From NCBI GenBank assembly GCA_019636285.1, contig JAHBXV010000004.1:62001-126000 (forward strand): a stretch of DNA of 64,000 nt, in the 5' to 3' direction. A model generated the notes under the pieces. That model was not told the origin of the DNA. It ran no database searches and saw nothing but the letters and a program-made list of their open reading frames with translations. The DNA comes from Planctomycetaceae bacterium. Its GTDB lineage: Bacteria; Planctomycetota; Planctomycetia; Planctomycetales; Planctomycetaceae. Made by a program: the position numbers and the translations under genes. This document shows, piece by piece, positions 1-64,000 of this stretch (position 1 is its first letter; the number at the start of each line of letters is the position of its first letter).

Positions 1-401
1 TGGGCCTCGATATCAAGATGTTCTACGGCGGCCCGAAGGAAGCCGTGATGCACGCGATCTACCGCCAGAACATGGGGTACACGCATATCATCATTGGCCG
101 CAAGCATGCTGATGCCCCCTATGCCAACGGCGAAGCGATCTGGGGCGACTTCGATGCGCACCAGATCTTCGACAACCTGGGTGGTGAGCTGCTCATCCAG
201 CCGCTGAAGGTCGGTTTCGCGGCTTATTACGACTCGATCGGCCGCGTCGACCTGACCGAGCGTCATCCGAATGAGAAGCCGGTGTCGATCTCCGGCAAAG
301 ACATTCGCTCCACGCTGCAGAAGGGTGAGCAAGTCGATCAGCGCGTCATGCGACCGAGCACGTCGACCATTCTTGGTGCCGCGATGAAGCAGGGTGCGTA
401 A
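1..401 (+). CDS. sat: Sulfate adenylyltransferase (ATP sulfurylase), C-terminal part
   Basis: The gene starts upstream of the window and only its last 132 codons are visible, read from base 3 to a TAA at 399-401. ATP sulfurylase joins sulfate and ATP to give adenosine 5'-phosphosulfate and pyrophosphate in the cytoplasm, the first step of sulfate activation. The visible part has the typical C-terminal lobe: [17 protein letters not shown], then GRKHADAP, a KVGFAAYY stretch, and the closing [12 protein letters not shown]...IR block of single-domain bacterial Sat proteins. There is no sign of a fused APS kinase domain after it. A strong hairpin with a T-run follows 30 bases downstream, so this is the last gene of its transcript. 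Upstream partners lie outside the window. Confidence 0.93.
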
Positions 402-431
402 CGCTCCTTCGGTCGGTATCAGGGAAAAATG

Positions 432-470
432 AAACACCCGCCGGATTCGCCTGGCGGGTGTTTTCGTTTT
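432..470 (+). terminator. Rho-independent terminator after sat
   Basis: An 11-bp perfect stem (432-442 with 453-463, starting AAACACCCGCC) encloses a 10-base loop and is followed by a T-rich run to 470. It lies 30 bases after the sat stop codon in the right orientation to end that transcript. Confidence 0.9.
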
Positions 471-512
471 CAAAGGGTGCAAAGCCCGAGATGGAACGAC
501 GCCGGAAAAATC

Positions 513-559
513 TTGATGAATGGATTGACGATAAATAGTTGATGTATAAAATATTGATG
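513..559 (+). promoter_or_regulatory. Candidate promoter and operator region of the marR gene
   Basis: An AT-rich patch in otherwise GC-rich DNA. TTGACG at 525-530 and TAAAAT at 547-552 are spaced 16 bases, which fits a sigma-70 type promoter. The hexamer TTGATG or TTGACG occurs four times, starting at 513, 525, 539 and 554. Evenly spaced repeats across a promoter suggest binding sites, and MarR proteins usually repress their own promoter, but the repeats are direct rather than the usual inverted arrangement. Inferred from sequence only. Confidence 0.35.
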
Positions 560-626
560 TCGAGACAAGATGATATGCGGGGTCGGTTACTGATGTGCCG
601 TCGCCGCTCGCTGGAAACTCTCTGCC

Positions 627-1097
627 ATGAACAAGTTGCAAGCAGAACTCAAGAAACGGCAACCATTTGCCCGCGTCGAGGAAGAGGCGGTTCTGAACCT
701 CGCGCGGACCAGCGATCAGGTGCAGCACCGTTTTGAACAGCTCTTTCGAGCTCACGGCCTCACCGGGCCGCAATACAACATCCTGCGGATCCTTCGCGGC
801 GAGGGAAAGCCCCTCCCCATCCTGGAAATTGCGAGTCGGATGATCACGGTCGTCCCGGCGATCACGGGCATTGTTGATCGCCTGGAACGGGCGGAACTGG
901 TGGTGAGGCGGCGTTGCGAGAAGGATCGGCGCGTCGTCTTCGTCGAACTGACCCCGGCGGGCGCGACGCGATTGGGAGAAATCGATGCCCCGCTCGAAGC
1001 CCTGCACCGCTCTGTCATGTCGGGACTTTCCGAAAGCGAACAGCGTCAATTGATCGGCCTCTTGGAGCGAGTTCGCGAAACGCTGCCGACGAATTGA
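627..1097 (+). CDS. MarR family transcriptional regulator
   Basis: A 156-residue protein of the usual MarR size. A helical N-terminus (to about residue 45) leads into a winged-helix domain. The run GLTGPQYNILRILR begins that domain, the recognition-helix region is ITVVPAITGIVDRLE at about 73-87, and the wing is RRCEKDRRVVFVELTPAG at about 93-110. A C-terminal helix for dimerisation follows. MarR proteins are dimeric repressors released by phenolic or oxidising ligands. The next gene, a short-chain dehydrogenase, starts 75 bases downstream on the same strand, and pirin and Dps genes follow, so the likely targets are itself and this redox set. The ATG at 627 has only a weak Shine-Dalgarno sequence. 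Confidence 0.85.
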   Translation: MNKLQAELKKRQPFARVEEEAVLNLARTSDQVQHRFEQLFRAHGLTGPQYNILRILRGEGKPLPILEIASRMITVVPAITGIVDRLERAELVVRRRCEKDRRVVFVELTPAGATRLGEIDAPLEALHRSVMSGLSESEQRQLIGLLERVRETLPTN

Positions 1098-1172
1098 CCG
1101 AGGGCGAGGTGCTCTTAAGAAGACGCTCGAAAGTTGGTGGTTCCATTTCTCATCTCAAAGAAGGACTCAATC

Positions 1173-1919
1173 ATGAGTTTGAAGGATCGCGTGGCATTGG
1201 TGACGGGTGGCGGTTCGGGCATTGGACTGGCCACGGTACGGCTGCTGGCCGAGAACGGCGTGCATCTGGCGATTGGCAATCGGAATGTCGAACTGGGTGA
1301 AGCGGCCGCGGCCGAAGCGAAAAAGCTGGGCGTCGAAGCCGTTTTTCAGAAGACGGATGTCACGCAGCCGGCCGATGTCGAAGCGTTGGTGCAACTGGCC
1401 GTCAAGAAATTCGGCAGGCTCGGACTCGCGGTGAATAACGCGGGTGTCGAAGGTCCGTCGGTTCCGCTGCACGAGCATCCGATCGACGTAGCGCGGCATA
1501 TCATGGATGTGAATGTCCATGGCGTGTTTTTGGCGATGAAGTACGAGATTCCGCTGATGCAGCGAGCGGGCGGCGGCTCGATCGTCAACACTTCGTCGAT
1601 TCTGGGCGTGAAAGCCGTTCCCAATTTTTCGATCTACAACGCCAGCAAGCACGCGGTGATCGGGCTGACCCGTTCAGCGGCGCTGGAGTACGCAGCAGAC
1701 AAGATCCGCATCAATGCGGTCGCGCCGGGGCCGATCGAGACTCCCATGTTGAACAACATCACCGGTGGAAATCCGCATGAGTTCGGCAACCTGACGCCCA
1801 TGCGGCGGATTGGGACGCCCGAGGAAATCGCGGCGGGCATTGTGTGGCTGCTATCCGATGCGTCGTCGTTCATGACCGGCGGGATTCTCAACATTGATGG
1901 CGGAATGGTGGCGGGCTGA
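1173..1919 (+). CDS. SDR family NAD(P)-dependent oxidoreductase
   Basis: A 248-residue classical short-chain dehydrogenase. The cofactor motif TGGGSGIG lies at about residues 11-18, NNAG at about 88-91, the catalytic Ser in NTSSILG at about 140, and the YNASK active site at about 155-159. The C-terminus ends LNIDGGMVAG, as in FabG-like enzymes. It should reduce or oxidise a carbonyl/alcohol with NAD(P)(H) in the cytoplasm; the substrate cannot be told from sequence. The start at 1173 is preferred over in-frame codons upstream because AGAAGGA precedes it by 8 bases and the protein then begins MSLKDRVALVTGG, as in the family. Neighbouring marR and pirin genes suggest a stress or detoxification role. 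Confidence 0.88.
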   Translation: MSLKDRVALVTGGGSGIGLATVRLLAENGVHLAIGNRNVELGEAAAAEAKKLGVEAVFQKTDVTQPADVEALVQLAVKKFGRLGLAVNNAGVEGPSVPLHEHPIDVARHIMDVNVHGVFLAMKYEIPLMQRAGGGSIVNTSSILGVKAVPNFSIYNASKHAVIGLTRSAALEYAADKIRINAVAPGPIETPMLNNITGGNPHEFGNLTPMRRIGTPEEIAAGIVWLLSDASSFMTGGILNIDGGMVAG

Positions 1920-2021
1920 TTCGTGGCGAGGTCACGAATTGAGTCTCGTCGAACAAAGACCGGGATGAGCGGGCCGAGCCTGATCGTGAGGTTCGGCCCG
2001 CCCCTGGCGGGAGATTCTCAA

Positions 2022-2720
2022 ATGCTCAAAGTTTATCGCGGCAACGAGCGGGGTCACATTGACCATGGCTGGCTCGACACCTATCACACGTTTTCGTTTG
2101 GCCGGTATCAGAATCGCGAGATGATGCATTATCGGGCTCTGCGCGTGATGAACGAAGACGTCGTCGCGCCGGGAACCGGGTTCGGCGAGCACGGTCACGA
2201 GAACATGGAGATCGTGACGGTCGTGCTCTCGGGCGAACTGGAGCATCGCGACAGTCTGGGGTCGGGCGAAGTGCTCACGCCGGATGAAGTTCAATGGATG
2301 TCGGCTGGATCGGGAATTCGGCACAGCGAGTTCAACCCGTCGTCAACCTCGCCGGTTCACCTGTATCAGATCTGGCTGATCCCCGATCGTCCGGGATACT
2401 CCCCCGCCTATCGCCAGCAGCGGTTCGAGCGCAACCAGCGAATGAATCGGTGGCAGATGCTCATCTCGCAAGACAGTGCGGACAATTCACTGACCTGGCG
2501 GACCGACGCCAGGTTATGGCGTGCCGAATTGGCGAACGGTGCGGAGCTCGCGTTGCCGGTGCCGTTCGAGCGGGCCGGGTGGTTACAGGTTCTGAAAGGA
2601 GAAGCACGAGTCGGAAGTGAGAGTCTAGCAGCGGGCGACGGCGTGGCCATGGCGGACGAGTCATCGCTCGTGGTGAAAACCTCGACCGAGGCGGACCTCT
2701 TGCTGTTCGAACTCGCCTGA
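2022..2720 (+). CDS. Pirin family protein (YhhW-like quercetinase type)
   Basis: A 232-residue bicupin of the short pirin type. With the start at 2022 the metal ligands fall at His57, His59, His101 and Glu103, the same positions as in E. coli YhhW, in the strings GEHGHENMEIV and SGIRHSEFN. The N-terminus has the family signature DHGWLDTYHTFSFG. YhhW-type pirins bind a single divalent metal and show quercetin 2,3-dioxygenase activity in vitro; the natural substrate is not settled. A purine-rich GGCGGGAGA stretch before the ATG supports this start, and residues upstream of it look non-coding. The gene follows the SDR gene by about 100 bases and precedes dps. Confidence 0.9.
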   Translation: MLKVYRGNERGHIDHGWLDTYHTFSFGRYQNREMMHYRALRVMNEDVVAPGTGFGEHGHENMEIVTVVLSGELEHRDSLGSGEVLTPDEVQWMSAGSGIRHSEFNPSSTSPVHLYQIWLIPDRPGYSPAYRQQRFERNQRMNRWQMLISQDSADNSLTWRTDARLWRAELANGAELALPVPFERAGWLQVLKGEARVGSESLAAGDGVAMADESSLVVKTSTEADLLLFELA

Positions 2721-2810
2721 AGTTTGCCGGGATGGTCGGTAGAATGTCGGGAAGAGAATTCGACGATCGGGCAGTTGACATTGCCACAACCGGAGAAGGA
2801 AACGACAGCC

Positions 2811-3293
2811 ATGCATCGCACCAGAAACGACATGGAAGAGCCGTTGCGGAAGAAAATGGTCAGCGTGCTGAACGCGCGGCTGGCGGATCTGATTGATCTG
2901 AAGTTGCAGACCAAGCAGGCGCACTGGAACGTCAAGGGGCCGAGCTTCTTTTCGCTGCACCAGTTGTTCGACCAGTTTGCCGAGACGCTCGACGAGCATG
3001 TTGACAACGTGGCGGAGCGGGTCGTGGCGCTCGGCGGGGTTGCCCTCGGTACGGTGGAAGCGGTCGCCGAATGGTCGGAACTTCCCGAGTACCCGAGCGA
3101 TATTTCTTCGGGGTCGGCTCACGTCACCGCACTATGCACTTCGGTCATGCAGGCCGCCAAAACAGTGCGTGCCGATATCGACATCAGCGCCGATGCGGGG
3201 GATGCCGGAACGGCCGATCTGCTGACGGGCGTTTCGCGCGATCTGGACAAGTACCTGTGGTTCCTTGAATCGCACACGCAGGCCGACAGCTAA
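2811..3293 (+). CDS. dps: Dps family ferritin-like DNA-protection protein
   Basis: A 160-residue four-helix protein. The family ferroxidase block KQAHWNVKGPSFFSLHQLFD lies at about residues 37-56 and is followed by the acidic stretch AETLDEHVD that completes the intersubunit iron site. Dps proteins form 12-mers in the cytoplasm that oxidise Fe(II) with peroxide and store ferric iron, protecting DNA. The ATG at 2811 has a strong GGAGAAGGA Shine-Dalgarno sequence. There is no Lys-rich N-terminal tail beyond MHRTRND, so direct DNA binding is uncertain. It ends the marR-SDR-pirin-dps gene series. Confidence 0.9.
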   Translation: MHRTRNDMEEPLRKKMVSVLNARLADLIDLKLQTKQAHWNVKGPSFFSLHQLFDQFAETLDEHVDNVAERVVALGGVALGTVEAVAEWSELPEYPSDISSGSAHVTALCTSVMQAAKTVRADIDISADAGDAGTADLLTGVSRDLDKYLWFLESHTQADS

Positions 3294-3359
3294 AACGAGT
3301 TTCCCCTGTATGCAGGAAAATTCGTGAGCAATCGTTGGTGCTTTATCAGGGATTGGTGT

Positions 3360-3435
3360 GTGTGCCACTGGCTTTGCCAGTGTGTTTTTCCATGGATCAA
3401 GAACTTAAGGCACACTGGCGGAGCCAGCGGCACAC
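3360..3435. repeat. Intergenic inverted-repeat element (ACTGGC family)
   Basis: Two 25-bp arms, 3360-3384 and 3411-3435, are inverted copies with 22 of 25 positions matching. Each arm itself contains the short palindrome CACTGGC...GCCAGTG. The same arm sequence recurs near 14.34 kb and at 54.45-54.69 kb, always between genes, so it is a dispersed repeat rather than a one-off terminator. Confidence 0.75.
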
Positions 3436-3480
3436 GCCCGTATCATTATCTTCTCGAGGCGACCACTGGAGACCGGGTGA

Positions 3481-3957
3481 ATGCAGCTCTGGCTGATGCG
3501 CCATGGTGAAGCGGTCGACGCGGACGAGGCCGGTTCCGACAGCGCCCGCTGGCTTTCGGACTGGGGTCGCAACCAGGTGGCATCATTGGGGGCCTGGCTC
3601 GCGGCGCGCGCGCCGGCTCCCGATGTCATCCTTCACAGCCCGCTGGCGCGAACCACTGAAACGGCCGCGATTCTGGGTGCGAACTGGGGACGCGGCGAGG
3701 TCACGTCCGAATCGGTCGATGCTCTCGGTCCGGGAATGCGAGCATCCCAGGTCTTACGGCTGTTGTCTTCTCGGCCAGTGGAATCAGCCGTGTGCGTCGG
3801 GCATCAGCCGGATGTTGGCATCACGCTGGGCGAACTCGTCGGTTCATCGCGGCTGGCCATTTCGCCGGGAACGATCGCATGCATCGAATTTCGCGGCCCC
3901 ATTGTCATCGGCGGCGGAGCCTTGGTGGGCCTTCTGTCGCCCGACTGGTTTGGGTGA
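3481..3957 (+). CDS. Histidine phosphatase family protein (SixA-like)
   Basis: A 158-residue branch-2-size histidine phosphatase. The nucleophile motif RHGE is at residues 7-10. The conserved Arg and Ser are in HSPLARTTETA at about 52-62, and the second catalytic His is in VCVGHQPDVG at about 107. SixA removes phosphate from phosphohistidine in phosphotransfer domains; this protein may do that or act on other small phosphoesters. The ATG at 3481 has GGAG about 10 bases upstream. It sits alone between a dispersed repeat and a convergent small membrane-protein gene. Confidence 0.8.
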   Translation: MQLWLMRHGEAVDADEAGSDSARWLSDWGRNQVASLGAWLAARAPAPDVILHSPLARTTETAAILGANWGRGEVTSESVDALGPGMRASQVLRLLSSRPVESAVCVGHQPDVGITLGELVGSSRLAISPGTIACIEFRGPIVIGGGALVGLLSPDWFG

Positions 3958-3967
3958 GGGAGGAGAG

Positions 3968-3998
3968 TGGTTGGTGGTTGGTAGTTAGTGGTTGGTGG
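3968..3998. repeat. Short TGG/TTGG-rich low-complexity tract
   Basis: Degenerate tandem copies of GGTTGGTGGTTGGTAG-type units directly after the phosphatase gene. Its strand asymmetry (almost no C on this strand) differs from the surrounding coding DNA. No function is evident. Confidence 0.6.
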
Positions 3999-4015
3999 AG
4001 GAACATAGACTCGCG

Positions 4016-4261
4016 TTACCACGGCAGCAGATTGAGCGGGCGGACGACTTCGATCGCTAGCAAGATGCCGAAGATCGCCGTCAGGGCCAGCAGGCCGCGA
4101 AGAACGAGGGGTGCCCGTTCTTCGCCGAACCAGTGCCGCAGTTGTCTTCCATATCGCGAATCGACCAGCAGTCGCTGCTGATTGAGAAGCAGAATCAGGC
4201 TGACAAAGACAATTCCCAGCCCCATCGCCACATGTTGTGGAACCATGCGCTGACTTCGCAT
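4016..4261 (-). CDS. Small membrane protein of unknown function
   Basis: I do not recognise this protein. From the ATG at 4261 it has 81 residues with two predicted hydrophobic segments, one near MGLGIVFVSLILLL and one near LLALTAIFGILLAIEVV, separated by a charged loop rich in Arg. An alternative start is the ATG at 4246, and the frame is open further upstream to a GTG at 4312. It lies tail-to-tail with the phosphatase gene. Membrane topology is the only thing the sequence supports. Confidence 0.45.
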   Translation of the reverse strand: MRSQRMVPQHVAMGLGIVFVSLILLLNQQRLLVDSRYGRQLRHWFGEERAPLVLRGLLALTAIFGILLAIEVVRPLNLLPW

Positions 4262-4336
4262 TCCAATAGGAAGAGTCGTGCGTCGACGATGGTTGTCGCG
4301 GCGGCTTCGCACGACGAAGTTTCGAAGGATCGATGA

Positions 4337-5248
4337 TTACGATCCATAGCCTTCAAAGGCGGCATCCATCAGTTGGGAAATCTGCTTGAGCCGGGCAAGA
4401 TCGCCGCCGCCCACTTCCGCGGTTGCCCAGCCCGAATAGCCAATGTCCTTGAGCGCCGCGAGCACGGCCGGCCAGTCGCAGCCGTCGTCGCCGTGGCCGA
4501 TCTCGGCTCGGAAGCCCTTCCCGACGCCTTCGTCGTTGGCGATCTTGCGGCTGTATTCCTTGATGTCGAGTTTGCCGATCCGCTTGCCCAGCGTGTGAAT
4601 CCAGTGTTCCGGCCAACCGTAGCGGACGACGTTACCGACATCGAAATAACAGCCCACCCATGGGCTTTCAAATTCGTCGATGTAGCGCGCGGTTTCCAGC
4701 GGGCTAAGCAGGAAGTTGTTCCAGACATTTTCAAAGAGAATGGGAATCTGCAATTCGGCGGCCAGCGGCAGCGCCTTGCGGATCTCGGCTTGCGAACGCG
4801 TGTAGGCGTCGGCGTAGCTGACGCTCTTGTTAACGACGGCCGGAACGAGCAGAACCGAAGTACCGCCGTACGCCTTGCAGTCTCGCAGCGCGGTCAAGAG
4901 TCCCTGGAGGCCTTGCTCGCGGACTTTGGGATCGTTGTCGGAAAGCGGCAGCCGCCAGTGGTCGTAATCGACGACACCATGCACGATAAGGCCGCTGGCC
5001 TTGGCGGCCGCGTTCACTTCGTCGTGGTCGGCCGGGGTGTTCATGTCGACCCCTTCAAACCCAGCCTCCTTCGCGATCTGGAACTTCTCGAGAATCGGAG
5101 CGTTGCCGCCGATCATCGAGTACTTGACCGCTTTGCGGAGCCGTAATTTTTCAGTCTCTTTGGCACTGCCGGTGCGAGTGGTCGCCACGGCCGTCGCCGC
5201 CAACGCTGCCTGCAAGAACTGACGACGATCGAGGGACCACGCGTTCAT
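4337..5248 (-). CDS. Tat-exported sugar phosphate isomerase/epimerase-like TIM barrel
   Basis: A 303-residue protein with the twin-arginine signal DRRQFLQAALAATAV at residues 7-21, so export in folded form is predicted. The rest is a xylose-isomerase-like TIM barrel of the AP-endonuclease 2 superfamily: AGFEGVDMN near the start, LFENVWNN with a likely metal Glu, GCYFDVGN with an Asp, a HWIHTLGKRIGKLDIKEYS strand, and a late TAEV Glu. These residues usually bind a divalent metal and catalyse sugar epimerisation or related steps; the substrate is unknown. It is divergent from another Tat-exported oxidoreductase gene at 5555, and planctomycetes carry many such exported pairs. Confidence 0.82.
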   Translation of the reverse strand: MNAWSLDRRQFLQAALAATAVATTRTGSAKETEKLRLRKAVKYSMIGGNAPILEKFQIAKEAGFEGVDMNTPADHDEVNAAAKASGLIVHGVVDYDHWRLPLSDNDPKVREQGLQGLLTALRDCKAYGGTSVLLVPAVVNKSVSYADAYTRSQAEIRKALPLAAELQIPILFENVWNNFLLSPLETARYIDEFESPWVGCYFDVGNVVRYGWPEHWIHTLGKRIGKLDIKEYSRKIANDEGVGKGFRAEIGHGDDGCDWPAVLAALKDIGYSGWATAEVGGGDLARLKQISQLMDAAFEGYGS

Positions 5249-5554
5249 GGCGAATGACTCCAGGACAACGGTGTAGGTGATTTGGCTTCGGACTGAGTTC
5301 CAGCTTCATGGACTCTAGCGGCGGATTTCAGGCGTTGCAAAGCGCACCGGCATCAGGAATGGTCGTCGTCCGTACACAAACTACGTCGGTTGAGAGGGAT
5401 GACAGGACATGGCGGGCCGCCAAAGGCTCGCATTCGGTCCGGTTGATCCATTAGATTAGCGGAAAGGAATACGGCGACGTATTTCATGCGGAGGCCGGAC
5501 GAGCGCCGGCCGGCCAGATTTCTTTCATTTGAGTTCGGACGGGACAAAGCCACG

Positions 5555-6853
5555 ATGGATGGGACGACCAACAATTCTCGCCGTGATTTTCTGAAGTCGA
5601 GCGCGATTGTCGCCGCGGGGTCCGCGAGCCTGATGTCGCGAATCTCGGCGGGTGCGTATGCCGGCGGAACGGAACTTCTGAAGGTGGGTCTGGTTGGCTG
5701 CGGCGGGCGTGGGACCGGCGCGGCGAAGCAGGCACTGAGCGCGGACCCGCAAACGCGGCTCGTCGCCGTCGCGGATGCATTTCGCGATGCGATCGATGGC
5801 AGCCTGTCGAATCTGAAGGCTCAAGAAGGGGTCGCCGATCGCATCGTCGTTGACGATGACCACAAGTTCGTGGGGCTCGATTCGTACCTGAAGGTGATCG
5901 AGACGTGCGATGTGGTGCTGCTGGCGGCCCCTCCGGGATTCCGGCCGCAGCACTTCAAGGCGGCCGTCGAAGCGGGCAAGCACATCTTCACCGAAAAGCC
6001 GATGGCGACGGACGTCCCCGGCATTCTGTCGACGATGGAGTCGGTTGAACTCGCCAAAAAGAAAAAGCTCGCGGTCGTGGCGGGCTTCTGCTGGCGGTAC
6101 GACTCCGCGCGCCGGGAATTGTTCAAGCGACTTCATGATGGCCAGATCGGCGACATTCTCGCCGTGTATGGCACGTATCTGACCAGCCCGGTCAAGCCGA
6201 TGCCCCCCGCGAGTGCCCGACCGGATGGGATCAGCAATTTCGAGTGGATGGTTCGCAACTGGTACAACTTCACCTGGCTGTCGGGTGACGGACTGGTGGA
6301 ACAGGCGATTCATACGGTCGACTGGCTGGCGTGGACCAAGAAAGACGTCGTTCCCAAGAGTTGCACGGCTGTGGGCGGTCGTCAGATTCCCGCGGAAGGT
6401 GGGAACATCTTCGACCATATCGAAGTGAACTACCTCTGGGACGACGGCACGCGCGGGTTCGTGGCACAGCGCCAGATCAGCGGCTGCCACAACGAAAACA
6501 GCCTGTACGTGCTGGGAACCAAGGGAACGGCCCAGATCGGCGGGCGCGGCGTGGTGATCGAAGGAGAGAGCCCCTGGAGATACCAGGGACCGAACCCGAA
6601 CATGTACGACGTCGAGCACCAGGAACTGTTCCAGTCGATCCGCGAAGGCAATCCGATCAACAACGGCGACCGGATGTGTACCAGCACGCTGATGGGCATC
6701 ATGGGCCGCATGGCCGGCTACACCGGTAAGCAGGTCACCTGGGACATGCTGATGGGTTCGCGGGAATCGCTGGTGCCGGAGATCACCAACGGCTGGGACA
6801 CGCCGATGGACTTCCCCGGCTATGCGATGCCGGGAGTCACCCCGTTCGTCTAG
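5555..6853 (+). CDS. Tat-exported Gfo/Idh/MocA family oxidoreductase
   Basis: A 432-residue protein. The ATG at 5555 opens a twin-arginine signal, NSRRDFLKSSAIVAAG, at residues 7-22. The Rossmann NAD(P)-binding motif VGLVGCGGRGTGA follows at about 45-57, then the family EKP motif (KHIFTEKPMATD) at about 145-156 and the C-terminal alpha/beta domain. Family members oxidise or epimerise sugars or inositols with a tightly held cofactor. Export of the folded, cofactor-loaded enzyme explains the Tat signal. The Shine-Dalgarno sequence is weak. A GC-rich hairpin follows the stop. Confidence 0.88.
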   Translation: MDGTTNNSRRDFLKSSAIVAAGSASLMSRISAGAYAGGTELLKVGLVGCGGRGTGAAKQALSADPQTRLVAVADAFRDAIDGSLSNLKAQEGVADRIVVDDDHKFVGLDSYLKVIETCDVVLLAAPPGFRPQHFKAAVEAGKHIFTEKPMATDVPGILSTMESVELAKKKKLAVVAGFCWRYDSARRELFKRLHDGQIGDILAVYGTYLTSPVKPMPPASARPDGISNFEWMVRNWYNFTWLSGDGLVEQAIHTVDWLAWTKKDVVPKSCTAVGGRQIPAEGGNIFDHIEVNYLWDDGTRGFVAQRQISGCHNENSLYVLGTKGTAQIGGRGVVIEGESPWRYQGPNPNMYDVEHQELFQSIREGNPINNGDRMCTSTLMGIMGRMAGYTGKQVTWDMLMGSRESLVPEITNGWDTPMDFPGYAMPGVTPFV

Positions 6854-6920
6854 AACGTGCTGCGGGAACATCGATCGGATTTCGACCGTTCGTGTTCCCG
6901 CAAAGTCCGTGAACGGCTTC

Positions 6921-6959
6921 AAGGGGGGCGGCGGTTTTAAAAGGACCGCCGTCCCCTTT
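6921..6959. terminator. GC-rich hairpin with A/T-rich loop downstream of the oxidoreductase
   Basis: Arms 6921-6935 and 6945-6958 pair as GGGGCGGCGGT with ACCGCCGTCCCC around a TTTAAAAGG loop. It is placed as a terminator 68 bases after the stop at 6853, but there is no clean T-run. Its GTCCCCTTT end resembles other intergenic pieces near 25.77 and 29.98 kb, so it may instead be a dispersed-repeat relic. Confidence 0.5.
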
Positions 6960-7129
6960 CCGTTTTGTCAGCCAGGGACGGAACTGCCGAACGAATTCCG
7001 CGCTTTGTGTGTCGAGTGGCTGGATTGGTATTCTGTGGCTTGTCACAGCCAACGAAGACTGTGTTTCCGTTATTCAGGATGTTCGGGCTCAATTCCGGTC
7101 GGAACCTGAGCCGCCAAGGTTGGTATTCC

Positions 7130-8989
7130 ATGTCCAGCTCCCTCCGGAGCGGCGAGCAAGCGGCGAAGGGACGCCTCAAGCTGATTGTCCGGATGACGGC
7201 AATGAGCTGGCAGTTCTCCGGGGCCTGCGTCCTCGTGGTGGCCCTTCATGGGCTGTTGCTGGTCTCCAGTCTTGGGCTGTTGGCCACAGCCGGAGTGGGG
7301 ATCGATATTCTGCGGGCCGCCGTTGACGGAACTACCCCTGCCAAAGTTGGCTGGCAGACGGTTTTGGGGACTTCCCTGGCGGAACCCTATAGCCGCGTGG
7401 CGGCGATGGCGGGCGTCGTCCTACTGTTGGCGGCTGTCAACGCGGCGCTCAAATATGGGGCGGCGGTCGCGACAACTCGCCTCGCGCAGCAGATCATCGT
7501 GCAACTGCGGACCGAAGTTTACGCCAAGCTTCAGCGGTTGAGCTTTCGGTTCTACGACCGGCAGGACAGCAGCACCATCATCAACCGGGTCGCCGGGGAT
7601 GTCCTGGCGATCCGGAACTTCATCGAAGGAGTGCTCGTCAAGGTACTGACGGTCGTTCTGTCGCTGGCCGTCTATTTCACGTACATGTTTTCGCTGCATG
7701 GACCGCTGACGATTGCCTGCCTGGCGACCTCGCCGTTTTTGTGGACCGCGGCCGTCTGGTTCAGCAACAAGACGCGACCCTGGTATCAGCGCAGCAGCGA
7801 ATTGGGAGACGCGCTGATTCTGCGGTTGTCCGAGAACATTCAGGGACAGCAGGTTATCAAGGGATTCTCGCGCGAAGCCGACGAGATCGCGCGCTTCGAA
7901 GCGGCGAACGAGCGGCTGCGCGATCAGAAGTCGGAGATCTTCCATGCCATCTCCCGATTTCAGCCGTGGACGGGACTGCTGACCCAGATCAACATGCTCG
8001 TGCTGATTGGCTATGGCGGCTGGCTGGTGATCGAGGGAGCGCTGCCGCTGGGGGCGGGCCTATTCGTGTTCGCGAACCTGCTGCACGAGTTCGCGAATCA
8101 GGTGGGGCAGATCACCAACATCGCCAACAGTATTCAATCGAGCCTGACCGGCGCGGAACGCGTGTTCGAAGTGCTCGACGCCGACGATGAATTGCCGATT
8201 GCCGCCAGCCCCGTGCGGATCGATCGCGCGAAGGGGGCGATCAGGTTCGAGAACGTCAGCTTTGAATACGAAGCGGGCAAGCCCGTGCTCAACGACGTTT
8301 CGCTAGCGATTGAACCGGGGCAATGCGTGGGCTTCGTCGGCGAGACAGGGTCGGGTAAGACGACGCTCTTAAGCCTGATTCCCCGCTTTCATGATGTCTC
8401 TCGGGGACGGGTTCTGGTCGATGGCATTGATGTCCGCGACTACGATCTGGCGGACTTGCGGCGGAACATGGGCCTTGTGTTTCAGGAGTCGTTTCTGTTC
8501 AGCAATACGGTGGCGGCGAATATTGCGTTTGGTCGTCCGGGAGCTGGGATCGAGGAGATTCAGGCGGCAGCCGAGCGTGCGGCGGCCGCTGAGTTTATCA
8601 GCGGGCTGCCCGAGGGTTATGCGAATCTTGTCGGCGAGAACGGGTTAACGCTATCCGGCGGTCAGCGACAGCGGTTGGCAATTGCCCGCGCGCTGTTGCT
8701 CGATCCGGCCATTCTGATTCTGGACGATGCGACGGCCGCCGTTGATGCCGGGACCGAGCAGGAATTGCGGCGCTCGCTGGTCTCGGCTCAGGTGGGGCGG
8801 ACGACGCTGGTGGTTTCCAATCGGGTTGGTCTGTTGCAGCATTGCGACTGCATCTACGTGCTGGATCGGGGACGCATTGTGCAGCAGGGGCATCATCGGA
8901 CGCTGCTGCACACTCCGGGCGAATACCGTCGTCTGGCACAGCTTCAAATGGTGGATGAGTTCCTCGCGCCAAGTCCGGAAGTGGCCTGA
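7130..8989 (+). CDS. ABC exporter half-transporter with degenerate ATP site
   Basis: A 619-residue type IV exporter: six membrane helices in about residues 25-320, then a nucleotide-binding domain. Walker A GETGSGKTT is at about 404-412 and the signature LSGGQ at 507-511. The residue after the Walker B Asp532 is Asp533 rather than the catalytic Glu (LILDDATAAVD), and the H-loop position is Asn564 (VVSNRVG) rather than His. This matches the non-catalytic subunit of heterodimeric exporters such as TM287/288. The partner gene starts 17 bases downstream. The ATG at 7130 is chosen because upstream in-frame residues do not look like a transporter N-terminus; ATG 7079 is an alternative. Substrate unknown: drug, lipid or peptide. 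Confidence 0.88.
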   Translation: MSSSLRSGEQAAKGRLKLIVRMTAMSWQFSGACVLVVALHGLLLVSSLGLLATAGVGIDILRAAVDGTTPAKVGWQTVLGTSLAEPYSRVAAMAGVVLLLAAVNAALKYGAAVATTRLAQQIIVQLRTEVYAKLQRLSFRFYDRQDSSTIINRVAGDVLAIRNFIEGVLVKVLTVVLSLAVYFTYMFSLHGPLTIACLATSPFLWTAAVWFSNKTRPWYQRSSELGDALILRLSENIQGQQVIKGFSREADEIARFEAANERLRDQKSEIFHAISRFQPWTGLLTQINMLVLIGYGGWLVIEGALPLGAGLFVFANLLHEFANQVGQITNIANSIQSSLTGAERVFEVLDADDELPIAASPVRIDRAKGAIRFENVSFEYEAGKPVLNDVSLAIEPGQCVGFVGETGSGKTTLLSLIPRFHDVSRGRVLVDGIDVRDYDLADLRRNMGLVFQESFLFSNTVAANIAFGRPGAGIEEIQAAAERAAAAEFISGLPEGYANLVGENGLTLSGGQRQRLAIARALLLDPAILILDDATAAVDAGTEQELRRSLVSAQVGRTTLVVSNRVGLLQHCDCIYVLDRGRIVQQGHHRTLLHTPGEYRRLAQLQMVDEFLAPSPEVA

Positions 8990-9006
8990 GAAATCGCCGA
9001 GGTCGT

Positions 9007-10821
9007 ATGTCGCTGGGGGTAACTGATGTTGGGCTGACCCGCCTGGGAAGACGCGATGAACCCGAGGTTCATCAGCGGCCGCTCGACTTTCGTCTGATCT
9101 CGCGACTGATGGAATACACCCGGCCATATGCTTCCAAGCGGAACTGGCTGGCAGTCCTGGTCATCCTCCGCTCGATCCAACTGCCCGGCCTGACTTGGTG
9201 TCTGGCCGCGGTCGTCAACGGTCCCATCGCGGACCGCGACGTTTCTGGTCTGGCGTGGGGGGCTGTCGGGTTTCTTTTGCTGGCGATCAGCACGCAGATT
9301 GTCATGCACTATCGACAGCTCCTGGCATTGGAACTGGGAGAGAATGTCGTGACCGACCTGCGAAATGCCATCTTCCGACATTTGCAGATCATGCCGATGG
9401 GATACTTCAATCGCACCAAGGTCGGTCGAATCATCAGCCGAATGATTGGCGATATTGAGGATGTCCGGATCGGCGTGCAGGAAGTCTTGTTCGTCAGCCT
9501 GGTGCAGCTCGGGCAGATGCTTGTCGCCGCCGCGTTCATGCTGTGGTACGACTGGCAGCTTTTCCTGCTGGTGCTGGGCCTCGCGCCGATTTTGTGGGGG
9601 CTGAATCGGGCATTTCACCGTCGGCTCAGCCATTCGCTGCGCGTCTTGCGGGAGTCCTTCAGTCGGATTACCGCGACGCTCGCGGAATCGGTCCTCGGGA
9701 TTCGGGTGACCCAGGGATTTGTCCGCCAGGAGGAGAACGCCCGGCAATTCGGGGCACTGGTGGAAGATCATTCGCGATACAGCACGGTGGTCATGCGGAC
9801 GCAGGGATTGTTTTTGCCGCTGTTGGACCTGAACAGCCAGGTCTTCCTGGCGGCCCTGCTCCTGATTGGTGGCGGGCGGGTTCTGGCTGCGGAACCCAGC
9901 ATGACGCTGGGCGAACTGGTGGGCTTCATGTTCATGGCCAACCTGTTCTTTGCCCCGATCACCGTGCTGGGGAATCAGTACAACCAAGCCATGACCGCGA
10001 TGGCCGGAGCGGAGCGCTTGTTTCATGTGCTGGACACGCCGCCTGAGTGGGAAGACGATGCCGATGCGACCGCCGCACCGCCCTTCGCGGGCCGAGTCGA
10101 TTTCGAGAATGTGACGTTTGGCTACGATCCCGCGCGGCCGGTCGTTCACGAGATTTCGTTTACGGTTGAGCCCGGCCAAACAGTCGCGCTGGTCGGTCAC
10201 ACGGGGAGTGGGAAGACTTCGATCATCAATCTCTTGTCGAAGTTCTATCAGCCGCAATCGGGCCGGATATTGCTCGATGGCCAGGATCTCAGGCTGCTCA
10301 CCGGTTCGTCCGTGCGTTCGCAAATGGGAATCGTCCTGCAGCAGAACTTTCTGTTTCAGGGAACGGTGGCCGAGAACATTCGCTTTGCGCGACCGGATGC
10401 GACGGACGACGAACTGAGGACAGTCTGCGAGCGGCTGGGATTCTGGGACATGGTCAGTTCGCTGCCGCAGGGGCTTGATACGCCGGTCGGCGAACGAGGG
10501 GCGCAGCTTTCGCTCGGGCAGCGGCAACTGGTCTGTTTCGCCCGGGCGCTATTGGCCGATCCTCGGATTCTCATCCTCGATGAAGCGACGAGCAGCATTG
10601 ATGTGCAGACCGAACACCGGTTGCAGGAGGCCCTGCAGCAACTCGTCACGGGGCGAACGAGCTTCGTGGTCGCCCACCGGTTGAGCACGATCCGCAATGC
10701 CGATCTGGTCCTTGTTCTGGACCATGGGCGAATCGTCGAACGCGGCAAACATCTCGATCTATTGGCCAGCGGCGGCATCTATGCGGACATGTATCGCCAC
10801 TTCGTTCAGGCAAGCGGTTGA
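9007..10821 (+). CDS. ABC exporter half-transporter, catalytic partner
   Basis: A 604-residue type IV ABC exporter. Membrane domain at about residues 35-320; Walker A GHTGSGKTS at 397-405; canonical Walker B pair Asp525-Glu526 (LILDEATSSID) and H-loop His557 (VVAHRLSTI). The signature is LSLGQ at 501-505 instead of LSGGQ. In a heterodimer that altered signature would face the degenerate Walker site of the neighbouring subunit, leaving one consensus hydrolysis site built from this Walker A/B and the other subunit's LSGGQ. The gene follows its partner by 17 bases, so the two are almost certainly co-transcribed. Acts in the cytoplasmic membrane. Confidence 0.9.
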   Translation: MSLGVTDVGLTRLGRRDEPEVHQRPLDFRLISRLMEYTRPYASKRNWLAVLVILRSIQLPGLTWCLAAVVNGPIADRDVSGLAWGAVGFLLLAISTQIVMHYRQLLALELGENVVTDLRNAIFRHLQIMPMGYFNRTKVGRIISRMIGDIEDVRIGVQEVLFVSLVQLGQMLVAAAFMLWYDWQLFLLVLGLAPILWGLNRAFHRRLSHSLRVLRESFSRITATLAESVLGIRVTQGFVRQEENARQFGALVEDHSRYSTVVMRTQGLFLPLLDLNSQVFLAALLLIGGGRVLAAEPSMTLGELVGFMFMANLFFAPITVLGNQYNQAMTAMAGAERLFHVLDTPPEWEDDADATAAPPFAGRVDFENVTFGYDPARPVVHEISFTVEPGQTVALVGHTGSGKTSIINLLSKFYQPQSGRILLDGQDLRLLTGSSVRSQMGIVLQQNFLFQGTVAENIRFARPDATDDELRTVCERLGFWDMVSSLPQGLDTPVGERGAQLSLGQRQLVCFARALLADPRILILDEATSSIDVQTEHRLQEALQQLVTGRTSFVVAHRLSTIRNADLVLVLDHGRIVERGKHLDLLASGGIYADMYRHFVQASG

Positions 10822-10842
10822 GCGAGTGGGTACCAATCGCGA

Positions 10843-11673
10843 TCAGGTTCGCGCGCGAGCTTTTGCGAGGAGGCCAGGAGCCAACTCGGCAGTCTCTTTG
10901 GCAAGCGGTCCCATTTTGGGGTGAACTGGCTCGATATCGACAGGAAACCCGAGATCCGTCAGCGTCTCACTCGCGGTGGGGCCGATCGAGGCGATGACGC
11001 ATTGCTTCGCCGCCTGGAACCAGGATTCGCGCAGGCCCAGGCGTTCGGCAACTTCCAGAACATGATGGACCTGCTGGGCGCTCGTGAAGGCGAGAACATC
11101 GAACTCACCGGCAATGGTTCGATGAATTGCCGTTTCGAGCGGGCCGCAGTCTTCGGGAAGATCCCAGCGATAGACGGGCACGGGCATCACCCAGGCGCCG
11201 CGTTCTTCGAGAGCCGTCATCAGAGCGGGATTGGATTTCCCATATTCCTGAATCGCGAGCCGCTTCCCGTTGACGGGAGCTTCGGCGTCGAGCGTGGCCA
11301 GGAGTTCTCGCCAAGTGTTCGGCTCCGGTGCCCGATGATCGATCTGAATACCCCACTCGCGGAGCACGACGGTTGGCTTCGGCCCGCGCACGACCGTGAC
11401 GACATTCTTGAGAGCCGCGAAGAACTGCTCGCGTGAAGAGTAGTGCTCGACGGCTTCGAGCAGATGGCGGGCGCCGACGCCGGTCAGAAAGATGACCATG
11501 TCCAGCTTGCCGGCGTAAAGCAGTTGGCAGAACTCGGCAACGGCCGGATTCTCTTTCAGGGGGCGTTCGCGCATCGACGGCGCGACGAAGACTTCGCATC
11601 CCAGACGCTGGAAAAGAGATGCGATCTCCGGCCCGCGCCGACTTTCAAAACTGCAAACCCGCAACATGACCAT
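10843..11673 (-). CDS. hemD: Uroporphyrinogen-III synthase
   Basis: A 276-residue two-domain protein of the HemD fold. HemD closes hydroxymethylbilane with inversion of ring D to make uroporphyrinogen III in haem, sirohaem and cobalamin synthesis. Visible landmarks are an N-terminal LRVCSFESRRGPEIASLF, a FLTGVGARHLLEAV motif, and the C-terminal DVLAFTSAQQVHHVLE with ASIGPTASETLTDLGF, which is the most conserved family stretch. It is slightly longer than typical at the N-terminus; the ATG at 11667 is a possible alternative start. No other haem gene is adjacent. A stable hairpin with a U-run lies upstream on the same strand and may affect its expression. Confidence 0.85.
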   Translation of the reverse strand: MVMLRVCSFESRRGPEIASLFQRLGCEVFVAPSMRERPLKENPAVAEFCQLLYAGKLDMVIFLTGVGARHLLEAVEHYSSREQFFAALKNVVTVVRGPKPTVVLREWGIQIDHRAPEPNTWRELLATLDAEAPVNGKRLAIQEYGKSNPALMTALEERGAWVMPVPVYRWDLPEDCGPLETAIHRTIAGEFDVLAFTSAQQVHHVLEVAERLGLRESWFQAAKQCVIASIGPTASETLTDLGFPVDIEPVHPKMGPLAKETAELAPGLLAKARART

Positions 11674-12275
11674 CTCGCGCTCGACCGCACTCCCGCCACC
11701 TGCTTGAAGGAACCGATCGGCCTGAGCCGCGCCTGGCTTCCATCAACCAACACTGGGAATTGTCGCAGGAGCCGTGCTGAAGGGGAATGCACGGAGTGGT
11801 TTCGAGGGGCGCAAGAAAAAAGGTAGACGGCTGGAAGCATAGGCGCTCGCCCGGTCCTGGCCCTACGACCAATTCCGGCTACACTTCCAGCCGATCTACC
11901 AATTGGAGGAGTTGCATCTGCGCTTCAAAAAGAAGTCCGCGTCCTGCGGAGATGCGGCGACGTCCCATCGCAACGGAAGCAAACAGCAACCGCTGTGCCA
12001 CACAATTCCCGGCGAGCGTTCAGTGGCTGCAAATCATTCGCCGTCAATGTGTTGCAGACGAGGCAGGTATCCCGTTGATTCTGGGCCACGCGTGGCCTGC
12101 GCGGTCCTTGGGCAGCGATGCCCGACAGAGTATCGCATGAGTCTGGCCCGCTGATGACGTCGCGGAAGAGCTTACGGCACACTTCGGTGGAGCTTGTCGA
12201 TCAAGTACACTCGACTGAGCATCCAGGGATGAACTCGAGCGTTGACGACGTTTCGGTAGGGAGGACCGCGAATCG
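11674..12275. other. Intergenic region between divergent hemD and the MBL gene
   Basis: About 600 bases with no credible protein-coding gene: open frames here lack good Shine-Dalgarno sequences and recognisable domains. It holds the hairpin at 11816-11900 and, just before 12276, the strong ribosome-binding site of the MBL gene. A self-complementary GGGCCACGCGTGGCC sits at about 12085. Promoters for both flanking genes must be here but I cannot place them reliably. Confidence 0.5.
11816..11900 (-). ncRNA. Candidate structured RNA or leader terminator upstream of hemD
   Basis: Read on the minus strand, a 17-nt arm (11900-11884) pairs with a 16-nt arm (11837-11822), CTTCCAGCCGTCTACC, with a single bulge. 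The loop region is about 46 nt and can form a small inner stem. Six U residues (11821-11816) follow at once. This has the form of an intrinsic terminator or the 3' end of a small RNA, and it lies 142 bases before the hemD start. It could be a leader attenuator or an independent sRNA; I cannot assign it to a known RNA family. Confidence 0.45.
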
Positions 12276-13070
12276 ATGGCGGAGCATGTGTCTGGTGAAC
12301 TGGTGCTGCTGGGGACCGGGACCAGTCACGGCGTTCCGGTCATTGGCTGCCAGTGCCCGGTTTGCCAATCGGGCGATCCTCGCAATAACCGCACGCGCAC
12401 CGGCGTCGCGATTCAGTCGCCGCGCGGAACCATCCTGATCGACACCTCGCCGGAACTGCGGATCCAACTGCTGAGAGAAAAGATCAGTCTGGTTCACGCG
12501 GTGCTCTATACGCATTCGCACGCGGATCACATCTTCGGCATGGACGACCTGCGGCTGTTCGGCTACCACCTCGGACATGCGGTTCCGCTTTACTGCGAAG
12601 AGCCGGTGGAAGAGCACTTGCGGCGGGCCTTTCCCTATGCCTTTCAGCCGCCCCATCCCGAACTCCATCACGGCGCGGTTCCCCAACTGGAGTTTCACCG
12701 AATCGGCGAAGAGCGATTTGACGTCCTCGGCATCCCGGTGCGCGCGCTGCGATTGCTGCATGGACGATTGCCCGTGCTGGGATTTCGAATTGGTAACGTC
12801 GCGTTCTGCACCGACGTCAGCGAGATTCCCGAACAAACCTGGGAGCATCTCGAGGGGTTGGACACGCTCGTGATCGACGCCCTGCGCGAAAAGGCACATG
12901 CCACGCACTTCGGGATTGCCGAAGCACTGGAGGTGGTTCGCAAGGTTCGACCGCGGCAGACGTTTTTCACCCACGTGTCGCACCATCTTGACTACGAAGC
13001 GACCAACCGAGGATTGCCGGACGGTGTGCAACTGTCGTACGACGGTTTGCGGATTCCGTTCGCGACCTGA
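12276..13070 (+). CDS. MBL fold metallo-hydrolase, PhnP-like
   Basis: A 264-residue metallo-beta-lactamase-fold protein. The N-terminal GTGTSHGVP motif, a PhnP/RNase Z-type feature, is at about residues 14-22. A structural zinc site GCQCPVCQ follows at about 26-33, as in PhnP cyclic phosphodiesterases. The metal-binding THSHADH lies at about 79-85, and later His and Asp ligands are in FCTDVSEIP and FTHVSHHLD. PhnP opens cyclic phospho-ribose intermediates; without other phn genes nearby a general phosphodiesterase is the safer call. The start has a strong GGGAGGA sequence upstream. The next gene follows by 60 bases. Confidence 0.82.
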   Translation: MAEHVSGELVLLGTGTSHGVPVIGCQCPVCQSGDPRNNRTRTGVAIQSPRGTILIDTSPELRIQLLREKISLVHAVLYTHSHADHIFGMDDLRLFGYHLGHAVPLYCEEPVEEHLRRAFPYAFQPPHPELHHGAVPQLEFHRIGEERFDVLGIPVRALRLLHGRLPVLGFRIGNVAFCTDVSEIPEQTWEHLEGLDTLVIDALREKAHATHFGIAEALEVVRKVRPRQTFFTHVSHHLDYEATNRGLPDGVQLSYDGLRIPFAT

Positions 13071-13129
13071 GGGTTGTGAGGTACGGGCACGACGTCCGCG
13101 ACGGAACCATCGTTTAGGGAGAAACGGCT

Positions 13130-13537
13130 TTGAGCCATTCCGAATCGAACATGGTCTGGTATCTGCGGCTGGCGCATGAGAGTTGGTGCCGCAAGCAGAT
13201 CATGCCGAGCGACCGCTTTCTGATCCTGGCGGGTGCGGCCGCCACGGAATCCGGCTGGGCCTCGATTGCCGCGGCCTGCCAGAACGTGCTGCGAGAGCAT
13301 CAGCCGCGCCACCAGCTTTGCCAGTTTCCGGACTTCGCCCATGCGCTGCGCGATGCCGATTTCCGGACATTCATCGAACAGCTTCGCCGCCGCTGCCCGC
13401 CCGAAACGGCGGAGCACCTGGTCGCCACATCCGGGGCGCCGGGACCGGCGAACGACGACCTGGAACGCTGGGCGCTGAGTGTGATCCAGGATTGCTCGAG
13501 CGAGTCCAACGGATCGGAGCCCCATTCGCGGGATTAA
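13130..13537 (+). CDS. Conserved-looking protein of unknown function
   Basis: I do not recognise this 135-residue protein. It starts at a TTG (13130) with GGGAGA about 6 bases upstream; the first in-frame ATG is codon 8, at 13151, and lacks such a site. The sequence begins with a helical NMVWYLRLAHESW stretch, is rich in Ala, Arg and Cys, and has no signal peptide or membrane segment. It follows the MBL gene by 60 bases on the same strand, so the two may be co-transcribed. Confidence 0.55.
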   Translation: MSHSESNMVWYLRLAHESWCRKQIMPSDRFLILAGAAATESGWASIAAACQNVLREHQPRHQLCQFPDFAHALRDADFRTFIEQLRRRCPPETAEHLVATSGAPGPANDDLERWALSVIQDCSSESNGSEPHSRD

Positions 13538-13575
13538 ACGTCCTTCCTCACTCCTCGGGATGTGCCGACGCTGAA

Positions 13576-14196
13576 TTAACGCCGTGTCCCGACGGATTCA
13601 CGATCTGGTTGGATGGCGATGCGCTCCATCGAATTTGAGGGGACCACGGGAACCTTCAGCTTGACCCCTTCGGGAACGTTGTCGGGACTCGAGAGGACGT
13701 CGCGATTGAGGAGATAGATCTCTTCGTAGCGATGCGGCGAACCCAGGTATCGACTGGCCACTGAGGACAGTGTCTCGCCGCGGCGGACTTCATGCTCGCG
13801 CATCTCCGGCTGGGTGGCTGACCGGGAGGCAACCTTTGATGTCGAGGCGGCTTGAGGAGCGGTCTGATTGGTTGCCCCCGCCAATTCCGCAGCGCCACCG
13901 GGAGGCTTGGAACCAGGAATCAGCACTCCACTTTCACCAATCGAGGCGAGCGGTTCACCGGTAGTCGCCATGGGGATCGCTGTCGCCGTGTTCACGGACT
14001 CGTTGGGGATCCCTGCTGTCGTGTGTCGATCGGGATACGGGCGATTGTCGCGGGCAGCGATCAGGTCATCAAGCTCATCGCCCACGGCTGCCTGGGCGAC
14101 GGCGGGGAGTTCAGGCTGATGGCGGAAAAACAGCGACGCAATCACTCCGGTCAGGAGGATGCCCATCGCCAGCCCGACCTTTTGATCGTGGTGCAT
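13576..14196 (-). CDS. LysM domain protein with N-terminal membrane anchor
   Basis: A 206-residue protein from the ATG at 14196. One membrane segment lies at about residues 7-22 (VGLAMGILLTGVIASLFF), followed by a long Pro/Ala/Thr-rich linker and a C-terminal LysM domain at about 135-185. That domain begins HEVRRGETLSSVASRYLG and ends GVKLKVPVVP. LysM modules bind N-acetylglucosamine polymers such as peptidoglycan, so this is probably a single-pass protein with a cell-wall-binding end outside the cytoplasmic membrane. A TTG at 14238 upstream is an alternative start but has no Shine-Dalgarno support. It is tail-to-tail with the 135-residue protein. Confidence 0.78.
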   Translation of the reverse strand: MHHDQKVGLAMGILLTGVIASLFFRHQPELPAVAQAAVGDELDDLIAARDNRPYPDRHTTAGIPNESVNTATAIPMATTGEPLASIGESGVLIPGSKPPGGAAELAGATNQTAPQAASTSKVASRSATQPEMREHEVRRGETLSSVASRYLGSPHRYEEIYLLNRDVLSSPDNVPEGVKLKVPVVPSNSMERIAIQPDRESVGTRR

Positions 14197-14332
14197 CGTT
14201 CGCAGCCTGTAGATTGTCCCATGCGAAGAATCGACCAACCGGCCGATTCGGCCGCAGTCGAAGCCGCGGGGAACTTAGAACCGGACCAATCTCGCGCCAG
14301 TCATGACGAAGCGGCACGATTTAACGACCGGA

Positions 14333-14402
14333 TGGTACTGGCTTCGCCAGTGTGCCTTCCGATTGCCCATCATCTAAGACTCACTGGCGGAACCAGCGGT
14401 GT
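14333..14402. repeat. Second ACTGGC-family inverted repeat
   Basis: Arms at 14333-14356 and 14379-14402 are diverged inverted copies of the element seen at 3360-3435, with the same CACTGGC/GCCAGTG cores. It lies between glgB and the LysM gene, just outside the 3' end of glgB. Confidence 0.65.
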
Positions 14403-14428
14403 CCGAAAATGAAGCCGTAAGGAAGCAT

Positions 14429-16315
14429 CTACGGCTTCGCGGCACCCACTGGCAAAGCGGCCGGCGGAGTTGGCACCGCGACCGGCTTGAGATAGAGACC
14501 TCCCAGCGGTGGGATCGTCACCTGGATCGAGTTCGGGAAGCCATTGCACTCGATCGGTTCCGAATAAACGCCGCCCGAGTTGCCGACGTCTCCCCCGCCG
14601 TAAATCGACGCGTCGGAATTGAAGAATTCTTCGTAGTAGCCGGGACGCGGGACGCCAATGCGGTAGCCATGTCGGGGAATGGGGGTCGCGTTCATGACGA
14701 CAATCACGACGTCGGTGGGATCGATTGCCCTGCGGAAATAGGCATAGCAACTGTTCTGGCGGTCGTCGCAGTTTATCCAGTAGAAGCCTTCCCCGGCGTG
14801 GTCCTGCTCGTGGAGCGCGGGCTGCTCGCGATAGTGCCGGTTGAGGTCGGCCACGAGCTTGCGAATGCCGTCATGGAACCGGTGCCCCACGAGAGCCCAG
14901 TCGAGTTCATCGTCGTGGTTCCACTCGGTCCATTGCGCGATTTCGGCGCCCATGAACAGGAGTTTCTTGCCAGGGGTCGAGAACTGATAGGTATACAGCA
15001 GGCGCAAATTGGCGAACTGCTGCCAATGATCGCCGGGCATCTTTGAAAGCAACGATTTCTTGCCGTGCACCACTTCATCGTGCGAGAGGGGCAGCACGAA
15101 GCTTTCGGTGTAGGCGTACATGTTGCGGAATGTCAGTTCGTTGTGGCTGTACTGGCGATAGATCGGGTCGCGGGAGATGTAACGCAGCGTGTCGTTCATC
15201 CATCCCATGTCCCATTTGAAACCGAAGCCGAGTCCCCCGGTGTAAACCGGTCGCGAAACGCCGCCCCACGCCGTTGATTCCTCGGCGAACGTCAAGACGC
15301 CGGGAAATTCCTGATAGACAAGCGTATTGAAGTCGCGGAGGAACTGAATCGCTTCGAGATTTTCCCGGCCGCCATGGGCATTGGGCACCCATTCCCCGAA
15401 TTTGCGGGAATAGTCAAGATAGAGCATCGACGAGACGGCATCGCAGCGGAGTCCGTCGAAGTGGTATTCCTCGAGCCAGAAGCGCGCGCTGGAAATGAGA
15501 AAGTCGCGGACTTCGAAACGCCCGTAATTGAAGATCAGCGTTCCCCAGTCCGGGTGATAACCCTTGCGGGGATCGGAATGCTCGTAGCAGCAGGTGCCGT
15601 CGAACCAGCCCAGCGAATGCCCGTCCGTCGAAAAGTGAGCCGGCACCCAGTCGAGGATGACGCCGACTCCGGCCTGGTGCATCCGGTCGATGAAGTACAT
15701 CAGGTCATGCGGCGAACCGAAGCGGCTGGTCGGGGCAAAATAGCCCACCGCCTGATAGCCCCACGAACCACCGAACGGGTGCTCCTGAATCGGCATGAGT
15801 TCGACGTGCGTGAACCCGAGGTCGGAGACGTAGGGGGCGAGCTGGTCGGCGATTTCGCGGTAATTGAAATACTCACGGCCATCCTTGGGACGCTTCCAGG
15901 AGCCCAGGTGAACTTCATAGATCGAGACGGGGCTCTGGTAGGGTTGGCTTTTGGCTCGACGCTCCAGCCAGGTTGCATCGTGCCACTGGTAACCAGAGAT
16001 GTCGTACACGACCGACGCGCTCTTGGGGGGCGTCTCGGACCAGAAAGCGTAGGGATCGGCTTTCTGCAGAGTGAAGCCCTGCTGCGTGCGGATGCTGTAC
16101 TTATAGGCGGCGCCGATGGCCAGACCCGGGATGAAGCCCCACCATACTCCGTTCTCACTGGGATTGAGCGGATCCGATCCGTGGGACCAGCCATTTCCGT
16201 CGGTGAGGACCGAAACTTCCCGTGCGTTCGGCGCCCAGACCTTGAACCAGACGCCGGAGCGGCCGTCGGAAGTGCCGGGGTGAGCGCCTAAATCTTTGTA
16301 GAGCGTGGAATTCAT
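14429..16315 (-). CDS. glgB: 1,4-alpha-glucan branching enzyme
   Basis: A 628-residue glycoside hydrolase family 13 enzyme, the shorter form lacking the extra N-terminal N1 domain of the E. coli protein. The CBM48 domain is at about residues 18-105. The catalytic barrel follows with EVHLGSW, the nucleophile Asp in [13 protein letters not shown], the acid/base Glu in [10 protein letters not shown], and the third Asp in [13 protein letters not shown]-terminal beta-domain closes the protein. It cuts alpha-1,4 glucan chains and rejoins them as alpha-1,6 branches in glycogen synthesis. No other glycogen gene is adjacent. The ATG at 16315 gives a family-like N-terminus. Confidence 0.95.
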
Positions 16316-16668
16316 GAATCACACCGTCGGAAAGTCAGGGTGGCTCAGTCGGGTATCGCGCGGATTCCTCGGAAACGACCGAGGCGGCGGAGGGGGACGG
16401 GGAAGCGGATGGAACAGGAAATTACCGCGCGACTGTCGACACGGCGGGTTGACTGGGCGGGTGAATCTTGAGCGGAGGGTATTGGGAGCCCTTGAATGCG
16501 TTGATGCATGAACTGGATCTCCGGCCCAAGAGTTTACCGGAACCGTTTCTCGCCGACAACCAGCGAGAAAACCACTCCGTAAGATGAGAATTCCGTCACC
16601 CTTCGTGCAAGATGAGGTAAGTTTCCGTCACTGTCGGCATAGATTCTCCAAAATATGCCCGTCGATTG
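16316..16668. other. Intergenic region between divergent glgB and the metallopeptidase-like gene
   Basis: About 350 bases containing divergent upstream regions. I see no gene, repeat or convincing hairpin; the stretch at 16375-16410 is strongly G-rich. Promoters are presumably present but not assignable by eye. Confidence 0.4.
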
Positions 16669-17736
16669 ATGCCCCGTGCGTCCCTTCCCAATGGTTCCAA
16701 GATGTGGCGGATGATGGTCCTTGCCGTCGGCCCGATCGCGCTCACCGCGATCTGCTATGCCGTCGCCGCTCCGCAATCCGAAAATTCCGTTCAATCGCTG
16801 ACGTCGCCGGTACGGGATCGAACCGCAAAATCGGATTCCGCAACGACGGACGAATCCGTGGCTGCCCTGTCTCGGATGGTCCTGTCTCGGATGATGGTGC
16901 CTGAACGCGAGCGGCTGACCCGTTTATTGCCGAGCCCCACGAATTTTTTCGAAGCGTCCGAGTTCCTGTACGCCGGCGATGTCTCGACGCGAGTCTTGCG
17001 CCAGATCCACGACGATTGGGTGGCCCCCATCCGTCGTTCGCTGGAAGTCGACTTCTTCGATCATCGTCCCACTGGTCCCGTCGTCGTCGTGGTGATGTCC
17101 GACGACGATCGCTACCGCGAGGCGAGCCTCGCCCTGGAGGGAGCCGAGCGACAGGAGTATGCCGGTTACTATTCGCGGCCGGCGCGCCGCGTCGTGGTCA
17201 ATCTTTCGACGGGCTCGGGAACACTGACGCACGAATTGACCCATGCGCTGGCCCATGCCGACTTTCCAGCGATGCCTGAATGGTTCGACGAAGGTCTGGC
17301 TTCGCTTTACGAAGAGTGTGAATACTCGGCCGAAGGCAACCAGTTGCGCGGGCAAGACAACTGGCGTCTGCAGGTGCTGGCCGAGGCGCTTCGCAAGGAT
17401 CGGCTGCCCACGCTCGACGAAATGCTGCTTTCGACGTTCGGCCGATCGAGCGACCCGGCGGTCGAATACGCGCAGGCGAGGTACCTGTGCCTGTATTTAC
17501 AGGATCAGGGATTGCTCGCGGCCTACTATCGCAAATGTCGCGAAATCGACCCCGCTGGACGTGCCACTCTGGCCGGACTATTGGGGCTCAGCGATGTCGC
17601 CGCCGTGGATGCAGCCTTTCGAAGCTGGCTGATGGAACGAATCGAACGTCTGGATGCCCAGACCTCCCGCCGGATCGAGGCGCCCGAAGTTCTACGTCAG
17701 GCCGATACGATTCATCGCCGCTCCGTCCCTCGCTAA
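16669..17736 (+). CDS. Secreted gluzincin-type metallopeptidase-like protein
   Basis: A 355-residue protein with an N-terminal hydrophobic segment (MMVLAVGPIALTAICYAVAA) that is a signal peptide or anchor. The zinc-binding HELTH motif is at His188-His192 and the third ligand is probably Glu208 in EWFDEGLAS, the spacing seen in gluzincin (peptidase MA-like, DUF1570-type) proteins. The active-site Glu is 189. It should therefore be an exported zinc peptidase, substrate unknown. The ATG at 16669 is preceded by a TTG in frame; ATG 16702 would put the hydrophobic segment nearer the N-terminus and is equally possible. The gene is convergent with the ExeA-like gene, overlapping it by 4 bases. Confidence 0.75.
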   Translation: MPRASLPNGSKMWRMMVLAVGPIALTAICYAVAAPQSENSVQSLTSPVRDRTAKSDSATTDESVAALSRMVLSRMMVPERERLTRLLPSPTNFFEASEFLYAGDVSTRVLRQIHDDWVAPIRRSLEVDFFDHRPTGPVVVVVMSDDDRYREASLALEGAERQEYAGYYSRPARRVVVNLSTGSGTLTHELTHALAHADFPAMPEWFDEGLASLYEECEYSAEGNQLRGQDNWRLQVLAEALRKDRLPTLDEMLLSTFGRSSDPAVEYAQARYLCLYLQDQGLLAAYYRKCREIDPAGRATLAGLLGLSDVAAVDAAFRSWLMERIERLDAQTSRRIEAPEVLRQADTIHRRSVPR

Positions 17737-19445
17737 CCGCGCCGTGAGCGTTCCGCCAATTGTTTCAGCCGCAGACGACTGAAGAGATTGCGATAGGGGC
17801 GGTCTCCGGACGGCACCGGCGACTCATCCGATTCCGCGGACCATTGGTGGTCCTCGGCTGGATTCTCCAGGTGTTGGAGATCCGTCGGCAATGGCGGACG
17901 CGCTGTCTCAATCACGGAATCGGCGAGACTTTCGGCGGCACGATTCCCGCTCCCTTCGTGGATGCCCGGCTTGGCGAAAGCGGCGGTCTCGGAACGCAAC
18001 TCAACGACACTGCGATGAATCGCATCCTCCGCTGCTTCTTCTTCGACAACGCGCGGCCGAGAGGCAGCCGGTTGAGCAGCGTCTATCGGGCCAGCCGGCG
18101 GTGCGGGATTTTGGTTTGAACCCGCGGAGGCAACAAGCGGAATCAGCCGCGAGATTTGCGTATCGGGTGGTGTGAATTCGAAGGCGTCGAATTCATCACT
18201 GAGCGACGTGTCGTCGTCAGCTCGCGTCGCATCGGATCCGGCGATTGGTTCCGCGACTCGACCCGACTCTGGCCGCGCGTAGGGATCGTAGACGACCTCC
18301 TCTTCTTCGAGGTCGACATCGTTATACGATTCGTCGAGATCACTCCTCGACGGGACGGATGTTTCGAGCCGCGATATTCGCGGCACGCTGGTGAGTTCCA
18401 CGAACGAACCCGGGTCGATCGATCGCAGCGTGTCAGCTTCGTCTTCGCGAGTTGGAGTTGGTTCGTGGTCGACGGTTGGAAATTCCTCCATGGAGTCGAA
18501 TGCGGAACTCGATTCGCTGGAAGCGGGACCGTCGAAACCAATCTCCACCGCGGACATGCCCGACTGGTCGGAGGTGACTCGCGTCCGGGTGAACAGATCG
18601 CTGTCGGCTTGCGAGCGTGGCGATCGCCATGGCAGCGGGAGATGTCGCAAATCGTCCAGAGCTTCTTCCACGGCCAGCCGCGCGACGGGCTTCTGCTCGG
18701 CGACATAGGAAAGGAGCAGCACGTGATCGCCCAGTTGATTCAGGCAGCGCGGCAAGCCGTCGCAGGCCTCGACGATGGCCTCCAGGGCCGACTCATCGAA
18801 GACTTCCGTGAGTCGTCCGCCCGCCCAGGTCAAACGGTAATCGATATATTCACGCGACTCTTCTCGCGTGAACGTGGGCAGACAGACGTGCGATCGCAAC
18901 CGTTGGTTCAGTGGCTGAAGCTGGGGATGAGCGAGTGTTTCTTCGAGGCGCGGCTGCCCCGACAGCAGCAGCCGCACCAGGGGAGTTCCTCCCTCCGCCA
19001 GATCGGCGAGCATCCGGAGTTCTTCCAGCAGTCCTTCCGAAAGGTGTTCGGCTTCGTCAACGATCAAGACGAGGCCGCGGGTCGACTGGCCTCGCTCGCG
19101 AATCGCCGGGACGAGGCGCAGCCGCAATTCCTGCTCGCCCAGACTGGCGTAGGGCTGTCCCAATTCGCTGAGCAGCGTTTGCAGAAGAGCTCGGCGACTT
19201 CCAAAGCCGGAATGCGTGAGCGCCACGAGGGAGAATTGGCGGCGGAGATCTTGCGCGACCTGCGAGCAGATGAGTGTCTTGCCGCTCCCCGCGGGGCCCA
19301 ACAACAGGGCGACGCCCTGCCCCGATTCCAGGCAGACCGTCAATTCGTCGACGGCGCCGCGCGTTGCCTCGGTCGAGAAGAAACAGCTCGGATCCGGAGT
19401 CGCGGAGAACGGACGTCGGGACAAACCGAACCAGGCCTCGTACAT
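17733..19445 (-). CDS. ExeA/GspA-like AAA ATPase with long acidic tail
   Basis: A 570-residue protein. It begins MYEAWFGLSRRPFSATPDP, the classic opening of ExeA-family ATPases. Walker A GPAGSGKT is at 50-57, Walker B LVLIVDE with Asp130-Glu131, and a sensor region around LLLSGQPRLEETL. Residues about 275-570 are a low-complexity Ser/Glu/Asp/Pro-rich tail without a recognised peptidoglycan-binding domain, ending in a short basic helix. ExeA energises assembly of the type II secretion port, but no secretion genes are near, so its job here is open. The ATG at 19445 has AAGGATC upstream; the in-frame extension before it is Arg-rich and unlikely. Confidence 0.8.
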   Translation of the reverse strand: MYEAWFGLSRRPFSATPDPSCFFSTEATRGAVDELTVCLESGQGVALLLGPAGSGKTLICSQVAQDLRRQFSLVALTHSGFGSRRALLQTLLSELGQPYASLGEQELRLRLVPAIRERGQSTRGLVLIVDEAEHLSEGLLEELRMLADLAEGGTPLVRLLLSGQPRLEETLAHPQLQPLNQRLRSHVCLPTFTREESREYIDYRLTWAGGRLTEVFDESALEAIVEACDGLPRCLNQLGDHVLLLSYVAEQKPVARLAVEEALDDLRHLPLPWRSPRSQADSDLFTRTRVTSDQSGMSAVEIGFDGPASSESSSAFDSMEEFPTVDHEPTPTREDEADTLRSIDPGSFVELTSVPRISRLETSVPSRSDLDESYNDVDLEEEEVVYDPYARPESGRVAEPIAGSDATRADDDTSLSDEFDAFEFTPPDTQISRLIPLVASAGSNQNPAPPAGPIDAAQPAASRPRVVEEEAAEDAIHRSVVELRSETAAFAKPGIHEGSGNRAAESLADSVIETARPPLPTDLQHLENPAEDHQWSAESDESPVPSGDRPYRNLFSRLRLKQLAERSRRG

Positions 19446-19892
19446 CGTCAGGATCCTTCCGTCGCGAACGCCTCTCGGCGGCAGCCGTGAGGAATCGTAT
19501 CGTCGCACCACGCCCGGAGCTCGGTCTCCACGGCGTCCACGAGGGAAGCGCGTGTCGATACCGGTAGACACCTTCTTCAGGCTGATCGAGCCCCCGGGGG
19601 TTTCTTCTTGAGCACAACCGATACGGAATGGAATCTCTCGTCAGGCTTCCCATTTTTCCTAATCCTCCTGTGTTGGTGTTCAGAAGAGGACTTCGGAATC
19701 GTCGGATTTTTCGAAAGCCTTTTTGAGATAACGGTTTTTGACGACGCAGGGCGGGTGAAAAGGAGGTACATGAGAAACCATTTCTTCATCTCCGCCGCGC
19801 TATCGCGACAAACTCGTTGATTGCGGAGGGGCTCCTGTCGGGTACGATAGGAAACGGTGTTGAGTTCCCTTGTCGGTCACGGGAGGCGGGAT
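19446..19892. other. Divergent promoter region between the ExeA-like gene and phoH
   Basis: About 450 bases. The part from 19660 to 19750 is AT-rich for this genome and likely contains promoters. A short open frame at 19770-19820 (16 codons, MRNHFFISAALSRQTR) is preceded by a perfect AGGAGGT, but only 2 bases separate that from the ATG, which is too close for efficient initiation. I list it as a possible leader peptide only. Confidence 0.35.
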
Positions 19893-20963
<1,071 letters not shown>

Positions 20964-21088
20964 CGGCTCATTGTTGAAGCCCGTTCCGGGCGAGGGAAGC
21001 CTTCGTGAATGCCACGAGATTGTCGGAAGCCCGACCGGGTTGGTCGGCGAACCACGCGTTCGTGGTGCCCGCGAGGAGTTGAAGACCT

Positions 21089-23398
21089 GTGAGTTCGCCG
21101 CGCAAGTCGCGTCTGTCCCGCACCGCTCCGATGAAAGCGCCATCGGGACCGTGGGCGCGCGTGCGTGCCGCGCTGACCGACGCCGACCTGCTGTTGCGGC
21201 TGGCCATCACGGGACTGGCTCTGGTGATTTTGACCGCGCTCCTCGGCGGCTGGCGGATCCCGTTTCCCTACCGCCTGGGGGATGAGGCGACGAACGGAGT
21301 CTCCGCGCGGATCGATTTCGACCGGGTCAACGAACGAAAGACCGATCTGGCTCGTCTGGAAGTCGAAGACCAGATTGTTCCGATCTATCGGTATTCGCCG
21401 CTCGATCTGTTCGATCTTCAGTACCTGCTGCGACAGGATTTGTTCGAGGTCGCGCCAGTCGATTCTCCCCAGGATCTGGCGGCCGAGACGCGGGCGGCAT
21501 TTGGAATTCTGTGGTCGGCCTCGGACGAGGGAAACGACTCGGAAGACTCCAAAAATTCCGGCTGGCTGAGACTCAAAGAGGTGGTCGGCAATCGTGAATC
21601 GGCCGAAGCCCGCATCGACGCGTTGGTCGCCGAGTTCAACCAGTTTTCGGCCCCGCTCAGAGTCCATGGTGTCCTCGATCCGAACGAACTGTCGCGCCGG
21701 GATCTGCGGCCCGAGCAGGTGATACGAGTCAGAAACCGGGACGTTCCCGACCAGGAAACCGAAGTCATCGTGGCCAATGTGCTGTTGGCCGAAATGCTGA
21801 AGACCACGGGCGCGCTGGGACGCAGTTGGGACAACTTTCCCGGCATGAAGAAACTTCAGCCCCTGATGGAGCGATGGCTGGTCCAGCGGGTGAAACCGAA
21901 CCTCGAGTTCGATGAGACCGCGACGATCGCCGAACGGGCCTTGGCGCGCCAGAGCGTCGCGCCGATTCGCGATACCTATAAGCGAGGAACGCTCCTGGTG
22001 GCTCCGGGAACGCGCCTGGACGACGAGTCGCTCGCGATTCTGAAGTCGCAGCACGAGGCAGTCGAGGAACGCATTCCGATCACGGAACGACTGGTGCGGT
22101 TGGCCACGGTGCTGGGACTGCTCCTGGTCCTTGCAACGATTCATGGCACCTACCTGGTCCGCAACGAGCCCGCGCTGGTGGGTCAGGTCTCGCGACTGCT
22201 GATCTACCTGACCGTGGTCGTGACTTCGATCGCGAGCGCGCTCTGGCTGTCGTTCGACCCCTGGCGGGCCGAAATCATCCCCCTGCTCTGCACGGTGATG
22301 ATTCTGGCGATTGCCTATAACCAGGTGCTCGCGGCGATCACAGGGTTCGGGATGTCGCTGATCCTGGTCTTGTCGATGGGACGCGGCGTTGGCGAGTTTG
22401 TTCTTTTGATGTCCGGTATCGCCGCGGCCGTCGTGCCGCTCAATCAGGTCTCGTCGCGATCGAAAGTGGTGAAGATCGGTTTCGGAGCAGCCGTGACCTA
22501 TTTTCTTGTCAGTTGGGGGGAGTCGATTCTGGCTCACCAGCAGCTTGACCGGATGCTGACCGATTTCACCCTCCTGCGAGAGAGCTTGCGGGGAGCCGCC
22601 TGGTGCCTGGCAGCCGGATATCTCGTCGCGGGGAGCCTGCCGTTCATCGAGCAGACGTTCGGGATGGTGACCGATATCAGTCTCCTGGAGTTGAGCGACG
22701 TCTCGCATCCACTGCTTCAGGAACTGGTCCGCCGCGCGCCGGGAACGTACAACCACTCGATCGGCGTGGCGACGATCAGCGAAACGGCCGCGGACGCGAT
22801 CGGGGCCAACGGTCTATTGTGCCGCGTGGGGGCCTACTTCCACGACATCGGCAAGATGATGAAGCCGCAGTATTTCGTCGAGAACATGACGGCCGGGCAG
22901 GACAGCCGTCACGAGCATCTGAACCCCGCGATGAGCACGCTGGTCATCATTGGACACGTCAAAGACGGCGTCGACCTCGCGCAGCGGCAGGGGTTGCCTC
23001 GGCCGCTGATCGACTTCATTGAGCAACACCACGGCACGACGCTGGTCGAGTACTTCTTTCATGCGGCGACCAGGCAGGCCGAGTCGGATCCCGAGCATCG
23101 CAGCCGCGTGGAGGAGTCGTCATTCCGGTATCCCGGCCCCAAGCCGCAGACGCGCGAAGCGGCAGTGCTGATGATCGCGGATGCCGTCGAGGGGGCAAGC
23201 CGCACGCTGACCGAGCCGACGCCCAAGCGGATTGAAACGCTGGTGCATGACATCGCCATGAAACGGCTGCTCGACGGTCAATTCGATGAATGCTCGCTGA
23301 CTTTGCGGGAACTGGCGATTGTCGAGGACTCGCTCACCAAGTCGCTGATTGGCATCTATCATGGCCGCATCAAGTACCCCGAACAGCGAACCGCCTGA
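21089..23398 (+). CDS. pgpH: Cyclic di-AMP phosphodiesterase, 7TM-HD type
   Basis: A 769-residue membrane protein of the PgpH family. One membrane helix is at about residues 35-57, followed by an extracytoplasmic domain to about 325, a block of about seven helices to 535, and a cytoplasmic HD domain. The HD pair is His585-Asp586 in AYFHDIGKMMKPQYF, with RAPGTYNHSIGVA before it and FIEQHHGTT after it. PgpH enzymes hydrolyse c-di-AMP to pApA and so control osmotic and cell-wall responses. The start is a GTG with GAGGAG 11 bases upstream. The stop TGA at 23396-23398 directly abuts the ybeY start codon. Confidence 0.93.
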   Translation: MSSPRKSRLSRTAPMKAPSGPWARVRAALTDADLLLRLAITGLALVILTALLGGWRIPFPYRLGDEATNGVSARIDFDRVNERKTDLARLEVEDQIVPIYRYSPLDLFDLQYLLRQDLFEVAPVDSPQDLAAETRAAFGILWSASDEGNDSEDSKNSGWLRLKEVVGNRESAEARIDALVAEFNQFSAPLRVHGVLDPNELSRRDLRPEQVIRVRNRDVPDQETEVIVANVLLAEMLKTTGALGRSWDNFPGMKKLQPLMERWLVQRVKPNLEFDETATIAERALARQSVAPIRDTYKRGTLLVAPGTRLDDESLAILKSQHEAVEERIPITERLVRLATVLGLLLVLATIHGTYLVRNEPALVGQVSRLLIYLTVVVTSIASALWLSFDPWRAEIIPLLCTVMILAIAYNQVLAAITGFGMSLILVLSMGRGVGEFVLLMSGIAAAVVPLNQVSSRSKVVKIGFGAAVTYFLVSWGESILAHQQLDRMLTDFTLLRESLRGAAWCLAAGYLVAGSLPFIEQTFGMVTDISLLELSDVSHPLLQELVRRAPGTYNHSIGVATISETAADAIGANGLLCRVGAYFHDIGKMMKPQYFVENMTAGQDSRHEHLNPAMSTLVIIGHVKDGVDLAQRQGLPRPLIDFIEQHHGTTLVEYFFHAATRQAESDPEHRSRVEESSFRYPGPKPQTREAAVLMIADAVEGASRTLTEPTPKRIETLVHDIAMKRLLDGQFDECSLTLRELAIVEDSLTKSLIGIYHGRIKYPEQRTA

Positions 23399-23899
23399 TT
23401 GAACGATCGTTCCAATATCGAGATCGAACTGGTGCAGCGTTGCGATGGTCCCTCCGTTGACCAGGAGCGGGTACGCGACTGCTGCCGGCGCGTGCTGGAG
23501 CGAGAGGGGGTCGAGATTGCCTCGCTCAGCATCGCCTACGTGGACGATGTGGAAATGCAGAAACTCAACCGGGAGTACCTGGGACACGACTACCCGACAG
23601 ATGTCATCAGCTTCCTGCTGGACGATGCAATCCAGGCGGAAACGCGGTGCCTGACCGGAGAACTGGTCGTGGGGCTCGAATACGGACGCCGAATGGCGGC
23701 CCGTCACGGCTGGCGCCCGGACGACGAGTTGCTATTATACGTGGTGCATGGGCTGCTCCACTTGTGCGGTTACGACGACCTGACCGACGAGGCGAGGCCC
23801 ATCATGCGGATGCGCGAGTCCGAGTGGATTCGCGAGTTCAAGCTGGATGTCGCGGGGGTCGGCACGGAGGAAGATGCGACGAGAACTGACGATGCGTGA
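23399..23899 (+). CDS. ybeY: Endoribonuclease YbeY, 16S rRNA maturation
   Basis: A 166-residue YbeY family metalloprotein. The central DYPTDVISFLLDD block and the metal motif HGLLHLCGYDD are clear. The first two ligands are His117 and His121, but the third position of the usual HxxxHxxxxxH motif is Asp127. YbeY takes part in 16S rRNA 3'-end maturation and ribosome quality control with a metal ion. The start is a TTG immediately after the pgpH stop, so translation is coupled. The surrounding phoH-pgpH-ybeY-CBS order supports the assignment. About 125 non-coding bases separate it from the next gene. Confidence 0.9.
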   Translation: MNDRSNIEIELVQRCDGPSVDQERVRDCCRRVLEREGVEIASLSIAYVDDVEMQKLNREYLGHDYPTDVISFLLDDAIQAETRCLTGELVVGLEYGRRMAARHGWRPDDELLLYVVHGLLHLCGYDDLTDEARPIMRMRESEWIREFKLDVAGVGTEEDATRTDDA

Positions 23900-24028
23900 T
23901 GCGGAGACGGCGTTCCATTCCAACGCGAGGGTCGCGTGCGACGACGTCGCCGGGGCCAGTCCACATCGAGTTCCCGTCGAGGCAGGAGTCATGAATCGGC
24001 CAACTCTCCCTGACAGGCAGTTCGGGTG

Positions 24029-25342
24029 ATGCTCGTTGCCTCAATTGTTGTCGGGTGCCTTGTTCTCCTGTGGAGCGCGCTGGGGTGTTACGCCCTGCGC
24101 GACTTCGCCTACAGTCGCCTGGAAGACCTGTGCGAGCGCATGGGACGTGAAGAGCGGTTTCGCGATGTTTTGCGCCGACAGGAAATGGCGCAACTCGTCC
24201 TTGAGACGCTGCTGACGTTGTCGACAATCTGGGTCGGGATCGCGGTTTTCCTGCGCCTGCATACCGAAGGCGTTTCGGCCGTTCCCGCGAACCTCATTCT
24301 CTGGGGGACGCTTGCGTTTCTGGGAATCACGCTGCTCGCCGACCTGATCCCCTGGACCGTTTCTCGCATTGCCAGCGAGTGGTTTCTCTATCGCTCATGG
24401 CCGGTGATCTCGATCCTGGTGAGCATTGCCGCTCCTCTTTTGTGGGGCGCGCGGCAAGTCGATCGACTGGCTCACCGGCTCGTTGGCCGCGGCGAACCGG
24501 AAGAAGACGACGCCGCTCTGATCGACGAGGAAATTCGCACGGTCGTGGATGAAGGCCAGCGCGAGGGCCTGCTTGGCACCAATGAAGGCAAGATGATCCA
24601 GCGGGTGATGGAACTTCAGGACGAAGACGTCCGCGCGATCATGACGCCGCGCACGGAAATGCTCTGCCTGAATGTGGAATCTTCGCTCGAAGACGCGCGC
24701 CGCCAACTGGTGGAGTGGGGACATTCGCGATTGCCGGTGATCGGCGACTCGACCGACGAAATTCTCGGGATTTTGTACGCCAAGGATCTGCTGCAAGCCC
24801 TTGGCCCGAAATTGCCCGAGGGACAGTTCGTGATCCTCCGGGATCTGTTGCGCGAGCCGCTCTACATCCCGATCACCACGGAAATCCCATCACTGCTGGA
24901 GCTGATGAAACGCCGCAAAGTGCAGTTGGCCATCGTCCACGACGAATACGGCGGAGTGGCCGGCCTGGTGACCATGGAAGACATCCTCGAAGAGATCGTG
25001 GGCGAAATCGCCGACGAGTTCGACGACGACGAACTGCCGGAACAGGGCCTGCAACAGATTGCCGATGGTGTCTTTGAAGTCGATGCGGGTCTGCGCCGGG
25101 AACCGATTCGCGAAGGCTGCGCGCTGGAACTGCCGGACGACGACGAATACGAAACGATCGGCGGTTTCGTGTTCTCTCAACTGGGCCGGTTGCCAACTCC
25201 CGGAGAGTCCGTCGAGTGGGAAGGCTGGCGTTTCGTGGTCCTCGAAGTCGACCGTCGCCGCATTTCGCGACTAAGAATCGAACGCATGCAGGCCGCGGCG
25301 GACGTCGATACCAATTCCACCGGGGACTCGACGGAGTCGTAG
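24029..25342 (+). CDS. CorC/HlyC family transporter with CNNM, CBS and CorC domains
   Basis: A 437-residue protein. Its N-terminal CNNM-like membrane region (about residues 1-145, three or four helices) is followed by the conserved DEEIRTVVDEGQREGLL segment. A CBS pair spans about 200-330 with IMTPRTEMLCL and VHDEYGGVAGLVTMEDILEEIVGEI. A CorC_HlyC domain lies at about 345-425. Such proteins sit in the cytoplasmic membrane and act in Mg or Co export or homeostasis. The gene is the last of the phoH-pgpH-ybeY series, a common arrangement with ybeX/corC. A GTG directly precedes the ATG at 24029 and could be used instead. Confidence 0.88.
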   Translation: MLVASIVVGCLVLLWSALGCYALRDFAYSRLEDLCERMGREERFRDVLRRQEMAQLVLETLLTLSTIWVGIAVFLRLHTEGVSAVPANLILWGTLAFLGITLLADLIPWTVSRIASEWFLYRSWPVISILVSIAAPLLWGARQVDRLAHRLVGRGEPEEDDAALIDEEIRTVVDEGQREGLLGTNEGKMIQRVMELQDEDVRAIMTPRTEMLCLNVESSLEDARRQLVEWGHSRLPVIGDSTDEILGILYAKDLLQALGPKLPEGQFVILRDLLREPLYIPITTEIPSLLELMKRRKVQLAIVHDEYGGVAGLVTMEDILEEIVGEIADEFDDDELPEQGLQQIADGVFEVDAGLRREPIREGCALELPDDDEYETIGGFVFSQLGRLPTPGESVEWEGWRFVVLEVDRRRISRLRIERMQAAADVDTNSTGDSTES

Positions 25343-25472
25343 CGGACGCTGGTCACCGGGTTCTTCACAAATTGCCAATGAATCCGGTCGGATTTCGCAA
25401 GTGCCTGCCCCTCCGTACGTCAGTTCCTGTCGGTGCCAAGAGGAATGACCCCACGGGCGAAAGGGAGCAACA

Positions 25473-25742
25473 ATGACTCGCCTCTTTGAGTTTGAATTCT
25501 TGCTGGCGGACGAAGAACGCGATCTGCTCGAATGGTCGAACGCACTCTACGATGCCGGGGCAGATGATTCCCATCCGGGCATCCTGAATGGCGTCCCACG
25601 CGTGGCCTTCAGCCGTCAGGCCGAGACCCTTGAGGACGCCATTCGGTCGGCCCATCGCGACGTCCAGGCCGCTGGGCTCCAGGTTGTGAAGTGTGAAATG
25701 ACGGTCGAACAAGTCGTCGCGCTGGATTCCCAGGTCGCTTGA
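25473..25742 (+). CDS. Small soluble protein of unknown function
   Basis: An 89-residue protein beginning MTRLFEFEFLLADEERD. It has a strong AAGGGAG Shine-Dalgarno sequence 6 bases before the ATG. Predicted as a compact alpha/beta protein with no Cys and no membrane segment. Size and charge resemble type II antitoxins or other small accessory proteins, but I see no toxin partner beside it. It ends 15 bases before the left inverted repeat of the next cassette. Confidence 0.6.
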   Translation: MTRLFEFEFLLADEERDLLEWSNALYDAGADDSHPGILNGVPRVAFSRQAETLEDAIRSAHRDVQAAGLQVVKCEMTVEQVVALDSQVA

Positions 25743-25756
25743 TTTCGCCATAGCAG

Positions 25757-25780
25757 TAAAAAGATGCCTGCCCCCTTTTC
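25757..25780. repeat. Left imperfect inverted repeat of the 25.8-26.9 kb cassette
   Basis: The reverse complement of these 24 bases matches 26910-26933 at 18 of 24 positions, including GAAAA at one end and CAGG in the middle. The arms bracket the two overlapping genes at 25826-26819. The sequence type (A-run, GCCTG, C-run, TTTT) is like intergenic repeat termini found with REP-type elements; that comparison is from memory. Confidence 0.55.
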
Positions 25781-25825
25781 AATGTGCATGTTGAACACGG
25801 CTGTTTTGCCGAGGAAGATCAAAGC

Positions 25826-26596
25826 ATGTTCATCAAGTCTAACCTGTTCAGCACGGGCCACCCGTTCTCGGAACAACCACGCCTCTCGGATGTACTAGAA
25901 GGGCACAAGCGGCAGGTGATCGCCAAGATCAGGGCAGTCACGTCCTTGAAAGACATGACCGACGCCTTCCTGACCAAGTTGGTGAAGGAAGCGGTCGTCG
26001 CGCCGCTCGTGATCGACCTGAGCTTCGACAAGATGACGCGGGAGTTCAGGAACGAGGAGATCGAGACACCGAGCGGCCACCTCATCTCGGCAAAGGTGGC
26101 ACGGCTGTCGATTCCCTTCACTGGGGAGGAAGCCCTTTTCAAGTATTGCCCCGAGACGTGGGGTTTGACCTTTCCGAGGGGCGAGGTCTGCGGGAACAAG
26201 ATCCAGTTCGACGTCATCATTCCCGGAGACCAGAGCCCGGATCAGGTCAAGGAGGATATCCGCAAGAACTGCGACGAGATCCGCACTGCTGCGGACAGCA
26301 TCAACCTGCAGGCGCGGGCCTTCAACGAGTCGCTCCCCGACGCGGTTGAAGCGGCGTTCGCTGCGAAGTTCGAGGAACTGGAGAAGCAGCACGCGATCTT
26401 CGACGATCTGGGAATTAAGGAGCAGCAGGAACTGGTCGATGAGCCCGTCCCGGCCATGGCCACTGCTTCGCGCCCGAGGAAGAAGGTGACTCGGAAAACC
26501 TACGTCGTTCAGTACGTCCAGAACCAGTTCGTCGCGGAACTAAATCAGATCAACCAGAACACCGGGGACGTGAACAATGCAATTCAATCAAGTTAA
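25826..26596 (+). CDS. Unknown globular protein with C-terminal NQ-rich repeat motif
   Basis: I do not recognise the 256-residue product. Residues 1-145 look like an alpha/beta domain (VIDLSF, RLSIPF and IQFDVIIP strands). Residues 150-205 are strongly helical and acidic, probably a coiled coil. A basic linker, SRPRKKVTRKT, is at about 215-228. The last residues carry NQINQNTGDVNNAI at 240-253, which is repeated at the start of the next, overlapping gene. The ATG at 25826 has GAGGAAG upstream; earlier in-frame codons lack support. A single extra base at about 26585 separates this frame from the next, so the native product may be a fused protein of about 330 residues. No membrane segment or signal peptide. 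Confidence 0.6.
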   Translation: MFIKSNLFSTGHPFSEQPRLSDVLEGHKRQVIAKIRAVTSLKDMTDAFLTKLVKEAVVAPLVIDLSFDKMTREFRNEEIETPSGHLISAKVARLSIPFTGEEALFKYCPETWGLTFPRGEVCGNKIQFDVIIPGDQSPDQVKEDIRKNCDEIRTAADSINLQARAFNESLPDAVEAAFAAKFEELEKQHAIFDDLGIKEQQELVDEPVPAMATASRPRKKVTRKTYVVQYVQNQFVAELNQINQNTGDVNNAIQSS

Positions 26597-26819
26597 CCAG
26601 AACAAGGGCGACGTGAACAACGCCATCGCCCAGAACGGCAACGTGGTGCAGTCAGTGGGCAACACGGGCGAGGTGAACAACGCCGCAACGACGAGTGGGG
26701 CCGTCGCCCAGACAGTGGGCAATGGGAACCGGGTTAAAGTCGATCAGCCAAAGGAGAGTTTCTGGGCGCAGGCGTGGAAGAAAGTGGTGAGGATCTGGAA
26801 AAAGGTGTTCGGTGGTTAG
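26577..26819 (+). CDS. Asn/Gln/Gly-rich repeat protein with Trp/Lys amphipathic C-terminus
   Basis: An 80-residue frame overlapping the previous gene by 20 bases. Residues 4-17 are NQVNQNKGDVNNAI, a near copy of the previous protein's end. A second degenerate copy, QSVGNTGEVNNA, is at about 25-36, and a third, AQTVGNGN, at about 44-51. The tail, WAQAWKKVVRIWKKVFGG, is short, cationic and amphipathic if helical, like a membrane-active peptide. The repeats recall curlin-like or bacterial amyloid-signalling motifs (Gln, Gly, Asn and Ala at regular spacing), but this is resemblance only. It may be a separate effector-like protein, or the C-terminus of the upstream gene cut off by a one-base shift. 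Confidence 0.5.
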   Translation: MQFNQVNQNKGDVNNAIAQNGNVVQSVGNTGEVNNAATTSGAVAQTVGNGNRVKVDQPKESFWAQAWKKVVRIWKKVFGG

Positions 26820-26909
26820 CCGTACCCGTACAGCACTCTGTTTGGAAGAAGCAGTCGGGCAAAGAAAGCTGAAGTAAAATATGAGCCCGCCACCTATCTA
26901 CTTGTGAGA

Positions 26910-26933
26910 GAAAACGGGTCAGGTCTCTTTATT
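26910..26933. repeat. Right imperfect inverted repeat of the 25.8-26.9 kb cassette
   Basis: GAAAACGGGTCAGGTCTC and following bases pair in sequence with the reverse complement of 25757-25780 at 18 of 24 positions. It lies about 90 bases after the end of the repeat-protein gene and about 100 bases before the 3' end of gyrA. Confidence 0.55.
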
Positions 26934-27037
26934 GGGGGTTAAGTCGACTTCCGTTGACTCGGCCGCCCGCCAGGTCGCCTTCGGTCACAACTTGCGACTT
27001 CGCGACAGCACCTAATCACGAAGTCCACCGGTTTACC

Positions 27038-29794
<2,757 letters not shown>

Positions 29795-29976
29795 TCGAAT
29801 CTCTCCTGCCTGTGCTTTTTCGTCGCGATGTAACCTGTTGCGGCATTAGTTTTTATGGCTGTGCCGAGGTTCGCGAATTCATCCTTGGATCTTAACAAAT
29901 TCGGGTGATTTTCTCAACGCACATGCCTGTGCGCGGCACCGGCGCCAAGGAATGCTTCGTCATCACTGACCAGGAC

Positions 29977-30007
29977 GGCACTGGTCCCCTTTAACCGGCT
30001 CTTTTTT
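29977..30007. repeat. Possible relic of the GTCCCCTTT intergenic repeat type
   Basis: GGCACTGGTCCCCTTTAACC followed by a T-run. It is similar in layout to the cassette's left repeat at 25757-25780 and to 6945-6959. It sits between the divergent gyrA and phosphatase genes. Evidence is similarity by eye only. Confidence 0.3.
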
Positions 30008-30075
30008 CGCGATCGCGCCAGTCGCCCCGTCTTGGAAAGTGCTGCACAAGTGTTGTCCTCGAACCGATACCCAAG

Positions 30076-31719
30076 ATGACGAGACGTAGGGCCAATCCGG
30101 AGGAGCGACCGCTGGGGGCGACCTCCGACTTCCATCAGGCGCGGGCGATGCAAGCGGAGCAGGACGATCACGAGCGCTGGATCAAACGCCTGGAGCAACG
30201 ACTGACCGCCGCCCTGGGAAAGTCGTTGAGGTTGGGGACGGCTGAACAGGCCAGGCAACAGGGGCGGCAATTCATCCCTGTCGAGCGGTCCGATGCCCAG
30301 AGCCAGGGATTCCTGACAGAACCCTTGCCGGCAGTCGAACGCGAACTGCTCGGCATTCTGGGCGAGTCGCTCGGTCGGTTAGGTGTCGCGGAACGCGAGC
30401 TGGCCGCCCATCGCCGCGAAGCACGATCGCGAGCTCCGTTCCGTCGGCAGCCGCCCGAGAAACGCGAACTCGCGTCGTCCCTGGAGTATCTGTTGCGCGT
30501 GGCCGCGCAGTTGGGACGATTCTGGACGGCGGCCTTGTTCGTAATCGACCCCGAGGCGGACCGTTTGCGTCCGCGCGTCCTCTATCATCTGGCACCGAGT
30601 GATATTCCGTGCTGCGAACGCTCGTTGTCCGAGGATTCGCCGGACGTGGCGGCCCTGGAACAGGGCGGCCTGACCATTTCGCGCGCGGGGGATGGAGTCG
30701 AATGGTTGCCTAACGAGGCCAGTCTGGGAATCTGCGTACCGGTGAAGTCTTCGGGGGATGCGATTGGAACACTCTGGTGTTATGAGCGCCGTCACCGGTT
30801 CGTGACCACCCAGGACATGGATCTGTTGCGATCCATCGGGAGCCAGATCGCGGAACTTCTGGAACAGGCAGCCGTCGCTCGCGAATTGCACGAGCATCAG
30901 CATTTGCAGCGGGAATTGAAGTATGCCGGACGGATGCCCTCCTCGGCCCGATATCGCATTGATCCGGGAGAATGCCGGTCCCTCGACCTTGCCATTCGGA
31001 GCGACGGAGTTCGCGAGGTCTCGGGCGACTGGTGCGAAGTCCGGAACCTCCAGGACGAGAAGCTTCTGATGGTCATCGGTGATGCCGTGGGACACAGCAT
31101 TCCGGCCGCGATGGTGATGAGCGCGGCACGAGGCGCGCTGCACGCGCTCCTGACCGAATCGACCCTGGACCTAAAGACCGGCGAGATCATGGGGCGCATC
31201 AACCGGGCGCTGCACAGCGTGACACGCTCGGAGCAATTCCTCACCGCGATCGTTGCCATCTACGATCAGAGTCGAAAGGAGTTGACCTATACGAACGCCG
31301 GCCATCCCCTTCCCTATCTCCTGCGCGACGGCCAGGCCGTTCCCGGGGAAGCTCATGGATTGCTCCTGGGGGTTCAGGCCGATGCCAGGTACGGGGCGAC
31401 AACCGTCTCGCTGGAACCGGGCGATGTCGTGTTGCTGCTCACGGACGGCGTGACCGAGGCCATGAACGGCGAACGAAAGATCTATCGCGGCGAAGGGGTT
31501 CTAAATTCTCTGGGAGACTGGCGACACGAGTCGGCCGAGGAAATCGCGGCACGAATCTGGCGCGGCCTGAGAGACCATGTGCGCGGCGGGCGACAGCAGG
31601 ACGACCGCACGCTGCTCGTGCTGCGCGTGCCGACACAGGAAGGTTTCTCGGCCGGACGTGCCATGGCGGGCGCGCGAACAGACAGAGCACAGGCCCTGGC
31701 TTCTCGCAAGCCAGACTGA
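30076..31719 (+). CDS. GAF domain SpoIIE-type PP2C (PPM) serine phosphatase
   Basis: A 547-residue protein. Residues about 20-115 are helical, a GAF domain lies at about 135-275, and a SpoIIE/RsbU-type phosphatase domain at about 310-520. Phosphatase motifs visible: VSGDWCEV, LLMVIGDAVGHSIPAAMVMS, TNAGHPLPYL, VLLLTDGVTEAMN and QQDDRTLLVL, holding the metal-binding Asp residues. Such enzymes dephosphorylate Ser/Thr in response to a signal sensed by GAF, often in partner-switching control of sigma factors. No anti-sigma-antagonist gene is adjacent. It is convergent with a response regulator gene and close to a Ser/Thr kinase, which could supply its substrate. Confidence 0.85.
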   Translation: MTRRRANPEERPLGATSDFHQARAMQAEQDDHERWIKRLEQRLTAALGKSLRLGTAEQARQQGRQFIPVERSDAQSQGFLTEPLPAVERELLGILGESLGRLGVAERELAAHRREARSRAPFRRQPPEKRELASSLEYLLRVAAQLGRFWTAALFVIDPEADRLRPRVLYHLAPSDIPCCERSLSEDSPDVAALEQGGLTISRAGDGVEWLPNEASLGICVPVKSSGDAIGTLWCYERRHRFVTTQDMDLLRSIGSQIAELLEQAAVARELHEHQHLQRELKYAGRMPSSARYRIDPGECRSLDLAIRSDGVREVSGDWCEVRNLQDEKLLMVIGDAVGHSIPAAMVMSAARGALHALLTESTLDLKTGEIMGRINRALHSVTRSEQFLTAIVAIYDQSRKELTYTNAGHPLPYLLRDGQAVPGEAHGLLLGVQADARYGATTVSLEPGDVVLLLTDGVTEAMNGERKIYRGEGVLNSLGDWRHESAEEIAARIWRGLRDHVRGGRQQDDRTLLVLRVPTQEGFSAGRAMAGARTDRAQALASRKPD

Positions 31720-31761
31720 CGAACTGTCCACCTGGGGATGTCCTAGGTGAACTTCGCGAAA

Positions 31762-32334
31762 TTACTCCCAGGAGTCGTACACGGACTGAAGGTTTCCTCC
31801 CTCGTCGCCCGTGGGAGGCTCGTCCGAAATGATGGAGATGGAAGGTTGCGAACCGTCGAACGCGGCCGGCGAGCTTGCAAGGCTCGGTTCGTTCCTCCGG
31901 GCCGTGCCAGACGCTGAAGCAGCCGATGGGAGGCCAATGCGCTGGCGCAATCGGTGCAATTTGGACTGAATGTCTTCACGGGAAAAACTGGTTTTGATGA
32001 CATAATCGTCGGCACCGGCCTGGATGGCGGCCATGACCGTCTCGCGGCTGGCGTCGGACGTCAGGACGATGACGGGGATCCGGGCCAACGCCGGATGAGA
32101 CTTGAACGCGGTGATGGTTCGAATGCCGTCCCATCCCGGCATCTGAATATCGACGATCGCCAGATCAGGCGGATATTCGATGGCTTTGTAGTAACCTTGC
32201 GCGCCGTCCGTTGCGACAAAGACCAGATAGTCTCGCCGCAGGATGGAAACAAGGAGGCTGCGGAACAGCGGATCGTCATCAATGACGATCAACCGTAAAC
32301 GCTCGCCAATCACTTTCTTCTCGCCGCTTAGCAC
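31762..32334 (-). CDS. Single-domain response regulator with extended C-terminus
   Basis: A 190-residue protein. The receiver domain (about residues 12-132) has the acidic pocket IDDDP, the phosphoacceptor Asp62 in AIVDIQMPGWDG, the switch Thr in IVLTSD, and the Lys in DYVIKTSF. About 55 residues of Ser/Ala/Pro-rich sequence follow, with no DNA-binding output domain. It therefore works by protein contact, like CheY-type regulators. The start is a GTG at 32334 with AGGATC upstream. It lies downstream of the kinase-cyclase genes on the same strand and may belong to that signalling set. No histidine kinase is in the window. Confidence 0.85.
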   Translation of the reverse strand: MLSGEKKVIGERLRLIVIDDDPLFRSLLVSILRRDYLVFVATDGAQGYYKAIEYPPDLAIVDIQMPGWDGIRTITAFKSHPALARIPVIVLTSDASRETVMAAIQAGADDYVIKTSFSREDIQSKLHRLRQRIGLPSAASASGTARRNEPSLASSPAAFDGSQPSISIISDEPPTGDEGGNLQSVYDSWE

Positions 32335-32360
32335 GTTTGCCGATCCTGGATTCAGGCGCG

Positions 32361-32669
32361 TTATCGAGTGTTCAGAGAGACATGAGGCGGGGACGGGAAT
32401 TTTCCGAGCCGAGTTCGCGAGTCTTCGATCGCGAGACCCGTTGCATCCGCGACGTCTTGCATCGACAGAAACCGGACTGGAAGTTGAGCGTTGTCCTCTT
32501 CCGCCAGGGCGTCAAACAGTCTGTTGATGGCAGGTAACAGTCGCGATCGTCCCGACCGTTCGTTCCGCCGCCCGGAACCTGTTTTCACCGACGGCGCGGA
32601 ATGCGATTCCCCCGATCCCCGCGACTGGGGATCAGCCTTTGCTCGGTGAATGTTGACTGCGGGAAGCAT
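32361..32669 (-). CDS. Hypothetical protein
   Basis: An unrecognised 102-residue protein. The ATG at 32669 has GGAG 8 bases upstream. The first 45 residues are Ser/Arg/Gly-rich and probably disordered; residues 50-90 could form helices (INRLFDALAEEDNAQLP and MQDVADATGLAIEDSRTRL), the second resembling a helix-turn-helix. It ends 27 bases before the response regulator start, suggesting one transcript. Moderate doubt that it is a gene. Confidence 0.4.
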   Translation of the reverse strand: MLPAVNIHRAKADPQSRGSGESHSAPSVKTGSGRRNERSGRSRLLPAINRLFDALAEEDNAQLPVRFLSMQDVADATGLAIEDSRTRLGKFPSPPHVSLNTR

Positions 32670-32826
32670 GAAATGTCTCCGGAACGCCACGTCGTCGGAA
32701 ACATAGTTCGCTATTGGGAACGCGGCGGAAAAACTTCCTCCGAATGACAGAACATTCGAGCGTCCACTAATGCTAGTCCGGCTCTCGTCGCATGCGGGAT
32801 AATCGCGCCAATTGGCGCGGTTGGAG

Positions 32827-34596
32827 TTACTTTCCGGGGAGCCGGATCACTCCATCCCACTCCGGCGGCGCCACCCGGCCATGCGAAGTGATCTGTTGCA
32901 GGAGAAAGTCCTGCGCGCGGTCGGAGGCCGGCATTCCAAGCAGAGCGCGATACGCGCCTTCCCAGTCGCCTGCGATGAAGTCTTTCACTCCCTGCTCGAA
33001 ATCGGCGAGTCGCTCATCGGTCAATTCGGGGACATCTGCAACAGGGGGCACTAACTCATGGACGTTCGCGGGGCTCTCCATCCCATAGGGAAGAACCCGC
33101 GCGAGGAGTCGGGCACGTCCTTCGGCGGTGGGCATGCGGTCCCGGACGATCGCAGCCGTGGCGGCATCCATGACAATGGGTACGCGCAGCCGTTTGGTCA
33201 TGCCCTCCAGGCGACTGGCCAGGTTGACCACTGGACCGAACACTGTCACCTTCACCTGTTCCGAGGTGCCGATCTTTCCAGCCACCGCGCGACCATGAGC
33301 CAACCCGATTCCCATCGCGAAGTCGGACAGCGGATGGTTCTTGTTGGCGGCGGCCCGGGAGAAGGCGGCACGTATTCCAAGGGCGGCCCGCGCGGCTTGC
33401 ACCGGCGCGTCCGTCGAAGCGAACGGCCATCCCCAGAAACCCAGAGTCGCGTCTCCCTGGAAGTCCCCGGTGACGCCGCCGTATTGAAGAATCTGCTGAG
33501 TCATGACGCCCAGCGCGCGGCTGACACGTTCCAAGAGGCCGATGAGATCGTCGGCGTGATGTTCCATCCGCTGGCTGAAGCCGCGCAGGTCGCAGAACAT
33601 GACAGTAATGTCGCACTCGCGCGGTTCGAGCAATGTCGTGTCGAGGCTGTCTCCCAGGGCTGACAGCACGGGGGGCGCGAAGAACTGGCGCAGGCCTGCC
33701 TTCTGACGTTCCAGCCGCCGCGCGCGCCAGACCGCGCTGATGATCTCGGCGACGAGTTCGGTGAATTTGACATCGGCATCGAGTTCCGCATGCGACGTTA
33801 GCGTCGTGCCGGGAACGAATGTCTTTCCCATGCGGCCGGCAATATAGAGCCCGCTGGGGAGATCGAGCAGTCCCGGAACCGGCGTGCAGAAGGCCCAGTC
33901 GAAACCTTCGGCAAGCGTCTGCGACGAGTCCCCTGCCCCGGCTTCCCAGCGATGCAAAATGCTGTGCCGTTTTGTTCTTAACGCCTCCTTGGCCAATCGG
34001 CGGCTGATCGCGGGCGCGCCATCGGTTTCGCGCCGCCGCTCCCAATGGAGCGTGCGGGGAATTTCCTCGTCGGTCATGGTCACGACCGCGACCGCCTCGG
34101 CATGCACGACCCCGCGGAGCAATAGACTCACAAGCCGGTGAAACAACTCTTCCTCGTTCCGGGCGCCGGCGATCACCTCGGGCAGATGCGTGAGGACTTC
34201 GATCCGGTTTTCGGGATCCTGGTAGCGGACTTTACGCAGTTGCTGAGGCTGAAAAGCCACCTCTTCGACGGCGGGCTGATCGGAGCCGGAATCGGATGAC
34301 ACCGCCAGGAGATAGAACGCCGTCGAACCGATCACGAACAGACCGCCGGGCGTCAGCTCCGCCTCGCTGACCGGATTGCCGCCAACGAAGACCGGATTTC
34401 GCGCATCGGCCGTGCGGAAAATCCGCAAGCTTCTTTCGGTGGCTCGAAGCCGAAGGTGATGTCGCGAGACGCACGGATCCCACGGGACCGGGAGATCGCT
34501 GTCGTTGCCGCGACCGAGCATCAAATCGCGACCTGGCACGATTTGATGCCGCCAGCGCTGCGCGACTTCCGGACCCTGGGCGACCAGCTCAAGCAC
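32827..34596 (-). CDS. FHA-GAF-class III nucleotide cyclase
   Basis: A 589-residue protein. FHA domain at about residues 10-100 (GRGNDSDLPV...VSRHHLRL), which binds phosphothreonine. GAF domain at about 140-320. Cyclase catalytic domain at about 340-515: metal Asp in VMFCDLRGFS and GDATLGFWG, and the transition-state Asn/Arg in VVNLASRLEG. The usual purine-selecting Lys before GD is replaced (DFQGD), and Pro stands where GDxVN normally has Asp. The C-terminal 70 residues are helical. The GTG at 34596 is chosen: AAGGA is 7 bases upstream and it overlaps the kinase stop by 8 bases, implying coupled translation with the kinase that could phosphorylate its FHA ligand. Confidence 0.83.
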   Translation of the reverse strand: MLELVAQGPEVAQRWRHQIVPGRDLMLGRGNDSDLPVPWDPCVSRHHLRLRATERSLRIFRTADARNPVFVGGNPVSEAELTPGGLFVIGSTAFYLLAVSSDSGSDQPAVEEVAFQPQQLRKVRYQDPENRIEVLTHLPEVIAGARNEEELFHRLVSLLLRGVVHAEAVAVVTMTDEEIPRTLHWERRRETDGAPAISRRLAKEALRTKRHSILHRWEAGAGDSSQTLAEGFDWAFCTPVPGLLDLPSGLYIAGRMGKTFVPGTTLTSHAELDADVKFTELVAEIISAVWRARRLERQKAGLRQFFAPPVLSALGDSLDTTLLEPRECDITVMFCDLRGFSQRMEHHADDLIGLLERVSRALGVMTQQILQYGGVTGDFQGDATLGFWGWPFASTDAPVQAARAALGIRAAFSRAAANKNHPLSDFAMGIGLAHGRAVAGKIGTSEQVKVTVFGPVVNLASRLEGMTKRLRVPIVMDAATAAIVRDRMPTAEGRARLLARVLPYGMESPANVHELVPPVADVPELTDERLADFEQGVKDFIAGDWEGAYRALLGMPASDRAQDFLLQQITSHGRVAPPEWDGVIRLPGK

Positions 34597-36742
34597 TGGC
34601 AGTTCCTTGTTCCTCGCGAGACCCGGCCCGCCCGGCGAACCGCTTGTACCAGCGGGATGTGTTCCTGCCGTCCTTGTAACGCAATTGAATGGCGAGCAAT
34701 CCCCACGAGGCAATCATGAGAGCCGCGATCAGACCGATCGCGGCCAGCCCCGACCAGCGCAAGCGGGATTGAAGATTCTCGACGGGGAGCCAGACATCGG
34801 CTCGCTGTTCCTGAACGATGGCCACCCAACGCGTTCCCTCGACGCGGCGAAAGGCTGCCAACCATAGTCCCGCATATTCCGGAGCACGTTCGCCCACGGG
34901 GTCGACATAGTCAGTCAAGCGATCCCAGCGGCGGGCGGCGGCTTCTTCGGCGGTGGTGTCCATCAGGCCTTGCAACCGCTCGGCGACCCGGCCCGAAATT
35001 CGGATTACTCCGGAAGTCCGCCGGCCTGTTTCTTCGATCTTGCGAAATTGTTCCGTTTCCAACCAGGGGTGCGCGAGAAGCCGACCATTGCGGCTGTCGA
35101 CGATGGCGAGCGTTCGCTGAACCGTCGCCCGATTATCGGAGACAACCATGTCTTCGTAATCGCTCAGCAAATCGCTCAAATGCAGCGTGCGGGCCAGCAC
35201 GCCAACGATCCGGTCGCCCCCCGGTTCTCGAACAGGAACCGACAACGCGAGGGAAAATCGTCCGGTCGAGGTGCTCTGATACGCGGTCGAGATATGGCCG
35301 GCCGAAATGGGCGGGAGCCGTTTCGAAATGTCATCCTCGTCGAGCTCGCGGTCGAGTCCGTTGAAATAGTCTCGGTGATTGTAGTCATGGTCGAGCGAAT
35401 TGTTGCTGCGCGGCTGCCGCCAGCGCTGAAATCCCTGCGCGTCGCACAAGAACCAGCTCGCGTCCGCCTGTCGGTCGTGCGACTGCTGATGGCTGGCCTC
35501 TTCCGCGAACTGAAGATCGAGGAACTCCCAAAGCGGCCCTCGTTGATCGACCGGGAGGGTCGCCCGCTGGACGACGAGTTCTCGCAACACCGGATTGCTG
35601 GCCACACGCTGCAAATCGGTCAGTCGATCTTCCAGTTCGTGTTGCAAACTGCCAGCCAGAAGACTGGCGGACAAGACATCGCTTTCCAGCGCGCGGTCAG
35701 TCAGGTTTGTGCGAGTCGTGCGGACGGCATCGGTCATGGCGTCCAGAGCAATTGGCACCAGAAACGCGAGAATGGCCAGTGGCAAGAGTAGCGCCGACAG
35801 CAACAGCGGCCTGCGAGCCCGGCTGCGTTCGCGCGACTCGAACAGATCGAGCGCGATCTGCGCGTTGGCCAGTCGCTTCTCCGGATTGCGAGTCAGGCAC
35901 TGATCGACGAGATCCGCCAGCCGCGAGTCGACACCCCTCCGCCGGCGGTGGGCTTCCGGCCTAGGTGCGTCGCGCACGATTTGCTGGTAGACGGCCAGCC
36001 GATCTTCCAAAGTACCGGCTGCCCGCAGACGCGCCTCGGCTTCCAGCGTTCGAAACGGAGGCGAACCGGTCAGCATGTGATAGAGAATCGCGCCGAGCGC
36101 GTAGACATCCCATTTCGCGTCGGGAACGGCCTTCAAATCGGCCTGCTCCGGGGCCATGTAGAACAGCGTGCCGAGCGCGTGCTGCTGCTCATCGGCCAAT
36201 CGCGACTGCCCGAAGTCGCACAGCCGCGGCTCGTCATCCTGTCCCAGCAGAATGTTGGCTGGTTTCAGGTCGCAATGCAGAATGCCGCTGCCGTGCGCGT
36301 GAACCAGGCCATGACAGACCTCGCGCGCGAGGCGAACAGCCTCGGCGACCGGTAACGGCCCATGTTCGAGCCGACCGGCCAGAGAGCCGTTTTCCAGGTA
36401 TTCCATGACGTAGTAGGGTGGGTCATGGTCCCAGCCGACGGCTTGCAGCCCCACCACATTTCGCGAGGTGTAAAGGACCGCGAGCTTTTCGACTTCGCGT
36501 CCCAGCAGCGACCAGTCGACGCCGCGGCGATGAGTGTAGAATTTGATCGCCACATGCTTGCCGGTATTCTGCTCGCGCGCCAGCCAGACCGCTCCGTATT
36601 TTCCTTCCCCCAGCGGCCGCAGAATGCGGTAACCGGGAACTTGTGAAGGGGGCTGGCCGCCACCAGTGCTCAATTGGCGGGCGCGCGCCTCGCCTTCCGA
36701 GTCCTGCAACTGGGTCGCGTCAGTCTCGGAGTTCGCGATCAT
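34589..36742 (-). CDS. Membrane Ser/Thr protein kinase with extracytoplasmic cache-like sensor
   Basis: A 717-residue receptor kinase. The kinase domain is N-terminal (about residues 37-310): Gly loop GEGKYGAVW, Lys in HVAIKFY, catalytic HCDLKPANILL, DFG in LCDFGQSRL, and MAPEQ. A membrane helix at about 325-345 (LLLSALLLPLAILAFLVPIAL) leads to a 300-residue outside domain resembling double-cache sensors (YNHRDYFNGLDRE, TSTGRFSLALSVPV, VGVLARTL). A second helix is at about 665-685. The ATG at 36742 avoids overlap with the upstream gene and begins MIANSETDATQ. It is translationally coupled to the FHA-cyclase gene. It should phosphorylate Ser/Thr in response to a small extracytoplasmic ligand. 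Confidence 0.87.
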   Translation of the reverse strand: MIANSETDATQLQDSEGEARARQLSTGGGQPPSQVPGYRILRPLGEGKYGAVWLAREQNTGKHVAIKFYTHRRGVDWSLLGREVEKLAVLYTSRNVVGLQAVGWDHDPPYYVMEYLENGSLAGRLEHGPLPVAEAVRLAREVCHGLVHAHGSGILHCDLKPANILLGQDDEPRLCDFGQSRLADEQQHALGTLFYMAPEQADLKAVPDAKWDVYALGAILYHMLTGSPPFRTLEAEARLRAAGTLEDRLAVYQQIVRDAPRPEAHRRRRGVDSRLADLVDQCLTRNPEKRLANAQIALDLFESRERSRARRPLLLSALLLPLAILAFLVPIALDAMTDAVRTTRTNLTDRALESDVLSASLLAGSLQHELEDRLTDLQRVASNPVLRELVVQRATLPVDQRGPLWEFLDLQFAEEASHQQSHDRQADASWFLCDAQGFQRWRQPRSNNSLDHDYNHRDYFNGLDRELDEDDISKRLPPISAGHISTAYQSTSTGRFSLALSVPVREPGGDRIVGVLARTLHLSDLLSDYEDMVVSDNRATVQRTLAIVDSRNGRLLAHPWLETEQFRKIEETGRRTSGVIRISGRVAERLQGLMDTTAEEAAARRWDRLTDYVDPVGERAPEYAGLWLAAFRRVEGTRWVAIVQEQRADVWLPVENLQSRLRWSGLAAIGLIAALMIASWGLLAIQLRYKDGRNTSRWYKRFAGRAGSREEQGTASA

Positions 36743-36815
36743 CGGAGTGGCCGTCTGGTTCCATGGCCGGGCTGCGCGCCTCACTGCTCGGCGAGTTCCG
36801 CCGTGGCGATCCCGC

Positions 36816-38015
36816 TTACTTTCTCGCGGCCGGATGCTTGAGTGGCAGCCAGGCGCCGTTTTCACGACTGCTCGCGACAGCCTGCTGAATGAAGTACATC
36901 CCCTCCACGCCATCGTAGATGTTGGGATAGATGGTTTTTCGACCCTCGAACGACTTGCCCTCCGCGCGGAGGATCATGTTGTCGTAGGCGAAGCGATAGA
37001 CGTTCGCGAAGGCTTCGAAGAACGCCTCGGGATGCCCGCTCGGCAATCGGCAGGCCGCCTTACCGTTGGGCGACATGAACGGCGCGTTGGGGTCGCGCGT
37101 ATAGATGGCATGAGGCTGGCCGTTCCGGCGAACGATCATCTCATTGGGGTTTTCCTGCCGCCACGACAGCGCCCCCTTCGTGCCGTCGATCTCGATGAAC
37201 AAGTCGTTTTCGCGACCATGCGAAATCTGGCTGGCGGTCACCGAGCCCAAGGCCCCGTTTTCATAACGAATGACAGCGTGACCGTAATCATCCAACTGGC
37301 GGCCGGGTTCGAAGGTCTTGAGGTGACACGAAATTTCGGCTGGCAGCAGGCCGGTCATGAAGCGGCCCAGGTTATAGGCATGGGTGCCAATGTCGCCGAA
37401 CGCCCCCGCGGCTCCCGACTTCGTGGGGTCGGTTCGCCAGGCAGCCTGCTTCTGGTCGGATTCTTCGAGACGCGTTCGCAGCCAACCCTGAATGTAGTTC
37501 GAGCGAATCGCCTGAATCTCGCCCAGTTCGCCACCCAAAATCATATCCCGTGCCTGCCGCACCAGGGGATAGCCGGTGTAGTTGTGTGAGACGGCGAAGA
37601 CAACGCCCGACTTCTCGACCAACTTCAGCAACTCTTCGGCCTGCGCGAGATCGAACGTCATCGGCTTGTCGCAAATGACGTTGAAGCCCCCTTCGACGGC
37701 CGCCTTCGCGATTTCGAAATGGGTGTGATTGGGAGTGGCGACGGTGACAAAATCGATCCGCTCGGTTGCCGGCAGTTTGGCTTCGGCCGCCACCAGCTCG
37801 TGAATCGACGCATACGCCCGGTCTTGAGCAATGTCGTAGGACGGAGCCGAGGCTTTCGCGCGCTCGGGGTTGGACGACAGGGCGCCGGCAACAAGCGCGG
37901 CCCGGTTATCGAGGACGGCCGCCGTGGCATGGACTCGGCCGATGAAAGACCCCTGCCCACCCCCCGCCAAGGCCATTCGCAACTTGCGATTCAGGCTGCC
38001 GTTCGTTGTCTCCAT
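36816..38015 (-). CDS. Gfo/Idh/MocA family oxidoreductase
   Basis: A 399-residue cytoplasmic member without a Tat signal. The NAD(P)-binding [13 protein letters not shown] is at about residues 16-28, [13 protein letters not shown] at about 85-97, and the family CDKP ([13 protein letters not shown]) at about 106-118. A likely catalytic region [13 protein letters not shown] is at about 205-217. It probably oxidises or epimerises a sugar-type substrate. The ATG at 38015 has GGAGAG just upstream; the long in-frame extension before it is not family-like. It precedes the kinase gene by 73 bases on the same strand, perhaps by chance. Confidence 0.88.
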
Positions 38016-38279
38016 GGGGCTCTCCGTCTGTCGGTCTGGGGAAGTGAGGAGTCGATGTGATCGCGATATCGCGAGGCGGTCTGTCTGGCCGCGGAGTTCG
38101 AGTAAACCATGAGAATAACCGTCGATCGCGGCAAATTCCAAGTGATGACAAATCGGCGGAATCCTTTGCGACTGGTCGAAGTTTTCGGTGACCAGTACCA
38201 TGAAGTTCCGTTTCAAGACACCGGTCCCCGCGTTCGCCGGGAAGACCTCGTCGACGGCTCCAAATCGAAGGAACGCATC

Positions 38280-38792
38280 ATGTCTCCCAGTTTCCGTGAG
38301 AACCGCAGTCTGTACTTGATGGTCGGTCTTTTGGGCGGTTTGTGTCTGGCGTCGTTCTGGCCGCAAGAGACGGTTCAGGCCGTCGCGACCGACCGCGACG
38401 ACCGGTTCGCGATTGCCACCGTCGAAGTGGGGTACGCCCAGCCGGAGGCGGTCTTCGTGCTCGACTTTCTGACCGGGCGATTGACCGGCGCGTTGCTGAA
38501 TCAGCAGTCGGCCAACTTCACGAACTTCTATTTCCGGAATGTCGCCGCGGACTTTCAGATTGATGCCGAAGCGGCCACCAAGGCCAAGTACGTCCTCATT
38601 CCCGGCCGGTCGGAAATTCCCAGTGCTCGTGGCACGACGATGGCAGTTGGAACCATCTACATCGCCGAAATGACATCGGGCAAAGTGGTCGCGTACAGCT
38701 TCCCGTTCCGGACCTCGCGGCAGCCCGTCGCGCCGGTACAGATCGAGCCGTTCGCCTTCTTCCCGTTCCGCGAAGCGGCGACGACGAACTGA
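38280..38792 (+). CDS. Small exported protein of unknown function
   Basis: A 170-residue protein. The ATG at 38280 has AAGGA 8 bases upstream and opens a signal/anchor segment LYLMVGLLGGLCLASFWP. The mature part has TDRDDRFAIATVEVGYAQPEAV near its start, then alternating beta-like strands such as FVLDFLTGRLTGALL and TMAVGTIYIAEMTSGKVVAYSF. I have the impression it is a planctomycete-specific conserved family, but its function is unknown. It stands between a divergent oxidoreductase gene and a universal stress protein gene. Confidence 0.7.
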   Translation: MSPSFRENRSLYLMVGLLGGLCLASFWPQETVQAVATDRDDRFAIATVEVGYAQPEAVFVLDFLTGRLTGALLNQQSANFTNFYFRNVAADFQIDAEAATKAKYVLIPGRSEIPSARGTTMAVGTIYIAEMTSGKVVAYSFPFRTSRQPVAPVQIEPFAFFPFREAATTN

Positions 38793-38896
38793 GTGGTCTC
38801 GCGCGGGCTCCTCTGTCGTGTTTACGCGGGAAGTCAGACGTTTGAAGTTTGGCTTCCCGCGATTTATTTGCTTCCCCTCCGTGCCGGTGAAGTCAC

Positions 38897-39367
38897 ATGA
38901 TCCGTCTGAAGAAGATTCTGTTTCCGACCGACTTCAGCGAACCGGCCGTTCAGGCGGAACAATATGCCTGTGCCCTGGCCGAGCAGTTCGATGCCGAACT
39001 CCACATCCTCAACGTCATTTCCGACGCGGTCATGGCTTCGCCCGACCCGGCATCGGCGTATGTCATTCCCGTTACCACGCTCGAGGAAGTGCATGCGGCC
39101 GTTGTCGAGGCTTTGGCGAAAGTTCCCGCGGCGTCGGTCTCGGCGAATCGAGTCCTTCGTCGCGAGGTCCGAGTCGGCAATCCGTTTCTCGAAATCGTGA
39201 AGTACGCCGAGGAACACGATATCGACCTGCTCGTCATCGGCACGCATGGCCGCACGGGGTTGGCGCATGCGCTCCTGGGTAGCACGGCCGAGCGAATTGT
39301 TCGCAAGTCCAAGTGCCCCGTGATGACGGTTCATCCGCGGGGGCATCAGTTCGTGCTCCCCGAGTGA
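38897..39367 (+). CDS. Universal stress protein, UspA family
   Basis: A 156-residue single-domain Usp. The N-terminal LKKILFPTDFSE strand and the C-terminal ATP-binding motif GTHGRTGLAHALLGSTAERI (Gly-x2-Gly-x9-Gly-Ser type) are present, ending KCPVMTVHP. The ATP-binding subclass is therefore expected. Usp proteins act in the cytoplasm in stress survival and may bind nucleotides as sensors. The gene lies 104 bases after the small exported protein gene on the same strand. Confidence 0.9.
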   Translation: MIRLKKILFPTDFSEPAVQAEQYACALAEQFDAELHILNVISDAVMASPDPASAYVIPVTTLEEVHAAVVEALAKVPAASVSANRVLRREVRVGNPFLEIVKYAEEHDIDLLVIGTHGRTGLAHALLGSTAERIVRKSKCPVMTVHPRGHQFVLPE

Positions 39368-39422
39368 TCGCGGTCGCTTCGTGCGGGTGTGGAAAAGGTT
39401 CAGTCAGGCAGGTTCTTGTGGG

Positions 39423-40760
39423 ATGAGGGATTTCATGCGGGCGATCACGACCCTGGGTTTGCTGTGCGGATCTTTCCTGGTCAGCGGTTGCGAGCCGGCT
39501 GCGAAGATTCCAGAGAAACCAGCCGATGTCGCACCGAATGAAGCCGCGTCCGCTCTTCCCGCTGCGGACACCAAGACAGCGGCTGAGGCCCAGGTCGTCG
39601 CTGAGAATCCAGCGACGACGCCAGCTCTCGAAGAGCCTTCGACTGACGGACACAATCGGCTGACCCCGGACGAGATCTCCCAGGGCTGGCTGCGCCTGTT
39701 CGATGGCTCGACGTTGTTTGGTTGGAAGCCGAACAGTTCGGCTGCGTGGACTGTCGCCGATGGGGAAATCCGGACCGATGGTTCGGCTGGCGGGCTGCTC
39801 GTCACGACGACTCCGTTCGCCAATTACGAACTGCGCTGCGATTACCAGCTCGTTGAAGGTGGCAACAGCGGTGTGTTTCTTCGCACGCCCTTCGAGCCGA
39901 CAAATCCGGCCGTCGACTGTTATGAGCTCAATATGTGCGACAGCCGTCCCGAGTTTGGAACGGCGAGCCTCGTGGCCCGACAGGAGCCGGATGGAGCCCC
40001 GATCGTCGCAGATCCGGGCTGGCACTCGTGGCATGTGGTTGTCGACGGCCCGCGCGTGACCGCCAAGCTCGATGGCAAGCCGGTGCTCGACTACACCGAC
40101 GCGACCGAGTCACCGCTCAAGAGCGGCTTCATCGGCTTGCAGGTCCGTGAGGGATCGGTCGCGTTTCGGAACGTGTTTCTCAAACCGCTCGGGATGAAAC
40201 CGCTCTTCGATGGAGAATCGCTGACGGGCTGGCGCGTGGTTCCCGGTTCCCAGAGCGAATTCAACGTGATTGATGAAACCATTCACGTGACGGGCGGCCG
40301 CGGCTTTCTGGAGACCGAGGAAACCGCTGGCGACTTTGTTTTTCAATTTGAAGCGATCACGCACGGCGACACGCTCAACAGCGGCGTCTTCTTCCGGGCG
40401 ATTCCGGGGACGGAAGCCAATCCGTCGGATGGCTACGAATTCCAGATTCAGCACGGCTTCAAGGACGGCGACCGGACCAAGCCCGCCGATTTCGGGACCG
40501 GGGCGATCTTTCGTCGCGTGGCTGCCCGTCGGGTGGTGGCCAACGATCGCGAGTGGTTCACCGGGACACTCATCGCCAATGGGCCGCATTTCGCGACGTG
40601 GGTGAACGGCATCCAGGTGGTTGACTGGACCGACGACAGGGCGGCTAACGCGAATCCCCGCCAGGGTCTGCGAGTCGAGCCAGGACATTTTAGCTTGCAG
40701 GGACATGACCCGGGAACCGATCTGTCGTTCCGGAATCTTCGGTTGGGACAGCTTCCATGA
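39423..40760 (+). CDS. Lipoprotein with two DUF1080 (LamG-like) domains
   Basis: A 445-residue protein. The signal LLCGSFLVSGC is a lipobox, predicting lipidation of the Cys at about residue 22. A Glu/Ala/Pro-rich linker follows, then two DUF1080 (3-keto-disaccharide hydrolase-type) beta-sandwich domains at about 85-255 and 260-440. Each starts with the family LFDGxxLxGW: LFDGSTLFGWK and LFDGESLTGWR. Each also has the NSGVFLR/NSGVFFR element. Members are glycan-degrading and abundant in planctomycetes. The start is uncertain between ATG 39423, ATG 39435 and GTG 39381. Confidence 0.85.
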   Translation: MRDFMRAITTLGLLCGSFLVSGCEPAAKIPEKPADVAPNEAASALPAADTKTAAEAQVVAENPATTPALEEPSTDGHNRLTPDEISQGWLRLFDGSTLFGWKPNSSAAWTVADGEIRTDGSAGGLLVTTTPFANYELRCDYQLVEGGNSGVFLRTPFEPTNPAVDCYELNMCDSRPEFGTASLVARQEPDGAPIVADPGWHSWHVVVDGPRVTAKLDGKPVLDYTDATESPLKSGFIGLQVREGSVAFRNVFLKPLGMKPLFDGESLTGWRVVPGSQSEFNVIDETIHVTGGRGFLETEETAGDFVFQFEAITHGDTLNSGVFFRAIPGTEANPSDGYEFQIQHGFKDGDRTKPADFGTGAIFRRVAARRVVANDREWFTGTLIANGPHFATWVNGIQVVDWTDDRAANANPRQGLRVEPGHFSLQGHDPGTDLSFRNLRLGQLP

Positions 40761-40843
40761 CGCGGCCGATTTCGGCGACTGACAGACTTGGAGATGCCCT
40801 CGGTTGAAGACAACCGGGGGCTAAATGGAGTGATAAGGTCAGT

Positions 40844-41821
40844 CTATTTGTGCTGCCAGCGGTCGCCGGGTTCCAGGATCGATTTCGGACCGTCGCCGTT
40901 GAGCCAGGTTTTTGCTTCTTTGTCCGACTTCAGGAAGGCGTCCCAGAAGGCGGTCGACAGGGCCAGGATCGCCCGGTGATGGTTGGGGTTCCGCGACTTG
41001 GCATCGCCCGGTAATGCGCGGTCGCTGAAGGCTGAGTGTTCCGCCTCGTGCAGCACGACTTCGTACTTGTCGCCTGGCGGCAGCGCCGGATAGACCGCCA
41101 GACGCGATTCGGGAGTCTGCCCTCCAATCGGCGAACCATCGTGCGTACCGGTCATCAGCAGCCAAGGGATTTTCACTGAGCCAAAAGCCTGCTCGACGCT
41201 GCCCTGCCTTGGGCTGCCGGGGCTGAACAGCACGGCGGCGTCGATGCGGTCGTCGGTGGGATTGAGCCGGCCGAGTCCCACCTTCTGCCCGCTCACCAGT
41301 TGTGTCGTCAGCGCGCCGAACGAATGACCGCACATGCCAAGGTGGTCAAGATCGAGCCGCTTGTGGAGCGGGTGATTCTCCGCCGTGTTCCATTTCGCCA
41401 GGGTGTCGATTGCCCCCGAGACATCCTGCACGCGGAACACCGTGTTCTGCCCGTTGGCCGCGCGTTGCAAAGCGGCCATGCGTCCCAAGGGCTGTGCGTC
41501 GCGCCAGACACTTTCGTCGCTGCCAGCATGTTGCAGTCGAATCACCACATAGCCCCGCGCCGCCCAGTGGTTCGACAGATAGTCGGAATTCTCGCGCGAT
41601 CCCCCGAGTCCATGGCTAAAAACAACGACCGGCGCTGGATCTTTTGAAACCGGCAGTTGGACTTTAATCGGGACCTTGCGATCGGCGGCACGGCTGTCAG
41701 CATCGAGATTGATCGGCTTGGGCAATTCGGTCGTCGGTATCCGGAGCGGATCGTAGTCCTCAGCCGTCGCGAAATTTGCGACACAAGCAAAGACTAGGAA
41801 TGACGTCAGAAGACGGTTCAC
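40844..41821 (-). CDS. Secreted alpha/beta hydrolase
   Basis: A 325-residue protein with an N-terminal signal peptide (NRLLTSFLVFACVANFATA). The hydrolase core shows VVFSHGLGG (oxyanion), the nucleophile motif GHSFGA, an acid Asp in TGTHDGSP, and a late His in HEAEHSAF. It is similar to platelet-activating-factor acetylhydrolase-like and dienelactone hydrolase-like enzymes, acting on an ester; the substrate is unknown. Tandem GTG codons at 41824 and 41821 follow an AGGGGA site and are better starts than the long in-frame extension upstream. It is convergent with the DUF1080 gene. Confidence 0.8.
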   Translation of the reverse strand: MNRLLTSFLVFACVANFATAEDYDPLRIPTTELPKPINLDADSRAADRKVPIKVQLPVSKDPAPVVVFSHGLGGSRENSDYLSNHWAARGYVVIRLQHAGSDESVWRDAQPLGRMAALQRAANGQNTVFRVQDVSGAIDTLAKWNTAENHPLHKRLDLDHLGMCGHSFGALTTQLVSGQKVGLGRLNPTDDRIDAAVLFSPGSPRQGSVEQAFGSVKIPWLLMTGTHDGSPIGGQTPESRLAVYPALPPGDKYEVVLHEAEHSAFSDRALPGDAKSRNPNHHRAILALSTAFWDAFLKSDKEAKTWLNGDGPKSILEPGDRWQHK

Positions 41822-42009
41822 CACGATTCCCCTTTCATCGTCGCGAAAACGGGCTGCCTCCCGATTCAACCCGCGATTCGTAGCCGGGGTTTCGAGAAAA
41901 TCGGGCGGGTGGCTCCGCGCCTGGAAGGACCGAGCCTTCAAAAGCGAAGCGACCCGCATCCGGGGGGAAGCGGGTCGCTCAGTGATTCGTCAAGATTTCT
42001 CGTGCGGGG

Positions 42010-42852
42010 CTACTCGCCGAGGATGCCCTTGGCCAACCGCTTGAGGGCTTCCGCTTCAATCTGACGGACACGTTCGCGGGTCAGACCGAGCGTTTCGCCG
42101 ATTTCCTTCAGCGTTCGGGGTTCGGCGTCGTCGAGGCCAAACCGCATCCGCAGGATCGTCGCTTCGCGGGGATCCATTTCGTCGAGCATGCGGTAAACAT
42201 GCTTGAGGTTATCGTGGTCCAGCAGTTCGTCGGCTGGTCCCTTCGTGCGATCGTCGGCGACCATATCGCTCATGGTCCAGCCCGCCTCGTCGTCGTCTGT
42301 TTGAGGAGTGCTGTTGTAGAGCTGGATGGCCTTGCGGACGATGCTGAGTTTCTTGCGCGGCAATTCCAGTTCGCGGGCCACTTCGTCCTGTGTGGGCGGC
42401 CGGCCGAGGCGATCTTCCAGAACGGCGGTCGCCCGCCGCCATTTGGTGAGCAGTTCCACCATGTAGGCGGGAATGCGGATGGTCTTGCCCGAATTGATGA
42501 GCGCCCGCTTGATCGACTGCTTGATCCAGTAGCTGGCGTACGTGGAAAATCGGGTGTTCATGTCCGGATCGAAGCCCTCGACCGCGCGGAGTAGGCCGAG
42601 GTTGCCTTCTTCGATCAAGTCTTGCAGCGGCAGTCCTTTGCCGGTGTAGGAACGGGAGATGTTGACGACGAGCCGGAGGTTCGCACGGACCATGCGGTCT
42701 CGCGCTCCCAGGTCGCCATCGGCGATCCGGTGTGCCAGCTCTTTCTCTTCCTCCGCGGAGAGGAGCGAGGTCTCGTTGATTTCGCGGAGGTACGACTCAA
42801 GGGGCGTCTGGACGGCGGTGTCGCCGATTCGCGGCCGGATAGTCTTTCGCAT
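42010..42852 (-). CDS. RNA polymerase sigma-70 factor, RpoD/SigA family
   Basis: A 280-residue sigma factor without region 1.1. Region 1.2 is TPLESYLREINETSLLS. Region 2 holds the core- and -10-binding blocks GLPLQDLIEEGNLGLLRA and TRFSTYASYWIKQSIKRA. Region 3 is RPPTQDEVARELELP, and region 4 ends TLKEIGETLGLTRERVRQIE, the -35-binding helix-turn-helix. These are close to housekeeping sigma, so it should read ordinary promoters. The small size fits a group 2 (primary-like, non-essential) sigma, though some genomes use such short forms as the main one. The rpsA terminator lies just upstream, so it has its own promoter in 42853-43278. Confidence 0.9.
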   Translation of the reverse strand: MRKTIRPRIGDTAVQTPLESYLREINETSLLSAEEEKELAHRIADGDLGARDRMVRANLRLVVNISRSYTGKGLPLQDLIEEGNLGLLRAVEGFDPDMNTRFSTYASYWIKQSIKRALINSGKTIRIPAYMVELLTKWRRATAVLEDRLGRPPTQDEVARELELPRKKLSIVRKAIQLYNSTPQTDDDEAGWTMSDMVADDRTKGPADELLDHDNLKHVYRMLDEMDPREATILRMRFGLDDAEPRTLKEIGETLGLTRERVRQIEAEALKRLAKGILGE

Positions 42853-43278
42853 GGAATTGGTTACCGAATTTCAGTCTCTCGGAACGAATCCCCACTCGTG
42901 CCAAGGCACCAGCGGGTCGCCCCCGGGCGATGTTTCGGTCGGCCGCGTTCCAAATCCCTGGAGACCCCGACGTTCGACCTGGCCCAGTCGAACAGCGAGG
43001 CCGGCAAGCCGGGGCTGTCTCATGCTTCTAGTTATCGGTTCGCCGTTTCTGGAATTCCAAGGCGACAGACAGGTTCCGAGGGATTCGCCTGGGGAAACTG
43101 GGGTAACAGCGTGGATTTTTCGGGTATAGCGGTTGTAGCGCCGGGGCCGGAGAGTTTCGCCAGCATCTCCGGAGTCTCCGCGTTCACCAATTCCAGACGC
43201 GGAGGATTCATTTGGACTGCGGCATGACCGTCTCAAGCGTCGCTCCAAGAGCGCGCGGCCCATTCGCGCGCCAGGCAA
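42853..43278. other. Upstream region of the sigma factor gene
   Basis: About 425 bases with no convincing gene. It is the leader/promoter region for the sigma gene on the minus strand and lies beyond the rpsA terminator. I see no clear hairpin or repeat. Confidence 0.4.
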
Positions 43279-43313
43279 CAAAAAAACGCCAGCAGGCTGG
43301 ACCTGCTGGCGTT
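43279..43313 (-). terminator. Rho-independent terminator of rpsA
   Basis: A perfect 12-bp stem, 43285-43296 with 43302-43313 (AACGCCAGCAGG), and a 5-base loop. On the minus strand a run of Ts (43286-43280) follows. It lies 47 bases after the rpsA stop in the right orientation. Confidence 0.9.
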
Positions 43314-43359
43314 CTGAGTTGCGATTCCGAACGATCGCTGTTCTCGCACGGCCCGAAGA

Positions 43360-45147
43360 CTAGTTTTCTTCGTCGGGCGAGCCGCCACCCATGCTGAACA
43401 GAGGACCGGAAGCGCCTTCCATGCCGCCCTTCAGTTCCTCGCGGCGACGCGGACCAGCGGCGGCCGACGACGGTTCCTTGCCTTCAGCGGCTGCATAGTC
43501 GGGCTGCGACTTGCGGCTGAGCCCGATCTTGCGCTCGACCGGGTCGACCCGCAGGATGCGAACTTCCAGTTCGTCGCCCACTTTGACCAGCGACTCGGGA
43601 TTTTCGATCTTCTGATCGGCCAGTTCCGAAACGTGCAGAAGACCTTCCAGTTCCGGTTCCAGCTCGATGAAGACACCGAAGTTGGTGATCTTGGTGATCT
43701 TGCCGGTGACCTGCTCGCCCGGCTGGTACTTGTCCGGGATCGCCCGTTCCCAAGGATCTTCGGTGAGCTGCTTGAGCCCCAGCGCGATTCGCTTGCGCTC
43801 CTGGTCGACCGAGATGACCTGGCAGGTAATCTGGTCGCCCTTCTTGAGCATTTCGTTCGCGTGGGAAATCTTGCGGGTCCACGACATGTCGCTGACGTGC
43901 AGCAGGCCGTCGACACCTTCCTCGAGCTCGACAAACGCACCGTAGTTGGTGAGGTTGCGGACCGAGCCCTCGACGATCGAGCCCGGCGGATACTTCTCGG
44001 CCACCTTGTCCCAGGGGTTCGGCTGGGCCTGCTTCATGCCCAGCGAGATTTCCTGCTTTTCCTTGTTGATCCCCAGCACGACGACTTCGACTTCGTCGCC
44101 CGGGCTGACCAGTTCCGACGGGTGATTGACGCGCTTGGTCCACGACATTTCGGAAATGTGGACCAGGCCCTCGATGCCGTCTTCCAGCTTCACGAAAGCC
44201 CCGTACGACATGACGTTGACGACTTCGCCGGTCAGCTTGGTGCCAACCGGGTACTTCGCCTCGACGTTGTCCCAGGGGCTCTTTTCCTTCTGCTTGAGGC
44301 CGAGGGCGATCTTCTCGCGGTCGCGGTCGACGTTGAGGATCATCACTTCGATCTCGTCGTCGATCTTCACCTTTTCCGACGGATGGCTGATACGGCTCCA
44401 GCTCATGTCGGTGATGTGCAGCAGGCCGTCGATGCCGCCGAGGTCGACGAACGCGCCGAAGTCGGCGATGTTCTTGACGACACCCTTGCGGACCTGGCCT
44501 TCCGCGATTTCGGAAAGGAGATCCTCTTTCAGCTTCTGGCGCCGTTCTTCGATCAGACGGCGGCGCGACACGACGATGTTGCGGCGGGCTTCGTCGATCT
44601 TGAGGATCATGCACTCGATCGGCTTGTTGATGTATTCGCCGATGTCCTGCGGGCGGCGAATGTCGACCTGGCTGGCGGGCAGGAAGACATTCACGCCGAT
44701 ATTGACCAGCAGGCCCCCCTTGATCTTGCGGATGACCTGACCGGTGATGACATCCCCTTCCTTGTGGTTGGAGATGATCTTTTCCCATTCGCGAATCCGG
44801 TCGGCCTTCCGCTTCGACAGCAGCACGAGGCCGAATTCGTCTTCGATTTCTTCGAGCAGCACGTCCACCGGATCGCCGGGCTTCGGCTCGACGCCTTCGT
44901 CCCACTCGTCCTTCGGGACGACCCCTTCGCTCTTGTAGCCGATATCGACCAGAACCTCGTCCCCTTCGACGCGGACCACGGTTCCTTCGATGATCGAGTT
45001 GAGATCGACCCCGGCTCCCTGGGTGTCGTAGATGTGAGCGAGGCTTTCTTCTTCCAACGCGGCCGCGTCGGCCAGACTGGTGGCGAACGCCGATTCCAGA
45101 TCTTCGTCGCTGATTGTGAATTCGCGGATCAGGTTCCGATCAACCAT
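43360..45147 (-). CDS. rpsA: 30S ribosomal protein S1
   Basis: A 595-residue protein with six S1 (OB-fold) repeats at roughly residues 50-110, 125-190, 210-280, 295-365, 380-455 and 470-540. The last four share the typical GAFVxLxxGxxGLxHxSxMSW pattern. S1 binds mRNA leaders and helps load structured messages on the 30S subunit. The N-terminal 45 residues are acidic and helical; the C-terminus is a Gly/Ser/Glu-rich tail ending SPDEEN. The ATG at 45147 is used; a GTG at 45171 in frame is an alternative. A strong terminator follows. A single-gene transcript is likely. Confidence 0.95.
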   Translation of the reverse strand: MVDRNLIREFTISDEDLESAFATSLADAAALEEESLAHIYDTQGAGVDLNSIIEGTVVRVEGDEVLVDIGYKSEGVVPKDEWDEGVEPKPGDPVDVLLEEIEDEFGLVLLSKRKADRIREWEKIISNHKEGDVITGQVIRKIKGGLLVNIGVNVFLPASQVDIRRPQDIGEYINKPIECMILKIDEARRNIVVSRRRLIEERRQKLKEDLLSEIAEGQVRKGVVKNIADFGAFVDLGGIDGLLHITDMSWSRISHPSEKVKIDDEIEVMILNVDRDREKIALGLKQKEKSPWDNVEAKYPVGTKLTGEVVNVMSYGAFVKLEDGIEGLVHISEMSWTKRVNHPSELVSPGDEVEVVVLGINKEKQEISLGMKQAQPNPWDKVAEKYPPGSIVEGSVRNLTNYGAFVELEEGVDGLLHVSDMSWTRKISHANEMLKKGDQITCQVISVDQERKRIALGLKQLTEDPWERAIPDKYQPGEQVTGKITKITNFGVFIELEPELEGLLHVSELADQKIENPESLVKVGDELEVRILRVDPVERKIGLSRKSQPDYAAAEGKEPSSAAAGPRRREELKGGMEGASGPLFSMGGGSPDEEN

Positions 45148-45461
45148 GCTGCAAACAACTTTCTGAGACACCCGCTGAGAATCGCCAATCGCCGGAAGTC
45201 ATTATTTCGCAAGGGGATGAAACAACCCGAGGTCAGACTTGTCGGGGACGAAGAGAGCGACGACGTGTGTCCGGATGCGAGGCGCATCCTCGTGTGGTTA
45301 AGGCCTTCGACCAGCGCGGCAAAATCCCAATGACCTGCCGGACAGACGCAGTCGAGTTTGGGACTATAACAAACACCCCGCCAACAACGGAAGGGTTGAA
45401 GCCCTAAGAAGTTCGGGAATTCTAGCGGCTATCGGGTATCGCGGGCTGGCCTGACCGCGAA
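45148..45461. promoter_or_regulatory. Leader and candidate promoter of rpsA
   Basis: A 314-base non-coding stretch. On the minus strand TATAGT (45368-45363) fits a -10 box, with a poor -35 match about 18 bases upstream, giving a leader of over 200 nt for rpsA. The remainder, toward the convergent end of the CoA-binding gene, shows nothing distinct. Confidence 0.35.
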
Positions 45462-45878
45462 TCAGTCGTCCGGGCGTTCGCCATCGTTGACCAATGGTCG
45501 CGTCGCCCGAAGATTCACCAGCCCGCATGCCTGGATGACGGGAAGTTCGAGCCGTGCCGCCTCGGCCAGGAGCGCCTCGCTTTCTGAACCGGGGTTCACC
45601 CAGACTTCGGCGGGTCGCTTGTCGGCAATTTCTTGAAGTAGCGAAACTCCAATAGCGGCAGGGATATACAGCGCAATTCGGTCGATCCGATCGACGGGGA
45701 CATCGCTGAGCCGGGCGTACGCGCGCAGCCCTTCAATCGTCTCGGCATTCGGGTTGATGGGAAAGACCTGGTCCCCGCGAGCTATGTGCTCGCGGACAGC
45801 GAGGTTGCCGTATTTGGTCCGGTCTCGACTGGCGCCGATGATGGCGACCGTTCGCCTTGGGGAAACCTGAGTCGTCAC
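45462..45878 (-). CDS. CoA-binding protein, YccU-like
   Basis: A 138-residue Rossmann-fold protein of the CoA_binding_2 family: TVAIIGASRDRTKYGNLAV at the start, VFPINPNAETIEGL, then VDRIALYIPA and EVWVNPGSES, ending in an IQACGLVNL motif. Family proteins bind CoA; their cellular role is poorly defined. The GTG at 45878 is selected since the family is about 140 residues and GAGGAAA precedes it; the open frame upstream overlaps the next gene antisense-free but is not family-like. It starts 20 bases after the DUF6807 gene on the same strand, so the two form one transcript. Confidence 0.82.
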   Translation of the reverse strand: MTTQVSPRRTVAIIGASRDRTKYGNLAVREHIARGDQVFPINPNAETIEGLRAYARLSDVPVDRIDRIALYIPAAIGVSLLQEIADKRPAEVWVNPGSESEALLAEAARLELPVIQACGLVNLRATRPLVNDGERPDD

Positions 45879-45898
45879 TTCCGGAATTTTCCTCGTGC

Positions 45899-46903
45899 TC
45901 AAGGCTGTTTCGTTGTCGCGACTTCCTTCGCGTACTGCTCCCAGCGGCTCTGCAATTGTTCGGGTAACGGAAGAGCTTCGGTTGTAACGAACAGCCGATA
46001 ATTCATGACCAGCGGTTTCTCCGGGGTCACGACGGCTTGAAAAAAAGTTCCAAATCGGCCGTACGCTCGTTCGGAATAGCGCGCGGGACGAGGCATTCCC
46101 GGTGCCTCGAGATACTGCACGCAATACGGTTTTTCCGCGATCGGAAACTGCATCGCGAACCAGTTCAGGTTGATGTGTTCGTCCGGGGCCAGGCGGTCGT
46201 CGACCTGGATGACTGGAGGTTTCCGCGGCACCCCCTCGGGACGCAAAAAGACGGCCGCGTTGCGATCGGCGACTTCCTGAGCCGCGCGGTACTGAAAACC
46301 GGCATGTTGACGGTCGCCGTCCAGCAAGACCTCCGGCAGTTCCGTTTCCAGCCGACTCGACCAATCGATCTGCCAGCCAAAACCGGGCGCCGGCTCGGTC
46401 GCAATCCGCCGCGCGGTAATCGTTCGCGTTTCCCGCAGAATCGGGCTGTCGCCACGCCCGCTCATCCAGTCAATTTGGGTCGTCATCGAACCCTGCTGGT
46501 CATCGGCTGATTGCGAAACGATCTGACGATGTCGCTGGTGCGCTCCTTGCGTGCAATGCCAGAAATCGGCCCGTTCCTCGCCCCAACTCGTCCGATTCCA
46601 CCCAACGAACAGCCCGCGATGATGGGTAAACGCCCCGCCCGGTCCTTTCGTCAGGCGAGTGTCGGTTCCAGGTCCGTAGACATGATGAAAGACCTTGTAG
46701 GTATTGTGGACCGTTTCGGGAGTCGCCGTGTCGTAGGCGAACTGGTAATCGAGAACCGGGGCGTCGCCAAATTTCAGTACGGCGGCGCCGGCCGCTTCGT
46801 CAACTGTCCAGGAGAATGTCCCCTCGGCGGCATTGGAAATCGCCGTTCCGGCACAAGATCCGGACAACAATAGTCCCATGAGAACTCCAAGCCGTGAACA
46901 CAT
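45899..46903 (-). CDS. Exported DUF6807 (PmoA-like) protein
   Basis: A 334-residue protein. The signal segment is SRLGVLMGLLLSGSCAGTAISNAA, possibly with a lipobox-like Cys. The body is the DUF6807 all-beta fold with the conserved KVFHHVYGP, FTHHRGLFVGWN, WHCTQGAHQRH and NLNWFAMQFP blocks, rich in His and Trp. Some databases call the family 'methane oxygenase PmoA', but it is not a methane monooxygenase; a carbohydrate-related role is likelier in planctomycetes. The ATG at 46903 has GGAG upstream. It is divergent from the FIST gene. Confidence 0.82.
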   Translation of the reverse strand: MCSRLGVLMGLLLSGSCAGTAISNAAEGTFSWTVDEAAGAAVLKFGDAPVLDYQFAYDTATPETVHNTYKVFHHVYGPGTDTRLTKGPGGAFTHHRGLFVGWNRTSWGEERADFWHCTQGAHQRHRQIVSQSADDQQGSMTTQIDWMSGRGDSPILRETRTITARRIATEPAPGFGWQIDWSSRLETELPEVLLDGDRQHAGFQYRAAQEVADRNAAVFLRPEGVPRKPPVIQVDDRLAPDEHINLNWFAMQFPIAEKPYCVQYLEAPGMPRPARYSERAYGRFGTFFQAVVTPEKPLVMNYRLFVTTEALPLPEQLQSRWEQYAKEVATTKQP

Positions 46904-47050
46904 GCGAGAGGCTCCGGATAGGTCCAGGTTGTTGCACCGACTCGAAAGTCTAAAATGAATCGGCAAGGATGGAAAATCCAAAGCCGTTCGAACCAGCCGC
47001 GCGGGAATCAGTCCAGGCGGCGAAACTGGAGTCGAGTAATCCTCTCATTT

Positions 47051-48241
47051 ATGGAATGCGCTGTTGCCATCTCTGAAGATCGGAACCTGGAGATCGCCCT
47101 TTCCGAGGTCGTTCGTTCGCTGCAACAGCGTTCGCTCTCCGGCCCGATTTCGCTCGCGATGGTGTTCGTCTCACCCGCTTACGGTTCAGCGCTCGATGAC
47201 ATTCTGCCCGGCATTCAAAAGCTGCTGAACGCCGAACACGTTCTGGGTGCGACAGGGGAGACGATCATTGCCGATGGTCGCGAGGTCGAATCTTCCCCGG
47301 CTCTAGCGATCTGGGTGGGCACATTGCCTGGATCCCGGCTGACGCCCATTCGCGTGGAGTTCGAACAGACGGCCGATGGGATTGTCTGCCTGGGCTTGCC
47401 GGACGATTTGTTGCAGTTCGCCGATCCGGAACCGACCATTCTGCTGCTGGCGGAGCCATTCTCCTGTCAGCCACGGGTACTTCTGGACCTGTTGGAAAGT
47501 GAACTGCCGGAAACGGGCGTGATTGGCGGCTTGGCCAGCGGCGGAAACCCCGGCGAGAATCGGGTTCTCTTGGATGGCACGGTCTACGACACCGGGGCTG
47601 TTGGCCTGATTGTTCAGGAAGGGCCGAAGATTGACGCCGTCGTCTCTCAGGGAGCACGGCCAATCGGCCAACCCTTCGTGGTGACGCGGGCGGAACGACA
47701 CCTCATTTATGAACTGGGAGGAGTCCCTCCGCTGGAGCGGCTCAGCGAATTGTTTCCGAAACTCTCGGAACGGGACCAGCGATTGTTCGAAGAAGGACTG
47801 TTGTTTGGAATCGCCCGGACCGAGTACCGCGATCGCTTCGAGTCAGGCGATTTTCTCATCTCCAGCGTGATGGGAGCCGATCGCGAAACGGGGGCACTCG
47901 CCATCGGCAATTTGGTACGTGCCGGGCAAACGGTTCAGTTCCACCTGCGGGATGCCGACGCGGCTGATGTCGATCTCACGCGGTTGCTGGAAAACAATCG
48001 GCGAAAAGCGGGTTCGTGCCAGGGTGCCCTGCTCTTCAGTTGCAACGGTCGGGGGACGCGGATGTTTTCCGCCCCCGACCACGACGCGCGAGCCATCCAG
48101 GGAGTTTTTGGCCCCTTACCGCTGGCCGGAATGTTTGCCCAGGGCGAAATTGGGCCCGTCGGCGGCAGGAACTACGTTCATGGCTTTACGGCGAGCGTGG
48201 CCTTGTTTCGTGACCGCGCGGTCGATGAACCGACTGGCTAG
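47051..48241 (+). CDS. FIST domain protein
   Basis: A 396-residue protein with the FIST N domain (about residues 30-200) and FIST C domain (about 215-375). Signatures are LGATGETIIADGREVE, TGVIGGLASGG and, at the end, ALLFSCNGRGTRMF with GMFAQGEIGPVGG. FIST domains are proposed small-ligand (amino acid) sensors in signal transduction. There is no other domain and no membrane segment, so it would be a cytoplasmic sensor that needs a partner. The ATG at 47051 lacks an obvious Shine-Dalgarno site; 46955 is an in-frame alternative but overlaps the divergent gene's leader. Confidence 0.85.
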   Translation: MECAVAISEDRNLEIALSEVVRSLQQRSLSGPISLAMVFVSPAYGSALDDILPGIQKLLNAEHVLGATGETIIADGREVESSPALAIWVGTLPGSRLTPIRVEFEQTADGIVCLGLPDDLLQFADPEPTILLLAEPFSCQPRVLLDLLESELPETGVIGGLASGGNPGENRVLLDGTVYDTGAVGLIVQEGPKIDAVVSQGARPIGQPFVVTRAERHLIYELGGVPPLERLSELFPKLSERDQRLFEEGLLFGIARTEYRDRFESGDFLISSVMGADRETGALAIGNLVRAGQTVQFHLRDADAADVDLTRLLENNRRKAGSCQGALLFSCNGRGTRMFSAPDHDARAIQGVFGPLPLAGMFAQGEIGPVGGRNYVHGFTASVALFRDRAVDEPTG

Positions 48242-48322
48242 CCCGCACAGAGCCTTGCAAACCACCTGAGTGTTTGAGACGCCCTGACGGTTCTGGACCG
48301 TTGAGCACGAATATTGGGATGA

Positions 48323-49255
48323 ATGGTTTTGGGACTGATGACAAGCCTTGCCGATCCTCGGTTGCCACGCGGCGCGCTGGTTTCGATTGGCAATTTCGAT
48401 GGAGTTCACGCGGGCCATGCGATCCTGCTTAGGAGGCTGGTCGAGCTCGCGCGGGCTGCCGGGCGAGCGAGCCTGGTCCTGACCTTCGAGCCGCATCCAT
48501 TGACCATTCTGCGCCCCGGCGCGATCCCGCCGCGACTGACGACTCCCCAGCAGAAAGCCGAGTTGATGGCGCGGCTTGGCGTCGATGAAGTGCTCGCCTA
48601 TCCGACGTCGCCTGAATTGTTGTCGATGTCGGCTCAGGAGTTCTTTCACGAAGTCCTTGTGGGGCAACTCGCGATCGCGGGATTGGTCGAAGGACCGAAT
48701 TTTCTGTTCGGCGCGGGTCGGCGTGGCGATGTGGCCCTGCTGAAGACGCTGTGCGCGGACAGCAGGATGGTGTGCCATGTCGTGGACCCCGTCCAGGTCG
48801 ACGGCGAGTGGATTTCGTCTTCGAGCGTGAGGCGAGCCCTGTCGGAGGGGAATGTCGAAACAGCGAACCGATTGTTGGGACGCCCCTATCGACTGGCGGG
48901 CCGGGTGGTGAGTGGTGCCCGGCGCGGACGCACGATTGGCTTCCCCACCGCGAATCTGGCTGAGATCGAGACGGTGATCCCGAGGGACGGCGTTTATGGC
49001 GGTGTCTCGACCGTCGCGGGAGTCCGCTATCCCGTTGCCATGAACATTGGCGCCAATCCCACGTTTGGCGAGGCCGTTGCGAAAGTCGAACTCCATCTGG
49101 TCGGCTACGCGGGCGATCTCTATGGAAGCGTCCTGGAAGTCGACTTTCTGGGCCGTCTGCGCGACACCCAATCGTTCTCTTCGCTTGATGACCTCAAGGC
49201 GCAGTTGGAACGCGACGTGATCGCGGCGACGCAACTCGCCGAACGGCAGCCCTAA
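48323..49255 (+). CDS. ribF: Bifunctional riboflavin kinase/FAD synthetase
   Basis: A 310-residue RibF. The N-terminal adenylyltransferase domain has GNFDGVHAGHAILL at about residues 23-36, with TFEPHP and the EGPNFLFGAGRRG loop. The C-terminal kinase domain has GRTIGFPTANL, RDGVYGGV and MNIGANPTFG, with the catalytic Glu in VELHL. It phosphorylates riboflavin to FMN and adenylates FMN to FAD. The ATG at 48338 is a possible alternative. The FIST gene ends 82 bases upstream on the same strand. Confidence 0.93.
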   Translation: MVLGLMTSLADPRLPRGALVSIGNFDGVHAGHAILLRRLVELARAAGRASLVLTFEPHPLTILRPGAIPPRLTTPQQKAELMARLGVDEVLAYPTSPELLSMSAQEFFHEVLVGQLAIAGLVEGPNFLFGAGRRGDVALLKTLCADSRMVCHVVDPVQVDGEWISSSSVRRALSEGNVETANRLLGRPYRLAGRVVSGARRGRTIGFPTANLAEIETVIPRDGVYGGVSTVAGVRYPVAMNIGANPTFGEAVAKVELHLVGYAGDLYGSVLEVDFLGRLRDTQSFSSLDDLKAQLERDVIAATQLAERQP

Positions 49256-49276
49256 AGACTTTCGTTCGCGTGAACG

Positions 49277-50320
49277 TCAGTCGGCCGCTGGGCGAGCCAG
49301 TACCGCGTTGCCGCCGGTCCACGATCGTCGCCACTGGTTGATGCGCAGCAGTTGCCCGCGCGGCGAACGGTCGGAAAAGTGCGTCAGCCGCGAGACCGAT
49401 CGTTGCCCGACGTCGTACTCAGCGAACAGGCTCGCGTCGCTGGCCGAAATGAGGTATTCGACATCGCCCAGGTCGGCCCCCGACTGGATCATTCCGGCAG
49501 CGAGCGTGTTCCGGTAGAGATCGTCCGGATGCGGTTCCCAGCCGGTTGCGACAACCTGCAACAGGCCTTTTCGCTGGACCGAGAGCGAGAATCCCCGCAC
49601 CTGGCCACGGCGCTGCACCACGCACAGGTCGGCCATCCCTTGGCGGCACGCCAGTTCGTATAGATCCTGAAGATATCGGGCTTCGGTGAATGGCAATTCG
49701 GGAATGGTTGCCAGGCACTGGGCCGCTTCCCCGCGATGGTGGCCTTCCGTGCCGACCTCGGATTCGCTGGGCCGGTTGCGGCAGAATGTCATGTCGGCCG
49801 GCAGACGTGTCGAGGACAGCGTACCGGCGGTTTGCGGGTTGAGTTCAAACACGTCGTGCCACGGGCGCGAGAGCGCGGGCAGACCGGCGAGTCCCAGGCT
49901 GTTGGCCGTTCGTCCGCGGTCAAGTCCCGTGTCATCAATGCCGCGAAGTTCCAGAATCTCCCAGTCGCGGGGGGCATCGCGAAGATACTGCAAGGCGCCG
50001 TAGAGCGCGGCGGTCTGGCTGGAACCGACCACGCCGCTGGTGAGCTCGTAGCCATCGCTGGCATACATCAGGGCAGAAAGCCGGCCGAGCGATGTCTCGA
50101 GACGCCGCGCGACGAGGGGGACAATTCCAGTTGGCTTTCCGGCAACGGTCACCAGCAGCACGCGCGGGTCGCGTTCACCGTCGAAGCGTCGCTGTTGGAG
50201 CAGGAACCAGTCGAGGCTGCGAAAGAAAGGAACGCCGGGAGTTCGATCCAGCAGCGACTGCCATTCGCGCCGGCAGGCTTCCAGCGAGTCGACCGTGCGA
50301 AGTTCGCTGACGACAATCAT
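49277..50320 (-). CDS. GNAT-like acyltransferase (CelD/BcsL, BioF2-like)
   Basis: A 347-residue protein with the layout of the CelD/BcsL-type acetyltransferase-like family (Acetyltransf_6): an early EWQSLLDRTPGVPFFRSLDWFLL block, a middle acyltransferase fold, and a late GFSLSVQRKG...ATGWEPHPDDLYRNTLAAGMIQ segment. Relatives act in polysaccharide export or FemAB-like aminoacyl transfer; the substrate here cannot be given. The ATG at 50320 yields MIVVSELRTV; a TTG at 50347 is an alternative. It is convergent with ribF. Confidence 0.72.
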   Translation of the reverse strand: MIVVSELRTVDSLEACRREWQSLLDRTPGVPFFRSLDWFLLQQRRFDGERDPRVLLVTVAGKPTGIVPLVARRLETSLGRLSALMYASDGYELTSGVVGSSQTAALYGALQYLRDAPRDWEILELRGIDDTGLDRGRTANSLGLAGLPALSRPWHDVFELNPQTAGTLSSTRLPADMTFCRNRPSESEVGTEGHHRGEAAQCLATIPELPFTEARYLQDLYELACRQGMADLCVVQRRGQVRGFSLSVQRKGLLQVVATGWEPHPDDLYRNTLAAGMIQSGADLGDVEYLISASDASLFAEYDVGQRSVSRLTHFSDRSPRGQLLRINQWRRSWTGGNAVLARPAAD

Positions 50321-50585
50321 GGGACAGCTTCGGGAGAGCTCGGGCAAAAATGAACGTCACCCGATGACTATGCAGTCCGAGTACCACGCCCCGGAAATTC
50401 TTCCACGAATGTTTCAAGTCGTGCGGCGTTCCCCGTTTCGTGCAAGACGGTCAATCAAATCTGAACGAACGGACGTTGTGCGATTGCACGGCGCCGTGGC
50501 CCGGCGTCGACAGGCAGGAACCGACCCTCGATTCGTCACCTTCGCGAGAATCGCCACGACCTGATTCGGTACCTGACCGCGCGGA

Positions 50586-52628
50586 CTACTTGAGCGCCTC
50601 GGCCACTGCGGCTCGCACGGCCGGGCGTTCGTCATCCTTGAGGGCTTGAATCGCTTCTCGAACATCGGGGCGGTCGCCCGCGTTTCGGTCCAGCGAACGA
50701 ATCAGTTCCACGACCGCCTGCTCGCGCGAAGCGACCAGGGCTTCCAGAAGCAGAGGCGTCAGGACTTTGACCTGTTCCTTCGTGGGGGCGATTTCGAGCA
50801 GTGCCCACGCCGCCACGGTTCGGGGAGCCGGGCGGTCGGAGGCGATGAGTCGCTGTAAAGCGGGAACGGCAGGACGAGCCTGTTCTCCGATCCGGCCGAG
50901 CGCGACGCCCGCGCTCATCTGCCAGGGGGCTCCGTCTTCGGCGACCGCTTCCGTCAACAGGGGAACAGCGGACGCGGCCGCGGGGCCCAGCATGGCAATG
51001 GCTCGCAGAGCGGCCTCGGCTTCAACCGGCGCTTCAGCACGCTTTTTCACCAGTTCGGTCAGCTCGGGAAGCGCGGCTGCCGCCGAGGGGCCGAACAGGC
51101 CGATTGCCTCGCAAGCCATGGTGCGAACATGGGGCTCAGGGCGCTTCAGCGCTTCCCGCAGCAGGGGCAATGCCTCTTCGCGGATCTGCTGATCGTCGGG
51201 CTTTGCCTGTAACTCGCCGGCCGCGACCGCGATGCGGACAAGTTGGTCGTCGTCCGTGCGGAACTTGGCGGCTTCCGCCAGCGCGGCCGGAGTGCCAATT
51301 GAACCAAGTGCATAGGCGGCGGCCGCTCGTCCCTTGTGAGTTTTCGTCGCCAGCACCTTGGCAAGTTCGGGGATCGCGCTCCCGGCCGAGGTTCCGCAAC
51401 GCGCCACGATCAGGCAGGCGAGGCGAGCCATCGTGTCGTCGCTACTGGTCAAAAACGGTTGGATTTCGGGAAGTGCCTTTTGAGCAGACGGGCCCATTCC
51501 CTCGAGAATTTCCAGGGCCAGCAATCGATAGTCCTTGGACTTGAGCAGTGGAACAACGACCGGGACCGCCGGCTCGCCGACCTGCATGAGAGCGTGGGCG
51601 GCACTCACCGCGACGGCGCCGTCGGAGTCTTTTAGACAAGCTGTCAGCCGATCCAGGACGGCAGGAGAGTGATTCTTGCCCTCAGCGAGCGCCGCGACCG
51701 CGGCCAGACGAATTGAGACATCTTTGTCGTCGAGCGCCGTCCCGAGAGCGGTGAGAATCTTTTCATCGGGTTCGCACGTTCCCAGCGCGGCGATCGACGC
51801 CGCGCGAACCGAAACATCGGAATGTTTCGTCAGTGCCAGTAGTCGCGCCTGACTGGCGTCATCGCACGCCCGCAATTGCTCCAGGGCAATCGCCGCCCGC
51901 CGCAGCAGCATGGGATTGTCGCTCGAGAGCAGCGAGGCGAAGTCGATCGCTTCATGGCGTCCCAGCGGACCAAACTGAATGATGACGTCGAGCGCTGCCA
52001 TCTGTCCCTGAGCACTCAGCGTCGGCAGCTTCGTCGCGATGGCTGGCAAAGCCGCGGGGCCAATATCCAGCAGGGCCCAACTGGCTTCGGAGCGTGTGGC
52101 CGACTGCGTGGCATTCAGTCCATCGACCAACCGGGCGATAATTTCCTCGTTCCGGTCGCCCAGCCGATAGAGCGCGCGGAGGGCGGCCATTTCCACGGCC
52201 GGTGAGCAGGTTTCCAGTGCCGAGCGAATCGCTCCCGAGGCGGTCTTTGCCTCAGGGCCAATCTGGCGGAGGGAATCAATAACCGCGTGCTGAACCAACG
52301 GACTGGCGTCCGAGAGACGCTTGGTCAGTTCGGGAACCGCTTTCACGGCAGCCGGACCAATCCGGCCGATAGCCGTTGCGGCTTCAAAGCGGATCGTCGT
52401 CGACTCGGAACTGAGTAACGGAATCAGTCCGGGCACCAGACGCGGGTCGCCGAGGCTGGCGGCTTCTTCGATGGCTGCCAGACGCGCGGCCTCCGTGAGT
52501 TCCGGCTGGCCTAATTGCGCGAGCACTTCGTCAACCGGAGCGGCCCCCACCAGGCGAGTGGTTCCGCAGGCCAGCAGCAAACCCAACAGACACGATCGGC
52601 TCAATTTGAAGCGGCAGTCGGAAATCAT
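50586..52628 (-). CDS. Exported HEAT-repeat protein
   Basis: A 680-residue protein. After a signal segment (LSRSCLLGLLLACGTTRLVGA), nearly the whole length is HEAT/PBS-lyase-like helical repeats. About 16 copies of a 35-40 residue unit are recognisable by the pattern AVPxLxxLLxxxDxxxRxxAAxALGxIG. These form superhelical protein-binding scaffolds. Planctomycetes export many of them with unknown partners. The signal contains a Cys that could be a weak lipobox. The ATG at 52628 is preferred, since the preceding frame is non-hydrophobic and unlike the family. Confidence 0.85.
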   Translation of the reverse strand: MISDCRFKLSRSCLLGLLLACGTTRLVGAAPVDEVLAQLGQPELTEAARLAAIEEAASLGDPRLVPGLIPLLSSESTTIRFEAATAIGRIGPAAVKAVPELTKRLSDASPLVQHAVIDSLRQIGPEAKTASGAIRSALETCSPAVEMAALRALYRLGDRNEEIIARLVDGLNATQSATRSEASWALLDIGPAALPAIATKLPTLSAQGQMAALDVIIQFGPLGRHEAIDFASLLSSDNPMLLRRAAIALEQLRACDDASQARLLALTKHSDVSVRAASIAALGTCEPDEKILTALGTALDDKDVSIRLAAVAALAEGKNHSPAVLDRLTACLKDSDGAVAVSAAHALMQVGEPAVPVVVPLLKSKDYRLLALEILEGMGPSAQKALPEIQPFLTSSDDTMARLACLIVARCGTSAGSAIPELAKVLATKTHKGRAAAAYALGSIGTPAALAEAAKFRTDDDQLVRIAVAAGELQAKPDDQQIREEALPLLREALKRPEPHVRTMACEAIGLFGPSAAAALPELTELVKKRAEAPVEAEAALRAIAMLGPAAASAVPLLTEAVAEDGAPWQMSAGVALGRIGEQARPAVPALQRLIASDRPAPRTVAAWALLEIAPTKEQVKVLTPLLLEALVASREQAVVELIRSLDRNAGDRPDVREAIQALKDDERPAVRAAVAEALK

Positions 52629-52823
52629 GAGTGTTGATCCACGGAGTGTGGTGGTTCGGCGCGGCGGCGACATGATTCTGGCAAACCGTGACGGCCGAAC
52701 TCGCGGATTGCCGTGATGATGACTAAACTCAGGATCGTCTTGTCCATCGTGATTCGCAAGCGTTCCCGCACGGCCGGCGAAATGATCTCCAATCTTCAGG
52801 AACATGCGGCAGAAGGCGGCACC

Positions 52824-53579
52824 ATGAAATTCTTCCTTTCAAACCGGGCCGCAACGAGAAGTGGCGGCACTCGACTGGCACGAACCGTATCACGGGCGTG
52901 GCGCTTGATCGTGCCGCTGGGACTTGTCGTGGGACTGGGGTCAGCCGTGCTGGCCCAATACGGCGACACCCGGGTCGGCTGGGGATTTTCGTCCCCCTGG
53001 GGTGGGTGGGGATGGAATTTCTCGGGACCGCTGGGGAGTACGCCAGCTGAGTCGTACGCGCGCGGCATGGCCGATCTGACGCGTGCCCAAGGCGAAGCGT
53101 ACGCGAATGCCGCGCGGGGAGCCATCGACTTCGAAGCCGCTCGTCAATCGTATATCCAGAATCAGCAATTGTGGCAGCAGACGATGCAGGAACGTCGTCG
53201 GATGGCGTTGTCCGAGCGGGAAGCCGACACGGCGAGGCGTCTGGCATCGCGCGACCGCTGGCTGGCCACGAGGCAATCGGCCGCGACGGAGTCGTTGAGC
53301 GAGGCGCGATTCGATAAGGATACGGGCCATATCGAATGGCCAACCGGCCTGCAAGGCGACGAATTCGCCGCGCAGCGCGATTCAATCGCGAGAGGGTTGG
53401 AAGTTCTCAGCCGGACATCGGGACATGGCGACACCGCGACCCACGTTGTCGAGCAGATAACTTCGCTCCAGGCCGATTTGAGGGCGAAGATCACTCAGAT
53501 GGACGCTGGCGAATACATCGAGGCGCGAAAGTTTCTCGAGAGCCTGCGCTCGCAAATTCAGCAACTCTTCCTTGGCTAA
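52824..53579 (+). CDS. Exported protein of unknown function
   Basis: A 251-residue protein. The ATG at 52824 has AGAAGG upstream. The long signal region ends LIVPLGLVVGLGSAVLAQYG. The mature part opens with a Gly/Trp-rich patch (VGWGFSSPWGGWGWNFSG), then becomes a long Ala/Arg/Glu/Gln-rich helical segment, probably coiled coil, to the end. I do not recognise it; the type is common in planctomycetes. It is followed after only 19 bases by fhcC, which may share its transcript. Confidence 0.68.
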   Translation: MKFFLSNRAATRSGGTRLARTVSRAWRLIVPLGLVVGLGSAVLAQYGDTRVGWGFSSPWGGWGWNFSGPLGSTPAESYARGMADLTRAQGEAYANAARGAIDFEAARQSYIQNQQLWQQTMQERRRMALSEREADTARRLASRDRWLATRQSAATESLSEARFDKDTGHIEWPTGLQGDEFAAQRDSIARGLEVLSRTSGHGDTATHVVEQITSLQADLRAKITQMDAGEYIEARKFLESLRSQIQQLFLG

Positions 53580-53598
53580 TCGCGAGTCGCTTGCCGCC

Positions 53599-54417
53599 AT
53601 GCCCCTTGAGCTCACGCTGCGGAGCCGCCTCGAGGTTCCGCTCGACGTCGCCGATGTCCTGCTCTCTGCCTGTCGATCCCTTTCGGCGGACGATTGCGCC
53701 CGTCTGCCGGTCGTGCATGGCAATCGCGATGCCGAGTTGGGGGACTTCTTCATCGTCAGTGGATCGGCGACGGATGACAATACCGCCATCTGGTCGGGTG
53801 ACTTGTCCAAACTTCGTCGACTGGGCGAAGGACACGATGGCGGGACGCTGCGCGTCGAAGGCTCGGTTGGCCTGCATGTGGGCGCGAGAATGTCTGGCGG
53901 CACCATCGAGATTCTCGGCGACGCCGATGACTGGGCCGGGGCAGAAATGCGCGGCGGACGACTCATCGTGCGCGGATCCGTGGGACGATCGGCTGGCGGT
54001 GCCTATCGTGGGGCGACCAGCGGCATGCGCGGGGGAGAAATCTTCATTCACGGAAATGCGGGCGATGAACTGGGAAGCTGCCTGCGACGAGGATTCATCG
54101 CCGTCGCCGGTACGACCGGAGCGGTTGCCGGCTCGAACATGCTCGCCGGAACTCTGGTGCTCGCGGGGAAGGTTGGCTCCGGATTGGGTTTAGGCAATCG
54201 CCGGGGAACGATGGTGGTCCTGGGCGACCGCCCTTCCCTGCTCCCCACCTATCGGTATGCGGCTCGCTATCGCCCGGTGGTCACGCGGCTGGTGTTGCGG
54301 CACCTGCGCTCGCCGGGTTTTCCCCTGAAAGGCGTCGCCCCCGCGCCGGTCTTCGAGCGGTATTGCGGCGACCTCCTCGAAGGAGGACGTGGCGAGATTC
54401 TGCTCGCCTCCGCATGA
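53599..54417 (+). CDS. fhcC: Formylmethanofuran dehydrogenase/formyltransferase subunit C
   Basis: A 272-residue protein with the right-handed beta-helix of FwdC/FhcC and GltB-C domains. Repeats of the type GGxxxxxGxxGxxxGxxMxGG are clear at about residues 90-215 (ARMSGGTIEILGDADDWAGA, GGAYRGATSGMRGGEIFIHG, GLGNRRGTMVV). In the tetrahydromethanopterin C1 pathway FhcABCD hydrolyses formyl-H4MPT to formate; subunit C is structural. No fhcA, B or D is in the window. The ATG at 53599 fits the family better than the TTG at 53572, which overlaps the upstream gene. Confidence 0.85.
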   Translation: MPLELTLRSRLEVPLDVADVLLSACRSLSADDCARLPVVHGNRDAELGDFFIVSGSATDDNTAIWSGDLSKLRRLGEGHDGGTLRVEGSVGLHVGARMSGGTIEILGDADDWAGAEMRGGRLIVRGSVGRSAGGAYRGATSGMRGGEIFIHGNAGDELGSCLRRGFIAVAGTTGAVAGSNMLAGTLVLAGKVGSGLGLGNRRGTMVVLGDRPSLLPTYRYAARYRPVVTRLVLRHLRSPGFPLKGVAPAPVFERYCGDLLEGGRGEILLASA

Positions 54418-54446
54418 GCCGCTCTGTCTGTGCGACTGTTCCAGGT

Positions 54447-54687
54447 GGGGGCCACTGGCTTCGCCAGTGCATCTTGCTAGGACCGATCTACTTAACCCGG
54501 AGAAATCATCGAATTAAGGATGTTTGCCGTATGTTGTTTTGCTGAAATTATTGGGAGAAATCTCAGAAAAAGCCCCGCGAACAGTAACCCGAAGCGTCAG
54601 CGAGGGAAAGCACAGAACTACCCTCGCTGACGCTTCGGGTTACTAAATGACGCGGCTTAAGGCACACTGGCAAAGCCAGCGGCACAC
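54447..54687. repeat. Composite intergenic repeat: ACTGGC inverted ends around a perfect palindrome
   Basis: The outer arms (about 54447-54470 and 54661-54687) are inverted copies of the ACTGGC-family sequence seen at 3.4 and 14.3 kb. Between them, 54583-54606 and 54621-54644 form a perfect 24-bp inverted repeat (core CCCGAAGCGTCAGCGAGGG) around a 14-base loop. Translating through it gives the VTRSVSEG peptide that I recall as a common spurious ORF in planctomycete genomes. No transposase is present; it resembles a miniature, non-autonomous element. It may also terminate the convergent fhcC and cytochrome transcripts. Confidence 0.8.
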
Positions 54688-54711
54688 GACCCCTTAAGCC
54701 ATGACAACGCG

Positions 54712-56583
54712 CTAGTGAGTTGCCGTCTGCGAGTCCGACTGCTCGGCCGCCTCGCGCCAGTAGTCGCCCGCCATCCAGCGGGCGATCAGCGAAATCTGTT
54801 CGGCCGACAGTTGAGAGTAGAACGACGGCATGCAGTTTCCGTCGGCGTAGTAACTCGGGGCTTCGGGCGAAGCGATCATCCCGGTCAGCCACTTGACCCC
54901 GCCGTATCCCGTGAGAGTTGGAGCACCGGTCCCCTCGTTTTCAGAAAGCGGCATCGCCTCATCAACGGCATGCATCGAATGGCAGTCGATACAGTTCGAC
55001 GATAGCGCTCCCATGGCGAGTTCGCCGTTCTCGAAGATCTGGCGACCGAGTTTAACCAGTTCCTCATCGAACGGGGCCAGGTCCGAACGACCGCTCTGGG
55101 CAACCATGAATTCCACGAGCGCCGCCAGGTGCTTAGCATTTTCCGGTTCCAGCAGCGCGTCGCGATTCTCGGACGACCAGCCCGCCATTTCCCCTTCCAG
55201 CAGCGACCTAACAGGCTCGCCGGATTCATCCTTCAGATTGGCGGTGGGAGCAAACAGTTCTGAAAAATCGACAAGTGCCCGCTTCATCCAGTCCCGGCTG
55301 CCGAACTCGCTCAAGTCAGGAGCGGAGTACGTCGGAATCTGGTGTTCCACCACGGGAATCGCGGAATGCGCGTGGCACCCGAGGCAGTTCGCGGTGAACA
55401 GTCTTGGACCTTGTGCCAGGGGATCGTTCTTCAGGAGCGAAAGTGCTCCTTCGACGGGAATCCCCTTCGCCAATGCCAACTCTTTCACCCGTTCGGCATC
55501 GGCATGGGCCTGCTTCAGCGAGGCCTGATGAATAGGGTTCTTGGCGTCTTCATACATGGCCAGCGCGGTCAAATAGCCGATACCCCCAAACACTCCCAGC
55601 ACGAAGGCGACGTTGAACGCGTGTCCCAGTTTCCAGCGGCCAATCCACGGCATCAGGGCAATGATGGTGATAATCATGCCCGGGACATGAATGGCACCAA
55701 AAGCCAGGCCGAACTGTTCGACAATGTGAAATTTGAGAAAGCGGAACAGGAACAGGAAGTACCATTCCGGGCGCGCGGCAGGGAACTCTTCGGAGGGATC
55801 GGCTGGGGCGGTGGTTTCGACGCCCATGAACGTGGCCAGCAAAACGATCGTGGTCATGACGGCGAGGCACACGATCGCATCGCGAGCCGCTTGCCCCGGC
55901 CAGTAGGGAGCGGTCGCCGCTTCTTCTTCGGGCGTCTCCGCCACGCGCGGATTTCGCCGCGCCCAGCACGCATAAATAATCATCAAGACTGCCAGCAGCG
56001 CCGGTAAAAGCCCGGCATGCAGGGCGAACAGCCGCGTGAGGGTGTGATGGCCGTACTCTCCGCCCCCTTGTGCGACGAGCTGAACTTCGGGGCCAACCAC
56101 CGGAGCGGAACCGGCGATCGTCGTGGCGACCTGTGTTCCATAGAAGCCGCGCTGATCCCAGGGAAGCAGGTAGCCGGTCTGGGACAGCACCATGATGATG
56201 GGGAGAATCAACAGGACGCCGAGCAGATGGTTGACTTCGCGCGGACTGCGATACGCGCGATAGATCACGATCTGGAGGAGCGTCAGACCCAGCAGGATCA
56301 TCATTGCGTGGGCGGCAAAGTGGTGCAGACCCCGCAGGAGCCAGCCGCCAATCATCTTGTGTTCGATGAAGAAGACGCTTTCCCATGCCGTCTGCACGCT
56401 GGGGCTATAGACGGCCCACAGAAAAAAACCGGTGATGCATTGGCACGCGAAGGTGAAGGCGATGGCCGTCGTGAACGTGTGCCGCCAACGGGGGCCGCCC
56501 GGTATGGGAAGTTCGAGCCAGCGGTGAAAAAAAGCGCTCGCGCCGGTCCGTTCTTCGACCCACGACGTCAGTTGTCGCCACAC
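54712..56583 (-). CDS. Cytochrome b fused to a diheme cytochrome c domain
   Basis: A 623-residue fusion. Residues 1-340 are a full cytochrome b with about eight membrane helices, including LPWDQ and the quinol-site motif PEWY. From about 375 it carries two haem c sites, CLGCH and CIDCH. By ungapped alignment with b6, His87 and His189 (both ligands of the low-potential haem) are kept, but Thr101 and Tyr204 stand where the two ligands of the high-potential haem should be. The GTG at 56583 has GGAG 10 bases upstream; a TTG at 56592 has its site too close. The Rieske gene lies 140 bases upstream. Together they form a Rieske/cytochrome b complex passing electrons from quinol to c-type haems. Confidence 0.88.
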   Translation of the reverse strand: MWRQLTSWVEERTGASAFFHRWLELPIPGGPRWRHTFTTAIAFTFACQCITGFFLWAVYSPSVQTAWESVFFIEHKMIGGWLLRGLHHFAAHAMMILLGLTLLQIVIYRAYRSPREVNHLLGVLLILPIIMVLSQTGYLLPWDQRGFYGTQVATTIAGSAPVVGPEVQLVAQGGGEYGHHTLTRLFALHAGLLPALLAVLMIIYACWARRNPRVAETPEEEAATAPYWPGQAARDAIVCLAVMTTIVLLATFMGVETTAPADPSEEFPAARPEWYFLFLFRFLKFHIVEQFGLAFGAIHVPGMIITIIALMPWIGRWKLGHAFNVAFVLGVFGGIGYLTALAMYEDAKNPIHQASLKQAHADAERVKELALAKGIPVEGALSLLKNDPLAQGPRLFTANCLGCHAHSAIPVVEHQIPTYSAPDLSEFGSRDWMKRALVDFSELFAPTANLKDESGEPVRSLLEGEMAGWSSENRDALLEPENAKHLAALVEFMVAQSGRSDLAPFDEELVKLGRQIFENGELAMGALSSNCIDCHSMHAVDEAMPLSENEGTGAPTLTGYGGVKWLTGMIASPEAPSYYADGNCMPSFYSQLSAEQISLIARWMAGDYWREAAEQSDSQTATH

Positions 56584-56723
56584 GATGGCCAATCTCCGCG
56601 GGAAACTCGTGTCTTTGAGCGGGAAACGCGACTAAGAGATTCTAGAACACAAGCTCTGTGCAATGAGATGCTTGTCCAGCTTCCACAAGTCTCTGACAGG
56701 CACAACCGGTTGTGTGAGAAGTT

Positions 56724-57356
56724 CTAAACGGCGACCTTCTCCGCGGTTCCCCGGCGGAAGTTCTGGTATTTCACCCACACGAGGCCATTCTCATCGACGC
56801 GGGTTTCCAGGACGTCCATGCCCCGCGGGGCGATTTCGTTGGTACACGCTCCGTCGGCACCAAAAACGGCGCCATGGCACGGACAGAGAAAGTCATTGCC
56901 ATCGTGCCGATAGGTCACCTTGCAGCCCAGATGCGGGCAGATGTTGTTGAAGGCAATGACCTGGCCTTCAATCTGTCGCAGGTAGACCTTGCCGATCGCC
57001 TGATGCACGAACACGTTCCAGGCATCGACGCGGTCGGCAATCAGCGTCACCAGGCGCGGCGAACCATCGGACGGCAGGTCGGCGACAGGAATCGCGGGAA
57101 GGAACCCTTCCTTCGCGCCGCGAAACGCCGACTGCTTGCGGAAGACCGGATCCAGGAACACGGTCGCGCCGCTGACGACGGGGGTTAGAATGGCCACCAA
57201 CGCGGAGCCAGCCGCGGCGAGTGCCACGACGGCGCTGCGGCGGGGCACGGCTGACGACGTCGCGGCAACCGCCTCAATCGGAGCGGATTCAGCCGAAACG
57301 GATTCTAACGGCGCGGCGTGGGCCGTGGCGGTTTGGACCGAGGAAGTGGCGGACAT
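56724..57356 (-). CDS. Rieske 2Fe-2S iron-sulfur protein
   Basis: A 210-residue protein. A Thr/Ala-rich N-terminus leads to VPRRSAVVALAAAGSALVAI, a twin-Arg plus hydrophobic anchor typical of Rieske proteins. The cluster-binding boxes CPHLGC and CPCHGA follow in the last third, in a Rieske domain with IEGQVIAFNNI before them. It takes electrons from quinol at the cytochrome b outer site and passes them to cytochrome c. The ATG at 57356 has GAGG upstream. It precedes the cytochrome b-c gene on the same strand, so one operon is likely. Confidence 0.92.
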   Translation of the reverse strand: MSATSSVQTATAHAAPLESVSAESAPIEAVAATSSAVPRRSAVVALAAAGSALVAILTPVVSGATVFLDPVFRKQSAFRGAKEGFLPAIPVADLPSDGSPRLVTLIADRVDAWNVFVHQAIGKVYLRQIEGQVIAFNNICPHLGCKVTYRHDGNDFLCPCHGAVFGADGACTNEIAPRGMDVLETRVDENGLVWVKYQNFRRGTAEKVAV

Positions 57357-57463
57357 GGCAACCTCATGCGGGTGAGGAACATCCTGGCGGAGGCGGGCGG
57401 GGCAAAAAGCGGATGATCGTGGGCGGGGTACTGGGCAGGTCACTCCCAGACATTTTAGCCAGT

Positions 57464-58477
57464 TCAATCGACCGTTGTCGATGCGTCAGTGGCCGGGAAA
57501 ACGGAATCGAAGGCGCCGCGGACCCGCGTCACGGCCGCTTCGAGCGGGCCCGGTAATGTGGCACCGGAAGCCAGTTTATGGCCACCGCCTCCAAATGTCT
57601 CGGCGAGCGCGGCCACATCGATCTCTGGATTTCGGCTCCGAAAACTGACTTTGATCTGGCGATTCAGCAGTTCCACGGCGATGAACGCGGCCTGAGTTCC
57701 CTCAATTCGCAGGGTCTCGTTGACCAGATCTTCGCTGTCGGAGGACTGAGCGTTCAATTCGGTAAAATCGTGCAGCGCGACCGATGTGTACGCGAGCCGG
57801 CCCTCGTGCTCGAGCTGAACCTTTCCGAGAACGCGCGAGGCCAGTCGAATCCGGGCGATCGAAATCCTCTCGTACAGATTGCGGTAGATGTTCTGCGGAA
57901 CGGCTCCCTGATCCATGAGTTCGGCGGCAGTTCGCAGGGTCGACGGACGCACGGCGGGAAAACGAAACCATCCGGTATCGGTGGCGATGGCGGCGAACAG
58001 GGCAGTCGCCGCTTCGGGCGAAAAAGTCGCCCCCAGAAAACGGCCGAAGTCGACAATCAGTTCACCGGTCGAGGGGGATTCGAGATCCTTGAACTCCAGG
58101 CCCCCCAGGTTGTCCGAGCTGACGTGATGGTCGATGACGGCCCGGGGCTGCGAACACGACTGAATCACATGGCCCACGTCGGAAAGCTGCCCCCAGGCGC
58201 TGGTGTCGACAACAAGATGGGCATCGGCCGATCGGATGTCGTCGGCATTGGCCGAACTGCCGAACGTCGTGATCTGCCCGGCCGGATCGAGGAAATCGAG
58301 GTAGCGGGGGGCTGCCGACGGGTTGACGATTTTCACGTCTTTTCCGAGCGAGACCAGTAGCTCGCTCAGTCCCAGGGCGGATCCCAAGGCATCGGCATCG
58401 GGCCGAATGTGGCTGGAAATCGTAAACGACCGATGGCGGTCGACGAACTGGCGAAAGGGGGTCCAATTGATGGCCAT
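57464..58477 (-). CDS. nrnA: DHH/DHHA1 phosphoesterase, NrnA-like
   Basis: A 337-residue bifunctional nanoRNase/pAp-phosphatase type protein. DHH-domain metal motifs are HIRPDADALGSALG at about residues 23-36, a VDTSAW Asp at about 90, and AVIDHHVSSDN. The C-terminal DHHA1 domain has the GGGGHKLASGA substrate loop. NrnA degrades 2-5 nt RNAs and dephosphorylates 3'-phosphoadenosine 5'-phosphate; in c-di-AMP-using bacteria related enzymes also cleave pApA, which would link it to PgpH in this window. It ends about 107 bases before the Rieske gene. Confidence 0.9.
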   Translation of the reverse strand: MAINWTPFRQFVDRHRSFTISSHIRPDADALGSALGLSELLVSLGKDVKIVNPSAAPRYLDFLDPAGQITTFGSSANADDIRSADAHLVVDTSAWGQLSDVGHVIQSCSQPRAVIDHHVSSDNLGGLEFKDLESPSTGELIVDFGRFLGATFSPEAATALFAAIATDTGWFRFPAVRPSTLRTAAELMDQGAVPQNIYRNLYERISIARIRLASRVLGKVQLEHEGRLAYTSVALHDFTELNAQSSDSEDLVNETLRIEGTQAAFIAVELLNRQIKVSFRSRNPEIDVAALAETFGGGGHKLASGATLPGPLEAAVTRVRGAFDSVFPATDASTTVD

Positions 58478-58531
58478 GCGGTGATCGTAAGCTCAGGCCA
58501 TCGGTCGGGCAAGGATGCCGTTCAAAGCACA

Positions 58532-58580
58532 CAAAAACGACGACGGGCGCACCACCGCAGGTCGTGCGCCCGTCGTCGTT
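58532..58580 (-). terminator. Rho-independent terminator
   Basis: A perfect 16-bp stem, 58536-58551 with 58565-58580 (AACGACGACGGGCGCA), and a 13-base loop. On the minus strand Ts (58537-58533) follow the stem. It ends the transcript of the gene at 58640-60367. Confidence 0.9.
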
Positions 58581-58639
58581 GGGCTCATGAAAGTACCATG
58601 AGACTCAGGAGTAACCTGTCCCAACCGGGAGAAAGCCGA

Positions 58640-60367
58640 TTACAGGTTGTCCTTGGCAAACTTCGCGATCAACGAGCCCACCGCGCGAAGGACTCCTTCC
58701 TGAACTTCCAGATCGCCTAGCACGACGTCGCCGTCGCGGCGGAGCGAACCCGAAATCACGTCGTTGCCGCCGCGCAGGGCTTCTTCCGCGATTGCCAGCT
58801 TTTCTTTCCGCTCTTTTTCGGCCTGAAGTTCGGTCCGCGTTTTCGGGGTCTTGGGCTTCGGGCGACTTTCATCGACGGCCTGAATCCAGCGAATCCACGG
58901 CCCCAGGCGGACTTGGTAGCTCAGAACCTCAGTCGCGGGCTCCGTGGACGGTCCTTTGGAGACGCCGGCGATGGCGGCTGACAGTTCCGTCAGGGCACCT
59001 TCGCCAATCGCGCACCAGACAACGTCTTTTGACGTCCCGACGTAAACGGCCTGTTCGGACTCGGGGAACAACGCCGAGAAAACCGCCTTGCGTCGTTCCG
59101 GAATCAGCACCTTGTGCAGCTTGACTCCCTGCTCTTCCTTGATGTTCTGCTCGACCTTCCAGTCGTCGCGAACCTTGGGAATCAGGGCGATAATTTTGTC
59201 GGCGACCGTGCCATCGGCGACATGGATGGCGCCAATCAGGACTCGCTTGCCGCCGTCGACATCGTGCATGTCGATGACCGCGTCGATCGCGGGGAGATCG
59301 ATACCGGCCTCGAGCATACCCAGCAAGAGGCCAAACGCTTCCTTGGCGGCAGCCTTGCCGGCTGGCGTCAGTCCCTCGCGATCATCAATCTGCTGCTCGA
59401 CGACCGGCTTGAGGGCGGGATAGAACTCGCGCAGGTTCTTCTTTCTCAGGTCATCCAGCGGGAACGTCATTCGCCCGCTCATGACGGCTTTGTCGTGCAG
59501 TTCGACGGCGTGGAACCGCGACGGCGTCGTTGCCAATTGCTGGGCGCTCGCCAACAGGCTGGTTTCGGGCAGCGCGGTCAGTTTGAATTCGCCACGTCCC
59601 ACTTTCTTATCGACATCGGTGATCCAACCAGCCTGTAGGAGCGAGGTTTCGACCACGAACCGTTCCAGTTCGTCGAAGTTTTGGCGAGCCGTGAGCTGCC
59701 GTAAGGCAAAGGCCTCCTGAGTTTCGCCCCGCTTGAACTTGATGGCGGCTTCGAGCTCCTTGCGGAGCTCACCGAACTGTGTCCGTCGTTCGGCCATTCC
59801 CTGCGCGGGGTTTTCAAGCTTCGCACCGACGTCGTAGCCCAACGCCTTCAGGTCGGCCACCGGCTTTTCGCCTTCGTTGGGAAGGTTCGCGGGAACGAAT
59901 TTCTTGTCGGGAGCGACGACCGCGAACTCCCCGGATTCACGGAGGTAGTACTTGATCTTCGTCGCCGAATCCTCTAGTTCCCACAGTCCGCCTCCGAGAT
60001 CCTTGGGATTAAATCCCAGCGAATTCAGGTTGGCGAGCAGGCCGTCCTTGTTCTTCGCACTCAGCTTCGTCTCCACCTTGGGGAGCGAAATGATGTAGGT
60101 CAGCTCCTTGGAGCCCAGCAGCAGATCCATTCGCAGCGGCAACTCGCGATGAATGCCGGGAAGAAAGCTGTCGAGCGTGGCTTCCAGGTTTTCCCATTGC
60201 TTCTTGAGCGCGGGATCCGGGGCGCCTTCCACGAGAAACTTCAGGTCAGCGATCAGTTGGTCGGCGCCGGCCTGCATAACGCGAATTCGCGGCTCCTGGG
60301 CGGTTGCCGTCAAACCCGCGACCAGAACCAGCCCGGCGAGCCAGAATCCCAACTTCGAATGAGTCAC
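58640..60367 (-). CDS. Large exported protein of unknown function
   Basis: A 575-residue protein starting at a GTG (60367) with AAGGAG 7 bases upstream. Signal peptide residues 1-23 (LGFWLAGLVLVAGLTATAQ). The mature part is alpha/beta, Lys/Glu-rich, with duplicated-looking strands (ELTYIISLPKVETKL, KRVLIGAIHVADG, QAVYVGTSKDVVWCAIGEG). Late residues 500-550 form a coiled coil rich in Glu and Lys. I do not recognise a catalytic motif; it has the look of a planctomycete family of exported structural or scaffold proteins. It ends with its own terminator. Confidence 0.72.
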   Translation of the reverse strand: MTHSKLGFWLAGLVLVAGLTATAQEPRIRVMQAGADQLIADLKFLVEGAPDPALKKQWENLEATLDSFLPGIHRELPLRMDLLLGSKELTYIISLPKVETKLSAKNKDGLLANLNSLGFNPKDLGGGLWELEDSATKIKYYLRESGEFAVVAPDKKFVPANLPNEGEKPVADLKALGYDVGAKLENPAQGMAERRTQFGELRKELEAAIKFKRGETQEAFALRQLTARQNFDELERFVVETSLLQAGWITDVDKKVGRGEFKLTALPETSLLASAQQLATTPSRFHAVELHDKAVMSGRMTFPLDDLRKKNLREFYPALKPVVEQQIDDREGLTPAGKAAAKEAFGLLLGMLEAGIDLPAIDAVIDMHDVDGGKRVLIGAIHVADGTVADKIIALIPKVRDDWKVEQNIKEEQGVKLHKVLIPERRKAVFSALFPESEQAVYVGTSKDVVWCAIGEGALTELSAAIAGVSKGPSTEPATEVLSYQVRLGPWIRWIQAVDESRPKPKTPKTRTELQAEKERKEKLAIAEEALRGGNDVISGSLRRDGDVVLGDLEVQEGVLRAVGSLIAKFAKDNL

Positions 60368-60757
60368 TGAATCGCTCCTTCAACCGCGTCGCCGATGGTT
60401 TCGTCCAATCCCCGTGAGGGTGGACTGACGAAGATCGGGCTCTCTGTCCTAAAAACAAGCTTCTGATACGAAACGCGGCGACACCGCCAAGGTTCTGGAG
60501 CCACTCCAGAGTGACCTGTTTCGCGTCACTCGGGATCAAAAGCCGAGCAACGGCCAATAATCCGCAAGTTGCACAAGATTTTAGGATTCAAGACATCTGG
60601 TGCAAAGTGAGTTGTCGGCCATCCGGACCGAGACGCATTCAAGATTTCGTCCGCGCGGGCCGTCCCTCAACAGGGAAAACGGGCAGATGAGAGAATGTCG
60701 TCCGTTTGGGGGCCATGGGCAAGCGTTCATGCTGTGGGCTCATTCACGCCCTGAAAA
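60368..60757. other. Intergenic region between two large minus-strand genes
   Basis: About 390 bases. Small hairpins occur: CTGGAG/CTCCAG and GAGTGAC/GTCACTC at about 60500-60530. An AT-rich patch near 60570-60600 may be the promoter of the exported protein gene. No gene is apparent. Confidence 0.4.
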
Positions 60758-63193
60758 TCAGCGAGGTTTGCCAGGGGCTCCCTGAACGAGCCCCCAGGCG
60801 ACCGAAAGCTTCTCCGTCACCTGGGGAATGGCCTCCATTGCCGTCGTCAGATCGGCGGTATTGCCGGTTTTGGACTGCTGCGCGGCAATCTGCTGGTAGC
60901 ATTCTTCACGGAGAGCCTGATCGGACACTTTGGCGGCGAAGGCCAGGGCGGCATCCGGCTTTCCGGACTGGACCAACCGTGACACTCCCACGAGCGCGAT
61001 GGCATCGGCCTGCTGATCCGAGGACGGGATGCTGCCGAGCGACTGGGCGGCCGCACCGACGTCCTTGTCCATTTGCGTCCAGACAAGCGTCCAACCCGAG
61101 GCCGTCGGAACCTGCTTTTGTCCCGCCCGAGTGAGCAGTTGGTTGATCGCCGCCACCTGATCGGACTGCCCGGCTTGCTCGAAGGAGGCCAACAGCGCGG
61201 GGATCAGAGTCGTGCCGGCGAACGGCTCGCGTCGCGAGGCGTCCTCGCTGTCGATGCTGGCCGAGATGTATTCCAGGACGGCGGTTCCCATTCCCCAGTC
61301 AATGGCCTGTTCGAGAAGGCGCGTCTGGGTCGAAAACCGTTCCTGGGCAGCGGTCTGAATGTCCTGAAGTGACTTCCGATAATTGACCGACGCCACGCGC
61401 GCTTCGTCGTCGTTCTTGAGATCGAGTGCCGCCTTGAGCTGATTGCGGAGAACCGCCGCAGGAGCCTGTTCGGCCTGAGTCAGTTGCTCGCGGGCCAGCG
61501 GCAATGCCGGTGCCAGCGACCGGCCGTAGGCCAGTGCCGCTTGTAGTGAATTCTTCGCCCCTTCCTGGTCGCCCAGTTGCGACTGAAGCCGGGCCACTTC
61601 CCCCATGGCGACGGCTTGCTTTTGAATGCCGCCACGATTGGGAAGCCGGTAGCCGGGAACCTGCCGGACTTCGGGCATGGTCTGTTCGCTGGGAGGCGGT
61701 AGTTCGGTTATGCTGCGGGTCGCCAGTTCGAGCGCCTTCCTGGCCAAATCGTCCTGGTCCAGCGAGGCGAGCGCCTGCCCGAGTCGAGCGTAAAGGTTGA
61801 CGAGTCCCGCCGGTTCGGAGGAGGCCGCCAGAGTGGCGATGCTTTCCCAGTCAAACGGCTGACCCGAACTGACGGTGCGCTGGGCGTAAGCGACGCTCCA
61901 GGCGGTCATCGCTTCCTCGCGAGCGGTCGCATCTTTGGTCGCCCCGATCCAATCTCTGGCGGTCGAGGCCGCGTCTCGCAGCACGAGAGTGGTGATGGCG
62001 GCGACGCGCTGGGGCTGCTGCCAGGGAGAGATTGGTCGACTTCCATGAACGCGGTGGAGGTTTTGATCGCCGGTTGCCAGTGTCTGGACCTGCCAGGCGG
62101 CCAGTTGTCCGCTGGTATCGGAGATCGACTGAGTCGCGAGGAGTTGCTCCGCGTCGCTGGTCAGCCCCGCCGCCACGAGAACAGCGGCGGCCTGTCCCGA
62201 AAACTGCAAACGGGTTCTGCCAAACTTGGGCAGGCGCGCGATTGCCGACTTCACCGCTTCGGCATGCTTCGCGGCAGCCGCCTCGTCTTTCGCGATCCGG
62301 TACTGCCAGAATAACTCGCAATCGACGGGAATGGTGAAGTAGGGAACATCGCGACCGACCGCCTTGAGCGCATCAAGCTGCTCGAGAGCCCTTGGCAGTC
62401 GGCCGGCGGAAGCAGCGGCTTCGGCCGTCAGTCGGCGACAGAACGGTTTGCTGCGATTCTGCTGCGAAACAAGGGACAAGTCAGCCATGCGCTGCAGGAT
62501 GGAATCGACGTCCGTTCCGGAGGGAGCCGCGGAATTGACTGGTGAATTCGTTGTCGTCGTGGTTGTCGTATCGGGCGTCCCGGCTGCCGACTTGCCCGGA
62601 TCTTTGTTGGCCTCCTCGTTAAACGAGTTCAGGAGCGCGAGATCTTCGCTGCTCATCGACCCGCTGGTCGCGGGAGTTTTTTCCGTCTGAGTTGCAAAGA
62701 AGTAGGCAATACCTCCACCAACCAACACCAACGCCACGGCTCCTCCGCCCCAGACAGCAACACCAGGGCCCTGAGACTTCGGGGCTGGGGGAGGTGCTGG
62801 CGGCGCCTCGGGAGCCGGAGCGACAAAGACGGGTACGAGGCACTGCGGATTCGCGCATCGAACCGGCTTTCCGGCCGCTTCCTTGGGGATATAGCCCGTG
62901 GTTTCGCACATCGGGCATTGGATGGCTTGCGTACGCTGCTTGGTCGGTCGGGCGCTGGCGGGGATCGCCTGTTTGACGTCGTCCGAGTGGGTCAGAATGT
63001 CGTCAGTCTGAGCGGGCTTCGCTGCTCCCTTTGCCGCCGGAGCCTTCGCCGACGGAGGGCTCTTCGTCGCTGCCGCGGCCGGTTTGGCCGTCTTGGCGGG
63101 CGGACCCTTCATCGAGGCCCCGCAAAACGGACAGACTTCCACGTCGTCCTCCAGGACCGACTGTTGACACGACGGGCAGATCTGAAAGTCCAT
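60758..63193 (-). CDS. Zinc-ribbon membrane protein with helical-repeat extracytoplasmic domain
   Basis: An 811-residue protein. Zinc ribbon 1 uses Cys6, Cys9, Cys21 and Cys24 (CPSC...CPFC). A Lys/Ala/Pro-rich linker follows, then a second four-Cys ribbon (CPMC...CANPQC) at about 93-118. A membrane helix (AVWGGGAVALVLVGGGIAYFF) lies at about 148-168. The remaining 640 residues form TPR-like helical repeats rich in Ala and Gln, likely outside the cytoplasm. Zinc-ribbon plus transmembrane plus repeat proteins are frequent in planctomycetes; function unknown. AAAGG about 9 bases before the ATG at 63193 supports the start. Confidence 0.75.
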   Translation of the reverse strand: MDFQICPSCQQSVLEDDVEVCPFCGASMKGPPAKTAKPAAAATKSPPSAKAPAAKGAAKPAQTDDILTHSDDVKQAIPASARPTKQRTQAIQCPMCETTGYIPKEAAGKPVRCANPQCLVPVFVAPAPEAPPAPPPAPKSQGPGVAVWGGGAVALVLVGGGIAYFFATQTEKTPATSGSMSSEDLALLNSFNEEANKDPGKSAAGTPDTTTTTTTNSPVNSAAPSGTDVDSILQRMADLSLVSQQNRSKPFCRRLTAEAAASAGRLPRALEQLDALKAVGRDVPYFTIPVDCELFWQYRIAKDEAAAAKHAEAVKSAIARLPKFGRTRLQFSGQAAAVLVAAGLTSDAEQLLATQSISDTSGQLAAWQVQTLATGDQNLHRVHGSRPISPWQQPQRVAAITTLVLRDAASTARDWIGATKDATAREEAMTAWSVAYAQRTVSSGQPFDWESIATLAASSEPAGLVNLYARLGQALASLDQDDLARKALELATRSITELPPPSEQTMPEVRQVPGYRLPNRGGIQKQAVAMGEVARLQSQLGDQEGAKNSLQAALAYGRSLAPALPLAREQLTQAEQAPAAVLRNQLKAALDLKNDDEARVASVNYRKSLQDIQTAAQERFSTQTRLLEQAIDWGMGTAVLEYISASIDSEDASRREPFAGTTLIPALLASFEQAGQSDQVAAINQLLTRAGQKQVPTASGWTLVWTQMDKDVGAAAQSLGSIPSSDQQADAIALVGVSRLVQSGKPDAALAFAAKVSDQALREECYQQIAAQQSKTGNTADLTTAMEAIPQVTEKLSVAWGLVQGAPGKPR

Positions 63194-64000
63194 CAGGAGA
63201 AGCCTTTGTATTTCGAAGGAGGCCGCCGCGGGGCGTCACCCCAGGGGTTCCTGGCCACGGAATGGGACGAAAGTTCCCTAGGATTGGCCAATTTCAAATT
63301 TGAAACGACTTGCCCTGACCATGCCAAGGGCCGTGCTTTGCGAAGACAGGTGGTAGGTGGAAGCGAAGTTGCCGGAAGTCTACCCGCAGGCGAGTCCGTC
63401 CCACAATTCCCCGGCAAGAACCCGAGGATGATCGGACACCGCTCCTCTTTCATGAGAAACCGCGTGACGACCGAAAGTTTCTACAATCCCGGACTTTCCG
63501 ACAATTCGGCGACGATCGCCGCCGTCCGGCGGGCCAGTTACACGCACTGTTTCGCCCCCCGCCCGTCACCGTTTTTCGTTACTCAAGCGAAGCGGTAAGT
63601 CGACGGTCATGGCGTCGATAAGCCATCAGGGCTTCCCGTCGAAGCGTCTTCGATGGGTTGCGATTGGTCATCACTCGGGAAACACGATGACGGAAAAAAA
63701 CTGATATCTCGAGACATTAACTAAGAGAGCGTCATGACCATTACATTGTGTACCAGCCTTCCGATCGTGCCAACCCTCCGGGTCGTCTTTTCGCTGGTTG
63801 CGGTGAATTTCTTTGATGTAACGTGTTTTTCTGTAAGTATTTGAGTGCGTTCTTTGGGGGAAAGGAGCGGGCTCGAATTTGAAAAAATCGAAGTCAGCCG
63901 AGGTTGGGAGATCCTGCCTTCGGGACGTTCTGGCGGAGTGAATGGGGGAGAATTCTTACATTGATGTCCCGGGCGATTTGCCAGGGAAATCCCCGGAAGT
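63194..64000. other. Right-edge intergenic region
   Basis: About 800 bases without a supported gene; a gene may begin beyond the window. From 63600 the DNA is more AT-rich. A 36-codon frame at 63734-63844 has AAGAGAG upstream and a hydrophobic middle, and a very short TTG frame follows GGAAAGGAG near 63860, but neither is convincing. Promoters for a rightward gene outside the window may lie here. Confidence 0.35.

Follow-up and report, generated by a model that had tools for sequence, protein, structure and literature searches.

Both haem bH ligands replaced in a planctomycete cytochrome b fused to a dihaem cytochrome c: a candidate for menaquinol oxidation without a Q cycle

Cytochrome b is recognized in textbooks by four histidines that hold its b haems, and the pair that binds haem bH is indispensable to the Q cycle. 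The locus described here raises the question of what a Rieske/cytochrome b complex may do when that pair is replaced. It lies in a window of 64 kb (the whole stretch of DNA analyzed) from a planctomycete genome of 6.37 Mb (99.8% complete), the single genome for its genus in the comparison. A search of the 64-kb window against Rfam gave no matches. The fused cytochrome and its principal motifs are as follows.

54712..56592, minus strand: cytochrome b fused to a dihaem cytochrome c (open reading frame of 626 amino acids, TTG start)
55759..55770, minus strand: PEWY, motif of the quinol oxidation (Qo) site, residues 275–278, kept in the alignment
55372..55386, minus strand: CLGCH, residues 403–407, first haem c site (alignment columns C403, C406, H407, and M469 invariant)
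54979..54993, minus strand: CIDCH, residues 534–538, second haem c site (alignment columns C534, C537, H538, and M588 invariant)

In the profile search, the fused protein matched Pfam PF13631 (3.7e-33) and PF00033 (5.8e-30), both above the cut-off, and also cytochrome c families. Its AlphaFold2 model (pLDDT 88.6, pTM 0.83), which is without haem, has a cytochrome b fold, and the top Foldseek matches are bc1 cytochrome b. An N-terminal four-helix domain homologous to b/b6 is thus present. The C-terminal cytochrome c part carries two CxxCH motifs, as in the fused group, and the invariant Met469 and Met588 are possible axial ligands of the first and second haem c, respectively. The original prediction regarded the dihaem c fusion as an unusual electron outlet. 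It is in fact the normal architecture in the members of the orthologous group from Planctomycetota, Verrucomicrobiota, and Gemmatimonadota that have all four histidines, and it has been described for Kuste3096 of Kuenenia (PMC12954380). The unusual part of the protein is found in the membrane domain, at the following codons.

56323..56325, minus strand: His90 (CAC), ligand of haem bL on helix B, kept
56281..56283, minus strand: Thr104 (ACG), at the helix B ligand place of haem bH
56017..56019, minus strand: His192 (CAT), ligand of haem bL on helix D, kept
55972..55974, minus strand: Tyr207 (TAT), at the helix D ligand place of haem bH (=His212 in R. capsulatus)

These positions were assigned in MAFFT alignments with the cytochromes b of R. 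capsulatus and a vertebrate as references, and with spinach b6, which was used as a lead only. The spacings from 90 to 104 (+14) and from 192 to 207 (+15) are those of b6. The original prediction had named His87, Thr101, His189, and Tyr204; the alignments and the codons on the window bear out these assignments, the numbers being 3 lower because they were counted from the GTG at 56583. In the wider alignment with many cytochromes b, including planctomycete relatives, Thr104 and Tyr207 again occupy the bH ligand columns. Misalignment or a frameshift as the cause was rejected because the frame is open and relatives of 50–58% identity align there unambiguously and gap-free, with histidine in both bH columns. 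Of the four conserved histidines of two bis-His b haems, the protein therefore has only His90 and His192. The position of Cys35 of b6, which belongs to the covalent haem ci/cn next to bH in b6f, is Thr here, judged from the alignment with the spinach sequence. The alignments make loss of the cofactor a well-supported prediction, and a functional bH is very probably absent from the complex. Because the two-b-haem feature that defines canonical bc complexes fails, the protein should be called a bH-less variant and not a bc1 complex in the functional sense; by descent, it belongs with the fused Rieske/cytochrome b proteins of planctomycetes.

Is the replacement confined to this protein? Orthologues were collected from nearly all of the 170 genomes of family f1, to which the window genome belongs, from 80 named loci (Planctomycetota, Verrucomicrobiota, and Gemmatimonadota), and from samples of other families. 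All four histidines are present in about 250 rows from f1 and the named loci (134, including the three references, and 124; the sets overlap). Six distinct proteins from four genera are altered in f1. With the residues at positions 90, 104, 192, and 207 written in order, their patterns are HTHY (the window protein), HQHQ (three species of genus g9), HHHY (genome G294), and HFHH (genome G295), and the bL ligands, the Rieske ligands, and the CxxCH sites are retained in all of them. In family f21, one HYHY and one HHHG protein occur alongside HHHH members. Family f3, which includes Thermogutta terrifontis, has an intact bH pair in none of about 40 distinct fused proteins sampled; most are HYHH, and HYHW, HYHR, HTHH (the pattern of T. 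terrifontis R1), HFHR, HQHR, HWHR, and one HHHQ were also found. Such proteins have been kept in f3 across about 40 genera. As the HHHH rows are many and the altered ones few, the replacement is not chance variation at a loose site, yet it is not unique to the window protein, a recurrence that had been overlooked earlier.

The altered proteins differ in other respects. In G294 (L062), where one bH ligand is lost, PEWE replaces PEWY and 7 of 12 near-invariant positions of the cd loop are changed. The f3 proteins (L431 and L449–L507) keep both bL ligands and have altered Qo motifs, with TGYLLPWDQ becoming TGDLLxW and PEWY becoming PEWS or PEWA; they may therefore work differently from the window protein. 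Some f3 fused proteins, among them that of T. terrifontis, have four CxxCH motifs.

Near-invariant positions were defined as those identical in ≥95% of 200 distinct four-His relatives, and the four-helix bundle was split by hand into a cytoplasmic half (bH/Qi) and an outer half (bL). With the four ligand columns left out, the window protein is changed at 10 of 21 such positions in the bH/Qi half and at 2 of 32 in the bL half. In the outer (P-side) loops, where the Qo site is located, 1 of 33 is changed. Inclusion of the ligand columns gives 12/23 against 2/34 (Fisher p = 1e-4), but these columns are best omitted because the relatives had been chosen for having all four histidines. Two of the changes on the bH side are listed below.

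56470..56472, minus strand: Thr41, in place of a Gly kept in 200/200 HHHH relatives, bH side of helix A
56257..56259, minus strand: Arg112, in place of a near-invariant Gly (198/200 HHHH relatives), cytoplasmic end of helix B

Arg at position 112 also occurs in G294 and genus g9. The other altered lineages lean the same way as the window protein, but G294 alone among them falls below 0.05 (8/23 in the bH half against 3/34 in the bL half, p = 0.02); in g9 and G295 both halves are changed (p = 0.18 and 0.07). With the ligands gone and 10 of 21 other positions changed, the sequence argues against quinone reduction at Qi via haem bH.

Replacement ligands were also considered. His91 is an unlikely substitute, as it is general in the group and would, in an ideal helix, face away from the bH site. 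The original prediction had left an escape route through a residue such as its His92 (=His95), but this residue is also unlikely to serve: it occurs in four-ligand relatives too (e.g., L091, L101, and L105), and on an ideal helix it lies about 180 degrees away from position 104. A b haem might nevertheless still be bound in or close to the bH pocket through different ligands, leaving two b haems with a shifted potential. The ligand might then be Tyr207 alone (high-spin, catalase-like), a His/Tyr pair of the kind seen in G294 and in many f3 proteins, or the newly acquired His38 or His122, which lie on the cytoplasmic side. Tyrosine does recur at the bH columns, as Tyr207 in the window protein and G294 and as Tyr104 in most f3 proteins, where His207 is kept; His38 is new in both the window protein and G295, and His122 is new in the window protein. 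In addition, the literature shows that a lysine is accepted as bH ligand in R. capsulatus (H212K). On the other hand, Thr104 and Tyr207 cannot make up a low-spin ligand pair of the usual kind, the g9 proteins have Gln at both places, and the 10 further changes, including Gly41 to Thr and Gly112 to Arg, are the pattern of a lost haem and not of a moved one. We regard a re-ligated second b haem as unlikely.

The partner protein is encoded immediately upstream, together with a conserved neighbor.

56724..57467, minus strand: Rieske [2Fe-2S] protein with a twin-arginine signal (PRR) (PF00355, 2.3e-11; orthologue alignment)
56922..56939, minus strand: CPHLGC, first cluster-binding loop of the Rieske protein (orthologue alignment)
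56862..56885, minus strand: CPCHGAVF, second cluster-binding loop of the Rieske protein, with Ala for the potential-raising Ser
57464..58477, minus strand: DHH/NrnA-type phosphoesterase upstream of the Rieske gene (NCBIfam NrnA, 2.4e-30)

The true start of the Rieske protein is probably Met38 (57356). The cluster ligands are complete, with both CxHxGC and CPCH present beside the cytochrome b. The serine two residues after CPCH raises the cluster potential in characterized Rieske proteins. At this position, the window protein and G294 have Ala, G295 has Gly, and f3 has either Ala or Asp, so that the serine is replaced in three of the four altered f1 lineages (the Rieske genes concerned, besides that of the window and across f1 and f3, are L062, L068, and L431). 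It is kept in 103 distinct sequences of relatives (the main four-His group), in g9, and in both altered f21 proteins. The change to Ala suggests a lower cluster potential, which would be in keeping with changed energetics. However, Gly or Ala also occurs here in two four-His groups, the anammox bacteria and a group of four genomes (G152, G304, G311, and G343), and the link with bH loss is therefore suggestive only. The Tyr/Ser pair of Rieske proteins has been discussed elsewhere (PMC12954380).

The gene order NrnA–Rieske–cytochrome b/c is the same in the window and in G283, G295, G216, and G416, which identifies the locus as orthologous. The NrnA gene is a conserved neighbor that marks this locus and is probably no part of the complex. 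No conserved extra gene was found at the locus: the Rieske protein and the fused cytochrome are the only two that stay together, NrnA lying upstream of them, and the downstream genes differ in every genome compared. This arrangement speaks against a scheme in which a partner protein or the next cytochrome replaces bH, so that the bL electron takes a new route and bifurcation continues. Such a scheme is not without precedent, since in anammox complexes the low-potential electron is proposed to reach an NAD(P) oxidoreductase (PMC12954380), and in R. capsulatus bL–bL transfer between monomers is fast enough for catalysis (PMC4330944); for the window complex, we consider it very improbable.

How often has bH been lost, and is the remaining protein maintained? 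In a gene tree of 44 rows, the altered proteins of f1, f3 (a 100% clade), and f21 fall in separate, supported parts, each with four-His neighbors. A single origin for all cases is therefore rejected, and at least three origins are required. Within f1, the cytochrome tree joins the four altered genera (SH-aLRT 89), and an order of these genera like that of the species tree is rejected for the cytochrome alignment (AU p = 8e-7). In the rpoB+rpoC tree, which has several weak branches and from which G295 is absent, the altered f1 genera are not grouped. Their grouping in the cytochrome tree may be due to mutual attraction of long branches. The altered f1 branches have lengths of 1.0–1.7 against a median of 0.14, so that evolution must have been fast at some time. 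Selection was estimated for g9 only, as the genus of the window protein has one genome. Among the three g9 species (HQHQ), dN/dS (NG86 for the Rieske protein) is 0.06–0.14 for the membrane part, 0.10–0.20 for the cytochrome c part, and 0.08–0.11 for the Rieske protein. In g9, a protein that has neither bH ligand is under strong purifying selection. As to the genomes of this genus (G283, G355, and G386; L371, L372, and L373), no rpoC open frame was found in the several kilobases downstream of rpoB, although that stretch contains rpoC in 17 related genomes; rpoB and rpoC thus seem to have been separated in g9.

The rest of the respiratory chain was compared in the same genomes. In the window genome (G000), no second cytochrome b was found with PF13631, PF00033, or the protein search, and redundancy with another, normal cytochrome b was rejected on this ground. 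A single contig of the window genome carries NrfD-like and COX1 genes separated by about 6 kb, an arrangement like that of an alternative complex III–caa3 cluster, and cytochrome oxidases and an NrfD-like gene are present in all altered f1 genomes. These genomes have no split b6-type cytochrome b, whereas four compared relatives have one near another COX1. One locus of this kind (G257:C116, L437) encodes a Rieske protein, a cytochrome b of 257 aa, a PEWx protein, and a cytochrome of 1493 aa with eight CxxCH motifs, and precedes a caa3-type oxidase. A separate b6-type complex is noted for G216, G291, and G416 as well; the bH-altered genomes are without a second cytochrome b. No NrfD match was obtained in G216, which is of a neighboring genus and has all four histidines. 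The pattern is not strict, as G341, G152, and G304 combine NrfD and one cytochrome b with all four histidines. This context fits the idea that another enzyme carries proton-efficient quinol oxidation in the altered lineages. For T. terrifontis, complex III has been attributed in print to a different set of genes (THTE_1510–1512).

The same context might instead mean that the complex is being lost in lineages dependent on alternative complex III, the remnant being enzymatically unimportant. Such decay would explain the long branches of all altered f1 proteins, in genomes that have the NrfD-like cluster and no second, b6-type complex next to COX1. It is difficult to reconcile with the intact reading frames, CxxCH motifs, Rieske ligands, bL ligands, and Qo motif, with dN/dS far below 1 in g9, with a loss that is limited to one membrane side in the window protein, and with the retention in f3 through about 40 genera. 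Decay is accordingly judged improbable.

Here, we propose a mechanism based on the analogy with an engineered enzyme. The H212N variant of R. capsulatus, in which the residue in the column of Tyr207 is altered, is a haem bH knock-out that cannot connect Qo to Qi (PMC4807273, PMC4330944). By this analogy, the Rieske/cytochrome b complex lacking bH and Qi is, on balance, rather probably a menaquinol:cytochrome c oxidoreductase with one b haem and no Q cycle. The original prediction of one b haem and no usual Q cycle is also the best reading of the present data, because both bH ligands are gone and the bH/Qi side is eroded, the bL/Qo side is kept, and H212N breaks the link between Qo and Qi. For the linear turnover itself, we would put the chances as about even. 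Each monomer would hold one b haem, one [2Fe-2S] cluster, and two haems c. Menaquinol would be oxidized at the Qo site, with the first electron passing to the Rieske cluster and then to the c haems. The second electron would stay on bL for a time, or pass to the bL of the partner monomer, before it, too, left via Rieske and c in a later step. The net reaction would be menaquinol + 2 cytochrome c (ox) -> menaquinone + 2 cytochrome c (red) + 2 H+ outside. This would be a simple redox loop, without the doubling of the Q cycle and without electron transfer against the membrane potential. The alternative-complex-III-like cluster next to the oxidase would then provide the organism's proton-efficient route. 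The R. capsulatus knock-out did not grow photosynthetically, and reversion restored a ligand (PMC4807273). As the laboratory knock-out hardly turns over, the natural form would need adaptations.

The complex resembles several known systems, each with a clear difference. It shares with canonical bc1/b6f the fold, the bL ligands, PEWY, and the Rieske cluster ligands, but it has no bH ligand pair, its Qi side is eroded, and the Rieske Ser is Ala. The Kuste3096–3097 type of Kuenenia stuttgartiensis is alike in having a Rieske gene followed by a cytochrome b–dihaem c polypeptide, and in the bL ligands, the Qo motif, and the haem c sites; it keeps all four b-haem histidines, whereas the window protein has neither bH ligand and has lost much of its bH/Qi half. 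Like H212N, the window protein has lost the helix D bH ligand and has bL and Qo intact. H212N is, however, an impaired laboratory mutant of a Q-cycle enzyme, whereas the window protein is natural and has lost both ligands, and its g9 counterpart is under purifying selection. Alternative complex III (ActABCDEF) is a quinol:cytochrome c oxidoreductase without a Q cycle. The proposed reaction is alike in outline, but the proteins are unrelated, and the window genome has a separate cluster of that type. Searches of open-access full text turned up no description of a Rieske/cytochrome b complex that is naturally without bH.

Given the recurrence in other planctomycetes, a well-known laboratory knock-out seems to have a natural counterpart at work in these bacteria. 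It is an evenly poised judgement whether they form a natural class of single-b-haem, Qi-less Rieske/cytochrome b complexes, with at least three planctomycete origins, that oxidize menaquinol without a Q cycle, bifurcation having been given up and the rest kept under selection. If so, a Qo site with a dead-end low-potential chain could be studied in an evolved enzyme and not in sick mutants; it could be asked whether it short-circuits, whether it forms superoxide, and how these are avoided. T. terrifontis R1 is cultured, has a published genome and physiology, and is a member of f3, where the loss is general, which makes the question directly testable. For annotation, finding complex III in such genomes does not necessarily imply a Q cycle that pumps protons. 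Finally, the gene next to the bc operon (53572–54417, plus strand) encodes a protein like subunit C of formylmethanofuran dehydrogenase (TIGR03122, 228 bits; cut-off 131), which is a sign of tetrahydromethanopterin-linked C1 genes.
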